Below, one piece after another: positions 1-60,899 of a DNA stretch of 60,899 nt (positions within the stretch are counted from its first letter, which is position 1; each line of letters starts with the position of its first letter). The position numbers and the translations under genes are program-made. The notes below the pieces were generated by a model. That model searched no databases. It had not been told where the DNA came from and worked only from the letters and a program-made list of their open reading frames with translations. Source of the stretch: Spongospora subterranea (Eukaryota; Endomyxa; Phytomyxea; Plasmodiophorida; Plasmodiophoridae). The stretch is taken from NCBI GenBank assembly GCA_900404475.1, contig OUQQ01000039.1, positions 1 to 60,899 on the forward strand, in the 5' to 3' direction.

Positions 1-200
1 TAACAAGCCGATATCTCTATCTTTGGAGCGATATTCCGCCATCCATACCGAGAATGTCGAGGAGACGATTGTTATTGTGTCGGCATTGACCTGACCGGAG
101 CCAAGCGGTTCGACCCGAACATGACCAGGTTCGGTTGCCACAGATCGAGTCGGTCTGGTCGCCACCAGCAACAATATCAACAGGTTGAGGACACGCATTG
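1..200 (-). CDS. N-terminus of a secreted or membrane protein, cut by window edge
   Basis: Reading the minus strand from an ATG at 200 gives about 66 codons open to the left edge with no stop. The first residues (MRVLNLLILLLVATRPTRS) form a typical signal peptide: a short basic start, a leucine-rich core and a plausible cleavage after the R/S-rich end. The remainder (ATEPGHVRVEPLGSGQVNAD and on) is polar and would be lumenal or extracellular. A different frame over the same DNA gives a 73-codon ORF without signal-like character. I do not recognise the family. The gene may be genuine, or chance coding next to transposon debris; only the N-terminus is visible. Confidence 0.35.
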
Positions 201-569
201 GAGGAATGGGATGGCGCAACAGTAGCGCGGTTCGCCATCGGGCAAGGATGAGTTCAGTGTCAAGGATGATAACGGGAACATATCTATGTGTTATACACCA
301 GGGTAAAGATTACCCGATTATCCTCTCCACCTATTTAACATTCCTGTTGTGATTTAGTTCTGTATATGATATGTCCGTTGTTCTACTACACGCTCCATCA
401 CGTTTTGGCTGATTATCGAAGCCAATGTCGTAGGAAAGAGGGACACTCGACCTGCCATGTTTGGTTCAATCTGTTTAAGAAAGCCAATAACGACGGATAC
501 AGTAGTTATATCGTATCATCTTGTTTCGTTTATAGAACGCCCTTCAATATTGGTTAGAGAAGGGTTCCG

Positions 570-764
570 ATGGTGATTGAGGCGGTTAATCCGTTTTTTT
601 TCGCTACAGAAGTATCGCTTCACTCCATCATAACCCCACGTGCTGCACTAAAGTTTCAGAAAACGACTCGACGTCGTCTGCGGTGCTCTGTCTCTACTGC
701 TGCCAATCGGGGCACACGGGTTCAGCTCGTAATTTGCCACGATGATCCAGCAATGCTCCAATAA
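570..764 (+). other. Unassigned ORF between edge gene and transposon remnant
   Basis: The stretch 240-880 holds only short ORFs, the longest being 64 codons here. It lies just upstream of the gypsy protease remnant and could be decayed gag-proximal sequence, but no zinc knuckle (CX2CX4HX4C) or other gag signature is visible. I see nothing else in this interval. Confidence 0.12.
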
Positions 765-888
765 CTGATACACCGCTGCAAGTTTATTCCTATCTCGAGA
801 TCACGAATCAGTCCATATCTAACACGACATCATCAATGTTCTGTGCGCCATTTTCTGTCACCTTCTCACATTCAGTTCCATTAATACC

Positions 889-1390
889 TTGGCATTTATT
901 GACTGTGGCGCTACCGCATTGTTCATCGATCGGAAGTTCGCCAATGCAAATCACATTCCATTAGAATCACTCAGTGAACCAATTCAACTCTCCGTTATCG
1001 ATGGGCGACGCGTTCGGTCAGTGACCCACCGAACTCATCTCTTCGAGATCGCAGTAGCTGATATCCATTTCGACGCCAAACTTGTCCTGATAGACAGTCC
1101 CGCCTATCCCATCCCGTATTCGTCCTGCCGTTCTTGAGGCAAGCGAACCCGTTCATCAACTGGGAAATTCTCACAATCCAATGTCGATCTCCTGCAGTTC
1201 TCCAACTGTCATCAACACATCTTGACGAAGTAGGGTCCCCCGGCAAGGTCCTCGATAAAACTGAGCTATCTCACGACGCCGTCCAACTTCCAGCCAAATA
1301 TGCCGAGTTCGCAGACGTCGTCTCCAAACAAGCTGCAGAGACACTTCAGTCGCTGCGCTCGACATTCGCGAGGCAAACTGCCTGCTAGGT
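889..1390 (+). mobile_element. Ty3/gypsy-type retrotransposon remnant (protease to protease-RT linker)
   Basis: Plus-strand frames read FIDCGATALFIDRKFA at 894 onward. This is a retropepsin active-site block with Asp-Cys-Gly in place of the usual Asp-Ser/Thr-Gly, followed by the flap and the C-terminal block (FLRQANPFINWE near 1130-1170) that precedes reverse transcriptase in Ty3/gypsy elements. The next segment (PAKYAEFADVVSKQAAETL, 1285-1345) is the linker found before RT. The parts lie in different frames and no RT follows, so this copy is broken and truncated. The same blocks recur at 58.7-59.2 kb, so two copies of one family flank the window. No LTRs could be recognised. Confidence 0.65.
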
Positions 1391-3823
1391 TCGTCATCGC
1401 CTGGCCGGATGGAAAATCAAATAGCTTGGGTCATGACGGACCGTGTCGTCGTGTTGTAAGTGGAAATATATATCGCTCGCCATGCTTGTGCAGCTGTGCT
1501 ACAAACCGTGATATTCGTAATTCGATCAACTTCTTCCAATACCAGATTTAGGCGGATTGAAGTGAGAGAGCCCTTTAAGTCCTGCTGGGTTTGTAGAGGC
1601 GAGGCAAGGTTTGTAATGACCGATCTTGGCATGCCGAATCGATCTCACCTAATCCATCCAGGTACGTGGCTGCATTATTCAACCAGTAGTGGGAATTCGC
1701 ATCGTTCCCATCGAACCCGAGGTGCTTCAACCCCTGGTCAATGGTCATTCCACTTGCTGAAACCGCCGGGTTCTGCTTTATCAGTTATAGCGATGCAGGA
1801 GAATGGCGGGCTGTTTCTGCGTCCAGTTCAGCATCCAGCAGATTTCTGGGTTATTTCCCTGATCTGGCTGTTGTGGTCGGTGCTGCAATGCCTCCTCCTG
1901 CTCTGATATCATTTCGCAGAGACTCTCAATCTTTTAAAAATAAAGCAATAAGGAAGTAAGATTCATCTTCATATCACCTGTGTGTCTGTGAACGTGACCT
2001 CTGTTGGAGAACAGTAATTGACGCGGTCCTTTGGTAGTGGTGTGACGCCAGAAAACCGTCTTGTCGCAGCTGAAAAAAAAATACTGGAAGATGGTCGAAA
2101 ACCCAATGGGAATTCGCTTGATTGGCTATCCAAGCACATTAAACAATATTCCTTGAGGAATAATAAACGGAGCTTTTACTTTCTCCATCTGTTGGTTTCT
2201 TCACTTTCGAGCTGAGACTCAGACTACCCAGAAAACCGCGAAAGATTGTTGATGCGATGTTCCATTGTTTGGTCATCAATTTGCGAACAAATCTTCTGTG
2301 CGTGAACGTTGTTTCAAATTGCAGAAGTTCACATCAGAAATTCACATCGGTATTGGAGCAGATTTAGTTTTTTTTTAATAGCACTTACAGTTAATTCTTT
2401 CAGATCAATCATGTTAATCCTCAAAGAAGGCGTTTGTAGAACATTTTCATTGTGGTACACTGGTTCAACACGTTGTCATCGCGTATGTAAACCCAGACTA
2501 CAGAGATCATGAAAGATACCCAAATACGAACGCCACGAACTAGCAATGACCGATATAATGACCCAACCAACACGGGATCAAGATCAAGAATCTATCATTC
2601 TGCGACGAATCAACAACAACGATACTGACCATAACCGCTCGATGTACAAATTAATTGTTGAAGCATGATTTGTCAAATGGCGTTGTTCCCTTTCCGAAAC
2701 AAACGTTCCTACTGTAGGAAGACTGTAGGAACGCATCAACAAGGGTGGGTAGTAAACATGCCAGATCGGCTTTCCAGCATCGCCAACGACTTAAAGAGTC
2801 CACATTGCCAGTAATAACGACAACAGGTCCCATTACAACATAGGAGACAAGTAATAAACGGAATCTTCTCCGAAATAATCATTTAGATGGCGTGATCTTC
2901 CAGCAGTGAATTGACGGTCAATATTCGGGGAACGACTGATTTTCAATTCACCTATCTTTGGTTGTAGATTATTCAGTCAAACCGAATATTCGTCCATTTC
3001 GTCTTCGCCATCGCTACTGTCGCCGGAAGACTCTAAATTGATCAACGCTCGATTCATAACGCAACTCACTGAAATAGAATAGAAATCGAATCACGGTGCG
3101 CTGGGGTCATCAGAGTATGAGATTCATATCCCTCCAGATATTGAAAGAACAGTAAGAAGAGCATATTGGACGCAGATTGAAAGATCCGCAATGACGAGAG
3201 AACACATTTCAACAGGACAATATACTTATATTCTGCATTTGAAAAAAATTCACTGTTTTTCATCAAATTTAACATCGATCAAGTCGAAAATCCAACGCAG
3301 ATTCTATTTTTTAGTCAAAGTCTCGGGATAGGATCGGTCGTCGATGACATGTTGGTTTTATGTTGTCAAGTTCGCAATGGCTGGCGTTATCGACGTCAAT
3401 CCGATTACGCATCGCAGCACAATTGTGAGGATAAGTCAGATATTGCAATTCTCTATCAACAACAATATCGATCAAGTTCCGGCTGAATAATAATTGCAGA
3501 ATCTGTCCACGTATCCCTCAAATGTTATCAAACAATGAATGTGTTCCGGTTTATCGCTGGTTGTTGATTAATGTGCTTGGCCAATGGCCACACGTGGAAC
3601 TCTTTTTCCGGTACACCTACGTGTACATGTGATTGACTGATACATACAGCACACACCGACCAAAACGTTACGCTGACTGCTGAGGGCCGTTACAATATCG
3701 GACTGGAATCATTTGTGAATGACATTTGCCGATATTACGAGGCAAACAGCACCATCATTCTATTTTACTTAACTGCCTGATCGGGATCTAGGTGGGATTT
3801 GAGCCACACGTATCCAGCCGGTC
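1391..3823. other. 2.4 kb without assignable gene
   Basis: Only short ORFs (up to 148 codons at 1460-1906, plus strand) occur, none with a recognisable domain or exon chain. A short perfect hairpin (GTTCCTAC ... GTAGGAAC) sits near 2704-2731. The stretch directly follows the broken retroelement and may be its decayed remainder plus intergenic DNA and the upstream region of VPS18. Confidence 0.3.
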
Positions 3824-6800
3824 ATGCTCTTCGACAATTGGGCGAATACCACCTATGATGATGGTGGTCAGTCGAGCAGGTCGGAGCGCAATCTGCCGGA
3901 TATGGGGTGTGTGGCTGATGATTTTGGTTGCTGCAGGAATGTTTCCACATCTCAGTTGACGTCTCCTTCCCTACGTCATGCATCGTTAGCGTCTCCAATA
4001 AATAACCTGCAACGGGTCAGTTGGAATATTTCATCGGGCTCCACATGGAATTCCCTAAGTCTCTGTGTTCTAAGGAATTAGAGGGAGTTGATTCCGCCAT
4101 GTTTACCTTAGAAAGGCTACAATGGCAAGCGGGGACGTTAAATTCAGATAGCACAATTGTAGCATTCTCAACAGCCAATAACATGCTAAACATTGTCACC
4201 AATGATCGGGGTCTGATTATCTGGGACCTTAATAATGAAACTCATAGTGTAATGGAGCAATTATTCGACCAATTTTTTATGTCGAGCTAACTTCGTGAAA
4301 GGTTATCGCATTGAGTCGTCGCAATGACGTTGTTCCTCGTAAGATTTGGACATCCCCCAGTCAGCCATCACATATTCTCATTTCCGCATCCGGTAATCTT
4401 TTTTTACTCGCCTTGATTACTTTGTGGTTTAACTGGATCTTCAAGGTGGCATACTTATATATGTCAACGACGCCATCAGGAAACCTGTTGTGATCAAGTC
4501 GGGAAACGCAAATATCGATTCCGTGTCATGGGTCGTTCCAGGCAAACAGTTCGTAGGAATACTCTCGCTTTTTCTGTTCGTCATGCATTCTCCTTAGGTC
4601 GGAATTGGCGTTACTTGGCAGCGATTCGGGCACTGTGTATCAGCTGAATCTGGCATCGAAAGACAAAACATTACGCAAGCTCCATCAGTTACCTGAGATC
4701 AGCCCAATTTGTATGCTCTATCTGTTTCTGTTGCGACGTTGTATCAAGTTTCTTAGGTGGAATCGAAATAGAATTGTTTACTGATTCTTTGGGAATCGAT
4801 CGCTATCTCGTTATGTGTGCCACTAGAACGAGGTCAATTGTGCTGGTCCATGCATGAACGACGCACAAACTTATCGATGCGTCTTATAGACTCTACGAAT
4901 ACGTCGGACTACATCCGGAAGCTGCTTTTAAATGCGATTCTGCACCATTTATTGAATTGCATGGTAATGTCAGTGCAAGTCCGGCGCTTTATTTCTTCAG
5001 AGAAGATGGTCGCGCAAAAACCGTCGTTTGGCTGACAGGTCGAAATTCATCGCAAACAAACGTTACTCAGTTTACTGATTCTTTCTTCGCATAGGCTGCG
5101 GATTGTATCATGGGAAGTTGCAATTTGACGGTCGTCATGAAACTTCGTCTACTGTAATAGCGGATTATCATCTTCTGCCATACCCTGTAAATAAGAATTA
5201 ATTTAAAAAACAATGATCTGATTTTGTCGTTGTTGCAAGATTGATGCTATCGATAAAAGTATTCAAGAAGTTGAAGGCCCTGTAGGCGTTGCGGTCACTC
5301 GGTTTCATTTCCTATTGCTCTACGCTCATCGACTAATTTGTTACAATCAATTGACATCTGCTATCGTATATGACAGCCGTTTTCCTGAAGTATTTTTGAT
5401 CCCATGTTGCCGCCCAATGTTATTTATTGATTTGTGTTTCTCCACAGAGTGCAGGAGAAATGATTAGTATTTCTCGTGACCCATTGCTTGGTTCGGTTTT
5501 TGTTTACTCAACTTTACAACTGTACGAAGTACGATGGATAAAATGCATCTTGCGCTGGTTTATCAATTAATGCACTTGCCTTTTTTAGTTTATCATTGAC
5601 AGAGAGGATCGCGATATCTGGCTCCATTTCTTGAACAAGAAGGAATTTGGCAGTGTATGACTCCTAGATTCTTGAATCATATAATCCTAACTGTATTTGC
5701 CATGTAGGCACTAGAGTTCTGTTCCACGGCAGCACAGCGGGATCAAGTTTTGTGCGCCCATGGAGACTATTTGTTTGACCAAGGTATTACACTACGTTTT
5801 GCAACCTAAGTTAGGTAATTAGATCCTTCAAAGGCGATTACAAACCAGCAGCGGCAATCTATTCGCAATCGCAACGACCCTTTGAAAACATTGCTTTGCT
5901 TTTTCTGAAAGAAGATCGCTCCAGAGATGCACTGAAAGATTTTTTACGTCGCCGTCTGGATAGGTTTCTTCTGTATCAGCGTTCCATAATTTGTGTTGGC
6001 TAACGTGAAATATTTAGTGTCCCAGTGACAGCTTTGACACAGCGAACGATGATATGCACTTGGTTGACTGAAATATATCTGGACAAACTCAACACTTTGC
6101 GGGACTCTTTGAACGACGATGTATGGGTGCAACTCTTTTGTTGGCAGACGGTTAAGTGTTATTGACTTAGGTGTTTGAGGATTTGATTACGGAATTTGTG
6201 GATTTCCTATCCGTTTATAGAAATTCCCTGGATCGTAACACCACGTTTGACCTAATTTCGTCGCACGGAAGAACCAACGAACTCCTAAGTTATGCAGGTT
6301 GTCCTTTGCACTCTGCGTTCTGACAGAATCTGTATTTAATTCACTCTTTGATTTAGAGATTATTGGGGCCCACGACTGGGTCATTCTCTACAGCATCGAG
6401 CAGCAGCGCTACAAGGCAGCCATTGATCTTATTGTGGCTCATTGTGCCAGCAATGTTCACATCATGCAATTAATGTATCGCGTTGCACCTCAGCTTGTGC
6501 AAAATGATCCTGATTCAACCATCGACGCTTTTATTAAGGCATGGTTCTATTTCAATTAGTTTTCTTCTAGCTGATATAATACATCTTAGCTAGGGTCGAT
6601 CGTTGACGGAGTAAGGATTTTGCCGGCACTGCATCGATGCGAGACGCCGTCCCCTGGACAGACATTCTCACCGGCTTTGAGATATCTTCAGACAATCATT
6701 CATGAAGGAAACCGCAATCCAATTTTACACAATTACATGATTTCCCTCATGGTCAAGCTTCCAGGTCCGGATCGTCTAATATCGTGAATAGCCTGTTATT

Positions 6801-8037
6801 GACAGAATTCTTTAGACGAAGACGTGTTGCTAGAGTATCTTGAAGATCAGACTTCTGATTCATTATTTGACACTAAACTTGCGCTGCGATTATGCCATCA
6901 AGAGGTGGATAAGAATGTGTCAAAAAATGGCTCATCATTTAACTCGACCTATAGGGTAAGCGCAAATCATGTGTTCGCTTATATCAAACGATGTCCCTTT
7001 TTCGCGAGGCGACAAGCATGGCGTTGACCGTAAGCCCTCAATTGGCGAAAGAGGTGATTGCTCAAGTCAAATTCGCGAGACTGGGTTAATCTCACATTGA
7101 GCAGGTTGCATTATCTTTGGATTCCAACTCGACAGTTTCCGCTGCGGATCGTAAAGTTGTCCTTTCCGTCGTATTTACGGCATTGTTGTTGAACCATCCA
7201 TCCCTTAGGCGATTTGGCTCTCTATCGGTCGCCACCTTCTAGAACAATGTATCAAAGGTGGAGGAACGCTGCCTGAAGCCATTGAATCAATCAAAGGATG
7301 TAGTCCCCATATTCAGATCGAAGACGTACACTGTATTCTCTCAGTTTCACTTGCATGGCATGACAATTTTTGGTTTAGATGCTCCCGTTCTTTCCCGATG
7401 ATTTACGAATAGGAGATTTCCGGTCCGAGATTGTATCTTGTCTCCGTCAGTACAATGAGAGGTTGAAAGTGTTGCATGATGACCAAGTACGTTCTCCATG
7501 GATTTCGGTGTCAGCAAGAAGTCTCATCCACGTTTTGCCCTGTCCAGGAGGCGTTGAGTAATGCAGCTACTGCATTGAAGAAGGATCTGCAGTCGCTACG
7601 TAACCGTACAGCATCTGTTAAACATAACCAAGTATCCAGATTGTTGTTTGATGCCAATTCAGAAGTTGATGGTGTTGCTTACCAGGTCTGCAATCTATGT
7701 CATTGTTCTTTGTTTTCCGGCCGATTCTATATTTATCCTTGCACACATGCATTTCATGCGAAGTGCGCTCAGGCTGAGCTCGACAGGATGCAAGAGCTGA
7801 TCGGTAATCATGAAAATGGGGCTCGATGGAATATCAGAACTCATATCAGATTTTGCAGGCTCTGAGCGCAAGCCAATCTTTGATTCAGATGGCGACGATG
7901 ATGACGACGATGAAACTGCCAGCGTTTTTGATGTATCCAATAACGCGGCGTCGTCCTGCATTTTATGCGGTGACGATATTATTCAAACCGTTGATGTTCC
8001 CCTTGATAGGGATTGTTTCGAAAACCTGAAACTCTAA
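3824..8037 (+). CDS. VPS18: Vps18 (Pep3), HOPS/CORVET core subunit, multi-exon
   Basis: Encodes a Vps18-like class C Vps protein, a core subunit of the HOPS and CORVET tethering complexes on late endosomes and vacuoles. The exon chain runs in family order. An N-terminal beta-propeller has LGSDSGTVYQLNL near 4605, and RLYEYVG...VVWLTG at 4889-5036 is the Pep3/Vps18 signature. HFLLLYAHR follows near 5310. An alpha-solenoid comes next, including the RYLQTIIHEGN block at 6690. The tail has LPFFPDDLRIGDF at 7383 and a C-terminal RING-like zinc module (CNLC, CTHAFHAKC, CILCG). About 18 exons are separated by introns of about 45-60 nt; 4016-4059 and 4833-4889 were checked for frame. The first exon is predicted, joined in phase 0 to the exon holding FTLERLQW. 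One join near 4550-4605 does not resolve cleanly by eye. The gene ends tail-to-tail with the next one. Confidence 0.9.
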
Positions 8038-8282
8038 TTCTTCATGTTAATCTAATATATTTATCCTAGATTTGATTGCGGTCACGATCAATGCTTGTTC
8101 TTTAGCCCCAGTTTCCTTGGCGGATTTTTCAGAATGGGTTCCACTCTTGTAATTGCATCCATCCTTTCTGAGTATTTGCACGATCGGCTGGATTTAGCGG
8201 CGAATCTCCACGGCTGGTCGGCCTTTCCCACATGCGTTTCCACAGGAATCGGCTGACAGTCGTGTACGCTCTTATGCCAATC

Positions 8283-11186
8283 CTAATCATTCACCCAAAT
8301 CAGGTTCGTCGCCATGTCCTGTAACGTTCCTATTACCGGATTTCCGGGACTACCGAATTCGCGGCACTTGGCAGGTATTACATTGAACTTGACCAGCGGT
8401 TCTTGCGGTTTCAGCCTTAGCGTCCTACCGGGATCGACCCAGGGCTCTGCCAAAGCAGCACAAATTCACCGTCATCTGTCCGTTCGATTTCGAGGTTCAG
8501 TTTCCCGTCATTACCTTGCTCTCGAGCGGATCCCGGTGCTTTCGGATGACCAATTTGTCGGATCGGGTATACTAAATAATCTCATTAGCCAGATGCGATT
8601 GTTAGCGATATTTGGTGGTAAATCTCACCGTTGAACCCATTTGAGGTCATAAACAACTGTCGACTCTTGTTAGCTTCCTCGCGTTCTCGCTCTTCCGGTG
8701 TTGGGTCCGGTAATGCGCCAAGGAAGACATAGTCGTTCGCGTTCCTACACGTGATAACCTGCGTTTAGGTCGATGGATCATTTTGGCAAAGACCATGTTC
8801 TGACCGAGCCAGGATCATATTCGGCTGTTTAGTTTCATATTGTTGGACGAGCTGGTCCAAATACCAGCTCGTATAGTTCCTGGCTTGCCCACTATATCTA
8901 TAAACGACACCCCAAGGTGGCAATGGTTGATTCAGTCGTGCACGTCTTCGCGCCGTCATCGTTGCGAGTCCGCTCTCGCCCTTGCCATCACTGTGCACAA
9001 CGCCAATGGGGGATTCATGTTCCTGTTTTAAAACCACTCAATTCAGAACACCAGATCGTCACCACATTACCTTTTCAGTCCTGTTGGGTTGTTGTGGTTC
9101 AAGCGCGTTCCTGGCCAGGTCGATCAATTGCTGCAGCTGAACTTGTCGGTCGGCGAGTATGGCCGATAATGGGGTCCAATTCAGTTGTGTTGGTACGACA
9201 TCTAATCCGGTTTTACAGACGTCATTATCGCTGACATATCCTCCCAACGCTTTCTCGATTAGCGATATCTCGTCGTCGGTCGGGAAAAGACACAATCGTT
9301 TTGCGCGCTCCATCCGATCGCATTTTTCTAGTTCCATCACCTTATCGATCGCTGTGAACGTCTTCGACATGTTCTGCCCTTTCCTAACATAGAGTTTGGC
9401 GTTTTGTTTGACCTTTGCCAGCGGCTTCTTCAACGCGATCGTTTTTATTCCAACGTGGTTTGTATAGATCCTATCCAGGCGCTGATTACGATTGTTTAGA
9501 CGAATCCGGGCAACTCTAAACCGACCTATCAGGAAATGTGATATCGATATTGTGGATAATATAAGAGTATCGATCAGGAGGAGTTGGGCGAACACACATC
9601 GCCATGATCGACTTCATCAATGCCCCATCGTGCAAACCCTCGATAATCACCATTCGAATATGGTGATCACAGATCTGTAATCTATTGGGAATTACGCCCC
9701 ATCTGCCCAACCCTTCAGTCTGACCTGATAACCACTCGTAAAGTCTTTGCCAAAGTCGTCATTGCCGATCTTCTGATCTAGACCAGGACCCAATGCGTTC
9801 GTATTGTGTGTGGCGATTGCTTCGAATATCGACTTGAGGCAACTGTCGTCATATGGGAAGATGAGCACAGCTCTGGTATATGGATAACGAGTTGCAGGTG
9901 GCCCTAAATATCACAACGATCAGGGAGGCGTTTTGGCCCATCGCCCGCGGTCATCGAACTTATCGCTGTTGCCTGACGAATATGCAGTCGAACGCAGACA
10001 TCGTGAGCAAAGAACGGGTTCGCCCTGTGACCTATTTGATGAGAATACGGCGTTGGCGATAATCTCCATCGTGAATTTACCGCTTCTGCTGATCGGCGCC
10101 GCGATCCCGACCAGTAGTCGTTCCCGATGTTGGCATTGCCCGAGCGGTGGTCGTGGCCTCATAATGCTGAGCCCAGGTGTAAACAGGTCAATCCCATCAC
10201 GACCATGTCCCACGATCCCTAACCGGTAGTACTGGTTCTTGCAGAGTGAACTCACAACATCCCGATAGGATCGACGACAGGCCGAACGTGACCAGGCCGA
10301 CGACACGGTCGTCGCCCGGCTTCGGCCCGCGCTGGTGCAGCTGAACGAGCAGCGTGTCCGACTGCAACGACGCGATCATCGGATCGGTGACGAATCGGAT
10401 ATGGGATGACGATGATGGATTGCCCCATGTGCTCGTATAATGACCGAACCAATCGAACGACAGCGAACTGTGCACAGAATTCGGCCACGTTAATGGTCCA
10501 ATCATCAGCAATATTTCCCCTGAGGATTACAGTGATTGTGGATCTATATCTGGTGGAAGGGATTTAATCGATTTGATGGCCAGCTCTAGTGGGCGCAACT
10601 TGACGGACGTTGTTGGCGATAATAACGACCGGTCCAATAGAATCGTGCAAGTATAGTCGGATATGGGTGAGGTGACCGCCGTCTTCCCGAACACAATATC
10701 GGATAGGTTTATGCGAGTTGACGTCGATTTTGTGAACACGGGGCCGGATTTTGAACCGCTACTGGACGGGCGAGAAGCTCCTTCCAGTTCGATATCGATC
10801 CAGCAATGATACACAATTCGGTCCAACGTGGTCTTTACAATCGTCAGTTCATGATCGCTGAAGGTGTCAATTCCCAGACCTTATCGATCTCTTCGTTAAT
10901 GTGGACCACCGACCAGACATTATTAACCCATTTTGACGATAATTCAGTCTGCGGATGAACATCAATCAAGAGGATCAAGGGGGAACGATTCCATGGACAG
11001 TACTTCTTGCCAGGAACCATCAGCCCATAGTCTGAACCGCAATCGCTGTTCGGGTCGGTTCTGGATGGGCGAGCTGGGCCCGTTGAACTGTACAATTAGC
11101 TGTATGGCACGAGGCGATGACAATGACGCATCAGCCATCATGCAACCAGATTCACCAATTGATTCACTAGATCGACGACAGTACAA
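8283..11186 (-). CDS. CFAP92: CFAP92-like (DUF4550) cilia/flagella-associated protein, multi-exon
   Basis: Minus-strand exons join into a long protein that I match to the CFAP92/KIAA1257 (DUF4550) family from its order of blocks. A first exon has LIVQFNGPSSPIQ (11.1 kb). A C2-like block follows, LRPLELAIKSIKSLP (10.57 kb). Next is SDTLLVQLHQRGPKPGDDR then VTFGLSSILSG (10.3 kb), then MVIIEGLHDGALMKSI (9.63 kb) and AVLIFPYDD...IATHNTNALGPG (9.8 kb). The helical stretch KVMELEKCDRMERAKRLCLF lies at 9.35 kb. The C-terminal exons join through introns at about 8.74-8.80, 8.58-8.63 and 8.48-8.53 kb and end at a TAG at 8283-8285. The protein would act in motile cilia. The match is from memory of the family, not a search. 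Exon order around 9.5-10.2 kb is uncertain. Confidence 0.55.
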
Positions 11187-11253
11187 TGGGGTTTAGGCAA
11201 CTCACCGGGTTTATTAATGGATCCAGTGAGACGTCCAGGGCGATTGCTGGCAT

Positions 11254-12744
11254 TCACTGACAAACTGTAAAGAACAGCTCAGCTCGCTTTGACTTGGATG
11301 TATTACAAATCGAGTAGGAATTATCATCTGGTACAACGAACGAATCTCCTTTGCTTAATTTGAGTTCCGTCCTGTTAACCGTAACTACGAGGCAATTCCG
11401 CTGGCAAGCGTTCACGAAATAAACTTCCGCCCCGGCAGCTTTCTCTTTATACTTGGTCCCAAGAGGAGGAATTTGAAGGACACCAGCAGAAACATTGCCT
11501 ACCGCATATAGCTTGCATGCCAGAGGTTCAACTTCTTGGCCTTGCTTAGTGATTCCCTTCGGTACTTTAGTTTTCAAACGGACTAACGAATGATCAGACG
11601 ACCTCGCAGCTATCACTTGACTACGCTCTTTGCCGTTTTTGCGAATAACGACCTCCCCGGAAAGCGGAACAATCGCCTCATCTTCTGAATTTTCATCGTC
11701 ACTGACTAAAGACTTGGGTCGCCGCCGCTTCTGACGGTGATGACGAGACGGGACAATGGGGGTAGGAACGTGTCTGATCACCGCCTTTTCACTATCGATG
11801 CTAAATAGGCCGCCAGCACCTTGCTTATAGTTGATCTGCTCGCATTCGAAGAAATTGACTGGTTTACATCTGGCCCTGCCACTGCGCCGAATACCACCAG
11901 CCTTATCAAAATCTTGCCCGATCCCGGTTTCTTGCGCCTTCTCAACAAGCATCAGCGTTTGGCGACGTTTTTTCTTAGGCAGACGTTTCTGCTGCTTATC
12001 CTGGGTGACTGGTTTCTGCACTAAACTAGATTTCATCTTCCGTGACGACAGGTCTGTTTCCACTTTTTCAGCCTCTATCTCGTCCAAAAACGAAGCCTCT
12101 TCTCCAAAATCTTGATGTTGATCGTCAGAATCTGGCTCACCTTGTTGTTGTGATTTCGCTTTCTGTTTTTTGACGGTGGAATTTCCACTAGGTTTCGGCT
12201 TCTCAATTCTTCGAACAGTCGGGTTTGCTTCTCTGGGACTTCGCTGGGTATTTTTCCTAGTAAACAGAAAATCAGTTGTCTTTTGGTTCCGATGCTGTGC
12301 GGTGCTTGGTTCGCCGCTTGTATTCTCTGAAGAACCTGAGCTCCTGTCATCATTTCGGCCGTCAGAATCGTCATCCGAAGTCTCCCTGTCCTCCTCGCCC
12401 TCCTGAAACTCAAGACGTTTGATTGCTTCATCACTGCCAAGCTCCGGTTGAGCAGTCGACACCGAGGCCGGGGACAGAGGAAACAACGACGATTTCCTAC
12501 GTAGGTTTCCAAGATCTTCTTGCTCCCCATCACTATCAGACTTCAAAGCCTGCTCAACATCGTCAAACCCCTGTAGGTCTTTGACCGTGTTGATCGGCAG
12601 GCGCACGCCGGTATGCCGTCCCAAAACACCGATATTGCGCGATGATATTGGTCGGCCAGTGCCGGTCCGGCGCTTCTGGTGTTCTGGCCGATCCTTGCGG
12701 CTGACGAAGGGCGGCAAGGACTGGTCCGCTGTCGTCGTGGCCAT
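11254..12744 (-). CDS. MIF2: CENP-C / Mif2 centromere protein with C-terminal cupin
   Basis: Single-exon gene of 496 codons if translation starts at MATTTADQ; an upstream in-frame ATG would add 32 residues that look like leader. It encodes the inner-kinetochore protein that binds the CENP-A nucleosome and recruits the outer kinetochore. Visible parts: an N-terminal Mif2-like block (LGRHTGVRLPINTVKDLQGF, residues about 41-60); a long acidic/basic disordered middle; the CENP-C motif at about 285-307 (RRSGRARCKPVNFFECE); and a dimerisation cupin at the end (residues about 415-496). In the CENP-C motif the usual aromatic Tyr-Trp pair is Phe-Phe, so the Trp that packs on the CENP-A tail is replaced. 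The lack of introns contrasts with its neighbours. It is divergent from REX4. Confidence 0.85.
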   Translation of the reverse strand: MATTTADQSLPPFVSRKDRPEHQKRRTGTGRPISSRNIGVLGRHTGVRLPINTVKDLQGFDDVEQALKSDSDGEQEDLGNLRRKSSLFPLSPASVSTAQPELGSDEAIKRLEFQEGEEDRETSDDDSDGRNDDRSSGSSENTSGEPSTAQHRNQKTTDFLFTRKNTQRSPREANPTVRRIEKPKPSGNSTVKKQKAKSQQQGEPDSDDQHQDFGEEASFLDEIEAEKVETDLSSRKMKSSLVQKPVTQDKQQKRLPKKKRRQTLMLVEKAQETGIGQDFDKAGGIRRSGRARCKPVNFFECEQINYKQGAGGLFSIDSEKAVIRHVPTPIVPSRHHRQKRRRPKSLVSDDENSEDEAIVPLSGEVVIRKNGKERSQVIAARSSDHSLVRLKTKVPKGITKQGQEVEPLACKLYAVGNVSAGVLQIPPLGTKYKEKAAGAEVYFVNACQRNCLVVTVNRTELKLSKGDSFVVPDDNSYSICNTSKSKRAELFFTVCQ

Positions 12745-13209
12745 TATATTATCAGAGTAAGATAATGTCAGACGAGGCATTCCCCTCTCTAGGAGGCCAC
12801 TCTCAACACACAACTGCAGACTGGTGTAGACTGACGACACACACCACTGACCCAGTTCGTGTCACGCATCAACAGTCCGCGCGGCACCCTCCCTTTCCCC
12901 ACTGTTCATGCCGAACGGTGCGCAGGGGGCTGCGTGTGGGACCTCCGACTCTCTGATTCGGAAATCGAATACGTTTCGACCGCTCGTTAATTCAATTTTA
13001 ACGCCATCGAAAATGGTCGTTTTTATATGCCCAAAAGATTTTCGCTTGTGGACGCTGATAAACCCCAGTTGCCCCGGTAGGTGTAGACTGTAGACTGCGC
13101 ATGTTAAGGTGCAGTTATCGCAACCCCTACCAAGATTTTTGCGCATTTTGATCAGTCAATCTGCGGGCGCAAATTTTTTCCTCATTCCTTCTGCCCTGGT
13201 CCAGGGATC
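12745..13209. promoter_or_regulatory. Divergent intergenic region between CENP-C and REX4
   Basis: This 465-bp gap separates two genes transcribed away from each other and must hold both promoters. I see no clear TATA box at a convincing distance. Short ORFs on both strands here have no domain character. Confidence 0.4.
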
Positions 13210-14115
13210 ATGGCCAAGACGACTTTGGGTAGTAACTGGGCCAAAGTCCACAAAACCATAAAAAAATCAAACAAAATAGGAAAGCCTAAACAGGCACTTG
13301 ATAAAAATTCATCAGTACCAGGTAATTGAGCGGGTTCTGCACATTTAACAGGGCATTCAATGGTTGCAGATGTTGCCCAGGAGCAGAGACCCAGTGTCCC
13401 ATCGGAACCACTTTGTCAATTAATCATGCAATCGAAAAATCTGGCAACTTCAGAAGAAAAGCTGTAGGTCAACCGCGTTCAGGTTCAGTAACTCGAAAGA
13501 ACTCTAATCATTGTTTCGTTGTAGGAATCCATTGCTAACTAACATTATCGCCATCGATTGTGAAATGGTGGGGGTCGGTCCTTCTGGAAAGCGGCATGCC
13601 CTTGCGCGAGTCTCAATCGTCAACTTCCATGGCGATGTTCTTCTTGACACCTTAGTGAAGCCTACAGAGCCAATTACAGATCATAGAACCCAGTTCAGCG
13701 GAATCAGCCGAGGAGGCTTACTATCTGCTCCTTCATTCAAAGATGTTCAGCAACAGGTTGCTGATATCATCAAGGATAGAATTGTGGTTGGTCATTCGGT
13801 GCAGACTGATTTCCGTTGTTTGATGTTGTCGCATCCACGCAATCTCATTAGAGACACGACCAACAAGTAAGAATGATGTCAAGTATCTTCAATACTGTGC
13901 TTGACTGGATATTCGCTAGATTGCTGTGTCCTTTGGCGCCGAAATCACTGAAAAATCTCTGCATGGAGCATTTACAATTACCTATTCAGGAAGGCCAACA
14001 TAACTCTATAGAAGATGCTAGAGCCACGCTAGCGCTGTATAAGCATTTCAGCACACAGTGGGAGAAACGCGTTGCTCTTACTCACCGCAACAGGAAGAAA
14101 CTGAAAAAAAGATGA
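13210..14115 (+). CDS. REX4: REX4-type 3'-5' RNA exonuclease (DEDDh)
   Basis: Four exons give about 247 residues. The start ATG at 13210 opens a lysine-rich N-terminus typical of nucleolar REX4 proteins. The exonuclease domain shows Exo I (IAIDCEMVGVG, Asp and Glu ligands), Exo II (IVVGHSVQTDF) and Exo III (HNSIEDARATLALY, with the catalytic His and last Asp). The family trims RNA and takes part in pre-rRNA processing in yeast. Introns: about 13322-13369 (48 nt; a 30-nt alternative ending at 13351 keeps the same frame), 13464-13524, and 13867-13919. The C-terminus is basic (RNRKKLKKR). Confidence 0.88.
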
Positions 14116-14468
14116 TAAAATCGAACTGCACTGTTGAGCTTTCCCTACTAGTTGGTGCAATATAACAGTTAAACCGAACAAGATAACGTGATCATTCGCT
14201 ATCGATCAGGCTCCTTTATAGATAACGTCAGTATTCAATGACTTCACCGTCGAGATATGCAACGTCCGAGACATGTGCAGCGTCGCGGTGACTGATTGGC
14301 ACACCCGGGTTGAACCGACAATTCCAGCGTGCTCAATCAAGGTCCACCAGATCGCTTCTGCAGTTTGTGATTTTTTGTATCTCGTTCATGGGGTTGCGCC
14401 GAGACATAACATGACGCCGGGCCGATCACTATAACGACAACGTTACTGTAGGTGTAACGGTGACTTGA

Positions 14469-17145
14469 ATGGTGCCTGTGGTGACGATAGTAACGGCGTT
14501 GACTCTATCGTCATTCGGAATTGGTTTATGCAGCGAGCTGGACCATTGTCAACTACAGGCGATCATAGATGGGCACCCGGATCGGATCGAGGTCTATGGA
14601 TACGTTGGCCAGATATACGAAGGTCGTGGAGATCATGATAACGCTAGACGCGTCTATACCAACGGTGGGTGAATCCCGAAGTTGATCCGAAACCAGCTGG
14701 TGACTGGGTTTGAAGGGTTTTTACGAGGAGCCCATGAATCCGTACGACAGTCCACACCAAAATCCTTAATTAGCCAGAGATTGTGCTCTCTTTTGTTTAG
14801 AGAGAAACAGTCGCGTAGGTAAATGCGACGTTACTTGAAATCACCTTTTATAACAACACGAATCAGAGAATCTCAACCTTTCGCGGACCAAAGATGGCAA
14901 TACCACTTATACGCAGAAGCGTTTGATCGATGGAAAATTCCCAGCTCTATTCCTAACTTAGCCGAGATTTTGGCTGGGTTATTTGACAATTATCCACTCG
15001 ACTCTTTGATGGTCGAAGCCTGCACTAAGCACACCATTCAGGAGCCTCATAGCTATAATGCTTTCGCAAATCTAGGTATCACAATGTCACAATATGAAAT
15101 CAAGAATTTTTTCGATCATTGCGGAATATAGGAAAAATGCATATGATAATGGACGACATAACTGCTGCTATTTTTCATTTTGAAGCAGCCAAACAGCTTA
15201 TACCAGTTGGTCAGATCATAAGGGGCGACGAAATAGTTCGCCTATTAGATGATTGTTATCGGTTTCAAACCAAACGATATCAGTTTAATCATCAAGATTC
15301 ACATGTCGATAATGTTCATGATATAAACCCATTTCAGATCTGATAGACATTAACAGAAGGCGATCGAGCAACACCGCGCTTCAGTTCAGAATATGCCAAC
15401 GTCAAGAAATCATTTCGATTTTGCCCAAACATTGATGATATCCACGCCAGATGATATTGAATTGATTGAGCATCATATAAGCACCGCGAATGCTGCACGT
15501 GTGGAGGAAGTTAATCAACAATATGGCTTTGTATATCGGGGTCTCAGACAGTGTATTTTTTTGTTCACCGATTTAATTAGAAGCCTCGACGTTGGTTAGC
15601 AGATAAATGGGAAGATATTGGAGTTGTTCTGGACATGTCGGGCTATAGCCTGGGTACGTACACTTGCTATCGAGGATGCGTATTCCAATGATCATGCTAT
15701 ACAGCTGACACATCTCGCTGCTCGGTTGTCGGAAATGCATTTTTACCCGGTTCTGCTTTTGGCGTGGTTCCAACCGAATTCCCAGACCAAACAATAATTG
15801 CTGTAGAACTCCGTGGTGCAATGATGGTGATAAAATGTTGCAATTAATTTACTACGATTTTAATTAAGTAGTGACTGAAATTAGGAATCTGCGTCTGGTA
15901 TTATCACCAGTCCACAAAACGGAGTGTTCTTTGGGCCCCATATTACAAAAGCTAGTGACTATGCTGGAGGCATCAACAAGCCAATAATGTAGAATGTCTC
16001 CAGAAATTTGTCACACTGCTAGAGGTGATACCTGGTTTCTTTTTTATTCAGTGAACTCGATGAAGTTGTCGCTTTTTCTCCTGGCGGGTATTCTAACTAT
16101 TACCATTTTCTTATTGAAGGTCTGTCGCAACTGGCATTATCTCGTGAATTATATCCAAATACTACAATCATTTTACCTGATACTAAGCATGCTCGTGAAG
16201 CTGCTACGATATTTGGGATTGGTAAAAGTGACTCTTGTGGTCTGAGGTTTGCACTTGGACTGACACGTGATCAGCTGATGTTGTGCTCTATAATCATACA
16301 GCGAATTCATATCGGTTCCGCAAACTGTTGATGATCGACTGGAGAGACACTTCACGACTATTGTCCTCAACTAGTTAGTGACTTGCGTATTTAACTAAAT
16401 TTGCCATAATAGCACTTCAGAAATGTACCTGAGAAGAATCCAACCACCTGCTAAAGCTTTACTACTTGTACGGCAGCGAATGCTGCATCATGTTGGCGCC
16501 GTCATGCACGCGAAGGTTTTGATTTCGATGATTGATGCCAATGAAATCAATATGAGCATAGCGGCCAATCAGAGCCATATACGTAACTCGTGCTAACTCA
16601 GGGATGATTCGATCAGTAGTGAATGAAGACCTCTTATTGGAAGCGTTATACGATGCAGTCGGTTATTCGTGTCTAACCGTCTTTCAGGCTAATCAGGTAT
16701 GATTATATTCATTCTATGTGAGGAAATCAGTGTTGAGACGCTGCAGTAGAACACAACCCTATCGGAACAGGCGGAACTATTCTCGCAAGCATCATTAGTT
16801 ATCGGTCCTCATGGTGCTGGACTATCTAATATTCTCTTCAGTCCTAACGATTCTATCTTGGTTTACTTCCCGACGATGCCAATGTCCGATCCGTGCTTCC
16901 TGAACATCGCTGCCTCTGTTAATGTGTCTGTGCAACCTATCGCTGATTTGGTAACGATCCAATTTCGGCAATATTTTGCAACTGATTCTCCAGTTTAGAC
17001 GGCCTATTATTTTGGCCCATATCATTTGAGTCAAGAGAAGATTGACTCTGTATCAGACAAGTTAGAGTTGATCATCAGCGACCGAGGATGGACTCGAGGT
17101 GATATCTGCAACTCAAATCAGCCAGACTACAATCATGACCTATAG
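14469..17145 (+). CDS. Secretory-pathway GT61-family glycosyltransferase with N-terminal TPR-like region
   Basis: Starts with a signal-like hydrophobic stretch (MVPVVTIVTALTLSSFGIGL) and continues through many exons. Early exons contain TPR-like helices (VYGYVGQIYEGRGDHDNA; later TAAIFHFEAAKQL). The C-terminal half carries GT61 hallmarks: GGYSNYYHFLIEGLSQLAL followed by RELYPNTTIILP (16.1 kb), and LVIGPHGAGLSNILFSP (16.8 kb), the conserved GPHGAGL motif of DUF563/GT61 enzymes such as EOGT and POMGNT2. The last exon joins at an intron from about 16950 to 17000 and ends DYNHDL at 17145. GT61 enzymes transfer xylose, GlcNAc or arabinose in the ER or Golgi lumen; the donor here cannot be told. 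Several middle exons (15.3-16.0 kb) are unresolved. Confidence 0.75.
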
Positions 17146-17503
17146 CACCCTGCCGTATACCATCTCAACAATGTATTGGTTGTGATCGTTTGCCAGCAAG
17201 AAAAAATCAGATTTGATGCATGGAAGAAACATATGAGATGCAAAATGAAAGCACGGAGACACTGTGATCTCAAAATAGATGCTCTTTTATTTTTTCTAAA
17301 CCAAAAGCCAGATTTCCCTCTATCAGCCGTGTCCAACGCCTTTGCTTTACAGTGCAAGTCTTTGCGCTTATCCCTAGCAACACAATTTTCTTTGGCTTGT
17401 TGAAAATGGTTATTAGCGGTATATCGCTATATCATTTGAGTGCGGAGTCCGTGGCGGCTTTTTACAAGGTCCTCGTTATACAGCGTTTTAGGCCTGTGAC
17501 ACC

Positions 17504-17947
17504 ATGTCCAACTCTGAGGTTATCTGGTCGATTGTTAAGAAATCCTCATCGTTTCTGGTCAAGAACAATGGTTTGACCCTGTCGGCCGAACCATTTAACG
17601 TCTACAACCTAAACGCCAAGAAATATTCCGGATTGGCGTGCAAGAAAGGGGTCAATGTCTCCATTGTCGGCGGCAAGGTCGTTATGGCCAAGAAGCTCCG
17701 TAAATTAGCTCGATTCCCCAACAAATCTCAAGTCAACATCCCATTGGTCAAGAACCGGATCAACCACATCAATGTTGCCGCCGCAGCAATCCGCAAGGAA
17801 ACCGCCGGATCCTTCTACCGAGGTGATCTTGCTGACCTGACCGTTGCCCGTTACCACAAGCTCAACAAGGTCAATGCGGCCATGAAGAAGGCGACCAAGA
17901 AGAACGCTGCACCAGTTTCCGACATGCAACTCTCCAAGACCGATTAA
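17504..17947 (+). CDS. RPL28: 60S ribosomal protein eL28 (RPL28)
   Basis: A single open frame of 147 residues with the length and layout of eL28: VIWSIVKKSSSFLVKNNGLT, then AEPFNVYNLNAKKYSGLA, and a basic C-terminal half (FYRGDLADLTVARYHKLNK). It is a structural protein of the large cytosolic ribosomal subunit. The codons are visibly richer in C-ending synonyms than in neighbouring genes, as expected for a highly expressed gene. The family is absent from Saccharomyces cerevisiae but present in most other eukaryotes. Confidence 0.9.
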   Translation: MSNSEVIWSIVKKSSSFLVKNNGLTLSAEPFNVYNLNAKKYSGLACKKGVNVSIVGGKVVMAKKLRKLARFPNKSQVNIPLVKNRINHINVAAAAIRKETAGSFYRGDLADLTVARYHKLNKVNAAMKKATKKNAAPVSDMQLSKTD

Positions 17948-18031
17948 ATTGCTGTTAATACATTGAATTTGTCAGGAACAGCCACATTTTCGGATATATA
18001 GTTCGTTATCAAGACTCGACATCGTATGTGT

Positions 18032-18790
18032 TTATTCATTATGGGTAGTACTTTGGGTCGCCTTGATTATTTTATTTGCCAGAGCTACCAGTTCTGCGTT
18101 TGCCGGATGACGCTCTATTACGTGTGCGGCCAATTCGCTGTACAGATTCGTGTTTTGGGGATCCGACGTCACCGCGTTCAATGCGTTTTCCAGCAATGGA
18201 GTTGCGACATTCTCTGCATTGTGTTCCAGCTTAGCCTTGATTTTCGTAGCGGTGCGCATCAAGGTTCGGTACGGCTTGTCATTCTCGAACCCCCACGCTT
18301 CGTAACGCTGGAAATGATTGGCAAATCGTGCCAGTACATCATATCCGGATTTCTCGAATTTTTTTAGCAATAACTGCCCGCCGTCGCTGACGAGCTGCCT
18401 CAACTCGGCCAATGCATCAGAGAGGAGTTTAGGTGCGAGCTCATCGAATTCGGCGATCAATTTTCGGTATGGTTCATATTTCTCGTAGCCCCAAGGTTGA
18501 TAGCGCTGACGATGATCTTTGTACCGCCATATTACTAGACCATAGCTCACAGGTAATGAGTTTTGAGGTGATAGTTCCTGACCATCTCTGATGCATTCAA
18601 TCAACTCATTTGATGCATTGATGAAACGCTGATTATCGATAGCATGTTTAACCGGATGGAATATCGTGAAATAGAATATAGCGAAGGACATTAGAACGGC
18701 AGAGTTGCAAATAACCTTAAACCAAGCCCACAATAGTTGAGGACTACAACTTGGATACATAGGATCAAATTGGTTAAAGAATGTCGGCAA
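18032..18790 (-). CDS. Unknown membrane-anchored protein with two copies of a WG[YF]E motif
   Basis: One exon of 252 codons. Residues about 20-44 form a single hydrophobic segment, suggesting a type II membrane anchor. The rest is helical and charged. Two copies of one motif stand out: HRQRYQPWGYEKYEPYRKL (residues about 93-111) and HFQRYEAWGFENDKPYRTL (about 159-177), each followed by a helix rich in Leu/Ala/Lys. The shared pattern is H-x-QRY-x-x-WG[YF]E-x-x-x-PYR-x-L. I do not recognise it from a named family. The gene is tail-to-tail with eL28, about 85 bp apart. Function unknown. Confidence 0.55.
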   Translation of the reverse strand: MPTFFNQFDPMYPSCSPQLLWAWFKVICNSAVLMSFAIFYFTIFHPVKHAIDNQRFINASNELIECIRDGQELSPQNSLPVSYGLVIWRYKDHRQRYQPWGYEKYEPYRKLIAEFDELAPKLLSDALAELRQLVSDGGQLLLKKFEKSGYDVLARFANHFQRYEAWGFENDKPYRTLMRTATKIKAKLEHNAENVATPLLENALNAVTSDPQNTNLYSELAAHVIERHPANAELVALANKIIKATQSTTHNE

Positions 18791-19494
18791 TCATTGAAAG
18801 AATCTCAAGGTCGAGATGAGATGCATTGACTGGATAAGTGATTGATCGTGCTAACTGATCCACTGAGAGATTTTGACAGAAGTTGTTTTTTCAACCATGA
18901 TACAGAAAGCGACCACAGCTGGTAATGACAACTAAAGCGATCACTTAAATCGATAATAAGCGCGGGCCAAAAAGAGAAAAACTTGAACCTGGGCACACGA
19001 CGTGCGAGGACTGAATCAATTTTATTCAAAAATCCATATATTTATGGATAACAGAGGTTTCGATATCAAAACGATTATAATTGAATAAATTGGTTTCGTT
19101 CTGTAAGTTGATACCGAGGTAGTGACATTTTCGGTTGAGCGATATCGAAACCGTTCGAGATGCCACATGCGAGGACAATAAACTTGTGTCAGATGTAGGC
19201 AACAGAGTGGCGATAAAAACGACGATTATCCCGATCGGTTATGACTGATGAAACGCAAGCCCCATTGACCATCACTCCACTGCTGTAGCGCAACCTGGCC
19301 GCTGTGCATCTTCTGCTGCGTTCTGTAGCGTGACGACGGAACCGCAACACCACATCGTTACAGCCGGATCCGAAAGCCGTGACGAGCGCGACAACGACTG
19401 ACGAGAAAGGGTCGTGAGTCTGGTGGCCTCCTAGTGGCGCGTCGTTAGTGTCTACAGTTTAGGCTGTGAGGCTGTGATAACGATACCCTGTCTG
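18791..19494. other. Intergenic, no gene seen
   Basis: About 700 bp between the unknown minus-strand gene and dynactin p62. A 74-codon minus ORF at 18805-19029 has no domain character. I see no RNA gene or clear promoter motif. The interval must hold both divergent promoters. Confidence 0.3.
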
Positions 19495-21291
19495 ATGTGC
19501 AGTAACCCTGTTCCTGTTGTTACGGTCACTGATGATCGGTGGAACTCACAATCGACACCTTCAGCTGTACCTCAATCCGATATTCGAATCGTTTGTCAGA
19601 TATGTCTTCTACCTTATCCGCTTGGCGATATGCTGTTTTGCACTGCCCAGGGGCCAGAACATCCCCGTTTGCAATGCTCGTTTTGCGTGCGTAATCAGTA
19701 CGGTTGGCATCTCTTTCGCCCACGTTTCAAATTAACTTGTTATTGTTAGCACCATTGATTCATATGTATGTAGCTCTTGTTCAACTGTATCGACTCCATC
19801 ATCAGCTCATAAACAAAGCTACTCTTGCCACAAGGTGTGCTATTACACATAGCGCAATACTGGTAACTAGTTTTATTCTTTGTGCAGTGCTTCGTTTGCC
19901 CAATATGTGATGTTCGTCTAAATATACATCAAGACTGTATAACTGCCCAATATCAATATATTTGTCCATTCTGCTCATGGTCGTGGTCGAATAAAGCCCA
20001 ATCGCCTGATGAGTTATTAGGTGGACCAACGTTGTCATTAGAGTCTGTATTATTTACTATGGGTCGGGTAGGATATTGTGTTGACGCCATGACCGCAGTT
20101 GGTCAAGATCAACAAAACATCTTGCAAGCCCTATCATCGGTACACCCGCGTCTTGAATTTTCCGATGATGATGGTCAAGCTATCATTGACGTTGATAATG
20201 ATCAGAGGTTAATATGACTATTCATTTTGACGACATCATCATAATCCTGTTTTAGGAATACTGTTGAGCGATTATGGGATAGTAACAAGGATTCCCTTCT
20301 GATATCATCTTGCGAACCGTATTTTTGATCGTTTAAGTTCGTTAATGTATGTTGAATTGTAGTTCTGAACAGTGATTTGTTGCCAAAATATTTTCCGCTG
20401 TTTCCCCGTATCTCCACCAGATGTTATACATGCACTAGATATCTAATTAAGGTTGTCTCTTCCTATATTTGCAATGCACTCTAGACCCACCCTTTGTTCA
20501 GCCAAATGCTGATCCACGTTCTGCAGGATTCGATAAAAACACTGTTGCACTGTAACATCCGTTCTTCGCTTGCGTGTTTGGTGGATGATTTGTTTTTTAG
20601 GTCAACATTACCTGTTATGTCAGTAATCGGCTCGGACCCCATCATATTGCGTTTCGAAAATCGTTCTCCATATTCTTGTTCAATCACAACGAACTCGCAA
20701 TGTATCACGTTAGTACCACTGTTGCGTATCAGGCAAAGTATAATTTCGCTTGAGCATACATATCCCTATTGGTTATCTTAGCGTATGTTAGGGCATTACG
20801 TTAGACAGAATGTATCTGAACCTTCGGTGAAGCGTTGCGCAGACTGACTAGTTGCTTGCCAATTTATTATCGCTGCACAGGATGTTAACTCTGACTGGGA
20901 GTCCGAGGTTCCATTATCATGTAGTGATTTATCCCATTCCGAGCAAGGTTGCGCATTTGTAATCGCCTCAGATTCATTCTCATTGCGTTAATTCACCAAT
21001 CTTCTAACAGATCCCTGTATCCTTTTTGCTACATGAATGCAATATTGAAGCAGTCTCTTTGATGATTTGCGTGAATCTCGCAAATCAAACAATAGTATTG
21101 CCATAGAACTTCCTGGTGTAATCAAGATAGCACAGCTTACCGGATAAATTTTCGGGATTCTTTCATGTAGCTTTTAAGCGTCAAACATACACCTTTTTAT
21201 TTTTTGTTCATTTGCTAGCGGAGCCTCAACGGAGGGTACTCTTTCAATCGGATTGAAATTTGAGGACTCCGATGCAGATTCTCAACTTTGA
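19495..21291 (+). CDS. DCTN4: Dynactin subunit 4 (p62), multi-exon
   Basis: Exon joining gives the cysteine-rich N-terminus of dynactin p62, a pointed-end subunit of the dynactin complex that links dynein to cargo. The order is CQICLLPYP, then CSFCVRN, then after a 52-nt intron TIDSYVCSSCSTVSTPSSA. KQSYSCHKC follows, and after the next intron CFVCPICDVRLNI, then QYICPFCSWSWSNK. This is the family's zinc-binding series and CGFCRW-like block. Later exons give LPVMSVIGSDPIILRF, a beta-rich middle, and the end GTLSIGLKFEDSDADSQL at 21291. The ATG at 19495 is the first in frame. Exons from 20.2 to 21.2 kb are only partly resolved. Convergent with the PH-LRR-RhoGAP gene, whose stop is about 55 bp away. 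Confidence 0.8.
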
Positions 21292-21346
21292 CCGACATTA
21301 TAATGAAGATTGGCAAGAACACTGATTCCATAAATGATTTGTCATT

Positions 21347-24300
21347 TTATTTGGAACGAAGTTTGATACAGGATTCGATAAAACTTGTGATAGTTTGGAC
21401 TGAACGGTCAAAATCGACGTCCAACATTGTGGAGGCTGCATATACGCAGACCGTTAATTGCATTGACAGTATGTGAAATTCAGGCTTGCTCAATGAATCA
21501 GAACGCAGTAAGTCTTTAATCAAGTCACATAGCCATTCAAAAACGGCTCGATGACGGACGCCGAGTTTATCTTGTAAAGTTTCTTCAGAGTTATCAGTAA
21601 CTGCGGCATGCATCTCCTCCAAAGTAAGGCTTGAAAGTAGTGGAATTGGCATTTGGCGTAACCATTCTTTCAAGAGTTGTACACAATGATTAGTTTCAGT
21701 AATATCATCGGTGTGACCAGACTGAAATAGGCCTTTTGCCGAATGAAAACTGGAAGGACTCGGCAATGTCTGTAATGCCATTTTTTTTACTGGACCTCCG
21801 TGAGCACGGATACGATTGCCCAGAGCAATAAGAGCAGCTGGTATTCCTGATTCATATTGGGGCAAGTCAATAGAATCAAGAGACGCAAGATCAACGCCAA
21901 ACTTGTGGACAACTTCACTTTCTGAAATTTCTAAGCGAGACTGGATAATACTTCCTGGAGATCGAAACTTTCCTATTGGAAGCCAGCTTGTCTGGCAAAT
22001 TAAACTTTCAAGTGACCTGTCCACAGTGCCTCGACTTGAGTTCTCATGGAAACAACGTGCTATTAGCGTAGACAACATTTCAACCAAGTCCCGAGAGCGT
22101 TCGTTAGTAATGCAATTCACTAGGTCGTTTCGAGGCAAACCGGAGCGAAGACTACATGATTTCATTACCCTAAAACCCATGATCAGCGAGAAGTCTGGAA
22201 GCGGCTCGTGCAATACCCAGAGGCAAATACGCCAAGAGCATGTAAGGAAGCTCGATTGTTGTCAACATCGATATTTTGGAGGATAGTATTAGTGGACAAT
22301 ACTTGCTTCAGTAAATCCTAAGTGAAAAAATCAGCAACGAAAAATCGGAACCTCTGATACGCACATATGAGGATTTGTTGAGGCCATTGTTAGAAATTAT
22401 GAGCGACGTCAACGATGCGTTTTTATATAGAGCGTCGAGTACTTGATTGATGCAAGCTGGTCCAAACCGCGACGATCCTGTGCCGCATAAACTCAATACT
22501 TTTAAGCTTTCTTTTTTGTTAAGAAGATCTGCAACTGCAGATCCAATACGAGTTGCTGCTTCTCGGTTGAATATTCCAGCTTTTAAGTTGCCATCCAACG
22601 ACAAAATTGTAAGAGGATACACGGATTGAAGATGTCTGCATACCTGATTGGAAGTGAGCAAACACGGTCCCAACGATCACGCAAACCACTGACCTCGATT
22701 AGTTGCTCCGGATTCAGCCTGCAATTACTCAAGTTCAAAGCCGATATGTTGTTGACACTGTTCTGTAAAACTGGGTTTTTCAAGACATTCCGGAATGCTT
22801 CTGTCCAAAAGGTCGTTTCTTTCTGGGAAGGGCCGTTTTTCGATAAATTAAGGGTTAATTTTAGCCCTGCCTGTTTACAGGATATGGTTTCAAGTAGCAC
22901 CAAGGTGTCAGCCTCCCGTAATTTGCATTTGGATAATGATATATGCGATAGAGACTCTGAGACCGTGATTAAACCTGAGAGTTGTTGTACTTCTTCTGAG
23001 AAAAGTTTATTCTGAGATATGTCTACGAAACGAATTAAGGGTGATTATGTGGGATGAGGCATGGAACTAACCTAACCACTTCAGTCGAGGTGGGTTAGCC
23101 TGTAATAGGGTTTGCAGGACAGCGGCAATACAAGCTCCCTGTCCGGAATTTGACAAGTTGATTCTTTCGATGTTTGACAGGACCTCGAGACAGCCGGATA
23201 ATGAAATCAGACCTCGTTTGCCCGGGGAGTTTGAAGAGACATCTAAATAGGCAATGCGGACCGTTGTGGACAAATAAACGGCTAATTCAAATGGTCATTA
23301 ACCAGTTTACAATCGGAGGTTCACTTACAAAGGGATTCAAATCCTTGCTCAGAAAGCTCACAGCGACTGCACGCGAAAGCCTCAAGAAGAATTGAGGCTT
23401 CACCTAGTGCAGAAAGCAAAATCGACAAGCCGCGGTTCCCAATCGGATTGCCAGAGATATTTAGACATCTCAATTGTAAAAGATCCATTCGAGTTATGGC
23501 AGCTGCAAAAGAGCGCATAGATTTCATCGAGCATAATGTTTGAGATATGTCAATAGAGGCAAACGATGAATCTTGAGTTATCATTTCTGATATTGCTTCA
23601 ATTCCAGGATCACCAGCAGGCATGAATGACGCAATCAATTCGCTGAAATTTGATGAATTATGACGTAACGATTGACAAATCGCAGAAAGAACCAAGCTTT
23701 GCTTCCGATGATCTGTATGAGTTCCGATAGCTTCCTTTCCCGCAATGTCAATATGATACTAGAGAATTAAAGCCCTTATTACCTTTAAATTCAGCGTTTT
23801 CCTTTGTGAAGTAAAGCATGCTTGAATGTAAGACGGAAAAACATCGAGAGAGATTTCAAACTTATCGCAGAATGCAGCGAACGTTTTCACTATAGCATCA
23901 CAAGGTCCCATTTTTTGATCAGTTATAGAATACTGTGGCGAAAACTGAACCCGGTCATGCGGAGGGTACCCAACTTTTATGGAACCTAATGAATGAAGTA
24001 GTGCATCCATAATAGATGCCAGCTGCAGGTTGTTGATGCAAGAGATATACAGAACATCCCCATTCGCACTGCTGATCCTTATCATTGAGAACCGCAGGTC
24101 TACTTCGACGCTAATTATGTCTATTAAGAATGTCGTCAATGAAACAGGACTGAGATGGTTCAGCACAAGCCGCTCTCGAAAGCAAGAAATTCGCAATTCG
24201 GTTATCACCAGTAGCCTCCGCTTGGGCTTTTCCGGGACCCCATTTTCTCCTGCAGCAGTAGAGATATGAACACGTTCGCACAAAAAAGCAGTCTGCTTTA

Positions 24301-24766
24301 GATCTTTCAAGACATTGCCAATAAGCATAGTCTCCGAATCAGTCAGCAAAGAAGCAGATACAGAAACATCTTTGGACAAAATCGAGTTCTCATTGACCTC
24401 TTCCTCTCCCGTACTGATTTCTACTTTTTCGGTGAACATTCCTTCTCGAGTTTCATCTTCCTTCTGTCGGTGATGTGACATTATTTGTTCAACCTTAACT
24501 TGGATACTTTCTGTGGCATTCCATGCGCGTTCTCTCTCGTCCGAACCTGGCTCGGCCAACAGTACCTTAGCTAAGGCGTCACGAAGCTCTGCTGATTCTT
24601 TGGAAAACGCCTGGCGCATCTCATAAGGCACCAAAAGTTGAAACAACATATCACTGGACTCTTTCCAGCCATTGGCCCACGCTTCCTCGGCGACAGCAGG
24701 CCCGCCTTTGGCTAGCGTATCGACCAGCAAGGCCTTGAACCTCTCCGCCTGCGTTCCCGCTCCCAT
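21347..24766 (-). CDS. CARMIL-GAP-like protein: PH-like domain, leucine-rich repeats, RhoGAP domain
   Basis: The N-terminal exon (24766-23783, about 330 codons) carries a helical segment and a CARMIL-type PH-like region ending AIVKTFAAFCDKFEISLD. A 48-nt intron (23782-23735) leads in phase 0 to leucine-rich repeats (LRCLNISGNPIGNRGLSIL; LKVLSLCGTGSSRFG; LTSLIISNNGLNK) spread over 22.3-23.7 kb. The last exon (22213-21347) is a RhoGAP domain: IPAALIALGNRIRAHGG, HCVQLLKEWLRQMPIPLL, then FHILSMQLTVCVYAASTM. CARMIL proteins bind actin capping protein; a CARMIL with a fused GAP is known from Dictyostelium. The usual GIFR[VL]SG segment with the arginine finger is replaced by VKKMALQTLPS, so GAP activity is doubtful. 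Start ATG (MGAGTQAERF) is the first in frame. Confidence 0.75.
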
Positions 24767-25624
24767 GACTGGATATTGCTTCTGATGATGGATAAAGTAT
24801 CTGTATGAATGAAACCAAAGGGTCGATCAGTGACGAATATTGAGGGAGTGGACTTCTAGAGTGGCGACAGTGACCGGTGACAGTGCATCTGACGTATCGT
24901 AATTCCCTGGACCACATCACCCCCTTTTACTGTACCAAATACGGGTCGATGATCGGACCAACATCAATGTGGGTGGCGACATGTTCAGGATCGGATCGAC
25001 CTCTACAATAAATATAGTGCGAGAATTGCATCAAAAAGCACCGAACGATTTTCGTGATTGTCAGCATTGAACATTTTGTATTTGCTTGAACTTTTGCGTA
25101 GGAGTGCACTATCGGTGCAGATGTAGCCGATGCATTGTGTCAATTCCGATTGACATCCTAAACAATCAACGCCAAAACCTGGTGCGATCACCGGCACTTT
25201 TCAAGAGATTATCGAATCGCTATCGCTTATGGGACGCTTTTTACTTGAAGCGGGATTAGATCACTCGTCATGCAAAATTCGATACGGGACCAAAATTTGC
25301 TGCAAGCGGTTGGCGCCAAAAAAAGACAAGTTGTGGTCGGAGTTTGGAGTTCACGGACTCCGAGCTGACTCGAAGCCGGACTCGGAGAGGGTCCGAATGG
25401 TAACGTGGTGGACTGACTGAGAGTTGACCTGGCTGTCGTCGACAGTCCTGATCTTCCCGACTGGGACATTTATTGCACTCCCCCATTCAGGTCATCTGAC
25501 CTTTTGAGATGGGAGCTATTCGCGGATCAAGATGCAACACGACGATCGCATTAACGAATATGGTATTTTACCAGTATGACCGTCGATTTCAGTCTGTTTA
25601 TGTCGTTTCGTTGGGAATCAGGTG
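24767..25624. other. Intergenic between divergent CARMIL-GAP and MFS genes
   Basis: About 860 bp with several 60-90 codon ORFs on both strands, none with domain character. An in-frame stop at 25577 upstream of the MFS ATG limits the N-terminus unless an unseen exon exists. The segment 25340-25400 is rich in GGACTCCGA/GGAGTTC-like short repeats. No RNA gene seen. Confidence 0.3.
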
Positions 25625-26901
25625 ATGTTTGTTGTCGCATTCCAATTTTCTGGTCTTACGTCCCTACTTCCTCCCCTTGTTAAACGTGTTCTATCGTCAT
25701 CGTATGGAGAAGAATATATGAAGGATCATTCTGGTAAATATATCGCTGGGTTATCGGCTGCGGCGAGTTTTTTCGGTGCAATATCAAATCCATTCTGGGG
25801 ACGCGTTTCCGATAATTATGGACGACGACCTGTTTTGTTGATATCTTTACTCGCTTCATCAGTATGCATGGCGATATTCTCAGTTGCTTCGATATTTTCG
25901 GTTCTTCTAGCTGCTCGAATCGGGAACGGGTTGTTTGATGCCTCTATGTTCATATCGAAAGTAATCACCGGGGATGTCAGCAATTCTGCAAATAGCAGCA
26001 GAAATTATGCGACTCTTTACATGTTTTTCGCCATCTCTGAAACCGTATGCCCGTTCGCCGTGTCCTTCTTTCAGGAAATTGCCGGCTGGCAAGCGTTCGG
26101 ACCTTGCATCATCTCGTCAGCTTTAATATTTATTGTGTTCCTCAACGTATATTATTTCATGGAAGAGCCTTCGGCAAGGGAGATCGTGTCAGAGCAAACT
26201 CGAGGTCTTTCAATCAAAATGATTCTCTCGAGAAGGACGACAGCAATTCCAGTTTTGCTCTATGGCACTTTAGCGATGGTGCTTACTGGCTCCTCCGTTG
26301 TGACCTCGATGATCATTATCGAGCCCTTAGGTGGGCTTGGTTTGCCACTTAGCGCCATCGGTAAGCTATTCGCAATTCAAGGCGCTGCGTATATCGCTAG
26401 TCAAATGTTTATCTGCCCTGCTCTCATTCGTGCATTTGGTGCGTATTACCATTCTTCGGATTCCTGGCGTTTCACTGATAATTTTCATGTTCAGGAGCGG
26501 GAAAGATGTTTCTTTGTTCAGCGTGGTGTTTAGTGATCATTTTTCCATTCGCTATAGTACCTGGATATCTTCCTTACCCTTATCTGATAATGGCAGTGCA
26601 CATGGTCTCTAAAAACATAGCGTCGTCGATTGCTTTAACCGCTGCCACCGTTTTGATCAATGATTCATCGTCAGCGGACAATCGTGGATCCGTTGCCTCG
26701 GTTGCTCAATCAACGGCCGGTATCTTACGAACTCTAGGGCTGTTAGTTTTAGGAGAGATATACGACATATGTTTGCGACATGAGCGGCTATGGATTCCGT
26801 TCGCGCTTCTCGGTTTTTCCATGGCGATGACTGCAACAATGGCACATTTCATTGCTCCGCTGGAAGAAAAAGCACTGGGAGTTCAATGTGAATCGTCATG
26901 A
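25625..26901 (+). CDS. Major facilitator superfamily transporter (DHA1/tetracycline-transporter-like)
   Basis: Two exons joined by a 56-nt intron (26439-26494, phase 1) give about 406 residues with about 12 hydrophobic segments. MFS motif A lies between helices 2 and 3 (GRVSDNYGRRPVLLIS). The paralogous position in the C-half is less conserved. The second half begins AGKMFLCSAWCLVI and ends ALGVQCESS. The family exports or imports small molecules by proton coupling, and the substrate cannot be told. The ATG at 25625 is the first after an in-frame stop. Convergent with the next gene, about 105 bp apart. Confidence 0.85.
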
Positions 26902-27007
26902 CCGTGAATGGCGCCAGTAACGGCTCTTCTCCCAGCCATATTGTACTGCCCATTAATCATAAATATTGTACTGATAAATGCATAGTTGTTTTGTTTAAAA
27001 TATAGAA

Positions 27008-27845
27008 TCAAACCGGTGCCGATTCCAGCTCTAAAGCGGGATCCATTATTCGCCGTAATTGGTTAATCCACTGCGCTTCCTTATCAATATATGTGGCAAC
27101 CAGTTCGCGGGACTTTTTCTCTTCCTCGATCGATTCGTTGAGCAGCTGTTTGATGGATTCCGATCTCTTTTGCTCCGCGTATAGCTCTTGCTCAAGTCGC
27201 TCGCCTGCCATTGCTTCCGCCTCTAGTCTTTCGATTTCGTTCGCGATGATCTGGAAATCATCAGCCCCCAAGTGCCTCTTCCTCCGAATATATTCGACCT
27301 ATCAGTCACATCTTGCTGGTGAAAAGGTGTAGTTTTCCTAACGGGACTGATAGGATGGTCACCTTAGATAATGTAAATGTCGTGATCTCAAGCCTCGACT
27401 CCAGCTGATTGCGATCTAGTTCGTCCCGAATGCGGACGATGTCCGATTCGAGCCGTTCATTCCTTTGCCGTACGTCAGATAGTTGTTTCAGCGCCATCCA
27501 CGTTTGCTTAAGCAAGAACGTTTTATCGTCCCTGAGCAATTGACATTGCTCAACAGCTCCCGCCAGCTTGCGTTCTTGCCGACTCGATTCGACAAGTTTT
27601 TCTTCAGATTCCGCTAATCTGCTCTGGCAGTCTTGCAGCTGTTCCTTCAGATTGGCGATGATTTGGTCTTTCTGCGCCCCAGCCTGGTTGGCCACATCGA
27701 TCATCTCCTTCAACCCGTCTACCGTTTCGCCGAGAAACGTGTTCTCGGCCAGTACGACCTCCAGTCGCGCCGCTCGAGCGCATCTCTCTGCCGAGCATGC
27801 GGCCTGGCCGTTGATGGCCCTCTTTGGAGCGCGAACGGAACCCAT
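27008..27845 (-). CDS. Coiled-coil protein of unknown function
   Basis: Two exons. Exon 1, from the ATG at 27845 (MGSVRAPKRAIN; a further ATG at 27917 is also in frame), is almost all heptad-like coiled coil: DQIIANLKEQLQDCQSRLAE and SDVRQRNERLESDIVRIRDE. An intron of about 60 nt starts after LSK (about 27365) and ends before VEYIRRKRHLGADDF. Exon 2 continues as coiled coil (NEIERLEAEAMAGERLEQEL) and ends LELESAPV. Total about 265 residues. No other domain is visible, so it may be a structural or tethering protein. Confidence 0.6.
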
Positions 27846-27949
27846 GCGAGCAACAGCGCCGTCGACGAGAAGGTGTTGACCGTTATTTTCAGGGACGAGC
27901 AGCAGCAACAATGGCAAAATATCCCTGTACAGCCGAAAACGACTGATGT

Positions 27950-28755
27950 GTGAGTTGCATGTATCTCCAACATTCAGGGTCGATCAGGAGCATTACTAGT
28001 GAATCAATGCTTGGCCTGGCCCAGCATTTTCACCCACCTGGTATTCACCGTTCATTTCATGGACGAGCTTTTCGTGCCGATTTCTCAAACTTTTCCCCGG
28101 ATCGTCTGGAATCTCATGTTTTGCTGCCATACCGTCCAAATTTAGAAAACATCCATCGAGAAGTCGTTTTGATTCGTTCTGGAAATCGTGCACAACGAAG
28201 CAGATGTCGACGTGCTTAATGCGATCTTCCAAGTTGGTGATTTTGTATTTTACTCCGTTTCTAAATGTGCTTCAGGCGAAAAATTAGTTTTCATATGACG
28301 TCCTGCCAGGGTCATGCAAGTCGTCACCGATCACTTTTCCAATTGGTGCACCTACTGTAGTTCGAAAACTGGTTATTAAGGGTATGTATAAGCTTGAAGC
28401 CGTTGTTGATGCACGTGAAGGTAAAGATGGAACCTGGTCTGCCTCTGTTAAGGCCAGTTTTGGGCGAATCTAGATTTCTTGGGAGCCTGATCGGAAGTTG
28501 CTCCTTGAATGCCTGGTACACTTTCGTAATCTAACATTTATCATACTTTTGCAGAGTGCATATTTTTCAAAACAATCAGGAAATACTTCCAAAGTTGATG
28601 TTCATCTATCAAGAAGTGATCCAGTGCCCACCAAAAATTCGTAATCCCATTGCATTTTTTAATCCATTCTCTCAAAAGACAGCAAGCCTCCATATTGACA
28701 GGCTTCGATATATCCTGCACAATAGCAGTTGTAGTAAATTTCTTCGGTTCTAATC
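27950..28755 (+). CDS. Unidentified multi-exon gene, tentative
   Basis: Plus-strand open stretches in different frames look coding and could be exons of one gene: FHGRAFRADFSNFSPDRLES with VLLPYRPNLENIHREVVLI (28.04-28.17 kb), then HNEADVDVLNAIFQVGDFVF (28.19-28.26 kb), then IGAPTVVRKLVIKGMYKLEA with VVDAREGKDGTWSASVKASF (28.34-28.47 kb), then YQEVIQCPPKIRNPIAFFNP (28.6 kb). Gaps between them fit intron lengths seen nearby. I do not recognise a family. It is divergent from the coiled-coil gene. Confidence 0.3.
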
Positions 28756-29369
28756 GGTATTCATAACCATACCCTCAGAATTGGTGGAAATGTGTGATAA
28801 CGCTGCGGGACCCAATTCGTCTATAAGATTTGCGATGTGAAAAAGGTGGCTTCGAAGAGCGACAAAGGCTCTCAAATCATTGGTACTATCGGTTATAAAA
28901 AAATGAAATAATCAATCGCAGCAGCAATATTGATTCAAAAATTCTCCAAGAGCAGACAAAGGACGAGAGTAGGATAAAAAATGAGATAACACGGAATAAT
29001 GAGCTCAAGATTCTGCAACTAGTGTGAATGGCGTTGCGACATTGGCCGACCGAAAGACCTACTGTTGCGATGGTCGAGCACACAATACAATATAGTGAAC
29101 AACACGAGATCGGTTCGAGATTGCGAGGGGGTCGGTAACAGAAGGGTTCGGGTGCGATACACAGTGAGACACGAGAGGCTGCCGGCCACTGGAGACGGTG
29201 GCGATCATCGGCACAGGCCAGGAACAGAGACAGGGACCCATTGGACCCGTTAGGAAGGTGGAACGGGGCTGCAGATCAGACTCTGGATTCATGATACCCA
29301 CAGTCGGGTAATCTGCCACATTATAATCTAGAATTCACCAGAGTGGTGCATCGTCGCACGACTCCGATG
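28756..29369. other. Intergenic, no gene seen
   Basis: About 610 bp, A-rich in its first half and GC-richer around 29060-29260. ORFs of 62-86 codons occur on both strands over the GC-richer part, without domain character. The interval probably contains the promoter of the BAR-domain gene. Confidence 0.25.
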
Positions 29370-30792
29370 ACCTCGACGTTTTCCATCGCCAAACAGAAGG
29401 TGATGCCAGCGCCGGAGCTGGCGAGGTCTTTTCATACTGATCAGGGTGTAGGCGTTGGAATTGTTCGGGCAAGTTGCCATCACAAATGACGCCGTCTATT
29501 CGTCACTTCGAACGAATATTACGCTGCTGTGCGAGACAGTAAATGGATTAAGAGATCGCGTAAGTGGATTGGTCACACAATATCAAGGTCATTCCGTATA
29601 CGTTTTCCAACATTCAGGTTGCTGAATATGCCTGTAGAAGTGGTTTCACTTTCCTGTGACATGTCGAGGGCTATTCATGGCCTTTATGATGGATCGGGGC
29701 AACAACTTGAGACAGCGTCCAGCGCAAACGCAAGCAATAAAAAGCATTTAAGGGACGAACTTTTACCAGCAATCAAGGCTGCTATTCAGGATAAAGTCAT
29801 CAACGATATCGAAGCATGGGCTACAGAGCTAGATTCCGTACGTTATCTCGTCACCAACTGCATAATCTTATATTTTTTAATATCCAGTTACAATCGAAAA
29901 TGAACAGCCGTGAAGAATGCAGAGTTCGCCTCGATCATTTCAAAAGCAAAATAATTAAGGTGAGGGCTTCGAGAGATCAATATCTACAGAGGGGTCGAAC
30001 TTTCCCCCGAAAAGAAGCAGATAAACTTGAGCGAAATGAACGCAAACTAGAAAATGCTCGTCTCGAATTTCAGGTAATTGACTGGACCTCACTCCCAGGC
30101 TTTGGCTAATGCAATGTTATCGTTATCTAGGGAGTTAATGAGACATGCTGTGATTTAATGCAGACCGTTTGGAACAGAAGGTTTAGCAACCTCAACACAG
30201 TTTTCATTAACCTTATACATGTCAGACATGTTGAATTATCCCTAAAAGTTCCCAATTCTGACACGCTTTGAAGTGCGAAGAGAATCTTTCGGCATTGGTG
30301 AATGCCTCTGCTCATGCATGTGTTGAACCAATAAGGTCAACTTGGGTGCCTTCTTTAGCAGTTAAAGATCCCGGAAAGGGCAACACAAACCGTAAATATT
30401 CTCACCATTGCTCTACGAAACAGATTACTGATGATTTGTTGTCAGGCGTCCTATCAATCGAAAACGGTGAGGCGCAAAAAAAACAGCCTAATGTTTTTGA
30501 ACTTTTCGGAGCATCGCCACCAATCATTACAGAACCTACTACACCGACACCTCCTGTAAGGCAACCAGGCAGCAGTGATGTTTGGGACATGTTCCCAACT
30601 ACAGCAGTCAACGCCGGTGCCATGGAGCCATTTGCAAACACAGGACCGGACAATTTCACTTCTGAGGACCCATTCACATCGTTCAAAGCTGAACCCGTGA
30701 CAAATAGTCTGACCCTTTCGACGGAATTTCGTCAACAATGTAAATCTAATGGAAACATTCGAGATGAATTGTTTGCAGATTGGCCAATCTAA
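29370..30792 (+). CDS. BAR-domain protein with C-terminal DPF-type endocytic motif
   Basis: Exons join into a BAR-like helical domain. The start is MTSTFSIAKQKVM (29370), then LRTNITLLCETVNGLRDR. After a 56-nt intron comes SCDMSRAIHGLYDGSGQQLE with ELLPAIKAAIQDKVINDIEA, then RVRLDHFKSKI...ERNERKLENARLEFQ and VWNRRFSNLNTVFINLIH. The C-terminal exon (30268-30792) is low-complexity with peptide motifs of clathrin adaptor clients: DPFTSF, VFELFG and VWDMF. Such proteins bind curved membranes in endocytosis (amphiphysin/Rvs type). The join between the first exon and LRTNIT is not resolved. The gene is tail-to-tail with the Alba/EF gene. Confidence 0.65.
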
Positions 30793-30872
30793 CGATCCTT
30801 TTCAAATGATAAAACCTAATCGAATTTAACATGAGATCATGGGCCATTCTTTTTCGATTTTTAGACTGTAGA

Positions 30873-31588
30873 TCACATCGTCGTAGCCTCCGACGAAATC
30901 TTGCCTTCAATATTATCCATCACCTCAAAAAACCGGGAGTCGTCCATGTTAGGAGAACAGATGGCACTAATATGAGTTTGCCAGTCTTCAATCTCTAATA
31001 GCCCCTCTGAACAAGAATCAACGATCATTAAACGATTAATCGCAAACGCCAAATCGTCTGCTGAGGGCGAAACCATATCAGGAATTCCCAGCTTAGTCCT
31101 AGAATAGCGTTAATAGAAAGCTATTTCAAGGATGGATTGGTTTAGCCATACACTTCCGATATTTCCACGCGTCCAGTTTTTTTTGTATCAAGCCGTTTGA
31201 ACAATGAATCAATGCGTTCCTGACGGTCTTCAGGCAGCTTTTCGAAAGTCTTCATGCTGATTACAATATCCAGCTGCGGAAGCTAAACGAAGATAAATGA
31301 AAAACACGATAGCACACACGCAACATTATTGAATACTGGATTGCGACCGTTCTGACTGTCTAACAACGATGTCTTCATAGATTCAATTTGGATGAGGCCT
31401 TGGCTGGCAAGATGCTGAACAGCTTCGGCAATGTTATATAACGCACTGCCAAGTCCGGTAACCAACACCACAGGATGAGCCCTCAATGATTTCCAAATAC
31501 GGCTGGCATGCTTTTTTGGATGAAAGGACGAGCTGACCGTTACGCGAGGGTAGCCAGAGTTAGACACTTTAACCATGTTTGCGAGCAA
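30873..31588 (-). CDS. Alba-domain protein fused to an EF-hand-like pair
   Basis: Three exons give about 206 residues. Residues about 13-100 match an Alba/Rpp20-type nucleic-acid-binding fold: VLVTGLGSALYNIAEAVQHL is the conserved GxG...A helix, followed by IESMKTSLLDSQNGRNPVF and, after an intron of about 42 nt, LPQLDIVISM as the closing strand. Residues about 108-180 then form an EF-hand-like pair: LFKRLDTKKTGRVEISEV and, after a second intron, INRLMIVDSCSEGLLEIEDW. The calcium loops keep Asp-1 and Gly-6 but are poor at positions 3 and 5, so calcium binding is doubtful. Alba proteins bind RNA or DNA, and I know no standard Alba/EF-hand combination. Both splice joins keep frame (phase 0, then phase 2). 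The start could also be the Met five residues in. Confidence 0.6.
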
Positions 31589-31742
31589 GGTGAAAATGAA
31601 GTGCTGCAGTTTCCGATCAAAATTATTGATGGTGCGCAGTCCGCGGTCTCAGTCGTTCCATACTTACATTTTCATGTCGCTCACATGAGCCCACTGCAGT
31701 CACACAACTCGCAAGTCGGAGCTGTAACAGAATTTAATCCGC

Positions 31743-32468
31743 ATGGACGGACACAAGTCAGAGGCGTCACGGAGCATTATTAATGAGACAGACGGTTGGT
31801 TACATCTGGACGGATACGTTAACCATGTCGGCACTGCAGATATCCCTGTGTGTGCGAGAAAATATCAGAAGCGCTTCTACGAGCATCGCTTCGCAATCCT
31901 TAGCTTGTACAGCTCCAAACTTGATTACCGCTCGCCTTCCCTCCTCCAAAAAAGGGTATATGTGTTCGACAACGTTTCGAAGTGTGAAGATAAGCTTCCT
32001 TCATCCACGATCAAGAGCATCTAAAAGTCAAACTTACAAGAAAGAGCAGGACTGCCAAAGGCGGCTCAAGCAGCACAGGCGTCCGTCGGCACGACACTGC
32101 CGCCTGAGTTTTTGCTCATGGTTGAATTTGTAGAGGTCCACGAAAATGTCACATTGCAGGAAGCGCTGGAAAGGGCAACCTCATGCAGACTGGTCAGAAA
32201 CTCGCGAAGACCGATGGATGCAGGGCATTTAGCAGAGTTCATAACACAACAATTGCAAGACCGCCAGTGTCGTGGACCGATCTCTCTCGCATCTCTCCAA
32301 TCTCATATCTTACTTTTCATCCTGAGTTTTCCGAGCGGACGAATACAGATGGTGTGTGAATCGACACAGCGTCGGCCAGTACTCTTGCCCGAATTGAAAC
32401 TCGCGCCATTCATCACGCTTTCACTACCCGACACGCCTGACTTTCCACAGGTCGCTTTTATCGTTTGA
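31743..32468 (+). CDS. Unidentified exons upstream of mariner cluster
   Basis: A plus-strand frame from about 32045 reads AGLPKAAQAAQASVGTTLPP then EFLLMVEFVEVHENVTLQEA and LERATSCRLVRNSRRPMDAG, open to about 32290. It has protein-like composition. An open segment at 31743-32024 in another frame (GYVNHVGTADIPVCARKYQK) may be an upstream exon. No family recognised. It abuts the transposase remnants and could be a truncated gene. Confidence 0.22.
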
Positions 32469-32489
32469 AAAGCGCGTTTGAAACTTTTG

Positions 32490-32895
32490 AAAACAATACT
32501 GAAAAGCGCCGAAATACGCAACTTCGATTGTCGGAGTATCTGGAGATGATCCACCTCGATTACCTTTTCAATAAGAAGCCGTGTGTATTGAACCCGAGTG
32601 ACTTCGAAGAGTTTTGATACCATCGTGCCTTTGATTCGGTTTTTGAATTACGTTTGGCTGGCCGGCTCTTGTTCAACAAGTGGTCATATACCATTTTGCC
32701 ATCAGACATGCATCGTCTGTAAGGATCGTACCTTGGTCTAGCCACAGCAGCCAGAAACATGACTTTCGTAATGAACCTCGTGCTTTTTGTTGTCCGATGT
32801 GGCAATACCTCTTCTGGCAGCAGGTAATAGTTGGCCTTTACTTTTGTCAAATAGAACCATTTTTCGTCAACAAGGACGTATCAAACATTAGCTGA
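32490..32895 (-). pseudogene. Mariner-like (Tc1/IS630 superfamily) transposase fragment A
   Basis: Minus-strand frames read VDEKWFYLTKVKANYYLLPE then RFITKVMFLAAVARPRYDP, the first DDE-Asp region of a mariner-like transposase of a type common in oomycetes and fungi. A frameshifted stretch, FEVTRVQYTRLLIEKVI (32.57 kb), continues it. The middle and C-terminal catalytic parts are missing, so this is a dead fragment. It lies head-to-head with fragment B. Confidence 0.7.
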
Positions 32896-33632
32896 AAAAT
32901 GGTTCTATATGACAGAAGTAACCACCAGATATCTTCTTGCTGCAGATGAGGAAGAACCCCAAGAGTAAGCGCTATATCACGAAAGTGATGTTTATTTGCG
33001 CCGTCGCTCGTCCTCAATGGGTTACTCCAGAAACCAATGGTTGGACGGAAAGCTGGGTATCTGGCCATTTGTCCAACAGGGGCCTGCAAAGCGTTTCAGT
33101 AGAAACAGACCAGCTGGAGCTATGGAGACAAAGAACACGAACGCGGACAAACGGGAGTATCGAAATGATCACTGAGAAAGTATTTTGCCAACAATCGAAG
33201 CGGAATGGCCCCGATCGAATACCGCTCATCCAATACTCATGCAGCAAGACAATGCAAAGCCTCATATCAATACGCTCGACGCCGAGTTCCTGGCTGCAGT
33301 TCAAGCAACGTCGTAGGATATTTGAATGCTATGCCAACCTCCCGACGACCCAGATACTAACATTCTGGATTTGGGATTTTTCAATGCGATTCAGTCCTTA
33401 CAGTATCAGAATGGTACCCGAGGCATTGACGAGCTCATTGCCGCTGCCGACGCTGCATTCAAAGAACTGTCAATGCAAACCCTGAACAAAGTGTTTTTAT
33501 CGCAACAACAATGCATGATTGAAGCGATGAAAGTCAAAGGGGGCAGGGAATACAGATTGCATCACATTGGAGCTCCAGTCGATCCTGATGGCAATCGGTA
33601 TCCGTTTCCCCCGTTTGACTTTTTTGGACAGT
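32880..33632 (+). pseudogene. Mariner-like transposase fragment B, most complete copy, frameshifted and stop-interrupted
   Basis: The plus strand carries the DDE domain in order: AEKWFYMTEVTTRYLLAADE (first Asp position replaced by Ala), ITKVMFICAVARPQW, LGIWPFVQQGPAKRFSRNRP, LMQQDNAKPHINTLDAEF (second Asp), DPDTNILDLGFFNAIQSL (third Asp), and the C-terminal block ECMIEAMKVKGG-like, ending about 33632. At least one frame change (about 32960) and three in-frame stops (33150, 33318 and 33327 areas) interrupt it. No inverted terminal repeats were found by eye. Confidence 0.75.
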
Positions 33633-33639
33633 GATCCGA

Positions 33640-33880
33640 TGCTGTCCAAAGAAACAGTTGAAATCGTTAATGCTGCCAGAAAATTCAGAACGTTGATTGA
33701 AATGCAAATGCTTACCGATGTTAAAATATATTCTCAGCGTACGACGTTTTTTAAACCGCTGCAACAAACTCGTCGTCGAGCAGATTGATATGAGGCTTCG
33801 CATCATCTTGCTGCATCAATATAGGTGGGCGATATTTGATCGGGCCAATTCGCTTCGATTGGTTGTATTCATATTGGACA
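33640..33880 (-). pseudogene. Mariner-like transposase fragment C
   Basis: On the minus strand a frame reads PILMQQDDAKPHINLLDDEF then VAAV and stops. This is the second-Asp region of the same transposase family as fragment B (LMQQDNAKPHINTLDAEF there), but only this part survives and it points the opposite way. The remaining sequence toward 33640 is not recognisable transposase. Confidence 0.6.
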
Positions 33881-34565
33881 CTTACAGCTGGACAATCGGC
33901 CAAGGCAAACAAACACTTATTTGTGACAGAGGGAGTAAAAGAATTGGCAGGGATAGAATCGGTTCGGCGGTAGCAGTGAGGTTCAGGCGGTCGGTGAGAA
34001 GTAAAGGAGAGGGAATCGGATGCCAGGTTCGGCGATAGCGGTGAGGTTTAAGCGATTTGTGGAGGTGTGATGTTTTCGGGCAAAAACTGTCAGGGACTAG
34101 GGAGACAACCCATGTTGATAGAAAACGACGTCGGATCATTCTTCATTCACAGACCATGGCGGAATGGAACATCGAATGTACACAGACTGCCAGAATACAG
34201 ACTTACGGACTGCGGGACACGAATTCGAATCAAAAAACGCGCGACACTGGTAACAGCATTTAGTGTGGTAGAGCCAATAGTGTGGGTTGGTAAAAAGTAT
34301 GTGTGGCCCACAGTAATTGCGGTGCAGTGTCTGAAAAACAGAGTCCGAAAATAGTGTGGCCCACTAAATGTTGTAACCAGTGGAGTGTTGATCGCCGAGA
34401 AGTGTACCCTGACGCTGGGGCATTTCGAATGTGCCATGTATGTGTACAACCTAGTGTATGGCGGCCACAGTGGGGTACCTGACTGCGGAGTGGTGTTGTC
34501 TCGTGATCTCAGCCATAGTCAAATACTGAACGACAAGATCAGGTCGAAAACGGACCTCACTCGCG
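33881..34565. other. Intergenic with weak short direct repeats
   Basis: About 680 bp without a recognisable gene. A GGTTCGGCG-GTAGC-GTGAGGTT segment occurs twice about 66 bp apart (near 33960 and 34026), and GTGTGGCCCAC occurs twice near 34300-34360. The last part presumably holds the promoter of the WW-RING gene. Confidence 0.25.
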
Positions 34566-35614
34566 ATGTCGCTGCCATCTGGCTGGGAGGCGCGACAAGA
34601 TCCCAAAACTAATAGGACATACTATGTCAATCATCAAACCAAAACCTCGACGTGGACCGATCCCAGGCCCTTACCCAATGGCTGGGAGGCTCGCGTTGAT
34701 CCCAAAAGCAAACGGCAGTATTTCGTGGATCATCTAAACAGGAAGACGTTTTGGGAAGATCCAAGGCCGAATGCGTTGGTCGACAATCCAAATTTGAGTC
34801 GTCCCCATGGCCCATATACGGCTCAGCTGAGCAATATTCCAGCACAAGAGAATTCTCGTTCATGGACAGGTGCACAACAACCAACTCCAGTATCTCAACC
34901 ACAAGAGAATGTATCGCAACAGGCACCACAGGGCAAAGCGCGTCCATGGACGGGTGCAGAAGAATTGTCCAGTCCTGTCACCCAGCAACAAGGTGATGTG
35001 TCGCAACATTCTCAACAAGGGAAAGCTCGTCCATGGTCCGGTGAACCAGAGATCGCTCCTACGGAATCAATCTACCCGCAAGGTATATTACAATCACATT
35101 TTCTTTGCGATGTTCTTATTATGAATATGTTTTCCTTGCAGGACCGAAACCGTCTGCACCTTCCGCTCCTCCCCTAGAGCATCACGAGACACAAACAATG
35201 GATGCCAGGGCGATGTACGTGAAAATTGTAAAGATGGCAGTTGAGGAGAATCGTGTTTCACCAGAGCACGATAAAATCCTTCGCGAGATCCGCAAGACAA
35301 ACGGGTTTACTGATGACGATCATGATTCCATGCTGGCATCGGTAGGAATATCGGCTCTGGATTTTGATGAAATGAAGAAGAAACCTCCGATGGGTGTATG
35401 CTGTGTCTGCCTCGTCAATGCGGCTGAGTTCATCGTGGTAGAATGTATGCACATCTGCCTTTGTGAGGATTGCCGTGATCCAATCGCTAAAACCGGTACT
35501 TGCCCACAATGTAGAGGTAGTCGATTTACAAGCTTACGTGCTCTGTATCTGCTTGTATTGAGGAATTCTGTATTAGGGGCGATTACCAAAGTGGTGCGAG
35601 CGTATTATAGTTAA
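34566..35614 (+). CDS. WW-WW-RING protein, probable E3 ubiquitin ligase
   Basis: Starts at ATG 34566. Two tandem WW domains (residues about 4-33 and 36-66) each show the two Trp/aromatic positions and final Pro ([18 protein letters not shown] ... [25 protein letters not shown] ... FWEDPRP). A Gln/Pro-rich linker holds three spaced copies of a short motif (RSWTGAQ, RPWTGAE, RPWSGEP). A 59-nt intron at about 35082-35140 leads to a helical region and a C-terminal RING ([28 protein letters not shown]). The combination suggests an E3 that binds PPxY-type substrates through WW domains. A second possible intron after CPQCRG would end the protein a few residues later (ILY, stop about 35576); otherwise it reads to 35614. 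Confidence 0.75.
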
Positions 35615-35849
35615 TATTTCATAATACTACCTGCGTTTCAAAGTAATTGGCCGATATCTTTGGACAGGGACAGAGTTCATGTCAGCTTTCCGACTTCCCC
35701 AATTCTTGCATTCACGACTTAACTATTTATTGAAAAACACGAGGCATGAAATTTCTCATTATAACTTCTTTTATCAAAGAAGATAAACAACTTTTACCGC
35801 TTTGCATTTTTAATCAGTGGCTTTTGCTTTTTCTATCTAACCCAGTGCG

Positions 35850-36450
35850 ATGGAGATTGAGGACGAAAGTTGCCCAATCTATCTCTTTGCGCCTCCATAC
35901 ATGAGTGCATCACATTTTTACAGGGCACAGGCATTGTATTTGAAATGCCAGGCTTTAGCACCTGAGAACATTCTTAACACAGGCGTGATCAGCTCATTCC
36001 GAGTTCCTGGGTGATTGTGTAGTATTGTTTCGCCTGAATCGCGTCAAAGAGCGCCAAGTCGACATGACGGGCGGCAGAATAGGCGGATATCGTATTCATA
36101 TTCACTTGAAATCATGAGTCGCTCAACTTGGTCCGGTCATGTGATCCGTCGATAAACATAGGACAACCCCTCGAAATCTCGATCTGATTGGGTCGACAAC
36201 AATAACCGGCTCTCTCACCCGCAGTGCCCTGTTAATGCCCGAAAACTGCTGCAATGGCTCCTGCTTCTACCGAAGCCTGTCGCTGTACCAGATCCCGCTA
36301 ATCTCCAGAGCGAAACCCCATATGCGGGCACTCTTTTTATATTGTCAATAGCGGTTGGACAGGACGGCGAATCTCGTAGCTATGGCACAGTTCCTGTTTG
36401 GCCATTTACCTCGGTCACAACGTCGTCATTCCACAAAGTCTACGCTGATT
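35850..36450 (+). CDS. Possible exons of an unidentified gene
   Basis: In the 35.6-36.7 kb gap, plus-strand open segments look coding. ATG at 35850 gives MEIEDESCPIYLFAPPYMSA then FYRAQALYLKCQALAPENIL. A segment at about 35998-36115 reads SEFLGDCVVLFRLNRVKERQ then MTGGRIGGYRIHIHLKS. A segment from an AG at about 36162 to 36452 runs about 95 codons (KLLQWLLLLPKPVAVPDPAN; GQDGESRSYGTVPVWPF). The last two have no ATG, so they would have to be internal exons. I do not recognise the family. Confidence 0.25.
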
Positions 36451-36773
36451 GACAAATCCTGTTGTTTCAGATGAAGGTTCGGTAATCCAAACCGGTTAGC
36501 TCTCTCTCCATATTTCTCTCTTTAGTCGATCTATTTTCCACTCAACGACTTATCGCCATTCAGGTCAAGTAATCATGGTCGAACTCGCAATGGGCGGCTC
36601 TGACGTCAGCTTAACCAAAACTTGAAAAAAAAAAGGAAAAAACCACTATCGATTAGGTGTCTTCAGGTTTCAAAACAATCAACATTTTATGGCAGTTCGT
36701 CCGGTCCCTCTCCAGGGAGTCCCAGATCAGAACGATAATACGATCGCCCCGAGACTCCAGACCCACCCATCTC

Positions 36774-37661
36774 TCAGAATATCACTCCTGCGCGAATCAT
36801 GTCCCCGGCGAACTGTTGGGCCCATTGTCATTCACGTGTTGGTTTTTTCTCAGAACATTGATCGATTGGGGATTACCTTGGTCTCCGGACAGGTGATGTT
36901 GGGTTTCCGGATCACGATCTCATCGGCGCCCGGCTTGAACCATCCGACGTGCTGCGACGTCAGGATCGGTTTCCGGAACTTCTCTTGTGGCGAATACTTC
37001 AGTCGTCGGTTGCGATAGCCGTCGGTCGTCAGCTCCTTCAAGCTGCGATATTCCACCTGTCATTGTTGACGATCATCGCCCCTTTCTCTGGTTTGGTTTG
37101 CGACAGTTCTTACAGGTGATTCCTCAGCTTTGGCTCTCACCTCGTTCTGCATCGCGATCCCGGTCCTCTCCCAATCATCGGCGTCGAACGTCCCGTCACG
37201 CTCCTACACGATATCAGGGGCGTTGCCCACGCGGTTGTCTGAAAATCACCCCGAACCTGAAGATGGTGTAGCGCCAGGTCGATCTCGGACGGCGACGCCT
37301 CGAACCCATAGAGAGCCCTCAAGCAACGGCGAACATGATCGTAGTCGACTGGGAGGCGGTCGGATTTGACGGCGGCGGCATGGCGAACGGCGTCGAACGC
37401 GAGGCGGAATCGATCCCTGGGCACGTGGCTGATGTTGAGCGATTTGCAGGTGAAGGCTGAGAACGGGTTCTGAGGCCCCAGAGCTGTTAACCCAAAGAAC
37501 ATCACGTCATCAACGACAACACCCTCGAATGTCCAACTGTGATCGATCAGTGGTACCGATCTAATCCCGACCCCGCCCCTGATTTTCGCCCTAACACCGC
37601 CTCGGTTGTTGCTCGGGTCTGTGCCCATAACAGCGGGACGAATCGCGATCTGATTCGTCAA
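36774..37661 (-). CDS. Small axonemal (microtubule inner protein-like) protein with EF-like segment
   Basis: Minus-strand exons: an upstream exon ends LPVDYDHVRRCLRALYGFEA then SEIDLALHHLQ; the next is ERDGTFDADDWERTGIAMQNE. A third exon reads VEYRSLKELTTDGYRNRRLK then YSPQEKFRKPILTSQHVGWF and RKPNITCPETK. After an intron of about 66 nt the last exon is FAGDMIRAGVIF, ending at 36774. The closing pattern (TSxxxGW...P...S/CxET+FA..M...G.F) is what I associate with ciliary microtubule inner proteins such as the FAM183/CFAP144 group. The helix-loop segments resemble degenerate EF-hands (DGTFDADDW). The true start is not fixed and could be any Met in the first exon. Confidence 0.42.
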
Positions 37662-38142
37662 CGGGCGTTGATCGACGTTTCAACACCGAGAGTGGGACAC
37701 GAGCGAGTCGACGATTACCGGATCCCACCGAAATCCTCATCAATATCACGATCGTGTATGACGGTGCGACCCACGATTTGATCCGTTTGACGTCAATGGG
37801 TGTCGATCGGCGACCGTTATCGTGGGAATCCTCTGTTCTGGGGTGTTGATTGCCCGATAATCGCCATCGCTAGGTCACCACGAAACCGACCCAAACCTCA
37901 AACGTGTCTTCCTGTGCTCCAAATCAACACATCACATTGAGACCCCGTTGTAATCTCAGTGCTCGGAACAACTCATTCTACATTTTCGCTAATAAACAAA
38001 CATGTGCAAGGATCACGGCCACAATCAGTCTGGTCGGGCAATCGACACAACGTGGAATAACGGCAATGAGATCCGACCGGTTCGGGGTCGCTGGGAGCGA
38101 ATCAGGGTTTTCGCCCAAGATATTTCGGTGCTGTGGCGATAG
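37662..38142. other. Divergent intergenic region
   Basis: About 480 bp between the axonemal-like gene (-) and the ankyrin gene (+). ORFs here overlap both strands and show no domains. It should hold both promoters. Confidence 0.25.
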
Positions 38143-41100
38143 ATGGAGGCAGCTAGGGCGGTGGCCGCCCGGGCCATCAAGAAGGCCAACGAGACGGAGC
38201 GCGAGACGCCCAGTCGCCTGATCTACGACGCCGTCAGCAAGGGCGAGCTCGAGCGCGTTCGCGAACTGATCGTCCGGTTCGCCAACGCCAACTACCAGGA
38301 GGTACTTACTCCTCGTGGTCGTCGCGTCGTCGTTCGCGGAGCTGACACAACCCGGTTCAGAGGCACCGGATCTCGTTGCGAACGCCAATCCATCAGGCGG
38401 CCGAGCTCGGGTTCCTCGATATCTGCAAGGTGCTGTGTGAGGAAGCCCAAGCCAGTATCAGCACGATCGACAAGGTGGAACACACACGACCGGCGCGTCG
38501 TCGTTCACCCGATCTCTCGCTCTCTCATCTCTCTGACTCCCTTCCGACGATAGGACGGCAACACCCCATTTCATCTGGCCGCCGCCCGAGGGCACTTCGA
38601 CATCGTCAAGTATTTCCAGCAGCGATACGATCCCGATCCGACGTTGCGGAATGCGGTAAGCGCGCGTCGTTGGCGTTAGCGAATCGCGAGACATTATTTC
38701 TGAAAACGGATCCAGCGGAGCTATACGGCGTTCCATCTGGCCGCGTTCGGCGGGCACCTCGAGGTGCTGAAGTTCCTGGACGAAGACGCCGGCGTTGATC
38801 CGCACGCGGAGGACCAGTTCTGGAATACGGCGGCGCATCAGGCCGCATCCCGAGGGCATCTTCCCGTGTTGAAGTACCTGTGCTCGATGGCGAAACTCAA
38901 CCCGGAGTCGCTCAACAGATGGAAAAGGTCAGAGATGGCCAAGGGAGATTCACCACATCGTCTCTAAATCCTTCGTCATCCGAATTCTGATCGAAAACTG
39001 AAATCCCAATGTTCTTCGCTTATTCGTTTTTTTATTTTTTTGTTTATCTGGTGTTGATTTTCTTGAACATCACGAAATCGTGGTAGGATTCTGCAGCGAA
39101 AACAACGAAACGATGGTGGTTTGTTTGTTCCCCTCGATTGATGACTGTGTTGGGCAGAACGCCATTACACCAGGCAGCGGCCCATGGCCACACCGATATC
39201 GCCCGATACCTGATCAAGCAGTGCCATGTCGACCCAACCTGTTCCGGTCTGGACGGCTGTACGCCATTGCACCTGGCCGTCAGCAATGGCCATCTCGACC
39301 TCACCCAGTTCCTCGTCGAGTCGATCGGGGTCAGCCGAACCACCACCAACACGAACATCCCCCTCGTCAACAAAACGTCGTTTCCCTGATGCCGTTCGCT
39401 AGGTTCCAACGAATCCCAAGAACGTCAATGGCGATACTCCGATCCATTGTGCTGCATTCTCTGGCCAGGCGAATATCTGCAGGTATCTGGTCGAGAAAGG
39501 CCATTGCCAGGTCAATTACAAGTAAGGGATAAGGAGACGCGTGTTGTGGTTCGCCCACGAACCCTGAGATATCGGATTCTAGGAACAAGAACGGGGATAC
39601 GCCGATCATCATCGCGGCGATATGGAATCAGCAGGAGGTGCTGCGATATCTGGTGGAAGAGGCGAAAGCGGATCCCTGTTTGCGGAACGAGGTCACCGAT
39701 CCCGCTCTGTTGTTGTTAGGGGCGGGGCTGGAGCTGATCTTGATCATGTTCAGATGGGGTTCACGGCGATGCACATGGCCGCCCGGGAATGGAACCAGGA
39801 AGTCTGCGAATACATCTGTAAAGTCGCACCGGAATGTGCTCGAATACGCGATAACGTCAGCAACGAATTCGGCGCCGTTTCTCGTTCCCCTTCTGACAAA
39901 TGTGTTTCCCCCCGAAACAGAAAGGGTTAACCCCATTGATGGTCGTTCTGAACAAATGGGGACAGACCAAGGTCAACCGAATGTTCCTTCACAAGGTCGG
40001 GTTGACCTGGACGGGGGCCATGGCGCTATGTCCTGATCGCGGTGTCTGTGTTTCCAGGAAGGGTATTCGCCATTCCACGTGGCGTGCGAGAAAGGGTTCG
40101 AGGACATGGTCCGGTACCTGTTGATCTGCGCCAAGGATTATGGCGACCTGATCCACACACCCGGCGCCGTATGGTCCATTGCCCCATGTTCGCCCCGCCC
40201 GGTTGGCTCAATCATGTGCGTGTTTGCGCCGTCAGAATGGCGACACGCCGTTGATCGCCGTGATCGAACGGGACCACATCCGGCTGATCGAGCTGCTGCT
40301 GCAGAAGGGCGCCGACGTCAACTTCCGCTCGGCCAACGGGAACACGCCGCTGCTGACGGCGATCCGCGAACAGAATATGAACCTGGTCAAGGTCCTGATC
40401 GCCAGCGACGCCAAAATCAACTACCCGACCGACGGCGATCACACCCCGTTGACCTTGGCGTGTTCGATCGGCAATATGGACTTCGTCAACCTATTGCTTA
40501 AGCAGGGCGCCCAGCTCGAGCTCCCCAATCGGGTTGGCCCGATCCTCGCCCGTGTCGCCGTACTGACGATCGTGCTGTGTTTGATCGGCAGAACGGGGAG
40601 ACGCCGTTGGTAATGGCCTGTAAGATGAGGAACATGGACCTGATATTGGCGTTATTAGAATACGGATCGCAGATCAATTACCCAGTTCACGTCAGTATAA
40701 TCATCACATCTCCACACAATCACCAAACGCCACAACGGAAACAAACGCATTTCCTCCGTTGTTGTTGCCGTTGTCGTCGTTTTCGATCGCTGATCACGAA
40801 AACATTGGCCGTTCAGACCAAGTTCACCCCATTGATAGCGGCGTGTATGTTCGGGGAGGTCGAGATGGTGTCGTTATTGCTATCGAAGGGCGCCGTTATC
40901 GATATGCCCAATGTGGTAAGGGAACAATCGCCACCGATTTTCGCCTCCACCGACCCGCGCGATCAGAAACGGGGAACGCCCTTGGCGGCGGCGTCGAAAC
41001 GGGGTCAGGCCGATATCGTCCGCCTGTTATTGAACCGAATGATGAACCAGAACCTTTCCGTTGACGTATCTGGTATTACTGGCCACACCCCCGTGATGAA

Positions 41101-43796
41101 AGCGGCATTGCATGGACACACCGACGTCGTCAGGTTCGGCCAAAATCCGATCGGATCCGATGGCGCGACTGACCGAGGTCGTTCAGAATGCTGGTCGATC
41201 AGGGCGCGTCGATCTACCTGCCGGACGGGAAAGGGAACACGCCGGCGATCGAGGCGGCTAGACGGGAGCACGACCAGGTCCTGGAGTTCCTGGTCGGACA
41301 AGGGGCCGATATCGATATGCCCGGGGAGAACGGCAGAACGGCCAACGAGTACGCCGAGCGGGTGCCGCGATTGCGCCGGGCGATGGAGAACGGCCTGGCC
41401 CGGTTCCGGGCCACGATCAGTGGACCAATCCAGTCCCTGCAACATCGCGGCTATCTGAACCAGTCCGATCCCGTTCAGGACGGGTTCTATTTCTCGTCGG
41501 AGGTCGTCCCCGTTCGCGGCACCGCCGACAACCTGAAATGGGGGAAGCTGTTGGACCCGCGTTGTTTCCCGATCGGCAGTTTGGATGGAATTATCATCGC
41601 GTTCGACAGCCGTCGCGACTCGTTATTGCGGTTCGAACGCGATGATTTCCACTGTCCAATGATTCAACTCAGATTCGGTTGTCGATTTGGATTTTCCCTC
41701 AGGGCGATGATCGGGCGCGCACAGGACCTGATCCGGACGTTCCCGAACGCCAGGGCGCGCGCGTCGGCGCTGGCCATGCTCACGGCGAACGAATGCGGCG
41801 GGACTGCGATCATGGCCAAGCGGGAGTTGGCCAGAACGCAGCAGGAACGGCAGCGATCCCGATCGGGTCGCGATATTCTCAACGTCGGCGACCTGTTGCC
41901 CGGATTCGGGATCTCGCGCCTCAGGAGCGTCGCCTTCAAATTCCTGCTGGGGAAGGTAAACGCGCGAGAAATCGGCGATCTCCTGGAACGATCGGGGAAC
42001 ACCAGATTTTGACGCTGGGATTCACGTTACATGGGCAGATGGCGACAGAAGGGGGTTACACTGTGGATTGCAGGGTGGTGTCGAGACCTAGCTCAGGAAG
42101 TGGGTATGATCGGGTCGGCGACCCATGGCCGTCGTCGTTCACCTGGGCCGAGATCGCGTTCGATGGCGATGGGCCGTATTTCGTGGTGGACCTGATGCAC
42201 GTCCCCGGGCGCCTGATGTTCGAAAACGGGCGCGACGCCGCCCGGTATCGATCCGGACTGGTCGATCACGATCAGGATCCGATCCCGCCCTTGGCTCATA
42301 TCCAGCAGGTCAGTGGTCTTTCGACATGGGATCCGATCGCGACCGACAATCTGCACCATCAGGTGGCGGTTCGGGACGAGATCGTTCGCGTCGATAAGGA
42401 AGCGGCGATCGCGGCGAAACCGGCGCGGAAGAAGGCGACCAAAGTTGGGAGACGGCGACGGAAGAGCAGTGTCGTGTTCGCCGGGAAGCTCAAGAGCCGA
42501 CCGTCGACGGATTCCGCCGCCTCCGTCTTGGAGAACATATCGGAGACCAGCGTCGAGCACAATGACGAACTCCATGGACATATCACCGCCGTTCAGGGAC
42601 TCGAAAAAGTGAACGGATCAGATTCCGATAACGGTACGAAACGGGCGCTCGTTTGTGTCGTCGTGGAATTTGTGACGATGAGTTCCCGATCTTAGACGAG
42701 TTCGAGCCGGTGCTGAAACGCCACAGCGTCGGCGAGGATATCCCGCCGGGGATCGTTCAGCCCGAGACCATGGCCGCCCGGCTACAAGTCGAGGAGGAGG
42801 AGAACGCGCTGGCGATCGGTGGGCGCGTTGATCGCTGGGGGATCTATCAGCACGGGAACGTGGTCATGACGGCGTACCCGGTCCCAGTCTACTTCAACGC
42901 CTCGCAGAAGGAGACGGCCATGACCTGGTTCAAGGACGATATTCAGGTGGAATCACCATTCGTCGCCGTGTTGCGCCCCCCCGTTCTCATCCAGATGTCG
43001 ATCAGGTTTACGAGACGCTACGACATCGCTGTATCGATCGGCCGATGGCGATCGACTATTCCACACGATCGATTGTGCGGAGACGCAATGACGACCTCAT
43101 CCGCCTCGACGAATACGTTCGCGATCGGCAGGCGAACTTGGGTAGGGGCTAACGGGATTCCTAAACACCATCGCCAAACGTTGACGGTTTTCAGGCGCCG
43201 ACGCCAAGCTGTCGATTGTGCTCCAAATCGCCGAGACGATGGAGTATCTTCACACATTGGCGGCGCCGATTGTCCATGGGCGGTTGAGGATCAAGGAGAT
43301 CTTCATCTCGGGGTCAACGGAGGACGACGACGACCCGGCAGCCGCCGCCGCCTCTCAGCCCATCGTCCACTTCCTCGACGTCGGTCTCCCTCGCCGGGTC
43401 GACCCCATCCTCAAACAGAACCCGCTCGATGGCGCCGCCGTCTACTACCCGCCGGAACGGCTGGCGCTATCGGAGCCAGAAGGGGCAACGGGCGTCGATA
43501 CATTGCCCGCCGACGTCTACGCGTTCGGGGTCGTGGCCGTGTTCGTGGCCAGCGGTGTCGTGCCCTGGGCCGATTTCCAGGTTCGCGACATCCAGGAGTT
43601 CTATCGGGAGAAGCGTTCCCCGACGCTGCCCGAAGACGCGGCCGCCGGGCAGGTCCGTTCGTGGGCGCCCGTGATTCAGCAGATATTCGCCCACGATCCT
43701 GATGATCGCCCGTCATTCACTCAGGTCATTCGCCTGTTCCAGCAGCATGTTGGATCGGCGATCGCCCCAGCGCCGACCATTAAATCTTCAACATAA
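38143..43796 (+). CDS. Ankyrin-repeat / EDR1-domain / pseudokinase protein, multi-exon
   Basis: About 16-18 exons with introns of about 50-210 nt. After MEAARAVAARAIKKAN come about 14 ankyrin repeats (RTPIHQAAELGFLDICKVL; NTPFHLAAARGHFDIVKYF; RTPLHQAAAHGHTDIARYL; HTPLTLACSIGNMDFVNLLL; GNTPAIEAARREHDQVLEFL) to about 41.36 kb. An EDR1/CTR1-type domain follows (GISRLRSVAFKFLLGK at 41.91 kb, then FVVDLMHVPGRLMF at 42.18 kb). A basic/serine linker comes next, then a TKL-like kinase fold (43.2-43.8 kb) with ADVYAFGVVAVF and PPERLA. The kinase looks dead: no Gly-rich loop, no VAIK lysine, and HRD is HGR (VHGRLRIKEIFI), though DVG remains at DFG. In the EDR1 domain the Cys of GxCRHR is Ser and the following His is missing. 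The gene is strikingly GC-rich against its neighbours. It ends about 115 bp from the convergent nitrilase. Partner and pathway unknown. Confidence 0.75.
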
Positions 43797-43911
43797 AAAC
43801 AATGATGGATTGATCAATATCGTGTGGGAGAATATGAAATCGGTCAGTGAATCGAAGTTGTTGTGTATTTCGCGGAAGAAACGGGTTGTTCATGGTTGTC
43901 GAGATCAGATG

Positions 43912-44709
43912 TTAAACTACTCTACTTGCCAAAGCCGGTATTTTGTTGCGAACGGCGTCGATCGCCTCACAGTCAAAGTCGGCGGCGATGACGCCCTCGC
44001 CCAGCGCAAGTTCATCGATGATCTGACCCCAAGGGCCGACGATCATGGAATGGCCATGGGTTCGGCGTCCATTGGCATGTGTGCCGCCTTGGGCTGGGGC
44101 GATTACATAGCACTGGTTCTCGATCGCACGTGCGCGAACCAGGACCTCCCAATGGGCCTGTCCTGTCTCGACGGTGAACGCCGACGGCGCTACGATGATC
44201 TTGAACTCACCCAACGACCGGAATAGCTCTGGGAACCGGAGGTCGTAGCAGATTGAGAGCGCGACACCGCCGATTGTTGGCAGGTCGGCTTTGACAAATC
44301 CGCGACCGGGTGCGATAGTTCTTGATTCATTGAGCGACTCGTTCGATCCGTGGAAAGTGAAAAGATGAACTTTGTGATAATGGGCGATTTCATTGCCATG
44401 TGGGTCGTAGACGAATGTCGTGTTGTGGACACGATCGGGGTTGGGCGACTCAGTGGGGATTGAACCACCGAACAGGAAAATCTGATGGGTTCGCGCCATC
44501 TCCGACATGAACGCCCTGAACGAACTGGACTGTTTCGCCATGGCGACGTGAGCCAGCGGTTCATCGCTCCCAAAGGACACCCAAAACTCGGGCAATGCGA
44601 TCAATGTGGAACCCAGCCCAACGGCATACCCGATCAGTCGGCGAACTGAATCCATGTTGGCGATGGGATCCGGCGACGACACCAGCTGAATGGCGCTACA
44701 TTTAACCAT
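43912..44709 (-). CDS. Nitrilase-superfamily amidase (Nit1/Nit2-like)
   Basis: Single exon, 265 codons from the ATG at 44709 (MVKCSAIQLVSSPD), the canonical family start; the frame stays open upstream to 44946 but that part is not family-like. The Glu-Lys-Cys catalytic triad is intact: Glu41 in ALPEFW, Lys113 in HYHKVHLF, Cys154 in SICYDLRFPE. The late family motifs VETGQAHWEVLVRARAIENQ and HGHSMIVGPWG are present. Nit1/Nit2 enzymes hydrolyse amides such as deaminated glutathione or alpha-ketoglutaramate; which one this is cannot be told from motifs alone. Length is normal for the family. Confidence 0.9.
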   Translation of the reverse strand: MVKCSAIQLVSSPDPIANMDSVRRLIGYAVGLGSTLIALPEFWVSFGSDEPLAHVAMAKQSSSFRAFMSEMARTHQIFLFGGSIPTESPNPDRVHNTTFVYDPHGNEIAHYHKVHLFTFHGSNESLNESRTIAPGRGFVKADLPTIGGVALSICYDLRFPELFRSLGEFKIIVAPSAFTVETGQAHWEVLVRARAIENQCYVIAPAQGGTHANGRRTHGHSMIVGPWGQIIDELALGEGVIAADFDCEAIDAVRNKIPALASRVV

Positions 44710-45027
44710 TGCTGTCTGAATGACCTGATGGCGCCACACGCGCAACACACTGTACCTGTGACATTGGTGCGTGACTGTATGAGGGGCAGTGCGTTGTGCC
44801 CCACCACTGACAGGGGCTCTCCTCTGGGACTCCCCAGTGTACATTAACGAACTGCGAACTGCAACATGGAGAGATGGCAACTTTTGGGAACTGCAAAGGC
44901 GGAAATCGGTGATTGGCATTGGCTCACGTTGCTTTTTTTGTTTCAAATGAGAAACAATTGCCTGAATTTGTTCGCCCGTGATCGATTCTTGTCAATGAAA
45001 ATGTGATTGTAAAAATACAAGAATTAT

Positions 45028-46284
45028 ATGTACTGTAGACAGATTACAGAAACACCAAATATAGTGCCAGAACCGCACCCTGATATCCGATATCATTCCA
45101 TAACGCAAGCAATCCAAGAAATGGACCAGTCCGTGACCGTACTGCCCGAGACTGAGGCAATGATCGGCGACGACCCCAAATATGGCGCCAAGCGTCCGAC
45201 GGCATCGAGATTTCATCTACCACCGAGTTGACGAAACACATAAACCAGATCGAAGCAGCACAATCGCTGAAAACCGACGGCGGCCCCTCGAAGTGCACCC
45301 AGCGGGGTCTGCAATGAAGTGCCATATCAGACAGATACCTGCAATAACCATTTGTTCGAACGACCCGATGGATCCGCTTCGACGACCTATTGAGTTCGAT
45401 TCGTTTATCGATTACCCCCTCCTATGGTCGTATAGACGTTTTGTCCAGAGGATTGTGACTTCAACGAGATGGAAAGCGTCGATATGACGACAAGTAGGAT
45501 AAAGCAATGGTCGATGAAGAGTAATGTTGTTTTAAGACATCTGCACCTGCTCTGTCTGGCCAAACCGCATCAACTGGCTATCTAACATCCATCCTCAATG
45601 CCAAGTGCAGAAAAATAGTGTAATGGTCGGTAAGGTGAACAATATCTCCCTCCTGAGGTGGGTAGGTTTACCCACACGATGGATCACATCCCGGAGATGA
45701 TGATTAATTTCATCAACGTTATCGTGGGATATAATTTCCCCTGAAAATAACCTGTAGTAGTTAAACCAACCGCTACCTCAATCTGAGAGAGAAGAGCCCC
45801 ACCGATACCATTTCTCGATAGCCTATGAGGACTACAACGACGACCCTCAATCGAGATCAGTCACCACGAGCAGCATGATCATCGTGTCCTCCAAAAATAA
45901 CTCCCCATGTATATCGAGATTCTGCCATATTTGACGGACGCATTCTCCAACGCGGAGAAGTGGAAAACTGTGGATTCATATTCATTATGGATACTCTTAT
46001 GAACGGCAATGTCCTAATTTCGCTTCGTCTGACCCGACAGAGCGGTGTCAAGGATCCTGAACAGGCTATCTAAATTACACGTCATCAATGACGAGCCTCG
46101 GTTGAAACTCATTGATTGTTTGTCCGAAATACCAGATGCAGGGTGTATGATGGTAGCAGGTGATCGGGCGCATCGGGAACCACTAATCGAGACGTTCTTT
46201 CGTGATACGGATCTACGTGCCACCGACGATGTAATATCAACGCTATCGTCGTTGGTCGTCCGCCTTACACGCGAGTTCGGTTGA
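45028..46284 (+). CDS. Unidentified multi-exon gene
   Basis: Several plus-strand stretches in changing frames look like exons: NIVPEPHPDIRYHSITQAIQ (45.06 kb), GIEISSTTELTKHINQIEAA (45.2 kb), NDPMDPLRRPIEFDSFIDYP (45.37 kb), DCDFNEMESVDMTTSRIKQW (45.45 kb), QYLPPEVGRFTHTMDHIPEM then MINFINVIVGYNFP (45.64-45.74 kb), SEREEPHRYHFSIAYEDYND (45.79 kb), and a last exon ILNRLSKLHVINDEPRLKLI ... EPLIETFFRDTDLRATDDVI ending at 46284. Spacing fits the local intron size. No family recognised. It is transcribed divergently from the nitrilase. Confidence 0.4.
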
Positions 46285-46426
46285 ACTGTTGTACTGCAAC
46301 GCCGTTATTGGCTCAGCATCTCACGTCTGTCCTCATTGTTCTAGTTCCCCTCGGTTCGTCCTTCCCTCTTGTTCCGAAAGTCTTGGTGATTACCTGATGA
46401 CCCTGCCATCGTATTACCTGCTAATA

Positions 46427-46621
46427 TCATACGCTGGACCTGGGTATTCGGTCTTGATGACGTTTTGAGGCATTTCGGTACTCCTCCAGCGAAGGGTAAA
46501 GGATGAGGGACCACCACCTATGGGTATCACGGGTTGAATGTGCGGCCAGCATGGGTCCAACAAGCGCAATGTGGACACCGGCAGCAATAAGATTATCCCC
46601 AGAACGGGCGAGGCCTGTCAT
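46427..46621 (-). CDS. Short unidentified ORF or exon
   Basis: A 64-codon minus frame (MTGLARSGDNLIAAGVHIAL then HRWWSLILYPSLEEYRNASK) has protein-like composition, and YPSLEEYRNA faintly recalls the end of DUF1330-type dimeric alpha/beta-barrel proteins. It may be a fragment or an exon. Low certainty. Confidence 0.2.
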   Translation of the reverse strand: MTGLARSGDNLIAAGVHIALVGPMLAAHSTRDTHRWWSLILYPSLEEYRNASKRHQDRIPRSSV

Positions 46622-46794
46622 TTAGAAAATAAAGCGCGGAGAAGAGGAATCGTCGAAACGCAGCTGAATCGACTGGTTTCATGGAATAGGAGGTCAGACT
46701 AGATATAGGTTCAAACAGCATAAAAGTGTTCCGTTATCGATGAAGCCAAAACTGGAGAAAGCCAAACAACTGAGCGAAATGGATTAAATAAAAT

Positions 46795-49347
46795 TTAGTT
46801 AGCTTTTAAAATGACTTGAGACAAGGCAATGATCAACCCATGCGACATTTGTACTCTCTCCTGGTCACTCAGGTTGTTCTGCTGAGAGTCCAATGATAAA
46901 ACCCGCAAGATCGTGGATATATCCTGGGGAACAAGGTTAGCGGTTATAGCGGCGGCACCATCAGATGCTGTTATGATCTGCGCCGCCTGAAGAGCGATGA
47001 AAGTATCTACAAAAACCATTATTATGAATCATTCGTACGCGAACATTAGCGTGCGACCTAAGTTGCTGTTGTAGATGTCCCCACGATGAAGAAATACAAC
47101 TGCTCGCGATAATTTCTGGATTGGATCTTCCTGGAAATCGAGTCAGCATAACAGGGAACTTATTTGAGAAACAATTGCCACTGACAATTGACACGACATG
47201 GACAGCAGCACACAAACTAAGCAAAGATGAGGAGGGATCAGGACAAGCAGCTATCATTTCTTGAAGCTGATACAGCGAAAGACTAAAAAAATGCTCTAGT
47301 AAACACACTGCAGAACCAATGAATGCCACGACACGGCATACCTGATAAAACCGGTTCCTACCCAATCCTGTATAACCTTATTGATGATGGCGTTAGCAGC
47401 AATGGGGTGATTGCCACGCAGCGACCATAGGAAAGCGTTGCCTGGACACGACATAGCCAAGGATTTGGCGGACATCTACAAAGGTACGCGTCAGAAAGCG
47501 GGCATGGGCGGGAGATACAACAATATTGTACCTGAAGAGCAACAGAGTTGGCATGGTCTGGTGCCTGTAGCCTGTTGCAAAGGTCGATGGCCTTCTCCGC
47601 CATAAACTCGTCAGTGACATGGCGATAGATTGACGGAATAATGAGCTCCCTCCCTGATTCACATACTAGTTGGTACATGCAAATCTATTAACGGACTGAG
47701 ATACCAGTTGCATGGCAGGTGATGAGGTACGCTGGAGCTAACTCCCACAAGTTACTGTCTGAAATCAACGCTGAACCGTATTCAAACACCAGCGTAGCTC
47801 GTAAACATTGCTTATTCGTTGGCTGAACACAACGTCTTACAGTTTGAAAACAAGTTGCTTACGTGGCCATACCAAATCCTGCATCGATTGCCCTCCAATC
47901 TGGAGAACATCAGCCTGAGAAAAGCGAAATGAGCCAGAACGGGGGCGTGACATATGGTAGTTATACAAGATGTGCAGCAAGCCAAGAAGCACCAAGCTGT
48001 GACCTCAGGGCCATCAATGCGCATGGGATATCGTGAATCATAATACTGTAAATGGCATCATGATAAGAAACCTGTGCAAGCACAAATTGTGAGATTTGAG
48101 AATTTCGAGGAAAGCGATCCCAGCTTGGAAACGATTACTCGCTTGGAATAGTCCTCATTCTCTTCACAACATGCGGTCACTATATCTGCTAAATCCGCTT
48201 TATTCGCATTTGGGCTCGACAGAAGCAAAAGGGCAATTACAGAGACAACCCAGTTTCCTGTCGCCACAAGAAAACATCAGAGAAAGTTTCAGATGGAACG
48301 ACGAAAATCAACAATACCAGAGGAACAGCGTTTTGATGACTCGATTATCGACGCAACATCTCCAGATAAAGATTTTGCAATCATGGAAAGTTCTAAGGAC
48401 ACACATCATAAGTAGATGCATACAAATTCAGCAAGTACAAGCATCTACCTGGTGATGACCGGACCGATTGCTGATTCGCAAATTGAGTGCATTTATGACG
48501 AAACAAATTGAACACTTCATCGAATTGCAGCGCCGTTAAACACTGGTTTTCCCTATCTACTTCCCGCGGTAAGAAGCGGAATAATGTAAACCCCGAAATA
48601 CGAAACGTGAGTTACCCAGTAAAGGCAACGATTGCAGCAAGGACACCAACTGTGAGGCGATTGGATCGAATTCTGGGGCAGCTTCTTCGACAATGATGGA
48701 TATTGCATCAGATATATAACCATAGAGTATGTATCTGTAAAGAGAGAATGGATAGATTTTGAAAAGAGGATTCAGATTTTAAAATTTTCAACATACGTGT
48801 GAACTCTATGCCATAATGACCCCAATGGCGCAGTCTTGAACGGTAGATTATGGAAATGAAACCAGTTCAGCATCTGACGAGCGATTGATTCATGAGGTAG
48901 TATGAACACGACTACGTTATGCAGTTAATTCGAGATGGATGAAGTCCGGAATAATCTTTGAGGAAGGTCTATACCATGTGCTAGCATCCACAAAGATTCG
49001 CAAACTCTTATCCTGGATTGTACTTGACTATTATTGCACAAGTCCCGAAAAGCCCCCATTTCAGCGATATAACGGCATGACGATTCCGTTAGAGCGTCTT
49101 GAAGTTCTCGCGACATGATCTTCTTATCGCCACGTCTGAATCTGTGAAGCGACTCAAATATAGGGTGCCAGACGTGTAATAACTGCAAAATCAGATTAGG
49201 AGGATCTTTCATATGAATAAACCGCATTTCTGAAATTACACAGGTGATCTGGTGAAGATCATGTGGCTCAATGACGTCAACGAGAACCCCTTCGTGATTT
49301 GCCAGAGCTAGATGAACGCTTGACCCGAACTGGGCGATTGTTGCCAT
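46795..49347 (-). CDS. HEAT-type, karyopherin-like protein (importin-13/transportin-3-like), tentative
   Basis: Minus-strand helical exons extend across 2.5 kb: MATIAQFGSSVHLALANHEG with LQLLHVWHPIFESLHRFRRG and SRELQDALTESSCRYIAEMG (49.3-48.9 kb); GYISDAISIIVEEAAPEFDP (48.7 kb); NWVVSVIALLLLSSPNANKA (48.2 kb); RHVTDEFMAEKAIDLCNRLQ (47.6 kb); LSLCAAVHVVSIVSGNCFSN (47.2 kb); and IITASDGAAAITANLVPQDI with ISTILRVLSLDSQQNNLSDQ ending VILKAN at 46795. The repeated amphipathic helices and the AAxxI..I...N..P segment resemble the middle of importin-13/TNPO3 receptors. If so the C-terminal third is missing or in exons I did not find. The family match is weak. Confidence 0.33.
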
Positions 49348-49749
49348 TGGCGTGGCGATTTGGACCGCCTAAACGCCGTCCCTGGTGATGAACGGACGAA
49401 CAACCGAATGTGATATTGACTGGGGTCTCCCGTCGTCAATGTCTAGCACTATTTCGCGCCATCAGCCCAGTCCGTGATCACGCTACAACTACACTTACAG
49501 GATTTCCTGACGCGCAACAGGTTCTGTCGACAAACAAAATAACGAAAGGCAAAGCCAAATGGCCCTGATTCCTAGTTTATGAGAAATAAAGATTCGAAGT
49601 TTGTCATTTCCCCTGTTTGAAGTATTTTTGTCTCCAGATGAAAATATGGATTCCAGTATAGAATTGTCTATGTTTGTTATATTCAGGGGTTATTTTTCTG
49701 ATGATTGCGAAAAAAGTTTCCATGGTTGAAGGAACGTGCATACTGAAAT
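49348..49749. other. Intergenic with a possible small plus-strand exon
   Basis: About 400 bp. A plus-strand frame around 49391-49558 reads TDEQPNVILTGVSRRQCLAL then TTLTGFPDAQQVLSTNKITK and stops, but it has no ATG and no recognised domain. Otherwise nothing is seen. Confidence 0.18.
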
Positions 49750-50190
49750 CTATTGGAGATCGCAACTTTCTGGAACAGAGTGCATGATTGAGCAGAACAG
49801 ATGTTGATTGGTTACAGAAACTGTAGTGGCAATTTCATCCAACCAGCTGCTTTCGATGAGGATCGCTTCCTCACTGCCCTCGTTCTCCAGTTGTGTCACC
49901 AAAGATTTGTGTCGGTCGAACCAGACTTGAATTTGTGCTGATACCACCTAATTTGAATAGCTTCCATTATTACCATACGGAAATGCTGGAGCGTTCAGGA
50001 GATGCGACATGAAAGGTTGCAACGAATACTCCAATAAGCAAAAAGCAGCAACCCAGAATATCAAAATCCAGAGTACCATCAAAAGGGTCGGAAAGCGGGC
50101 CAGTTGATTAAATAATTTGAAAGCGGGATGAGTTCTGCCGCAAGCAGCATTTCGAAGATGAAGTTGAGAAATAATCGGCAGCGTGTGCAT
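49750..50190 (-). CDS. Small single-span membrane protein, unknown
   Basis: An exon from ATG 50190 (MHTLPIISQLHLRNAACGRT) has one hydrophobic segment (LLMVLWILIFWVAAFCLLEY). A 48-nt intron beginning GTAATAATGG joins in frame to VWFDRHKSLVTQLENEGSEE then ILIESSWLDEIATTVSVTNQ and stops at 49750, about 130 residues in all. A 26-nt intron with the same donor is also possible but gives a different, less protein-like frame. The C-terminal part is acidic and helical. No family recognised. Confidence 0.4.
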
Positions 50191-50322
50191 TGCTGTAGTC
50201 GCCAGTCAAGATAAGTGTTCGTTTTTGTAGTGAGTAGTGACCAATTGGGTGGCGCCGTCAATTGGGCAACCCGTGATACCAGCCTGGTGCAGTTTTAAGG
50301 ATAACTAAAAAAAATGGGTACC

Positions 50323-50415
50323 TTCTCTCGCTCTCTCGTTGCTTTTCCCGCGCCCGTCCTACCCTGCCCTCAAGCTACGTCGTAGCACGCGGGAAAAGGA
50401 ACGAGAAAGAGAGAA
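50323..50415. repeat. Inverted repeat (hairpin) with nested small palindrome
   Basis: Arms 50323-50352 and 50388-50415 pair across a 35-nt loop; the inner 19 positions (TCTCGTT-CTTTTCCCGCG) match with one mismatch and the outer parts are pyrimidine/purine tracts. The loop contains a second perfect palindrome, GCTACG-T-CGTAGC. It lies directly before the tandem repeats. Confidence 0.6.
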
Positions 50416-50465
50416 ATTTGATTTATTATAAGGATCTTAAGAGCGTAGGAGTACAGTACTGTGGA

Positions 50466-51217
50466 AGCAGAGCGTTTCGATAGAAATCAAAACGAGTATC
50501 TCTTTGATTTGCGGCTACAGCAATTCACACACTGAGCTCAGTGATCTTTTTCATGCGAAATGTATTCCAGATGACGCAATCGAGTTTCATGTTCTGGCAA
50601 ACGGTTGCTGTATGTATTCCAGAAGAGGTGTATATAAATAAAGAACTACTGTAGATTGCCAGAGAAAGCTAGAAGGGGCGAGAAGCAGCTCATCTGATGA
50701 GGATGTGACAACTACATGCCGAGTTTATGATGTGACTGCATAGAATGTACCAGATGATGCAATCGGGTTTCATGTTCTGGCAAGCGGCTGCTGCGTGTGA
50801 ACATCCAAAATATTCCAGAAGAGGTATATATAATAAAGAGCTCGATTGCCAGAGAAAGCTAAAAGAGGTGAGAAGCAGCTCATCTGGCGTGTGACAGCTA
50901 TATGAAGAATCACATTAACAGCCGCTGTTTGTTAGGAAAATCGCAACGAGGAGTATCAATTTCGACTTGCGACTAGCAATGCACACATTGTAATCTATCT
51001 GATTTTTTTTTTGTCGCAATATCAAATGTATTCCAGATGACGCAATCGGGTTTCATGTTCTGGCAAACGATGCGAGTGAACAGACTATATTCCAGAAGAG
51101 GTGTCAATAATAAAGAGCTCGATTGCCAGAGAAAGCGAGAAGAGGCGAGAAGCAGCTCACTAATCTGATGAGGATGCGTGTGACGACTACATGGCGAATC
51201 ACATTAACAACCGCTGG
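50466..51217 (+). repeat. Diverged tandem repeats with heat-shock-element plus TATA modules
   Basis: A core unit (TGTATTCCAGATGACGCAAT ... TTTCATGTTCTGGCAAACG ... ATTCCAGAAGAGGT-TATA ... GATTGCCAGAGAAAGC ... AGAAGCAGCTCA) occurs three times, starting near 50561, 50744 and 51024. The first and third copies also share about 90 bp upstream (from about 50466 and 50930); the middle copy lacks it. Each core has TTCCAGAAG, a head-to-head TTCnnGAA heat-shock-element half pair, a few bases before an AT-rich box (TATATAAATAAAG at 50631, TATATATAATAAAG at 50825, and a weaker TCAATAATAAAG at 51104). All copies point the same way, toward the zinc-finger gene. They could be promoter duplications or degenerate LTRs. 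Confidence 0.6.
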
Positions 51218-51647
51218 GTTGTCTATGTGTGACCCCATGTTAGTGTGTGTACCAAACCATAGGCCCTCGTACCATTGACCACACTGCGGTCGTCGCCCGC
51301 TATTGCTGCTATTCACGGAACCCACTTTCTCAATTACATTGATCGGTATTGATTTAGTGGTGATCATCCTTGGTGAGAGATTGCGCCAGCGTCCGGGTCG
51401 GTAGTTTAACGGCACTTGCCTGCTCCGCCATTTCCAGACACTGGCGGCAGTCAGCCCGGCGGCATTTCCCTGACTGTGTACCTGTTCACATCCCCAATTT
51501 ACCAGTCCAGTCAGGATACAGTCCGGACAAAACTACACGCTGCAGGCGACGAGAAAGCGCCATCGCCTTTTCCCCAATTCTAAGCGGGTACCTGCTTCTC
51601 TTTACCCCCGACGTTCGGTGATATTTCCTTGAACGATAACGCCAAAT

Positions 51648-52502
51648 GGATCACCCAACCAAGGCTGTCAGCCTGCGAGAACTTAAGCGATCACAATTGT
51701 TGACTGCGCTGGTGAGTCATGGTTTACTACTTTGAATCGCAATGGGAGACAGTTTTGGTTCCGGCGCAGTCAAAACTCAACTATCTTCCGATGACTGATT
51801 TCTGGCTCTGTTTAGTGTCTGAGCGGTCATTCAGAAAATATGACGAACAATAACAGGCAACCGTCTGCTCTAGACGACATGATTGCCATGGCGAGTATGC
51901 ATCTTGCCAATAATGGCACTGATGTCGATAGAGGGATCGTTCGAGTAGATCGCGCCAAAGTCCTGCGAGCCGAGTCGCCTAACAGGTGCACCAACAAGAG
52001 TGCTGGAGCTCAAGATTCGGTCTTCTGTAATGTATGTGGCAAGCGATTTTCACAAAACAACCACCTCAATAGCCATATGCGAATTCATAATGGTGATCGA
52101 CCATATGAGTGTTCCTTATGCAGAAAACAATTCAGCCAGAAGGTAACTGACATAAAACGATCCTCACCTCATTCTGACCGGTGTTCGTGGTTCTTAGTGT
52201 AATCTGACGACCCACATGAGGACACATTCCGGTGAGCGACCTTATGTTTGCCATATCTGTCAGAAAACCTTTCGACAAAAGTATCATCTTCAGACACATC
52301 AATTGACTCATACTGTAAAGCATCAACGACATCGATCGCTCGTACTGTTCGCTGATATTCAGTGCAGGGTGATCGCCCGTTTGAGTGTTCGCTCTGCAGG
52401 AAGACATTTGCACAGAAGGCGAACCTAACCACACATACTCCTCGCTGTCGACGGAAACTATTCGGATCGGAAACGGCTGGTGTTGCGTTAGGCTCCAATT
52501 GA
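51648..52502 (+). CDS. C2H2 zinc-finger protein with four fingers
   Basis: Four exons. The start is [20 protein letters not shown], then after an intron a disordered stretch ([20 protein letters not shown]). The fingers are [32 protein letters not shown], interrupted by an intron of about 54 nt (52144-52197), then [31 protein letters not shown]; and, after another intron, [21 protein letters not shown]. Linkers SGERPY and GDRPF are of the TGEKP type, so sequence-specific DNA binding is likely. The last finger ends His-x3-Cys (C2HC). It ends GVALGSN at 52502. A nuclear transcription factor is the simplest reading. Confidence 0.85.
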
Positions 52503-52848
52503 TTCATTTCGCCAGGTTATCTAGAACACCTCGCCATTCAACGCAAACAACGCTCAATAACTGATATTAAACTATTCACGATCATTATTCACTTTACACC
52601 TGGACTGAAAACGCATCAAAGTTCAATTTTTCAGCAGATGCCAAATGTAATGTTAAAAAAACCGAGCACATTTAGTACAGTTGCGCTTATTTTTCATGAT
52701 TTCCCCCCCCGTCCGGGAAGGGCAGGGGGCGGAAAAAGACAACAGCGACGTTTCCAATTAAGAAGAGCTCAATGCGCGGTACAATGGGATTTGGACGTAA
52801 ATGATGATCTAATGTAATAAAAGTGATTGAAGACAATAAAATACAGAG

Positions 52849-53846
52849 CTAGGGCTCAAAACTTGGCGCAATTTTTTCCAATTGAACTTCAGCTGGAATT
52901 GGGTCATTCGGTCCTCGATTCAAGGGCGTCCTTTTATGTTGGCCCAGTTTGTAAAGAGCCGCGAATATTATGGCGAGCGCGATATAGGAGCCGAATATGA
53001 TTACGTACGTGTACAGGTTTTGATAGGTCATGCCTGGATATACAGCTTTGCCGACGATGCTCAGCGATATATAGTTGAAGATGAAATAGATAGTTAGAAT
53101 CAACACAGAAAAAAAATAATGAGGAGGATAGATGGTCGATAGGGTGATCAGATAGTCGACACCCTTTATTGACATGAGATTAGGTAGGGACTATCAATGG
53201 AGAAGCAAATAACGTACCATCAAAAGACCGAACAAGGCATGTTCACATATGTTTTTATAACAGATTCCTGCAGTAATGGATATTCCAAGATCCCCGTATA
53301 GTCTGAGAACAGGGAAAAAGACCACACACCAGAACATAATCAACACCAGCAGAGAGATACTCAACGCCCTAAAGTAGATGCTGTTATCGTGACGGAAAAC
53401 ACGTTGACTGCTGTGCTTACATCTCGTAGAACATGTGTAGGACGCGCTGGACACGAATCGAGATATTCTTTGATTTAATACCGGCCGCAACTGTTAGATA
53501 TCCAGCAACTAGAAAATACGTCACTGAAAGACACAAAAACCGTTGGATCGGGATACAATATTGCGAATCGCAATGCAAAATGGGCCATACGGTTAATGGT
53601 AGCAGATAAATTTGTGCCGTATGCCAGATAGACATGATGGACAGGCATTTCCTGGCCGCCAGACGCCGGAAGAATTCCGGATACAGCCCAGGCCACATTC
53701 AGCAGGATGAACATTCCAGAAAGCACCCGGAATACTGCCAGTGTCCGAACCGAAACGAGCTTTGGATTTGGCGACAGCAAATCTTGCCATGGATGGTTGG
53801 CATGAGGAAGAAACCTCATTTTATACCAAATTGCAAAATCAGACAT
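52849..53846 (-). CDS. Multi-span membrane protein, rolling stone / FAR-17a(AIG1)-like
   Basis: Three or four exons. The N-terminus (MSDFAIWYKMRFLPHANHPW, PKLVSVRTLAVFRVLSGMFI) enters the first membrane helix. Later exons give YFLVAGYLTVAAG, SISLLVLIMFWCVVFFPVLR then CEHALFGLLMVRYLLLH, and a last exon with three helices (YPPHYFFSVLILTIYFIFNY, then TYVIIFGSYIALAIIFAALY) ending LEKIAPSFEP. About six hydrophobic segments, a mid-protein His before a helix, and a YPG/YP before the last helix match rolling stone-type proteins. Exon joins around 53.45-53.6 kb are not certain. Function of the family is poorly defined. Confidence 0.5.
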
Positions 53847-54461
53847 GCTGTTTCTGTGGACTTATGATGTGGCGTTTGTCAACAATGACGCTGAAACTTT
53901 GACCAGGTCAATAGTTTACCCGTCCCCGTGTGTCGAATAATCTTCCGTTGCGCCACGGAACGCGCTGAAGTCAGTCTGTCAGTGAAACACAGGGTTACCG
54001 CGAGAATTCCACGAGACGGCTGCGGTCGCCGGTTCATCGACCTGATATGGTTCCGCTGTAAAATCTGCGTTGGGGCCGCTCTATCCTGCGTCGAGCATGA
54101 TCTTCGGCGACAAGAATGCCCTCTAACCCCTTAACGATAGCAACTCAAACCTATCAAATCCCTCAAAGTGACTTTCGATATTGTCATCTTGTTTTGCAAC
54201 AGTAATCGGCCAGTTTTTAGCGGGTAGAGGGTAGCTAAATACAGCCGTAAATGACCTTATCTGTACATCAAATCACGCCCACCAATATATGATAATCATC
54301 GGCGAGTGCCCGCAATCAAGTAATCATCTCCAAGTTGTTCTCGGTGTCTTTTAGAACTTTCTTTCTTGATTCAGATCGCCCGTCCAATCTTTCCCATTCC
54401 TGAACCAAGCACGCTTTGACGACTTATCTTACAAACAAGCTGTGCCAATGCATTGATGTTC
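53847..54461. other. Intergenic, no gene seen
   Basis: About 610 bp. A 68-codon plus ORF at 53928-54134 has no domain character. No RNA gene or repeat seen apart from the tandem duplication that begins at 54462. Confidence 0.25.
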
Positions 54462-54539
54462 ATATCTTCTGACAATTATGATGTTTATTCATCGGAATCA
54501 ATATCTTCTGACAATTATGATGTTTATTCATCGGAATCA
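54462..54539. repeat. 39-bp tandem duplication at gene end
   Basis: Two identical 39-bp copies (54462-54500 and 54501-54539; ATATCTTCTGACAATTATGA onward). On the minus strand each copy contains the sequence encoding DSDE and a TAA, so the last codons and stop of the neighbouring gene are duplicated into its 3' region. Confidence 0.85.
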
Positions 54540-55030
54540 AATAATGTACATGTAAACAATTGCCCAATATCATTAACCAATACTGGCAATGGAGAAAGAG
54601 ATATATCAGCGTCGAATTTAGGCCCGGCTATTGAATTCCAGACTTGAACTCGCTTGAAGAAAATTGAATGATATTCACTATCCCATTTAGGATTCAATCT
54701 GGTATAGCATGTCAACATGTCCATGGCTTCATATAAAGCTGATTCTTTGTTGTATGTTATCATTTCTTCATCACCTTCTCTATATTGTTCTTGAACTGCC
54801 ACTTTAAAGATTTCTTCGTCGATCTTCCTGGTCATCTTGCCTGCGTGAACTCCATTGATGTGCTCATTGTTGTTCCGGTAAATGATTATCACTGATGAGA
54901 CAACGATGAGAGATGCCAAAATGAATAAGTTCATGTAAAAGAGGACCGAGCCGACGATTGACACTACGCCATGATTCATAACAAACAAATCGACAGGAGT
55001 GAAGTACAGTTTGAATATAGAGCGCAACAA
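54524..55030 (-). CDS. Small membrane protein with two N-terminal hydrophobic segments, unknown
   Basis: One exon, 168 residues. Hydrophobic segments at about 14-30 and 32-52 (NHGVVSIVGSVLFYMNLFIL, ASLIVVSSVIIIY) form a hairpin-like N-terminal membrane region; the rest is polar and acidic (TRKIDEEIFKVAVQEQYREG, DMLTCYTRLNPKWDSEYHSI). The stop lies inside the tandem 39-bp duplication. The ATG is 18 bp from the divergent start I assign to the carrier gene, which is very tight and suggests that one of the two starts is further in. No family recognised. Confidence 0.5.
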   Translation of the reverse strand: MLRSIFKLYFTPVDLFVMNHGVVSIVGSVLFYMNLFILASLIVVSSVIIIYRNNNEHINGVHAGKMTRKIDEEIFKVAVQEQYREGDEEMITYNKESALYEAMDMLTCYTRLNPKWDSEYHSIFFKRVQVWNSIAGPKFDADISLSPLPVLVNDIGQLFTCTLFDSDE

Positions 55031-55048
55031 TAAACCAGTAATACGGCA

Positions 55049-56358
55049 ATGGTTGTTCCCGACATTATCGCTGACTTACAAAGATTAATCAAATTGCAGA
55101 AATCAAAGCACATCAGGATTGATATTTTTGACCCAGGTACAGATTCATCCAATAGCGTGGCCCAGAATACGACGGAGTTGACATGTACATTGCCCTCGCA
55201 CTGTCATGCTGTTATAAGTCTGATGGGTATGAGTAACGATGTGATCCCTAGTTCGGTCCAGTCATCAGGTCTGACGTCAAAACCCGAATGGTCGTATTAC
55301 GTGTCTCCCATCTCCCTCGTGTTCTCCACCGCTGTCGAGGCTGTAACGCTGTACCCGCTGGATACATGTGTAACACGCGTACAGGTATCAGTCGTGCTGA
55401 TGCAACTGGCTCTCACTGCTGACGGCTAATCCGTTAACGTTAGACTGCACCTTCGTATGCGCATCCGCTTTCCACATTCAACATTATGCGACGTTTATCT
55501 ATCAGAAGTCTATATTCGGGGATATCACCACATCTGTTATCGTCGATGATCGCCATACTGCCCAGAACCCTAGCAGCGTATAACGTTGATCATGGTGGAG
55601 ACATAACGTATCTGGCAACGTGCGGAGCAGCTTTTGGCGCAGTTGAAGGAGCTCTCATCACACCATTCGAAGCGGTCAAGATTCCAATGCAGATTAGTGT
55701 GACAGGAATACCATGGTTAGAAACTCGTGGCATTGCGCGATTTGGACAATGTTAACGAATAGGCTTCTGGAGGTCTCAGGTTTTTCAGCATTACGGGCAA
55801 TTAAACAAGTTGTTTATAGGTGTGGTGCCAACAATGCTAAGGCAAAGGTATCAGTTGCAGGCTCACACGTTATTTTTCGGTAGCCCACTTATTTTCTCTT
55901 CGCAGCACGTATGGCGCTGTTACTTTTCTATCTGTCGGATTGCTGGATAAATACCGGTCGCCTGTCAGTTTACCGTAATTTTTGCCTAATCGTTTGATGG
56001 ATGACGTGTTCGTGTCCCCGATTGAATAGGAAGAAAGACAATCTGGACCAGGAATTGTCTTATTCGGATGTACAGCAGGCGCAATAGCTGCCATCGCTGG
56101 TAGTCCTTTTGACGTCATCAAGGCGAGGGTACAGTCTGGATTGCATTATCCGTCAAAACTGCCTTCACGACGAGAGATTTTTCGCGGGTTATCTTGCCGA
56201 TTATGGAGAGTAACACTGGGCACAGGTTTTGCTTATCAATCAGGAATTATTGTCTCACGTTGAAGTTGTGAAATCTAGGAGTGTTTCTTATTGCGTATGA
56301 CGAATTCCAGCGATATATCAGCCCCAGGTTGAATCGAGGACACAGTTGCTCAGTGTAG
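55049..56358 (+). CDS. Mitochondrial carrier family (SLC25) protein
   Basis: Four to five exons with the three-fold repeat of inner-membrane carriers. Signature 1 is YPLDTCVTRVQ (55.35-55.38 kb), then a 59-nt intron in phase 0 to TAPSYAHPLSTFNIMRRLSI and LYSGISPHLL. Signature 2 is TPFEAVKIPMQ (55.66 kb). Signature 3 is SPFDVIKARVQSGLHYP (56.1 kb), followed by REIFRGLSCRLWRVTLGTG and, after an intron, FLIAYDEFQRYISPRLNRGH, ending at 56358. An N-terminal extension of about 90 polar residues (MVVPDIIADLQRLIKLQKSK) precedes the first repeat and is unusual; the real start may be later, such as MSNDVIPSS. Substrate unknown. Confidence 0.72.
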
Positions 56359-56432
56359 CTGTGCCTGAATTCCTGAAAGCTTTTGCATTTATTGTTTTAT
56401 TTGTCTCCAGTTTCGCAAATTATGCATTTTTA

Positions 56433-58426
56433 TTAATCTATTATAAAATGATCGAAAGCTCCTTGCTGGCGACGGTTTTGCAGCTCGTCTTTTACTCCAT
56501 CATTCAAATCGTTCAATGTTGATGGCAGAACACCGCCGTCATCATGGCATAGAGCAACCCCGTGTGATAAGCCGAAACCGATCGAGTTAATTTTTTTAGA
56601 ACCGAAAGGAAGTTTGGGAAGATACGCATCTGCATCTGTCGAACTTCCTCCAACTACAACGCAGTGCCCTTGGTCCGTAATGAGGGCCGTATGATGAGGA
56701 CCAGCAAATACTGCTCGACCTGTGAGAGTCGGCAAGATGTGTGTCGGTTCATGGGTATATATTGCCATTCGTCCATCAGGGAATGAGTTAGCTTTGGCTT
56801 CGGGATTCAAAATTCCCGACCTTGGAGGCCGGCCACATTGACCATGGTTAGATATGCCCTGCGTATTAATGATATCAGAAATTCGACTCAGTTCAACCCT
56901 GACAACGCGAAAGCAGTTACCCAGGTAAACAGCCGCCCTGACTCTGTCAACGCCGCCATATGATAATGTCCACAAACGATATCAACAACCTTCTCGCCGT
57001 CAAAGCGTCCCTCAAGTTTGACAGGAAACGGTTGCGATACAAAATTTCCTGTGCCCAAAGCGCCACTGCCATTTTTACCACATGTCCAAACTTGACCATC
57101 ATTGTCTAGGAATGCAGAAATGTTCCGGCCCGTCGACACTTTGATGGCGGGCCCCATTGGAGTAGCATTGATGCGGTCTAGGCGCTGATGCCAATAGGAT
57201 AAGCTTTGAGGACGTGTCGAGACATCGAGAATGTTCTCGGCAAAATGATCATCCGGATGACCGATTCTGCAAATTGAATGTTATACACTTCACTGAAGCG
57301 TGCGGTACGGAGACTCACCCGATGGCAAAACAATCCAGTCTGCCACAGGAATATACCTCTCCATCGTTTGCCAGGATCAACGTGTGAGTAAAACCGCATG
57401 ATACCTGTTTAACACCAACATTCTCATATCCATATGCACGGGCGTTATTGCTCCGGATGGGTAGTGGAGTTTCAATGAAGGTGGTGTTTACCCCATGCCC
57501 AAGCTGCAACCAGATTTAATTTTTTTTTTGCTAATGCCGGAACAGCACATTCTACCTGACCATAGAACCCATCACCAACAGTAAAAACTTGACCGTCATT
57601 GGACACGGCGGCGCTCCATCCGGCGCCACTGGCAAAATCTCTCACATTATCTACTCCAGCGAGTAATTTTGGCCTTGTTAAACCAGACTGAAATCCGAGA
57701 GTTCCCAGAATAGAAGATCTCTGCAAAAGTCGAAGAAGACGCGGAGCCCTTCGATACGTCATAGCACAAGATATACTTGTCCGATGATCTGTCCAACGGT
57801 GATTATAGCCACTCAGATACAAATTTAAACAGCAATACCATGAGTCCATCCCCACATAAATACTGATGAGTCCGACATTACTGCATAGGAATTCGCCCAG
57901 CCAGCGCCAACCTTGGTTACATATACGTCGTCAGGCAGCGTTGAAAGATTCGAATTCTGAAATAACGAGGCTGGCACAGGATTTGGTTCTTTCTGTTATT
58001 GCATGAGCAAAAATATTCCATAGGTAAAACCCACGCTTCACTTACTGATCCAGTATAATCTCCACGACACATTTCACCATATATCCCCGATCCGAAAACC
58101 ATAACAGACAAGCCAGGCGAGGCTGGAGTCGTTGCAGGTTCTTCGGTGCCCTCGGGTAAGCGTCGCAAAGTGCCCTTGTGGCATGTAAGCGTCTTGAAGA
58201 TAACCAGCTAGGATATGCGATAACTACCACATACATGCTGATGGGAGATTGGCGAAGGCGATGACGAAAACAGGACCCTTCCACGATGGGATATTCTGGT
58301 ACTGCATTTTACAAAGACATTTGGATTCATGTACCCCATTGCTCGATGGCAAATTTGCCCACGAGAAACCAAAGGACGAACCGGCAACCGATGTGCCGCA
58401 CTCGTAATAAAATCCGCGGTCGCCAC
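56433..58426 (-). CDS. RCC1L-like mitochondrial beta-propeller protein
   Basis: The first exon (from 58426, MATADFITSAAHRLPVRPLV) is Arg/Ser-rich and acid-free, like a mitochondrial targeting sequence. An intron of about 44 nt joins it to TLTCHKGTLRRLPEGTEEPA and VMVFGSGIYGEM, the first RCC1 strand. Further RCC1 repeats follow: DFASGAGWSAAVSNDGQVFT with GDGFYGQVE; VSCGFTHTLILANDGEVYSC; STGRNISAFLDNDGQVWTCG with NGSGALGTGNF; IVCGHYHMAALTESGRLFTW; GPHHTALITDQGHCVVVGGS. It ends GAFDHFIID at 56433. A targeting-like start plus RCC1 repeats points to RCC1L/WBSCR16, a mitochondrial ribosome/OPA1-associated factor, rather than nuclear RCC1. Several small introns; joins partly read. Confidence 0.62.
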
Positions 58427-58559
58427 CGGCCTGGCGCTCTAAGTTGCCGAATCAGACTGCATAGCCTGATTTCAAATATTCGCCCGTGTCCAATACAGAA
58501 TAAATTTACTAAACCATTCGAAAACGTTTCGGGCCCACCCGCACACAACTTGGCACCGA

Positions 58560-59740
58560 GGTTGGAAAATGGTCGAGGGCATCTCTAGAACCTCGACAAT
58601 GGCTGATGCCCGGTACGAGTACACAACCGAGTTCACATTTACCGTCTACCCTTACTATTTCTGCTGTCGTATTTCACAACACAATGGAACCTATGGTTTG
58701 CCCGGACTGTATGATCAAAAAATCTCAATCCCACGCTGCTTCGGTTATTTCTTCGCATGCCTTCATCGCTGCATCCTTATTCATCGACTGTGATATGGCG
58801 AGAAACCACTGTATGCCATCATATCCCTCTATCTGTGATCGACGGCAATCACTTACCCGCCAAACAATCTACCTCGACTTGACCGCGACAGACATACGAT
58901 TTCAGCCGCGTTTGTTGTCATTGGCAGCACGGTTTATCCAATCATTCTCGGTATGTCATTCTTGAGACAAGCGAATCCGTTCATCGAGTGGGAGAAACTC
59001 ACCCTCTGAGCTCAGCCAAAACGCTTGAGACGAATCCGGAAATTAAGACAGAAAGGGCAACGGCGCTTAATCTACTCTCTCAACAGTGCCCGGTTTTCGC
59101 AATTCACTCAGGGCTCCTCAATGTCGATAACCATTGTGATCAGGCTTTGAATGGTGTTCCCACCGCTCGACTTCCTGAGAAATATGCGGATTTTGCCGAC
59201 AAGTCTTCCTAAAAAGGGAGCTGAACATTGCCTGCTCACCGGGCCGGGGTGGATTGCGCGATCAATCTAGAAAAAAAAAATTGGAGTGTTATCATACAAA
59301 CCCTGCTACTCCACATCAGTAAAGGAAATTGCTGCGTTAACGTACCTACATAGAGGAGAACCTCGATCGCAGATTCATCAGCGATTCACAGTCCACGATG
59401 GGATTCCCAATTTCTTCGTTCGACAAAAGGACGGCTCTTTACGTTTATGCGTCGATTACCGTGAGTTGAACAACATTACGAAACGGGAACCTTATCCTCT
59501 TTCGAGTATCGGTGATATTCTACACCAACTGGGCAGCGCGAACATCTACTCGAAAATCGATTTGCGAGGAGCCTACAACCTGATCAGGATAAAGGAAGGC
59601 GATGAGTGGAAGACCGCGTCTCCTGCTGCGTTTCAACGAATCATGAACGCAACATTCCAACAACACCTTGGCCGTTTCGTCGTCGACAGGAACGTTCGTT
59701 GGGTACAGTACCTTTGAAAGCTTCGTGAAAAAAGGTATTG
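58560..59740 (+). mobile_element. Second Ty3/gypsy retrotransposon remnant (protease to RT)
   Basis: The same family as the copy at 0.9 kb. The protease region is decayed (AASLFIDCDMARNH without the Asp-x-Gly triplet), followed by a frameshifted SFLRQANPFIEWEKLTL (58.95-59.0 kb) and LPEKYADFADKSS (59.17 kb). Reverse transcriptase begins with FVRQKDGSLRLCVDYRELNN then TKREPYPLSSIGDILHQLGS and YSKIDLRGAYNLIRIKEGDE. It then jumps from EWKTA straight to PAAFQRIMN, so about 20 residues around the next conserved block are deleted. The chain ends before the YxDD catalytic site. This copy cannot make a working RT. Confidence 0.85.
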
Positions 59741-60175
59741 TTCGCGAAATTGGAGAAGTGTGCTTTCGACGTAGATAGAGTCGCATTCTAGGCTACATAT
59801 GTCAGTCCGCGAGGAATTGAGATTTACCCGGAAAAGGCATCAAGCATCACCTCATGGCAAGTCCCGTCCTCTGTCAAAGGTCCGGTGCTTTCTCGGTTTC
59901 ACTAATTCTTTTATCCTGAGTTCATTGTCAATTACTTCAGATTAGCGGCGCCATTCTATACCAAAAGGACGTACAGTACCTTTCAAATGTGAGACGCGAC
60001 ATCCCAACTGAAATTCTGGTCTCAACGCTGCAGTGTATTGAGACATTGCTTTGCGGTCAACGTCCATATGCCTTCCGGCTCCAAAGTCGATGTAGAAACC
60101 ACGACGCAATCCTGGTGAAGTTGAAACCAGGGCAGAAGAGTAGGCGGGAATGTCGCTGTTTATTGGCGAAGGCTT
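59741..60175. other. Decayed sequence between RT remnant and palindrome
   Basis: Short frames only. A minus-strand ORF (59942-60340) runs from the palindrome leftward but has no domain. Possibly the remaining 3' part of the retroelement; no RNase H or integrase motif is visible. Confidence 0.2.
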
Positions 60176-60402
60176 GGTTTCGGCAATCCTCGTCGGTGTG
60201 GACGGAAAGTGGTCCATGAACGGAACATGGCTTCCCATTGAACACCCGTCGACGGTTTGTTCTGGTTGCGAGCGCGGCGACTTGCGATCGGAGTAGGAAG
60301 CAGGCATTGCAACCAGAACAAACCGTCGACGAGTGTTCAATGGGAAGCCATGTTCCGTTCATGGATTACTTTCCGTTCACACCGACGAGGATTGCCGAAA
60401 CC
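60176..60402. repeat. 94-bp near-perfect inverted repeat, 39-bp spacer
   Basis: 60176-60269 and 60309-60402 are reverse complements with about four differences. Both arms read TTTCGGCAATCCTCGTCGGT outward-in and meet at GGTTTGTTCTGGTTGC. Each arm therefore gives the same short ORF start (MNTRRRFVLVA) on opposite strands, which is a consequence of the repeat, not evidence of a gene. The spacer is 60270-60308. Confidence 0.9.
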
Positions 60403-60899
60403 AGGCGCCTGGCGGTGACCGAAACCTGGATCCATTCTAGAGAGATTTGGACAGATGGTCTCAAATTTTAGGATGTTTGTGGTTTTTGTTGAGAACCTGC
60501 CTCGTATTGGCTGGAGAAGGGGTACGATTAGCCTTTTGTTCGGTAATCCTGTTCATTTGTGAGTTCTGGTAGACCATGTGAGTCTTCGTCGCAGAACGAT
60601 GACCAGGAGCGAGAGTGTTAGAATTGTACGATATTGTGTAAAAAACCTTTGAATTACAATTCGAACCAGTTGATATTTACAGTGAGCTGCGTTGATATAG
60701 ATCTTGAAAATCATTACCAGATGACGAAAACACGAAGTCAACCAAGAATTTCTTCTCAAGCATTTTTGAAACAATGCCCAATGCTTTGAAAAATGTCGTC
60801 AAGATTAAAACCTCTATATTTTCTAACAATTCCCAATACGTTGAAATTGCAATTTCACTCAACGGGTAAAAGATCGCCAGCGATCATTACATGTAAGGC
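60403..60899. other. Right edge, nothing recognised
   Basis: The last 500 bp hold two minus ORFs of 61-73 codons (60553-60774 and 60677-60862) without domain character, and no repeat or RNA gene that I can see. Confidence 0.2.

What the first reader, a model, noticed from the sequence alone, without database searches (positions are those of the whole stretch)
38143..43796. Ankyrin-EDR1-pseudokinase: a plant-like EDR1/kinase pairing with both enzymatic parts apparently dead
The protein combines about 14 ankyrin repeats, an EDR1/CTR1-type domain and a TKL-like kinase fold. EDR1 + kinase is the layout of plant CTR1/EDR1 kinases; ankyrin repeats in front are not part of it. HRD reads HGR, the N-lobe lysine and Gly loop are absent, and the EDR1 Cys/His positions are replaced, while structural parts (VDLMHVPG, DVYAFGV, PPE) are kept. 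That pattern suggests a scaffold kept under selection rather than decay.
Basis: partly seen in the sequence, partly recalled or inferred. Interest (0 to 1): 0.75.

Follow-up and report, generated by a model that had tools for sequence, protein, structure and literature searches.

The report
Ankyrin-EDR1-pseudokinase scaffold gene in Spongospora
A potato-scab protist gene encodes one long protein that joins about twenty ankyrin repeats to a plant- and protist-type EDR1 domain and a kinase fold that has lost its catalytic residues, probably a signalling scaffold rather than an enzyme.

Summary
Window 38143-43796 (+) reads as one gene of 20 exons and 19 GT-AG introns, 1408 aa (1416 with an alternative donor), without stop or frameshift. 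Pfam confirms ankyrin repeats, EDR1/CTR1/ARMC3 (33.6 bits, cut-off 27) and a TKL-type kinase (62 bits, cut-off 23). The catalytic loop reads IVHGRLRIKEIF where roco4 has IVHRDLRSPNIF: Asp and Asn are lost; DFG reads DVG. One exon carries both the last ankyrin repeat and the start of EDR1. The genome is Spongospora subterranea (Rhizaria) by a 463/463 aa EFL match.

Corrections: about 20 repeats, not 14; EDR1+kinase is also in protozoans (TgTKL1); ARMC3's EDR1-type domain is described as lacking catalytic residues; ankyrin + TKL pseudokinase is the ILK layout.

Most likely a non-catalytic scaffold. Expression, partners, orthologues and selection were not shown: two protein searches of limited sensitivity found no relative and the structure model failed. 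New variant of a known kind.

The parts
38143..43796 (+). whole gene, 20 exons (38143-38301, 38361-38474, 38554-38655, 38716-38927, 39158-39329, 39403-39521, 39583-39691, 39754-39855, 39921-39971 [or -39995], 40058-40168, 40236-40532, 40592-40690, 40817-40915, 40967-41133, 41187-41630, 41703-41955, 42006-42633, 42696-42946, 43006-43141, 43195-43796), 1408 or 1416 aa
   Evidence: open spliced frame, all introns GT-AG; in-frame stop just before ATG
38200..41388 (+). ankyrin solenoid, about 20 repeats (aa ~20-705), spliced
41187..41630 (+). exon 15: the last ankyrin repeat and the start of EDR1 in one uninterrupted exon (aa 639-785)
   Evidence: ORF 41173-42012 open
41446..42215 (+). EDR1/CTR1/ARMC3 peptidase-like domain; Pfam part aa 725-871 (41446-42008), then the motif FVVDLMHVPGRL (42180-42215) assigned by eye
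   Evidence: motif coordinates
41908..41940 (+). GISRLRSVAFK (aa 855-865): place of the recalled Cys-Arg-His-Arg motif, here without Cys and His
   Evidence: for coordinates; consensus recalled
42276..42727 (+). linker (aa 961-1090) with basic NLS-like run KKATKVGRRRRKSS (42429-42470)
   Evidence: NLS reading by eye
42800..43745 (+). TKL-type pseudokinase domain (aa ~1115-1392)
42947..43005 (+). 59-nt intron that accounts for the apparent frame break at the C7 run; it joins ...KDDIQ to VYETLRH and lets the Pfam kinase match begin at profile position 45 instead of 87
   Evidence: (candidate introns)
43269..43307 (+). catalytic loop IVHGRLRIKEIFI (HRD Asp to Arg, Asn to Glu)
43371..43397 (+). 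FLDVGLPRR, DFG position reads DVG

Best explanation
This is one intact, probably expressed gene of Spongospora subterranea for a large non-catalytic scaffold. Shown: the domain order is ankyrin solenoid, EDR1 domain, basic linker, then a TKL-type kinase fold lacking the catalytic Asp and Asn. Inferred: the ankyrin repeats grip one or more partners; EDR1, a papain-like fold that is probably dead, serves for docking (plant EDR1 protein binds the E3 ligases KEG and ATL1; that the EDR1 domain itself does this is my guess); the pseudokinase acts as an allosteric or docking module on an active kinase, in the manner recalled for ILK, KSR or MLKL; the basic linker may send it to the nucleus, where TgTKL1 is reported. 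It then works like a signalling scaffold rather than by phosphorylation or proteolysis.
For: Single open frame of 1408 codons over 20 exons. Ankyrin/EDR1 junction inside one exon. EDR1 and kinase over Pfam cut-offs. Catalytic Asp and Asn replaced while the DVG, PPE, DVYAFGV and DDRPSF elements remain. Third-position G+C is similar in all parts: 0.77 ankyrin, 0.78 EDR1, 0.72 linker, 0.77 kinase, against 0.40-0.61 (median 0.46) in the 16 unmasked ORFs of 250 aa or more from 19 sampled stretches (3 of the 19 hold long runs of N). Its codon usage correlates with EFL + mitochondrial EF-Tu (r 0.54) and not with those 16 ORFs (r -0.08). The PDB sequence hits (124 at E<=0.01, 60 listed) include TKL pseudokinases by recall (MLKL, KSR) beside active kinases (roco4 first, RIPK2, CTR1, B-raf).
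Against: No transcript, orthologue or protein evidence was seen. Two protein searches found no relative (region 690-1408 at E<=0.001, 7988 candidates scored; region 700-960 at E<=10, 1555 candidates), so selection could not be measured. The structure model failed (mean pLDDT 33). The DFG Asp is kept, so nucleotide binding or odd catalysis is not excluded. Most of the listed PDB relatives are active kinases as I recall them. The high third-position G+C may be regional (introns 0.53, upstream flank 0.52-0.58, though the 115 bases downstream have 0.41) and not a sign of expression.
Confidence: 0.62

Rival explanations
1. The kinase is unconventional but active: it binds nucleotide through the kept DVG Asp and other residues and phosphorylates a partner.
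For: DVG keeps the Asp; a degenerate glycine-rich stretch GGRVDRWG stands near the loop position. Some plant ILKs phosphorylate in vitro (PMC5376563, passages).
Against: Both the catalytic-loop Asp and Asn are replaced and no N-lobe Lys is recognisable in the sequence.
Confidence: 0.13
2. It belongs to the expanded ankyrin proteins of gall-forming plasmodiophorids and is sent into the host cell.
For: Ankyrin proteins are the largest structural cluster in the P. brassicae (42) and S. subterranea (39) secretomes (PMC12503489, passages; see also PMC4471660, passages).
Against: The N-terminus MEAARAVAARAIKKANETERETP is charged and shows no signal peptide by eye (no predictor was run); EDR1 and kinase are not mentioned for those proteins in the passages I saw.
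Confidence: 0.08
3. Gene-model artefact: two neighbouring genes (ankyrin-EDR1 and a kinase) joined in silico through intron 42634-42695.
For: Exon 17 would run to a stop at 42693-42695 if that intron were retained, and no transcript was seen.
Against: The intron is only 62 nt, too little for a gene boundary (inference); phase-correct GT-AG; EDR1+kinase is a known pairing in plants and protozoans.
Confidence: 0.07
4. A decaying pseudogene of a once active EDR1 kinase.
For: The kinase, and by recalled consensus the EDR1 domain, are degenerate at catalytic positions.
Against: 1408 codons without a stop or frameshift, 19 GT-AG introns, similar strong codon-position bias in all domains.
Confidence: 0.05

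Closest known systems
EDR1+kinase proteins of protists and plants (CTR1/EDR1 Raf-like kinases; Toxoplasma TgTKL1)
   Same: EDR1 domain followed by a TKL kinase domain; TgTKL1 also has putative NLS motifs and is nuclear
   Different: active kinases there (recalled); no ankyrin solenoid known to me in front (recalled)
Integrin-linked kinase (ILK), animal and plant
   Same: ankyrin repeats in front of a TKL-type kinase or pseudokinase (scaffold role recalled)
   Different: few repeats, no EDR1 domain (recalled)
ARMC3
   Same: helical repeats plus an EDR1-type papain-like domain described as lacking catalytic residues
   Different: armadillo instead of ankyrin repeats, no kinase domain (recalled)
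TNNI3K and other ankyrin-TKL kinases
   Same: ankyrin then TKL kinase (layout recalled; TNNI3K kinase is among the PDB hits)
   Different: active kinase, no EDR1 (recalled)

Membership tests
CTR1/EDR1-type EDR1-kinases | EDR1/CTR1/ARMC3 peptidase-like domain (PF14381) | tested here: met
   33.6 bits in the 1175-aa first part, 39.6 bits domain alone, cut-off 27
CTR1/EDR1-type EDR1-kinases | TKL kinase domain after EDR1 | tested here: met
   PF07714 62.2 bits, aa ~1156-1388
CTR1/EDR1-type EDR1-kinases | intact catalytic loop HRDxxxxN | tested here: not met
   HGRLRIKE
CTR1/EDR1-type EDR1-kinases | closer relationship to this clade than to other TKL kinases | not tested
   no EDR1-kinase sequences could be fetched; in PDB roco4 (33.7 bits) scores above CTR1 (27.2 bits)
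ILK | ankyrin repeats directly followed by a TKL pseudokinase | tested here: not met
   EDR1 domain and linker lie between
ARMC3 | armadillo repeats with an EDR1-type domain and no kinase (recalled) | tested here: not met
   repeats are ankyrin; kinase present
plasmodiophorid secreted ankyrin proteins | N-terminal signal peptide | tested here: inconclusive
   none seen by eye; no predictor available

The most novel reading that the evidence does not exclude
An ankyrin-EDR1-pseudokinase hub that is special to plasmodiophorids (or wider Rhizaria), in which a signalling pair usually built from an EDR1 domain and an active TKL kinase was turned into a purely non-catalytic, highly produced scaffold: an independent, ILK-like invention.
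Probability: 0.3. Interest if true: 0.55.

Novelty: new variant of a known kind. Interest (0 to 1): 0.4.

Why it matters
Little is known of what EDR1 domains do (so TgTKL1's authors, PMC5874906, passages), and they are usually studied in front of active kinases. A natural protein in which both parts look non-catalytic, fused to a long ankyrin solenoid, would show that the EDR1-kinase pair has a binding role that does not need catalysis, and would add Rhizaria to the plants and apicomplexans for which the pairing is named in the papers seen. It is also the only EDR1 match that an exon-by-exon search gave in this assembly, so it is a clean target for asking what EDR1 domains bind.

Tried and rejected
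Frameshift at the C7 run (42975-42982): rejected; of 15 phase-correct introns listed I chose 42947-43005 by eye (length and the helix-C motif LRH), and it gives a longer kinase match. Genome-wide search for other EDR1 genes: only this gene, sub-threshold as a single exon (18 bits, one candidate scored; introns split the domain, so absence elsewhere is weak). Paralogues: of 8 places matched by aa 685-1408 at E<=1, 6 are this gene and 2 are other places at E 0.07-0.08. Relatives: two protein searches empty (they need shared 5-residue words and 0.55-1.75 of the length, so fragments and distant orthologues are missed); viral contigs none (31 pattern matches, none confirmed); PDB nothing for EDR1 but one hit at E 0.95, read as chance. 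Structure model useless. 18S search of the genome did not complete; the organism was named by EFL instead. Paper searches that combined ankyrin and EDR1: (15 of 15,668 papers listed; 9 of 9; 0), with PF14381 (0); no listed title or abstract start describes this architecture, but the library is partial and one search was capped. Assembly paper not held. Kinase matches in NCBIfam are far under cut-off.

Full report
What is there. The stretch 38143-43796 on the + strand reads as one gene. A TAG in frame directly precedes the ATG at 38143, and a model of 20 exons and 19 GT-AG introns (50-230 nt) gives 1408 aa without a stop. The exons were chosen by eye so as to stay open, so the open frame alone is not proof. 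An alternative donor for intron 9 (39996 instead of 39972) adds 8 aa and makes the short repeat there more complete. An apparent frame break in the kinase N-lobe, beside a run of seven C, is explained by a 59-nt intron (42947-43005): it joins KDDIQ to VYETLRH, and the Pfam kinase match then begins at profile position 45 instead of 87.

Domains. My scan counts 18 ankyrin repeats and I read two more, weaker ones at aa 330-380, so about 20, not 14. Exon 15 (41187-41630) carries the last ankyrin repeat and the first 60 or so residues of the EDR1 match in one open frame, so this fusion does not depend on intron guesses. The EDR1-kinase join depends on one 62-nt intron (42634-42695).

Catalytic state. 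Aligned with roco4, the catalytic loop IVHRDLRSPNIF reads IVHGRLRIKEIF: the Asp and the Asn are lost; DFG reads DVG; the PPE, DVYAFGV and DDRPSF elements remain. No N-lobe lysine is recognisable; GGRVDRWG may be a remnant of the Gly loop. In EDR1, GISRLRS stands where I recall a Cys-Arg-His-Arg motif; the Pfam match stops at aa 871, and the VDLMHVPG motif is assigned by eye (the second half alone gives no Pfam hit). That the EDR1 domain is dead is therefore likely but not shown.

Organism. An EFL protein read from the same assembly (C349) is identical over 463 of 463 residues to a UniRef entry of Spongospora subterranea; the other 119 listed hits are at 75-91%. The taxonomy is Rhizaria, Endomyxa, Phytomyxea. 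The assembly has 20,588,268 bases in 679 contigs, and the window is the whole contig C247. The name rests on this one protein of another contig.

Is it maintained? The frame is intact and third-position G+C is 0.77, 0.78, 0.72 and 0.77 in ankyrin, EDR1, linker and kinase. The 16 unmasked ORFs of 250 aa or more in 19 sampled stretches (3 with long runs of N) have 0.40-0.61, median 0.46; EFL has 0.72 and mitochondrial EF-Tu 0.70 over the frame, 0.75 over the gene. Codon usage correlates with these two (r 0.54) and not with the 16 ORFs (r -0.08). That would suit strong expression, but the introns (0.53) and the upstream flank (0.52-0.58) are also G+C-rich, unlike the EFL flanks (0.45-0.48), while the short downstream flank is not (0.41); a regional effect is as good an account. 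No relative was found, so no rate test was possible.

What is known. EDR1 domains are often fused to PF07714 kinases and resemble C71/C93 peptidases; ARMC3 is described as having a papain-like domain that lacks catalytic residues (PMC10318531, passages). EDR1+kinase is reported for plants and protozoans, with TgTKL1 as example (PMC5874906, passages). Animal ILKs are called true pseudokinases and plant ILKs range from active to potential pseudokinases (PMC5376563, passages). Ankyrin proteins are expanded in gall-forming plasmodiophorids (PMC12503489 and PMC4471660, passages). The four paper searches that combined ankyrin and EDR1 listed no title or abstract start with this architecture; one search showed 15 of 15,668.

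Judgement. The elements are each known; the combination of a long ankyrin solenoid, EDR1 and a TKL pseudokinase was not found elsewhere here. The best reading is a non-catalytic scaffold that works like ILK or KSR (their roles recalled), and that belongs to the EDR1-kinase kind by layout but fails its catalytic criterion. Results against it: no expression evidence, empty relative searches, failed structure model, an EDR1 match that covers only profile positions 12-160 of 203.

Noticed in passing
37000-45000: G+C-rich block (0.51-0.61 in 500-base steps against 0.45 outside 36000-44200) covering the gene, its introns, its upstream flank and part of the neighbouring nitrilase gene; cause unknown (regional or expression-related).
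   Followed up: partly
43912-44991: Convergent carbon-nitrogen hydrolase (nitrilase) gene on the - strand, PF00795 161 bits, third-position G+C 0.64.
   Followed up: partly
11254-12861: CENP-C/Mif2-like ORF on the - strand (PF11699 42.9 bits over cut-off 29): a kinetochore protein in Phytomyxea.
   Followed up: no
25580-26533: Major facilitator transporter ORF on the + strand (PF07690 82 bits).
   Followed up: no
42414-42470: Basic run in the linker between EDR1 and kinase (KPARKKATKVGRRRRKSS), NLS-like by eye.
   Followed up: no
L021, G000:C229:18501-19148: Another kinase-like ORF of the same genome whose catalytic loop reads IVHLGLRIDN, without HRD.
   Followed up: no
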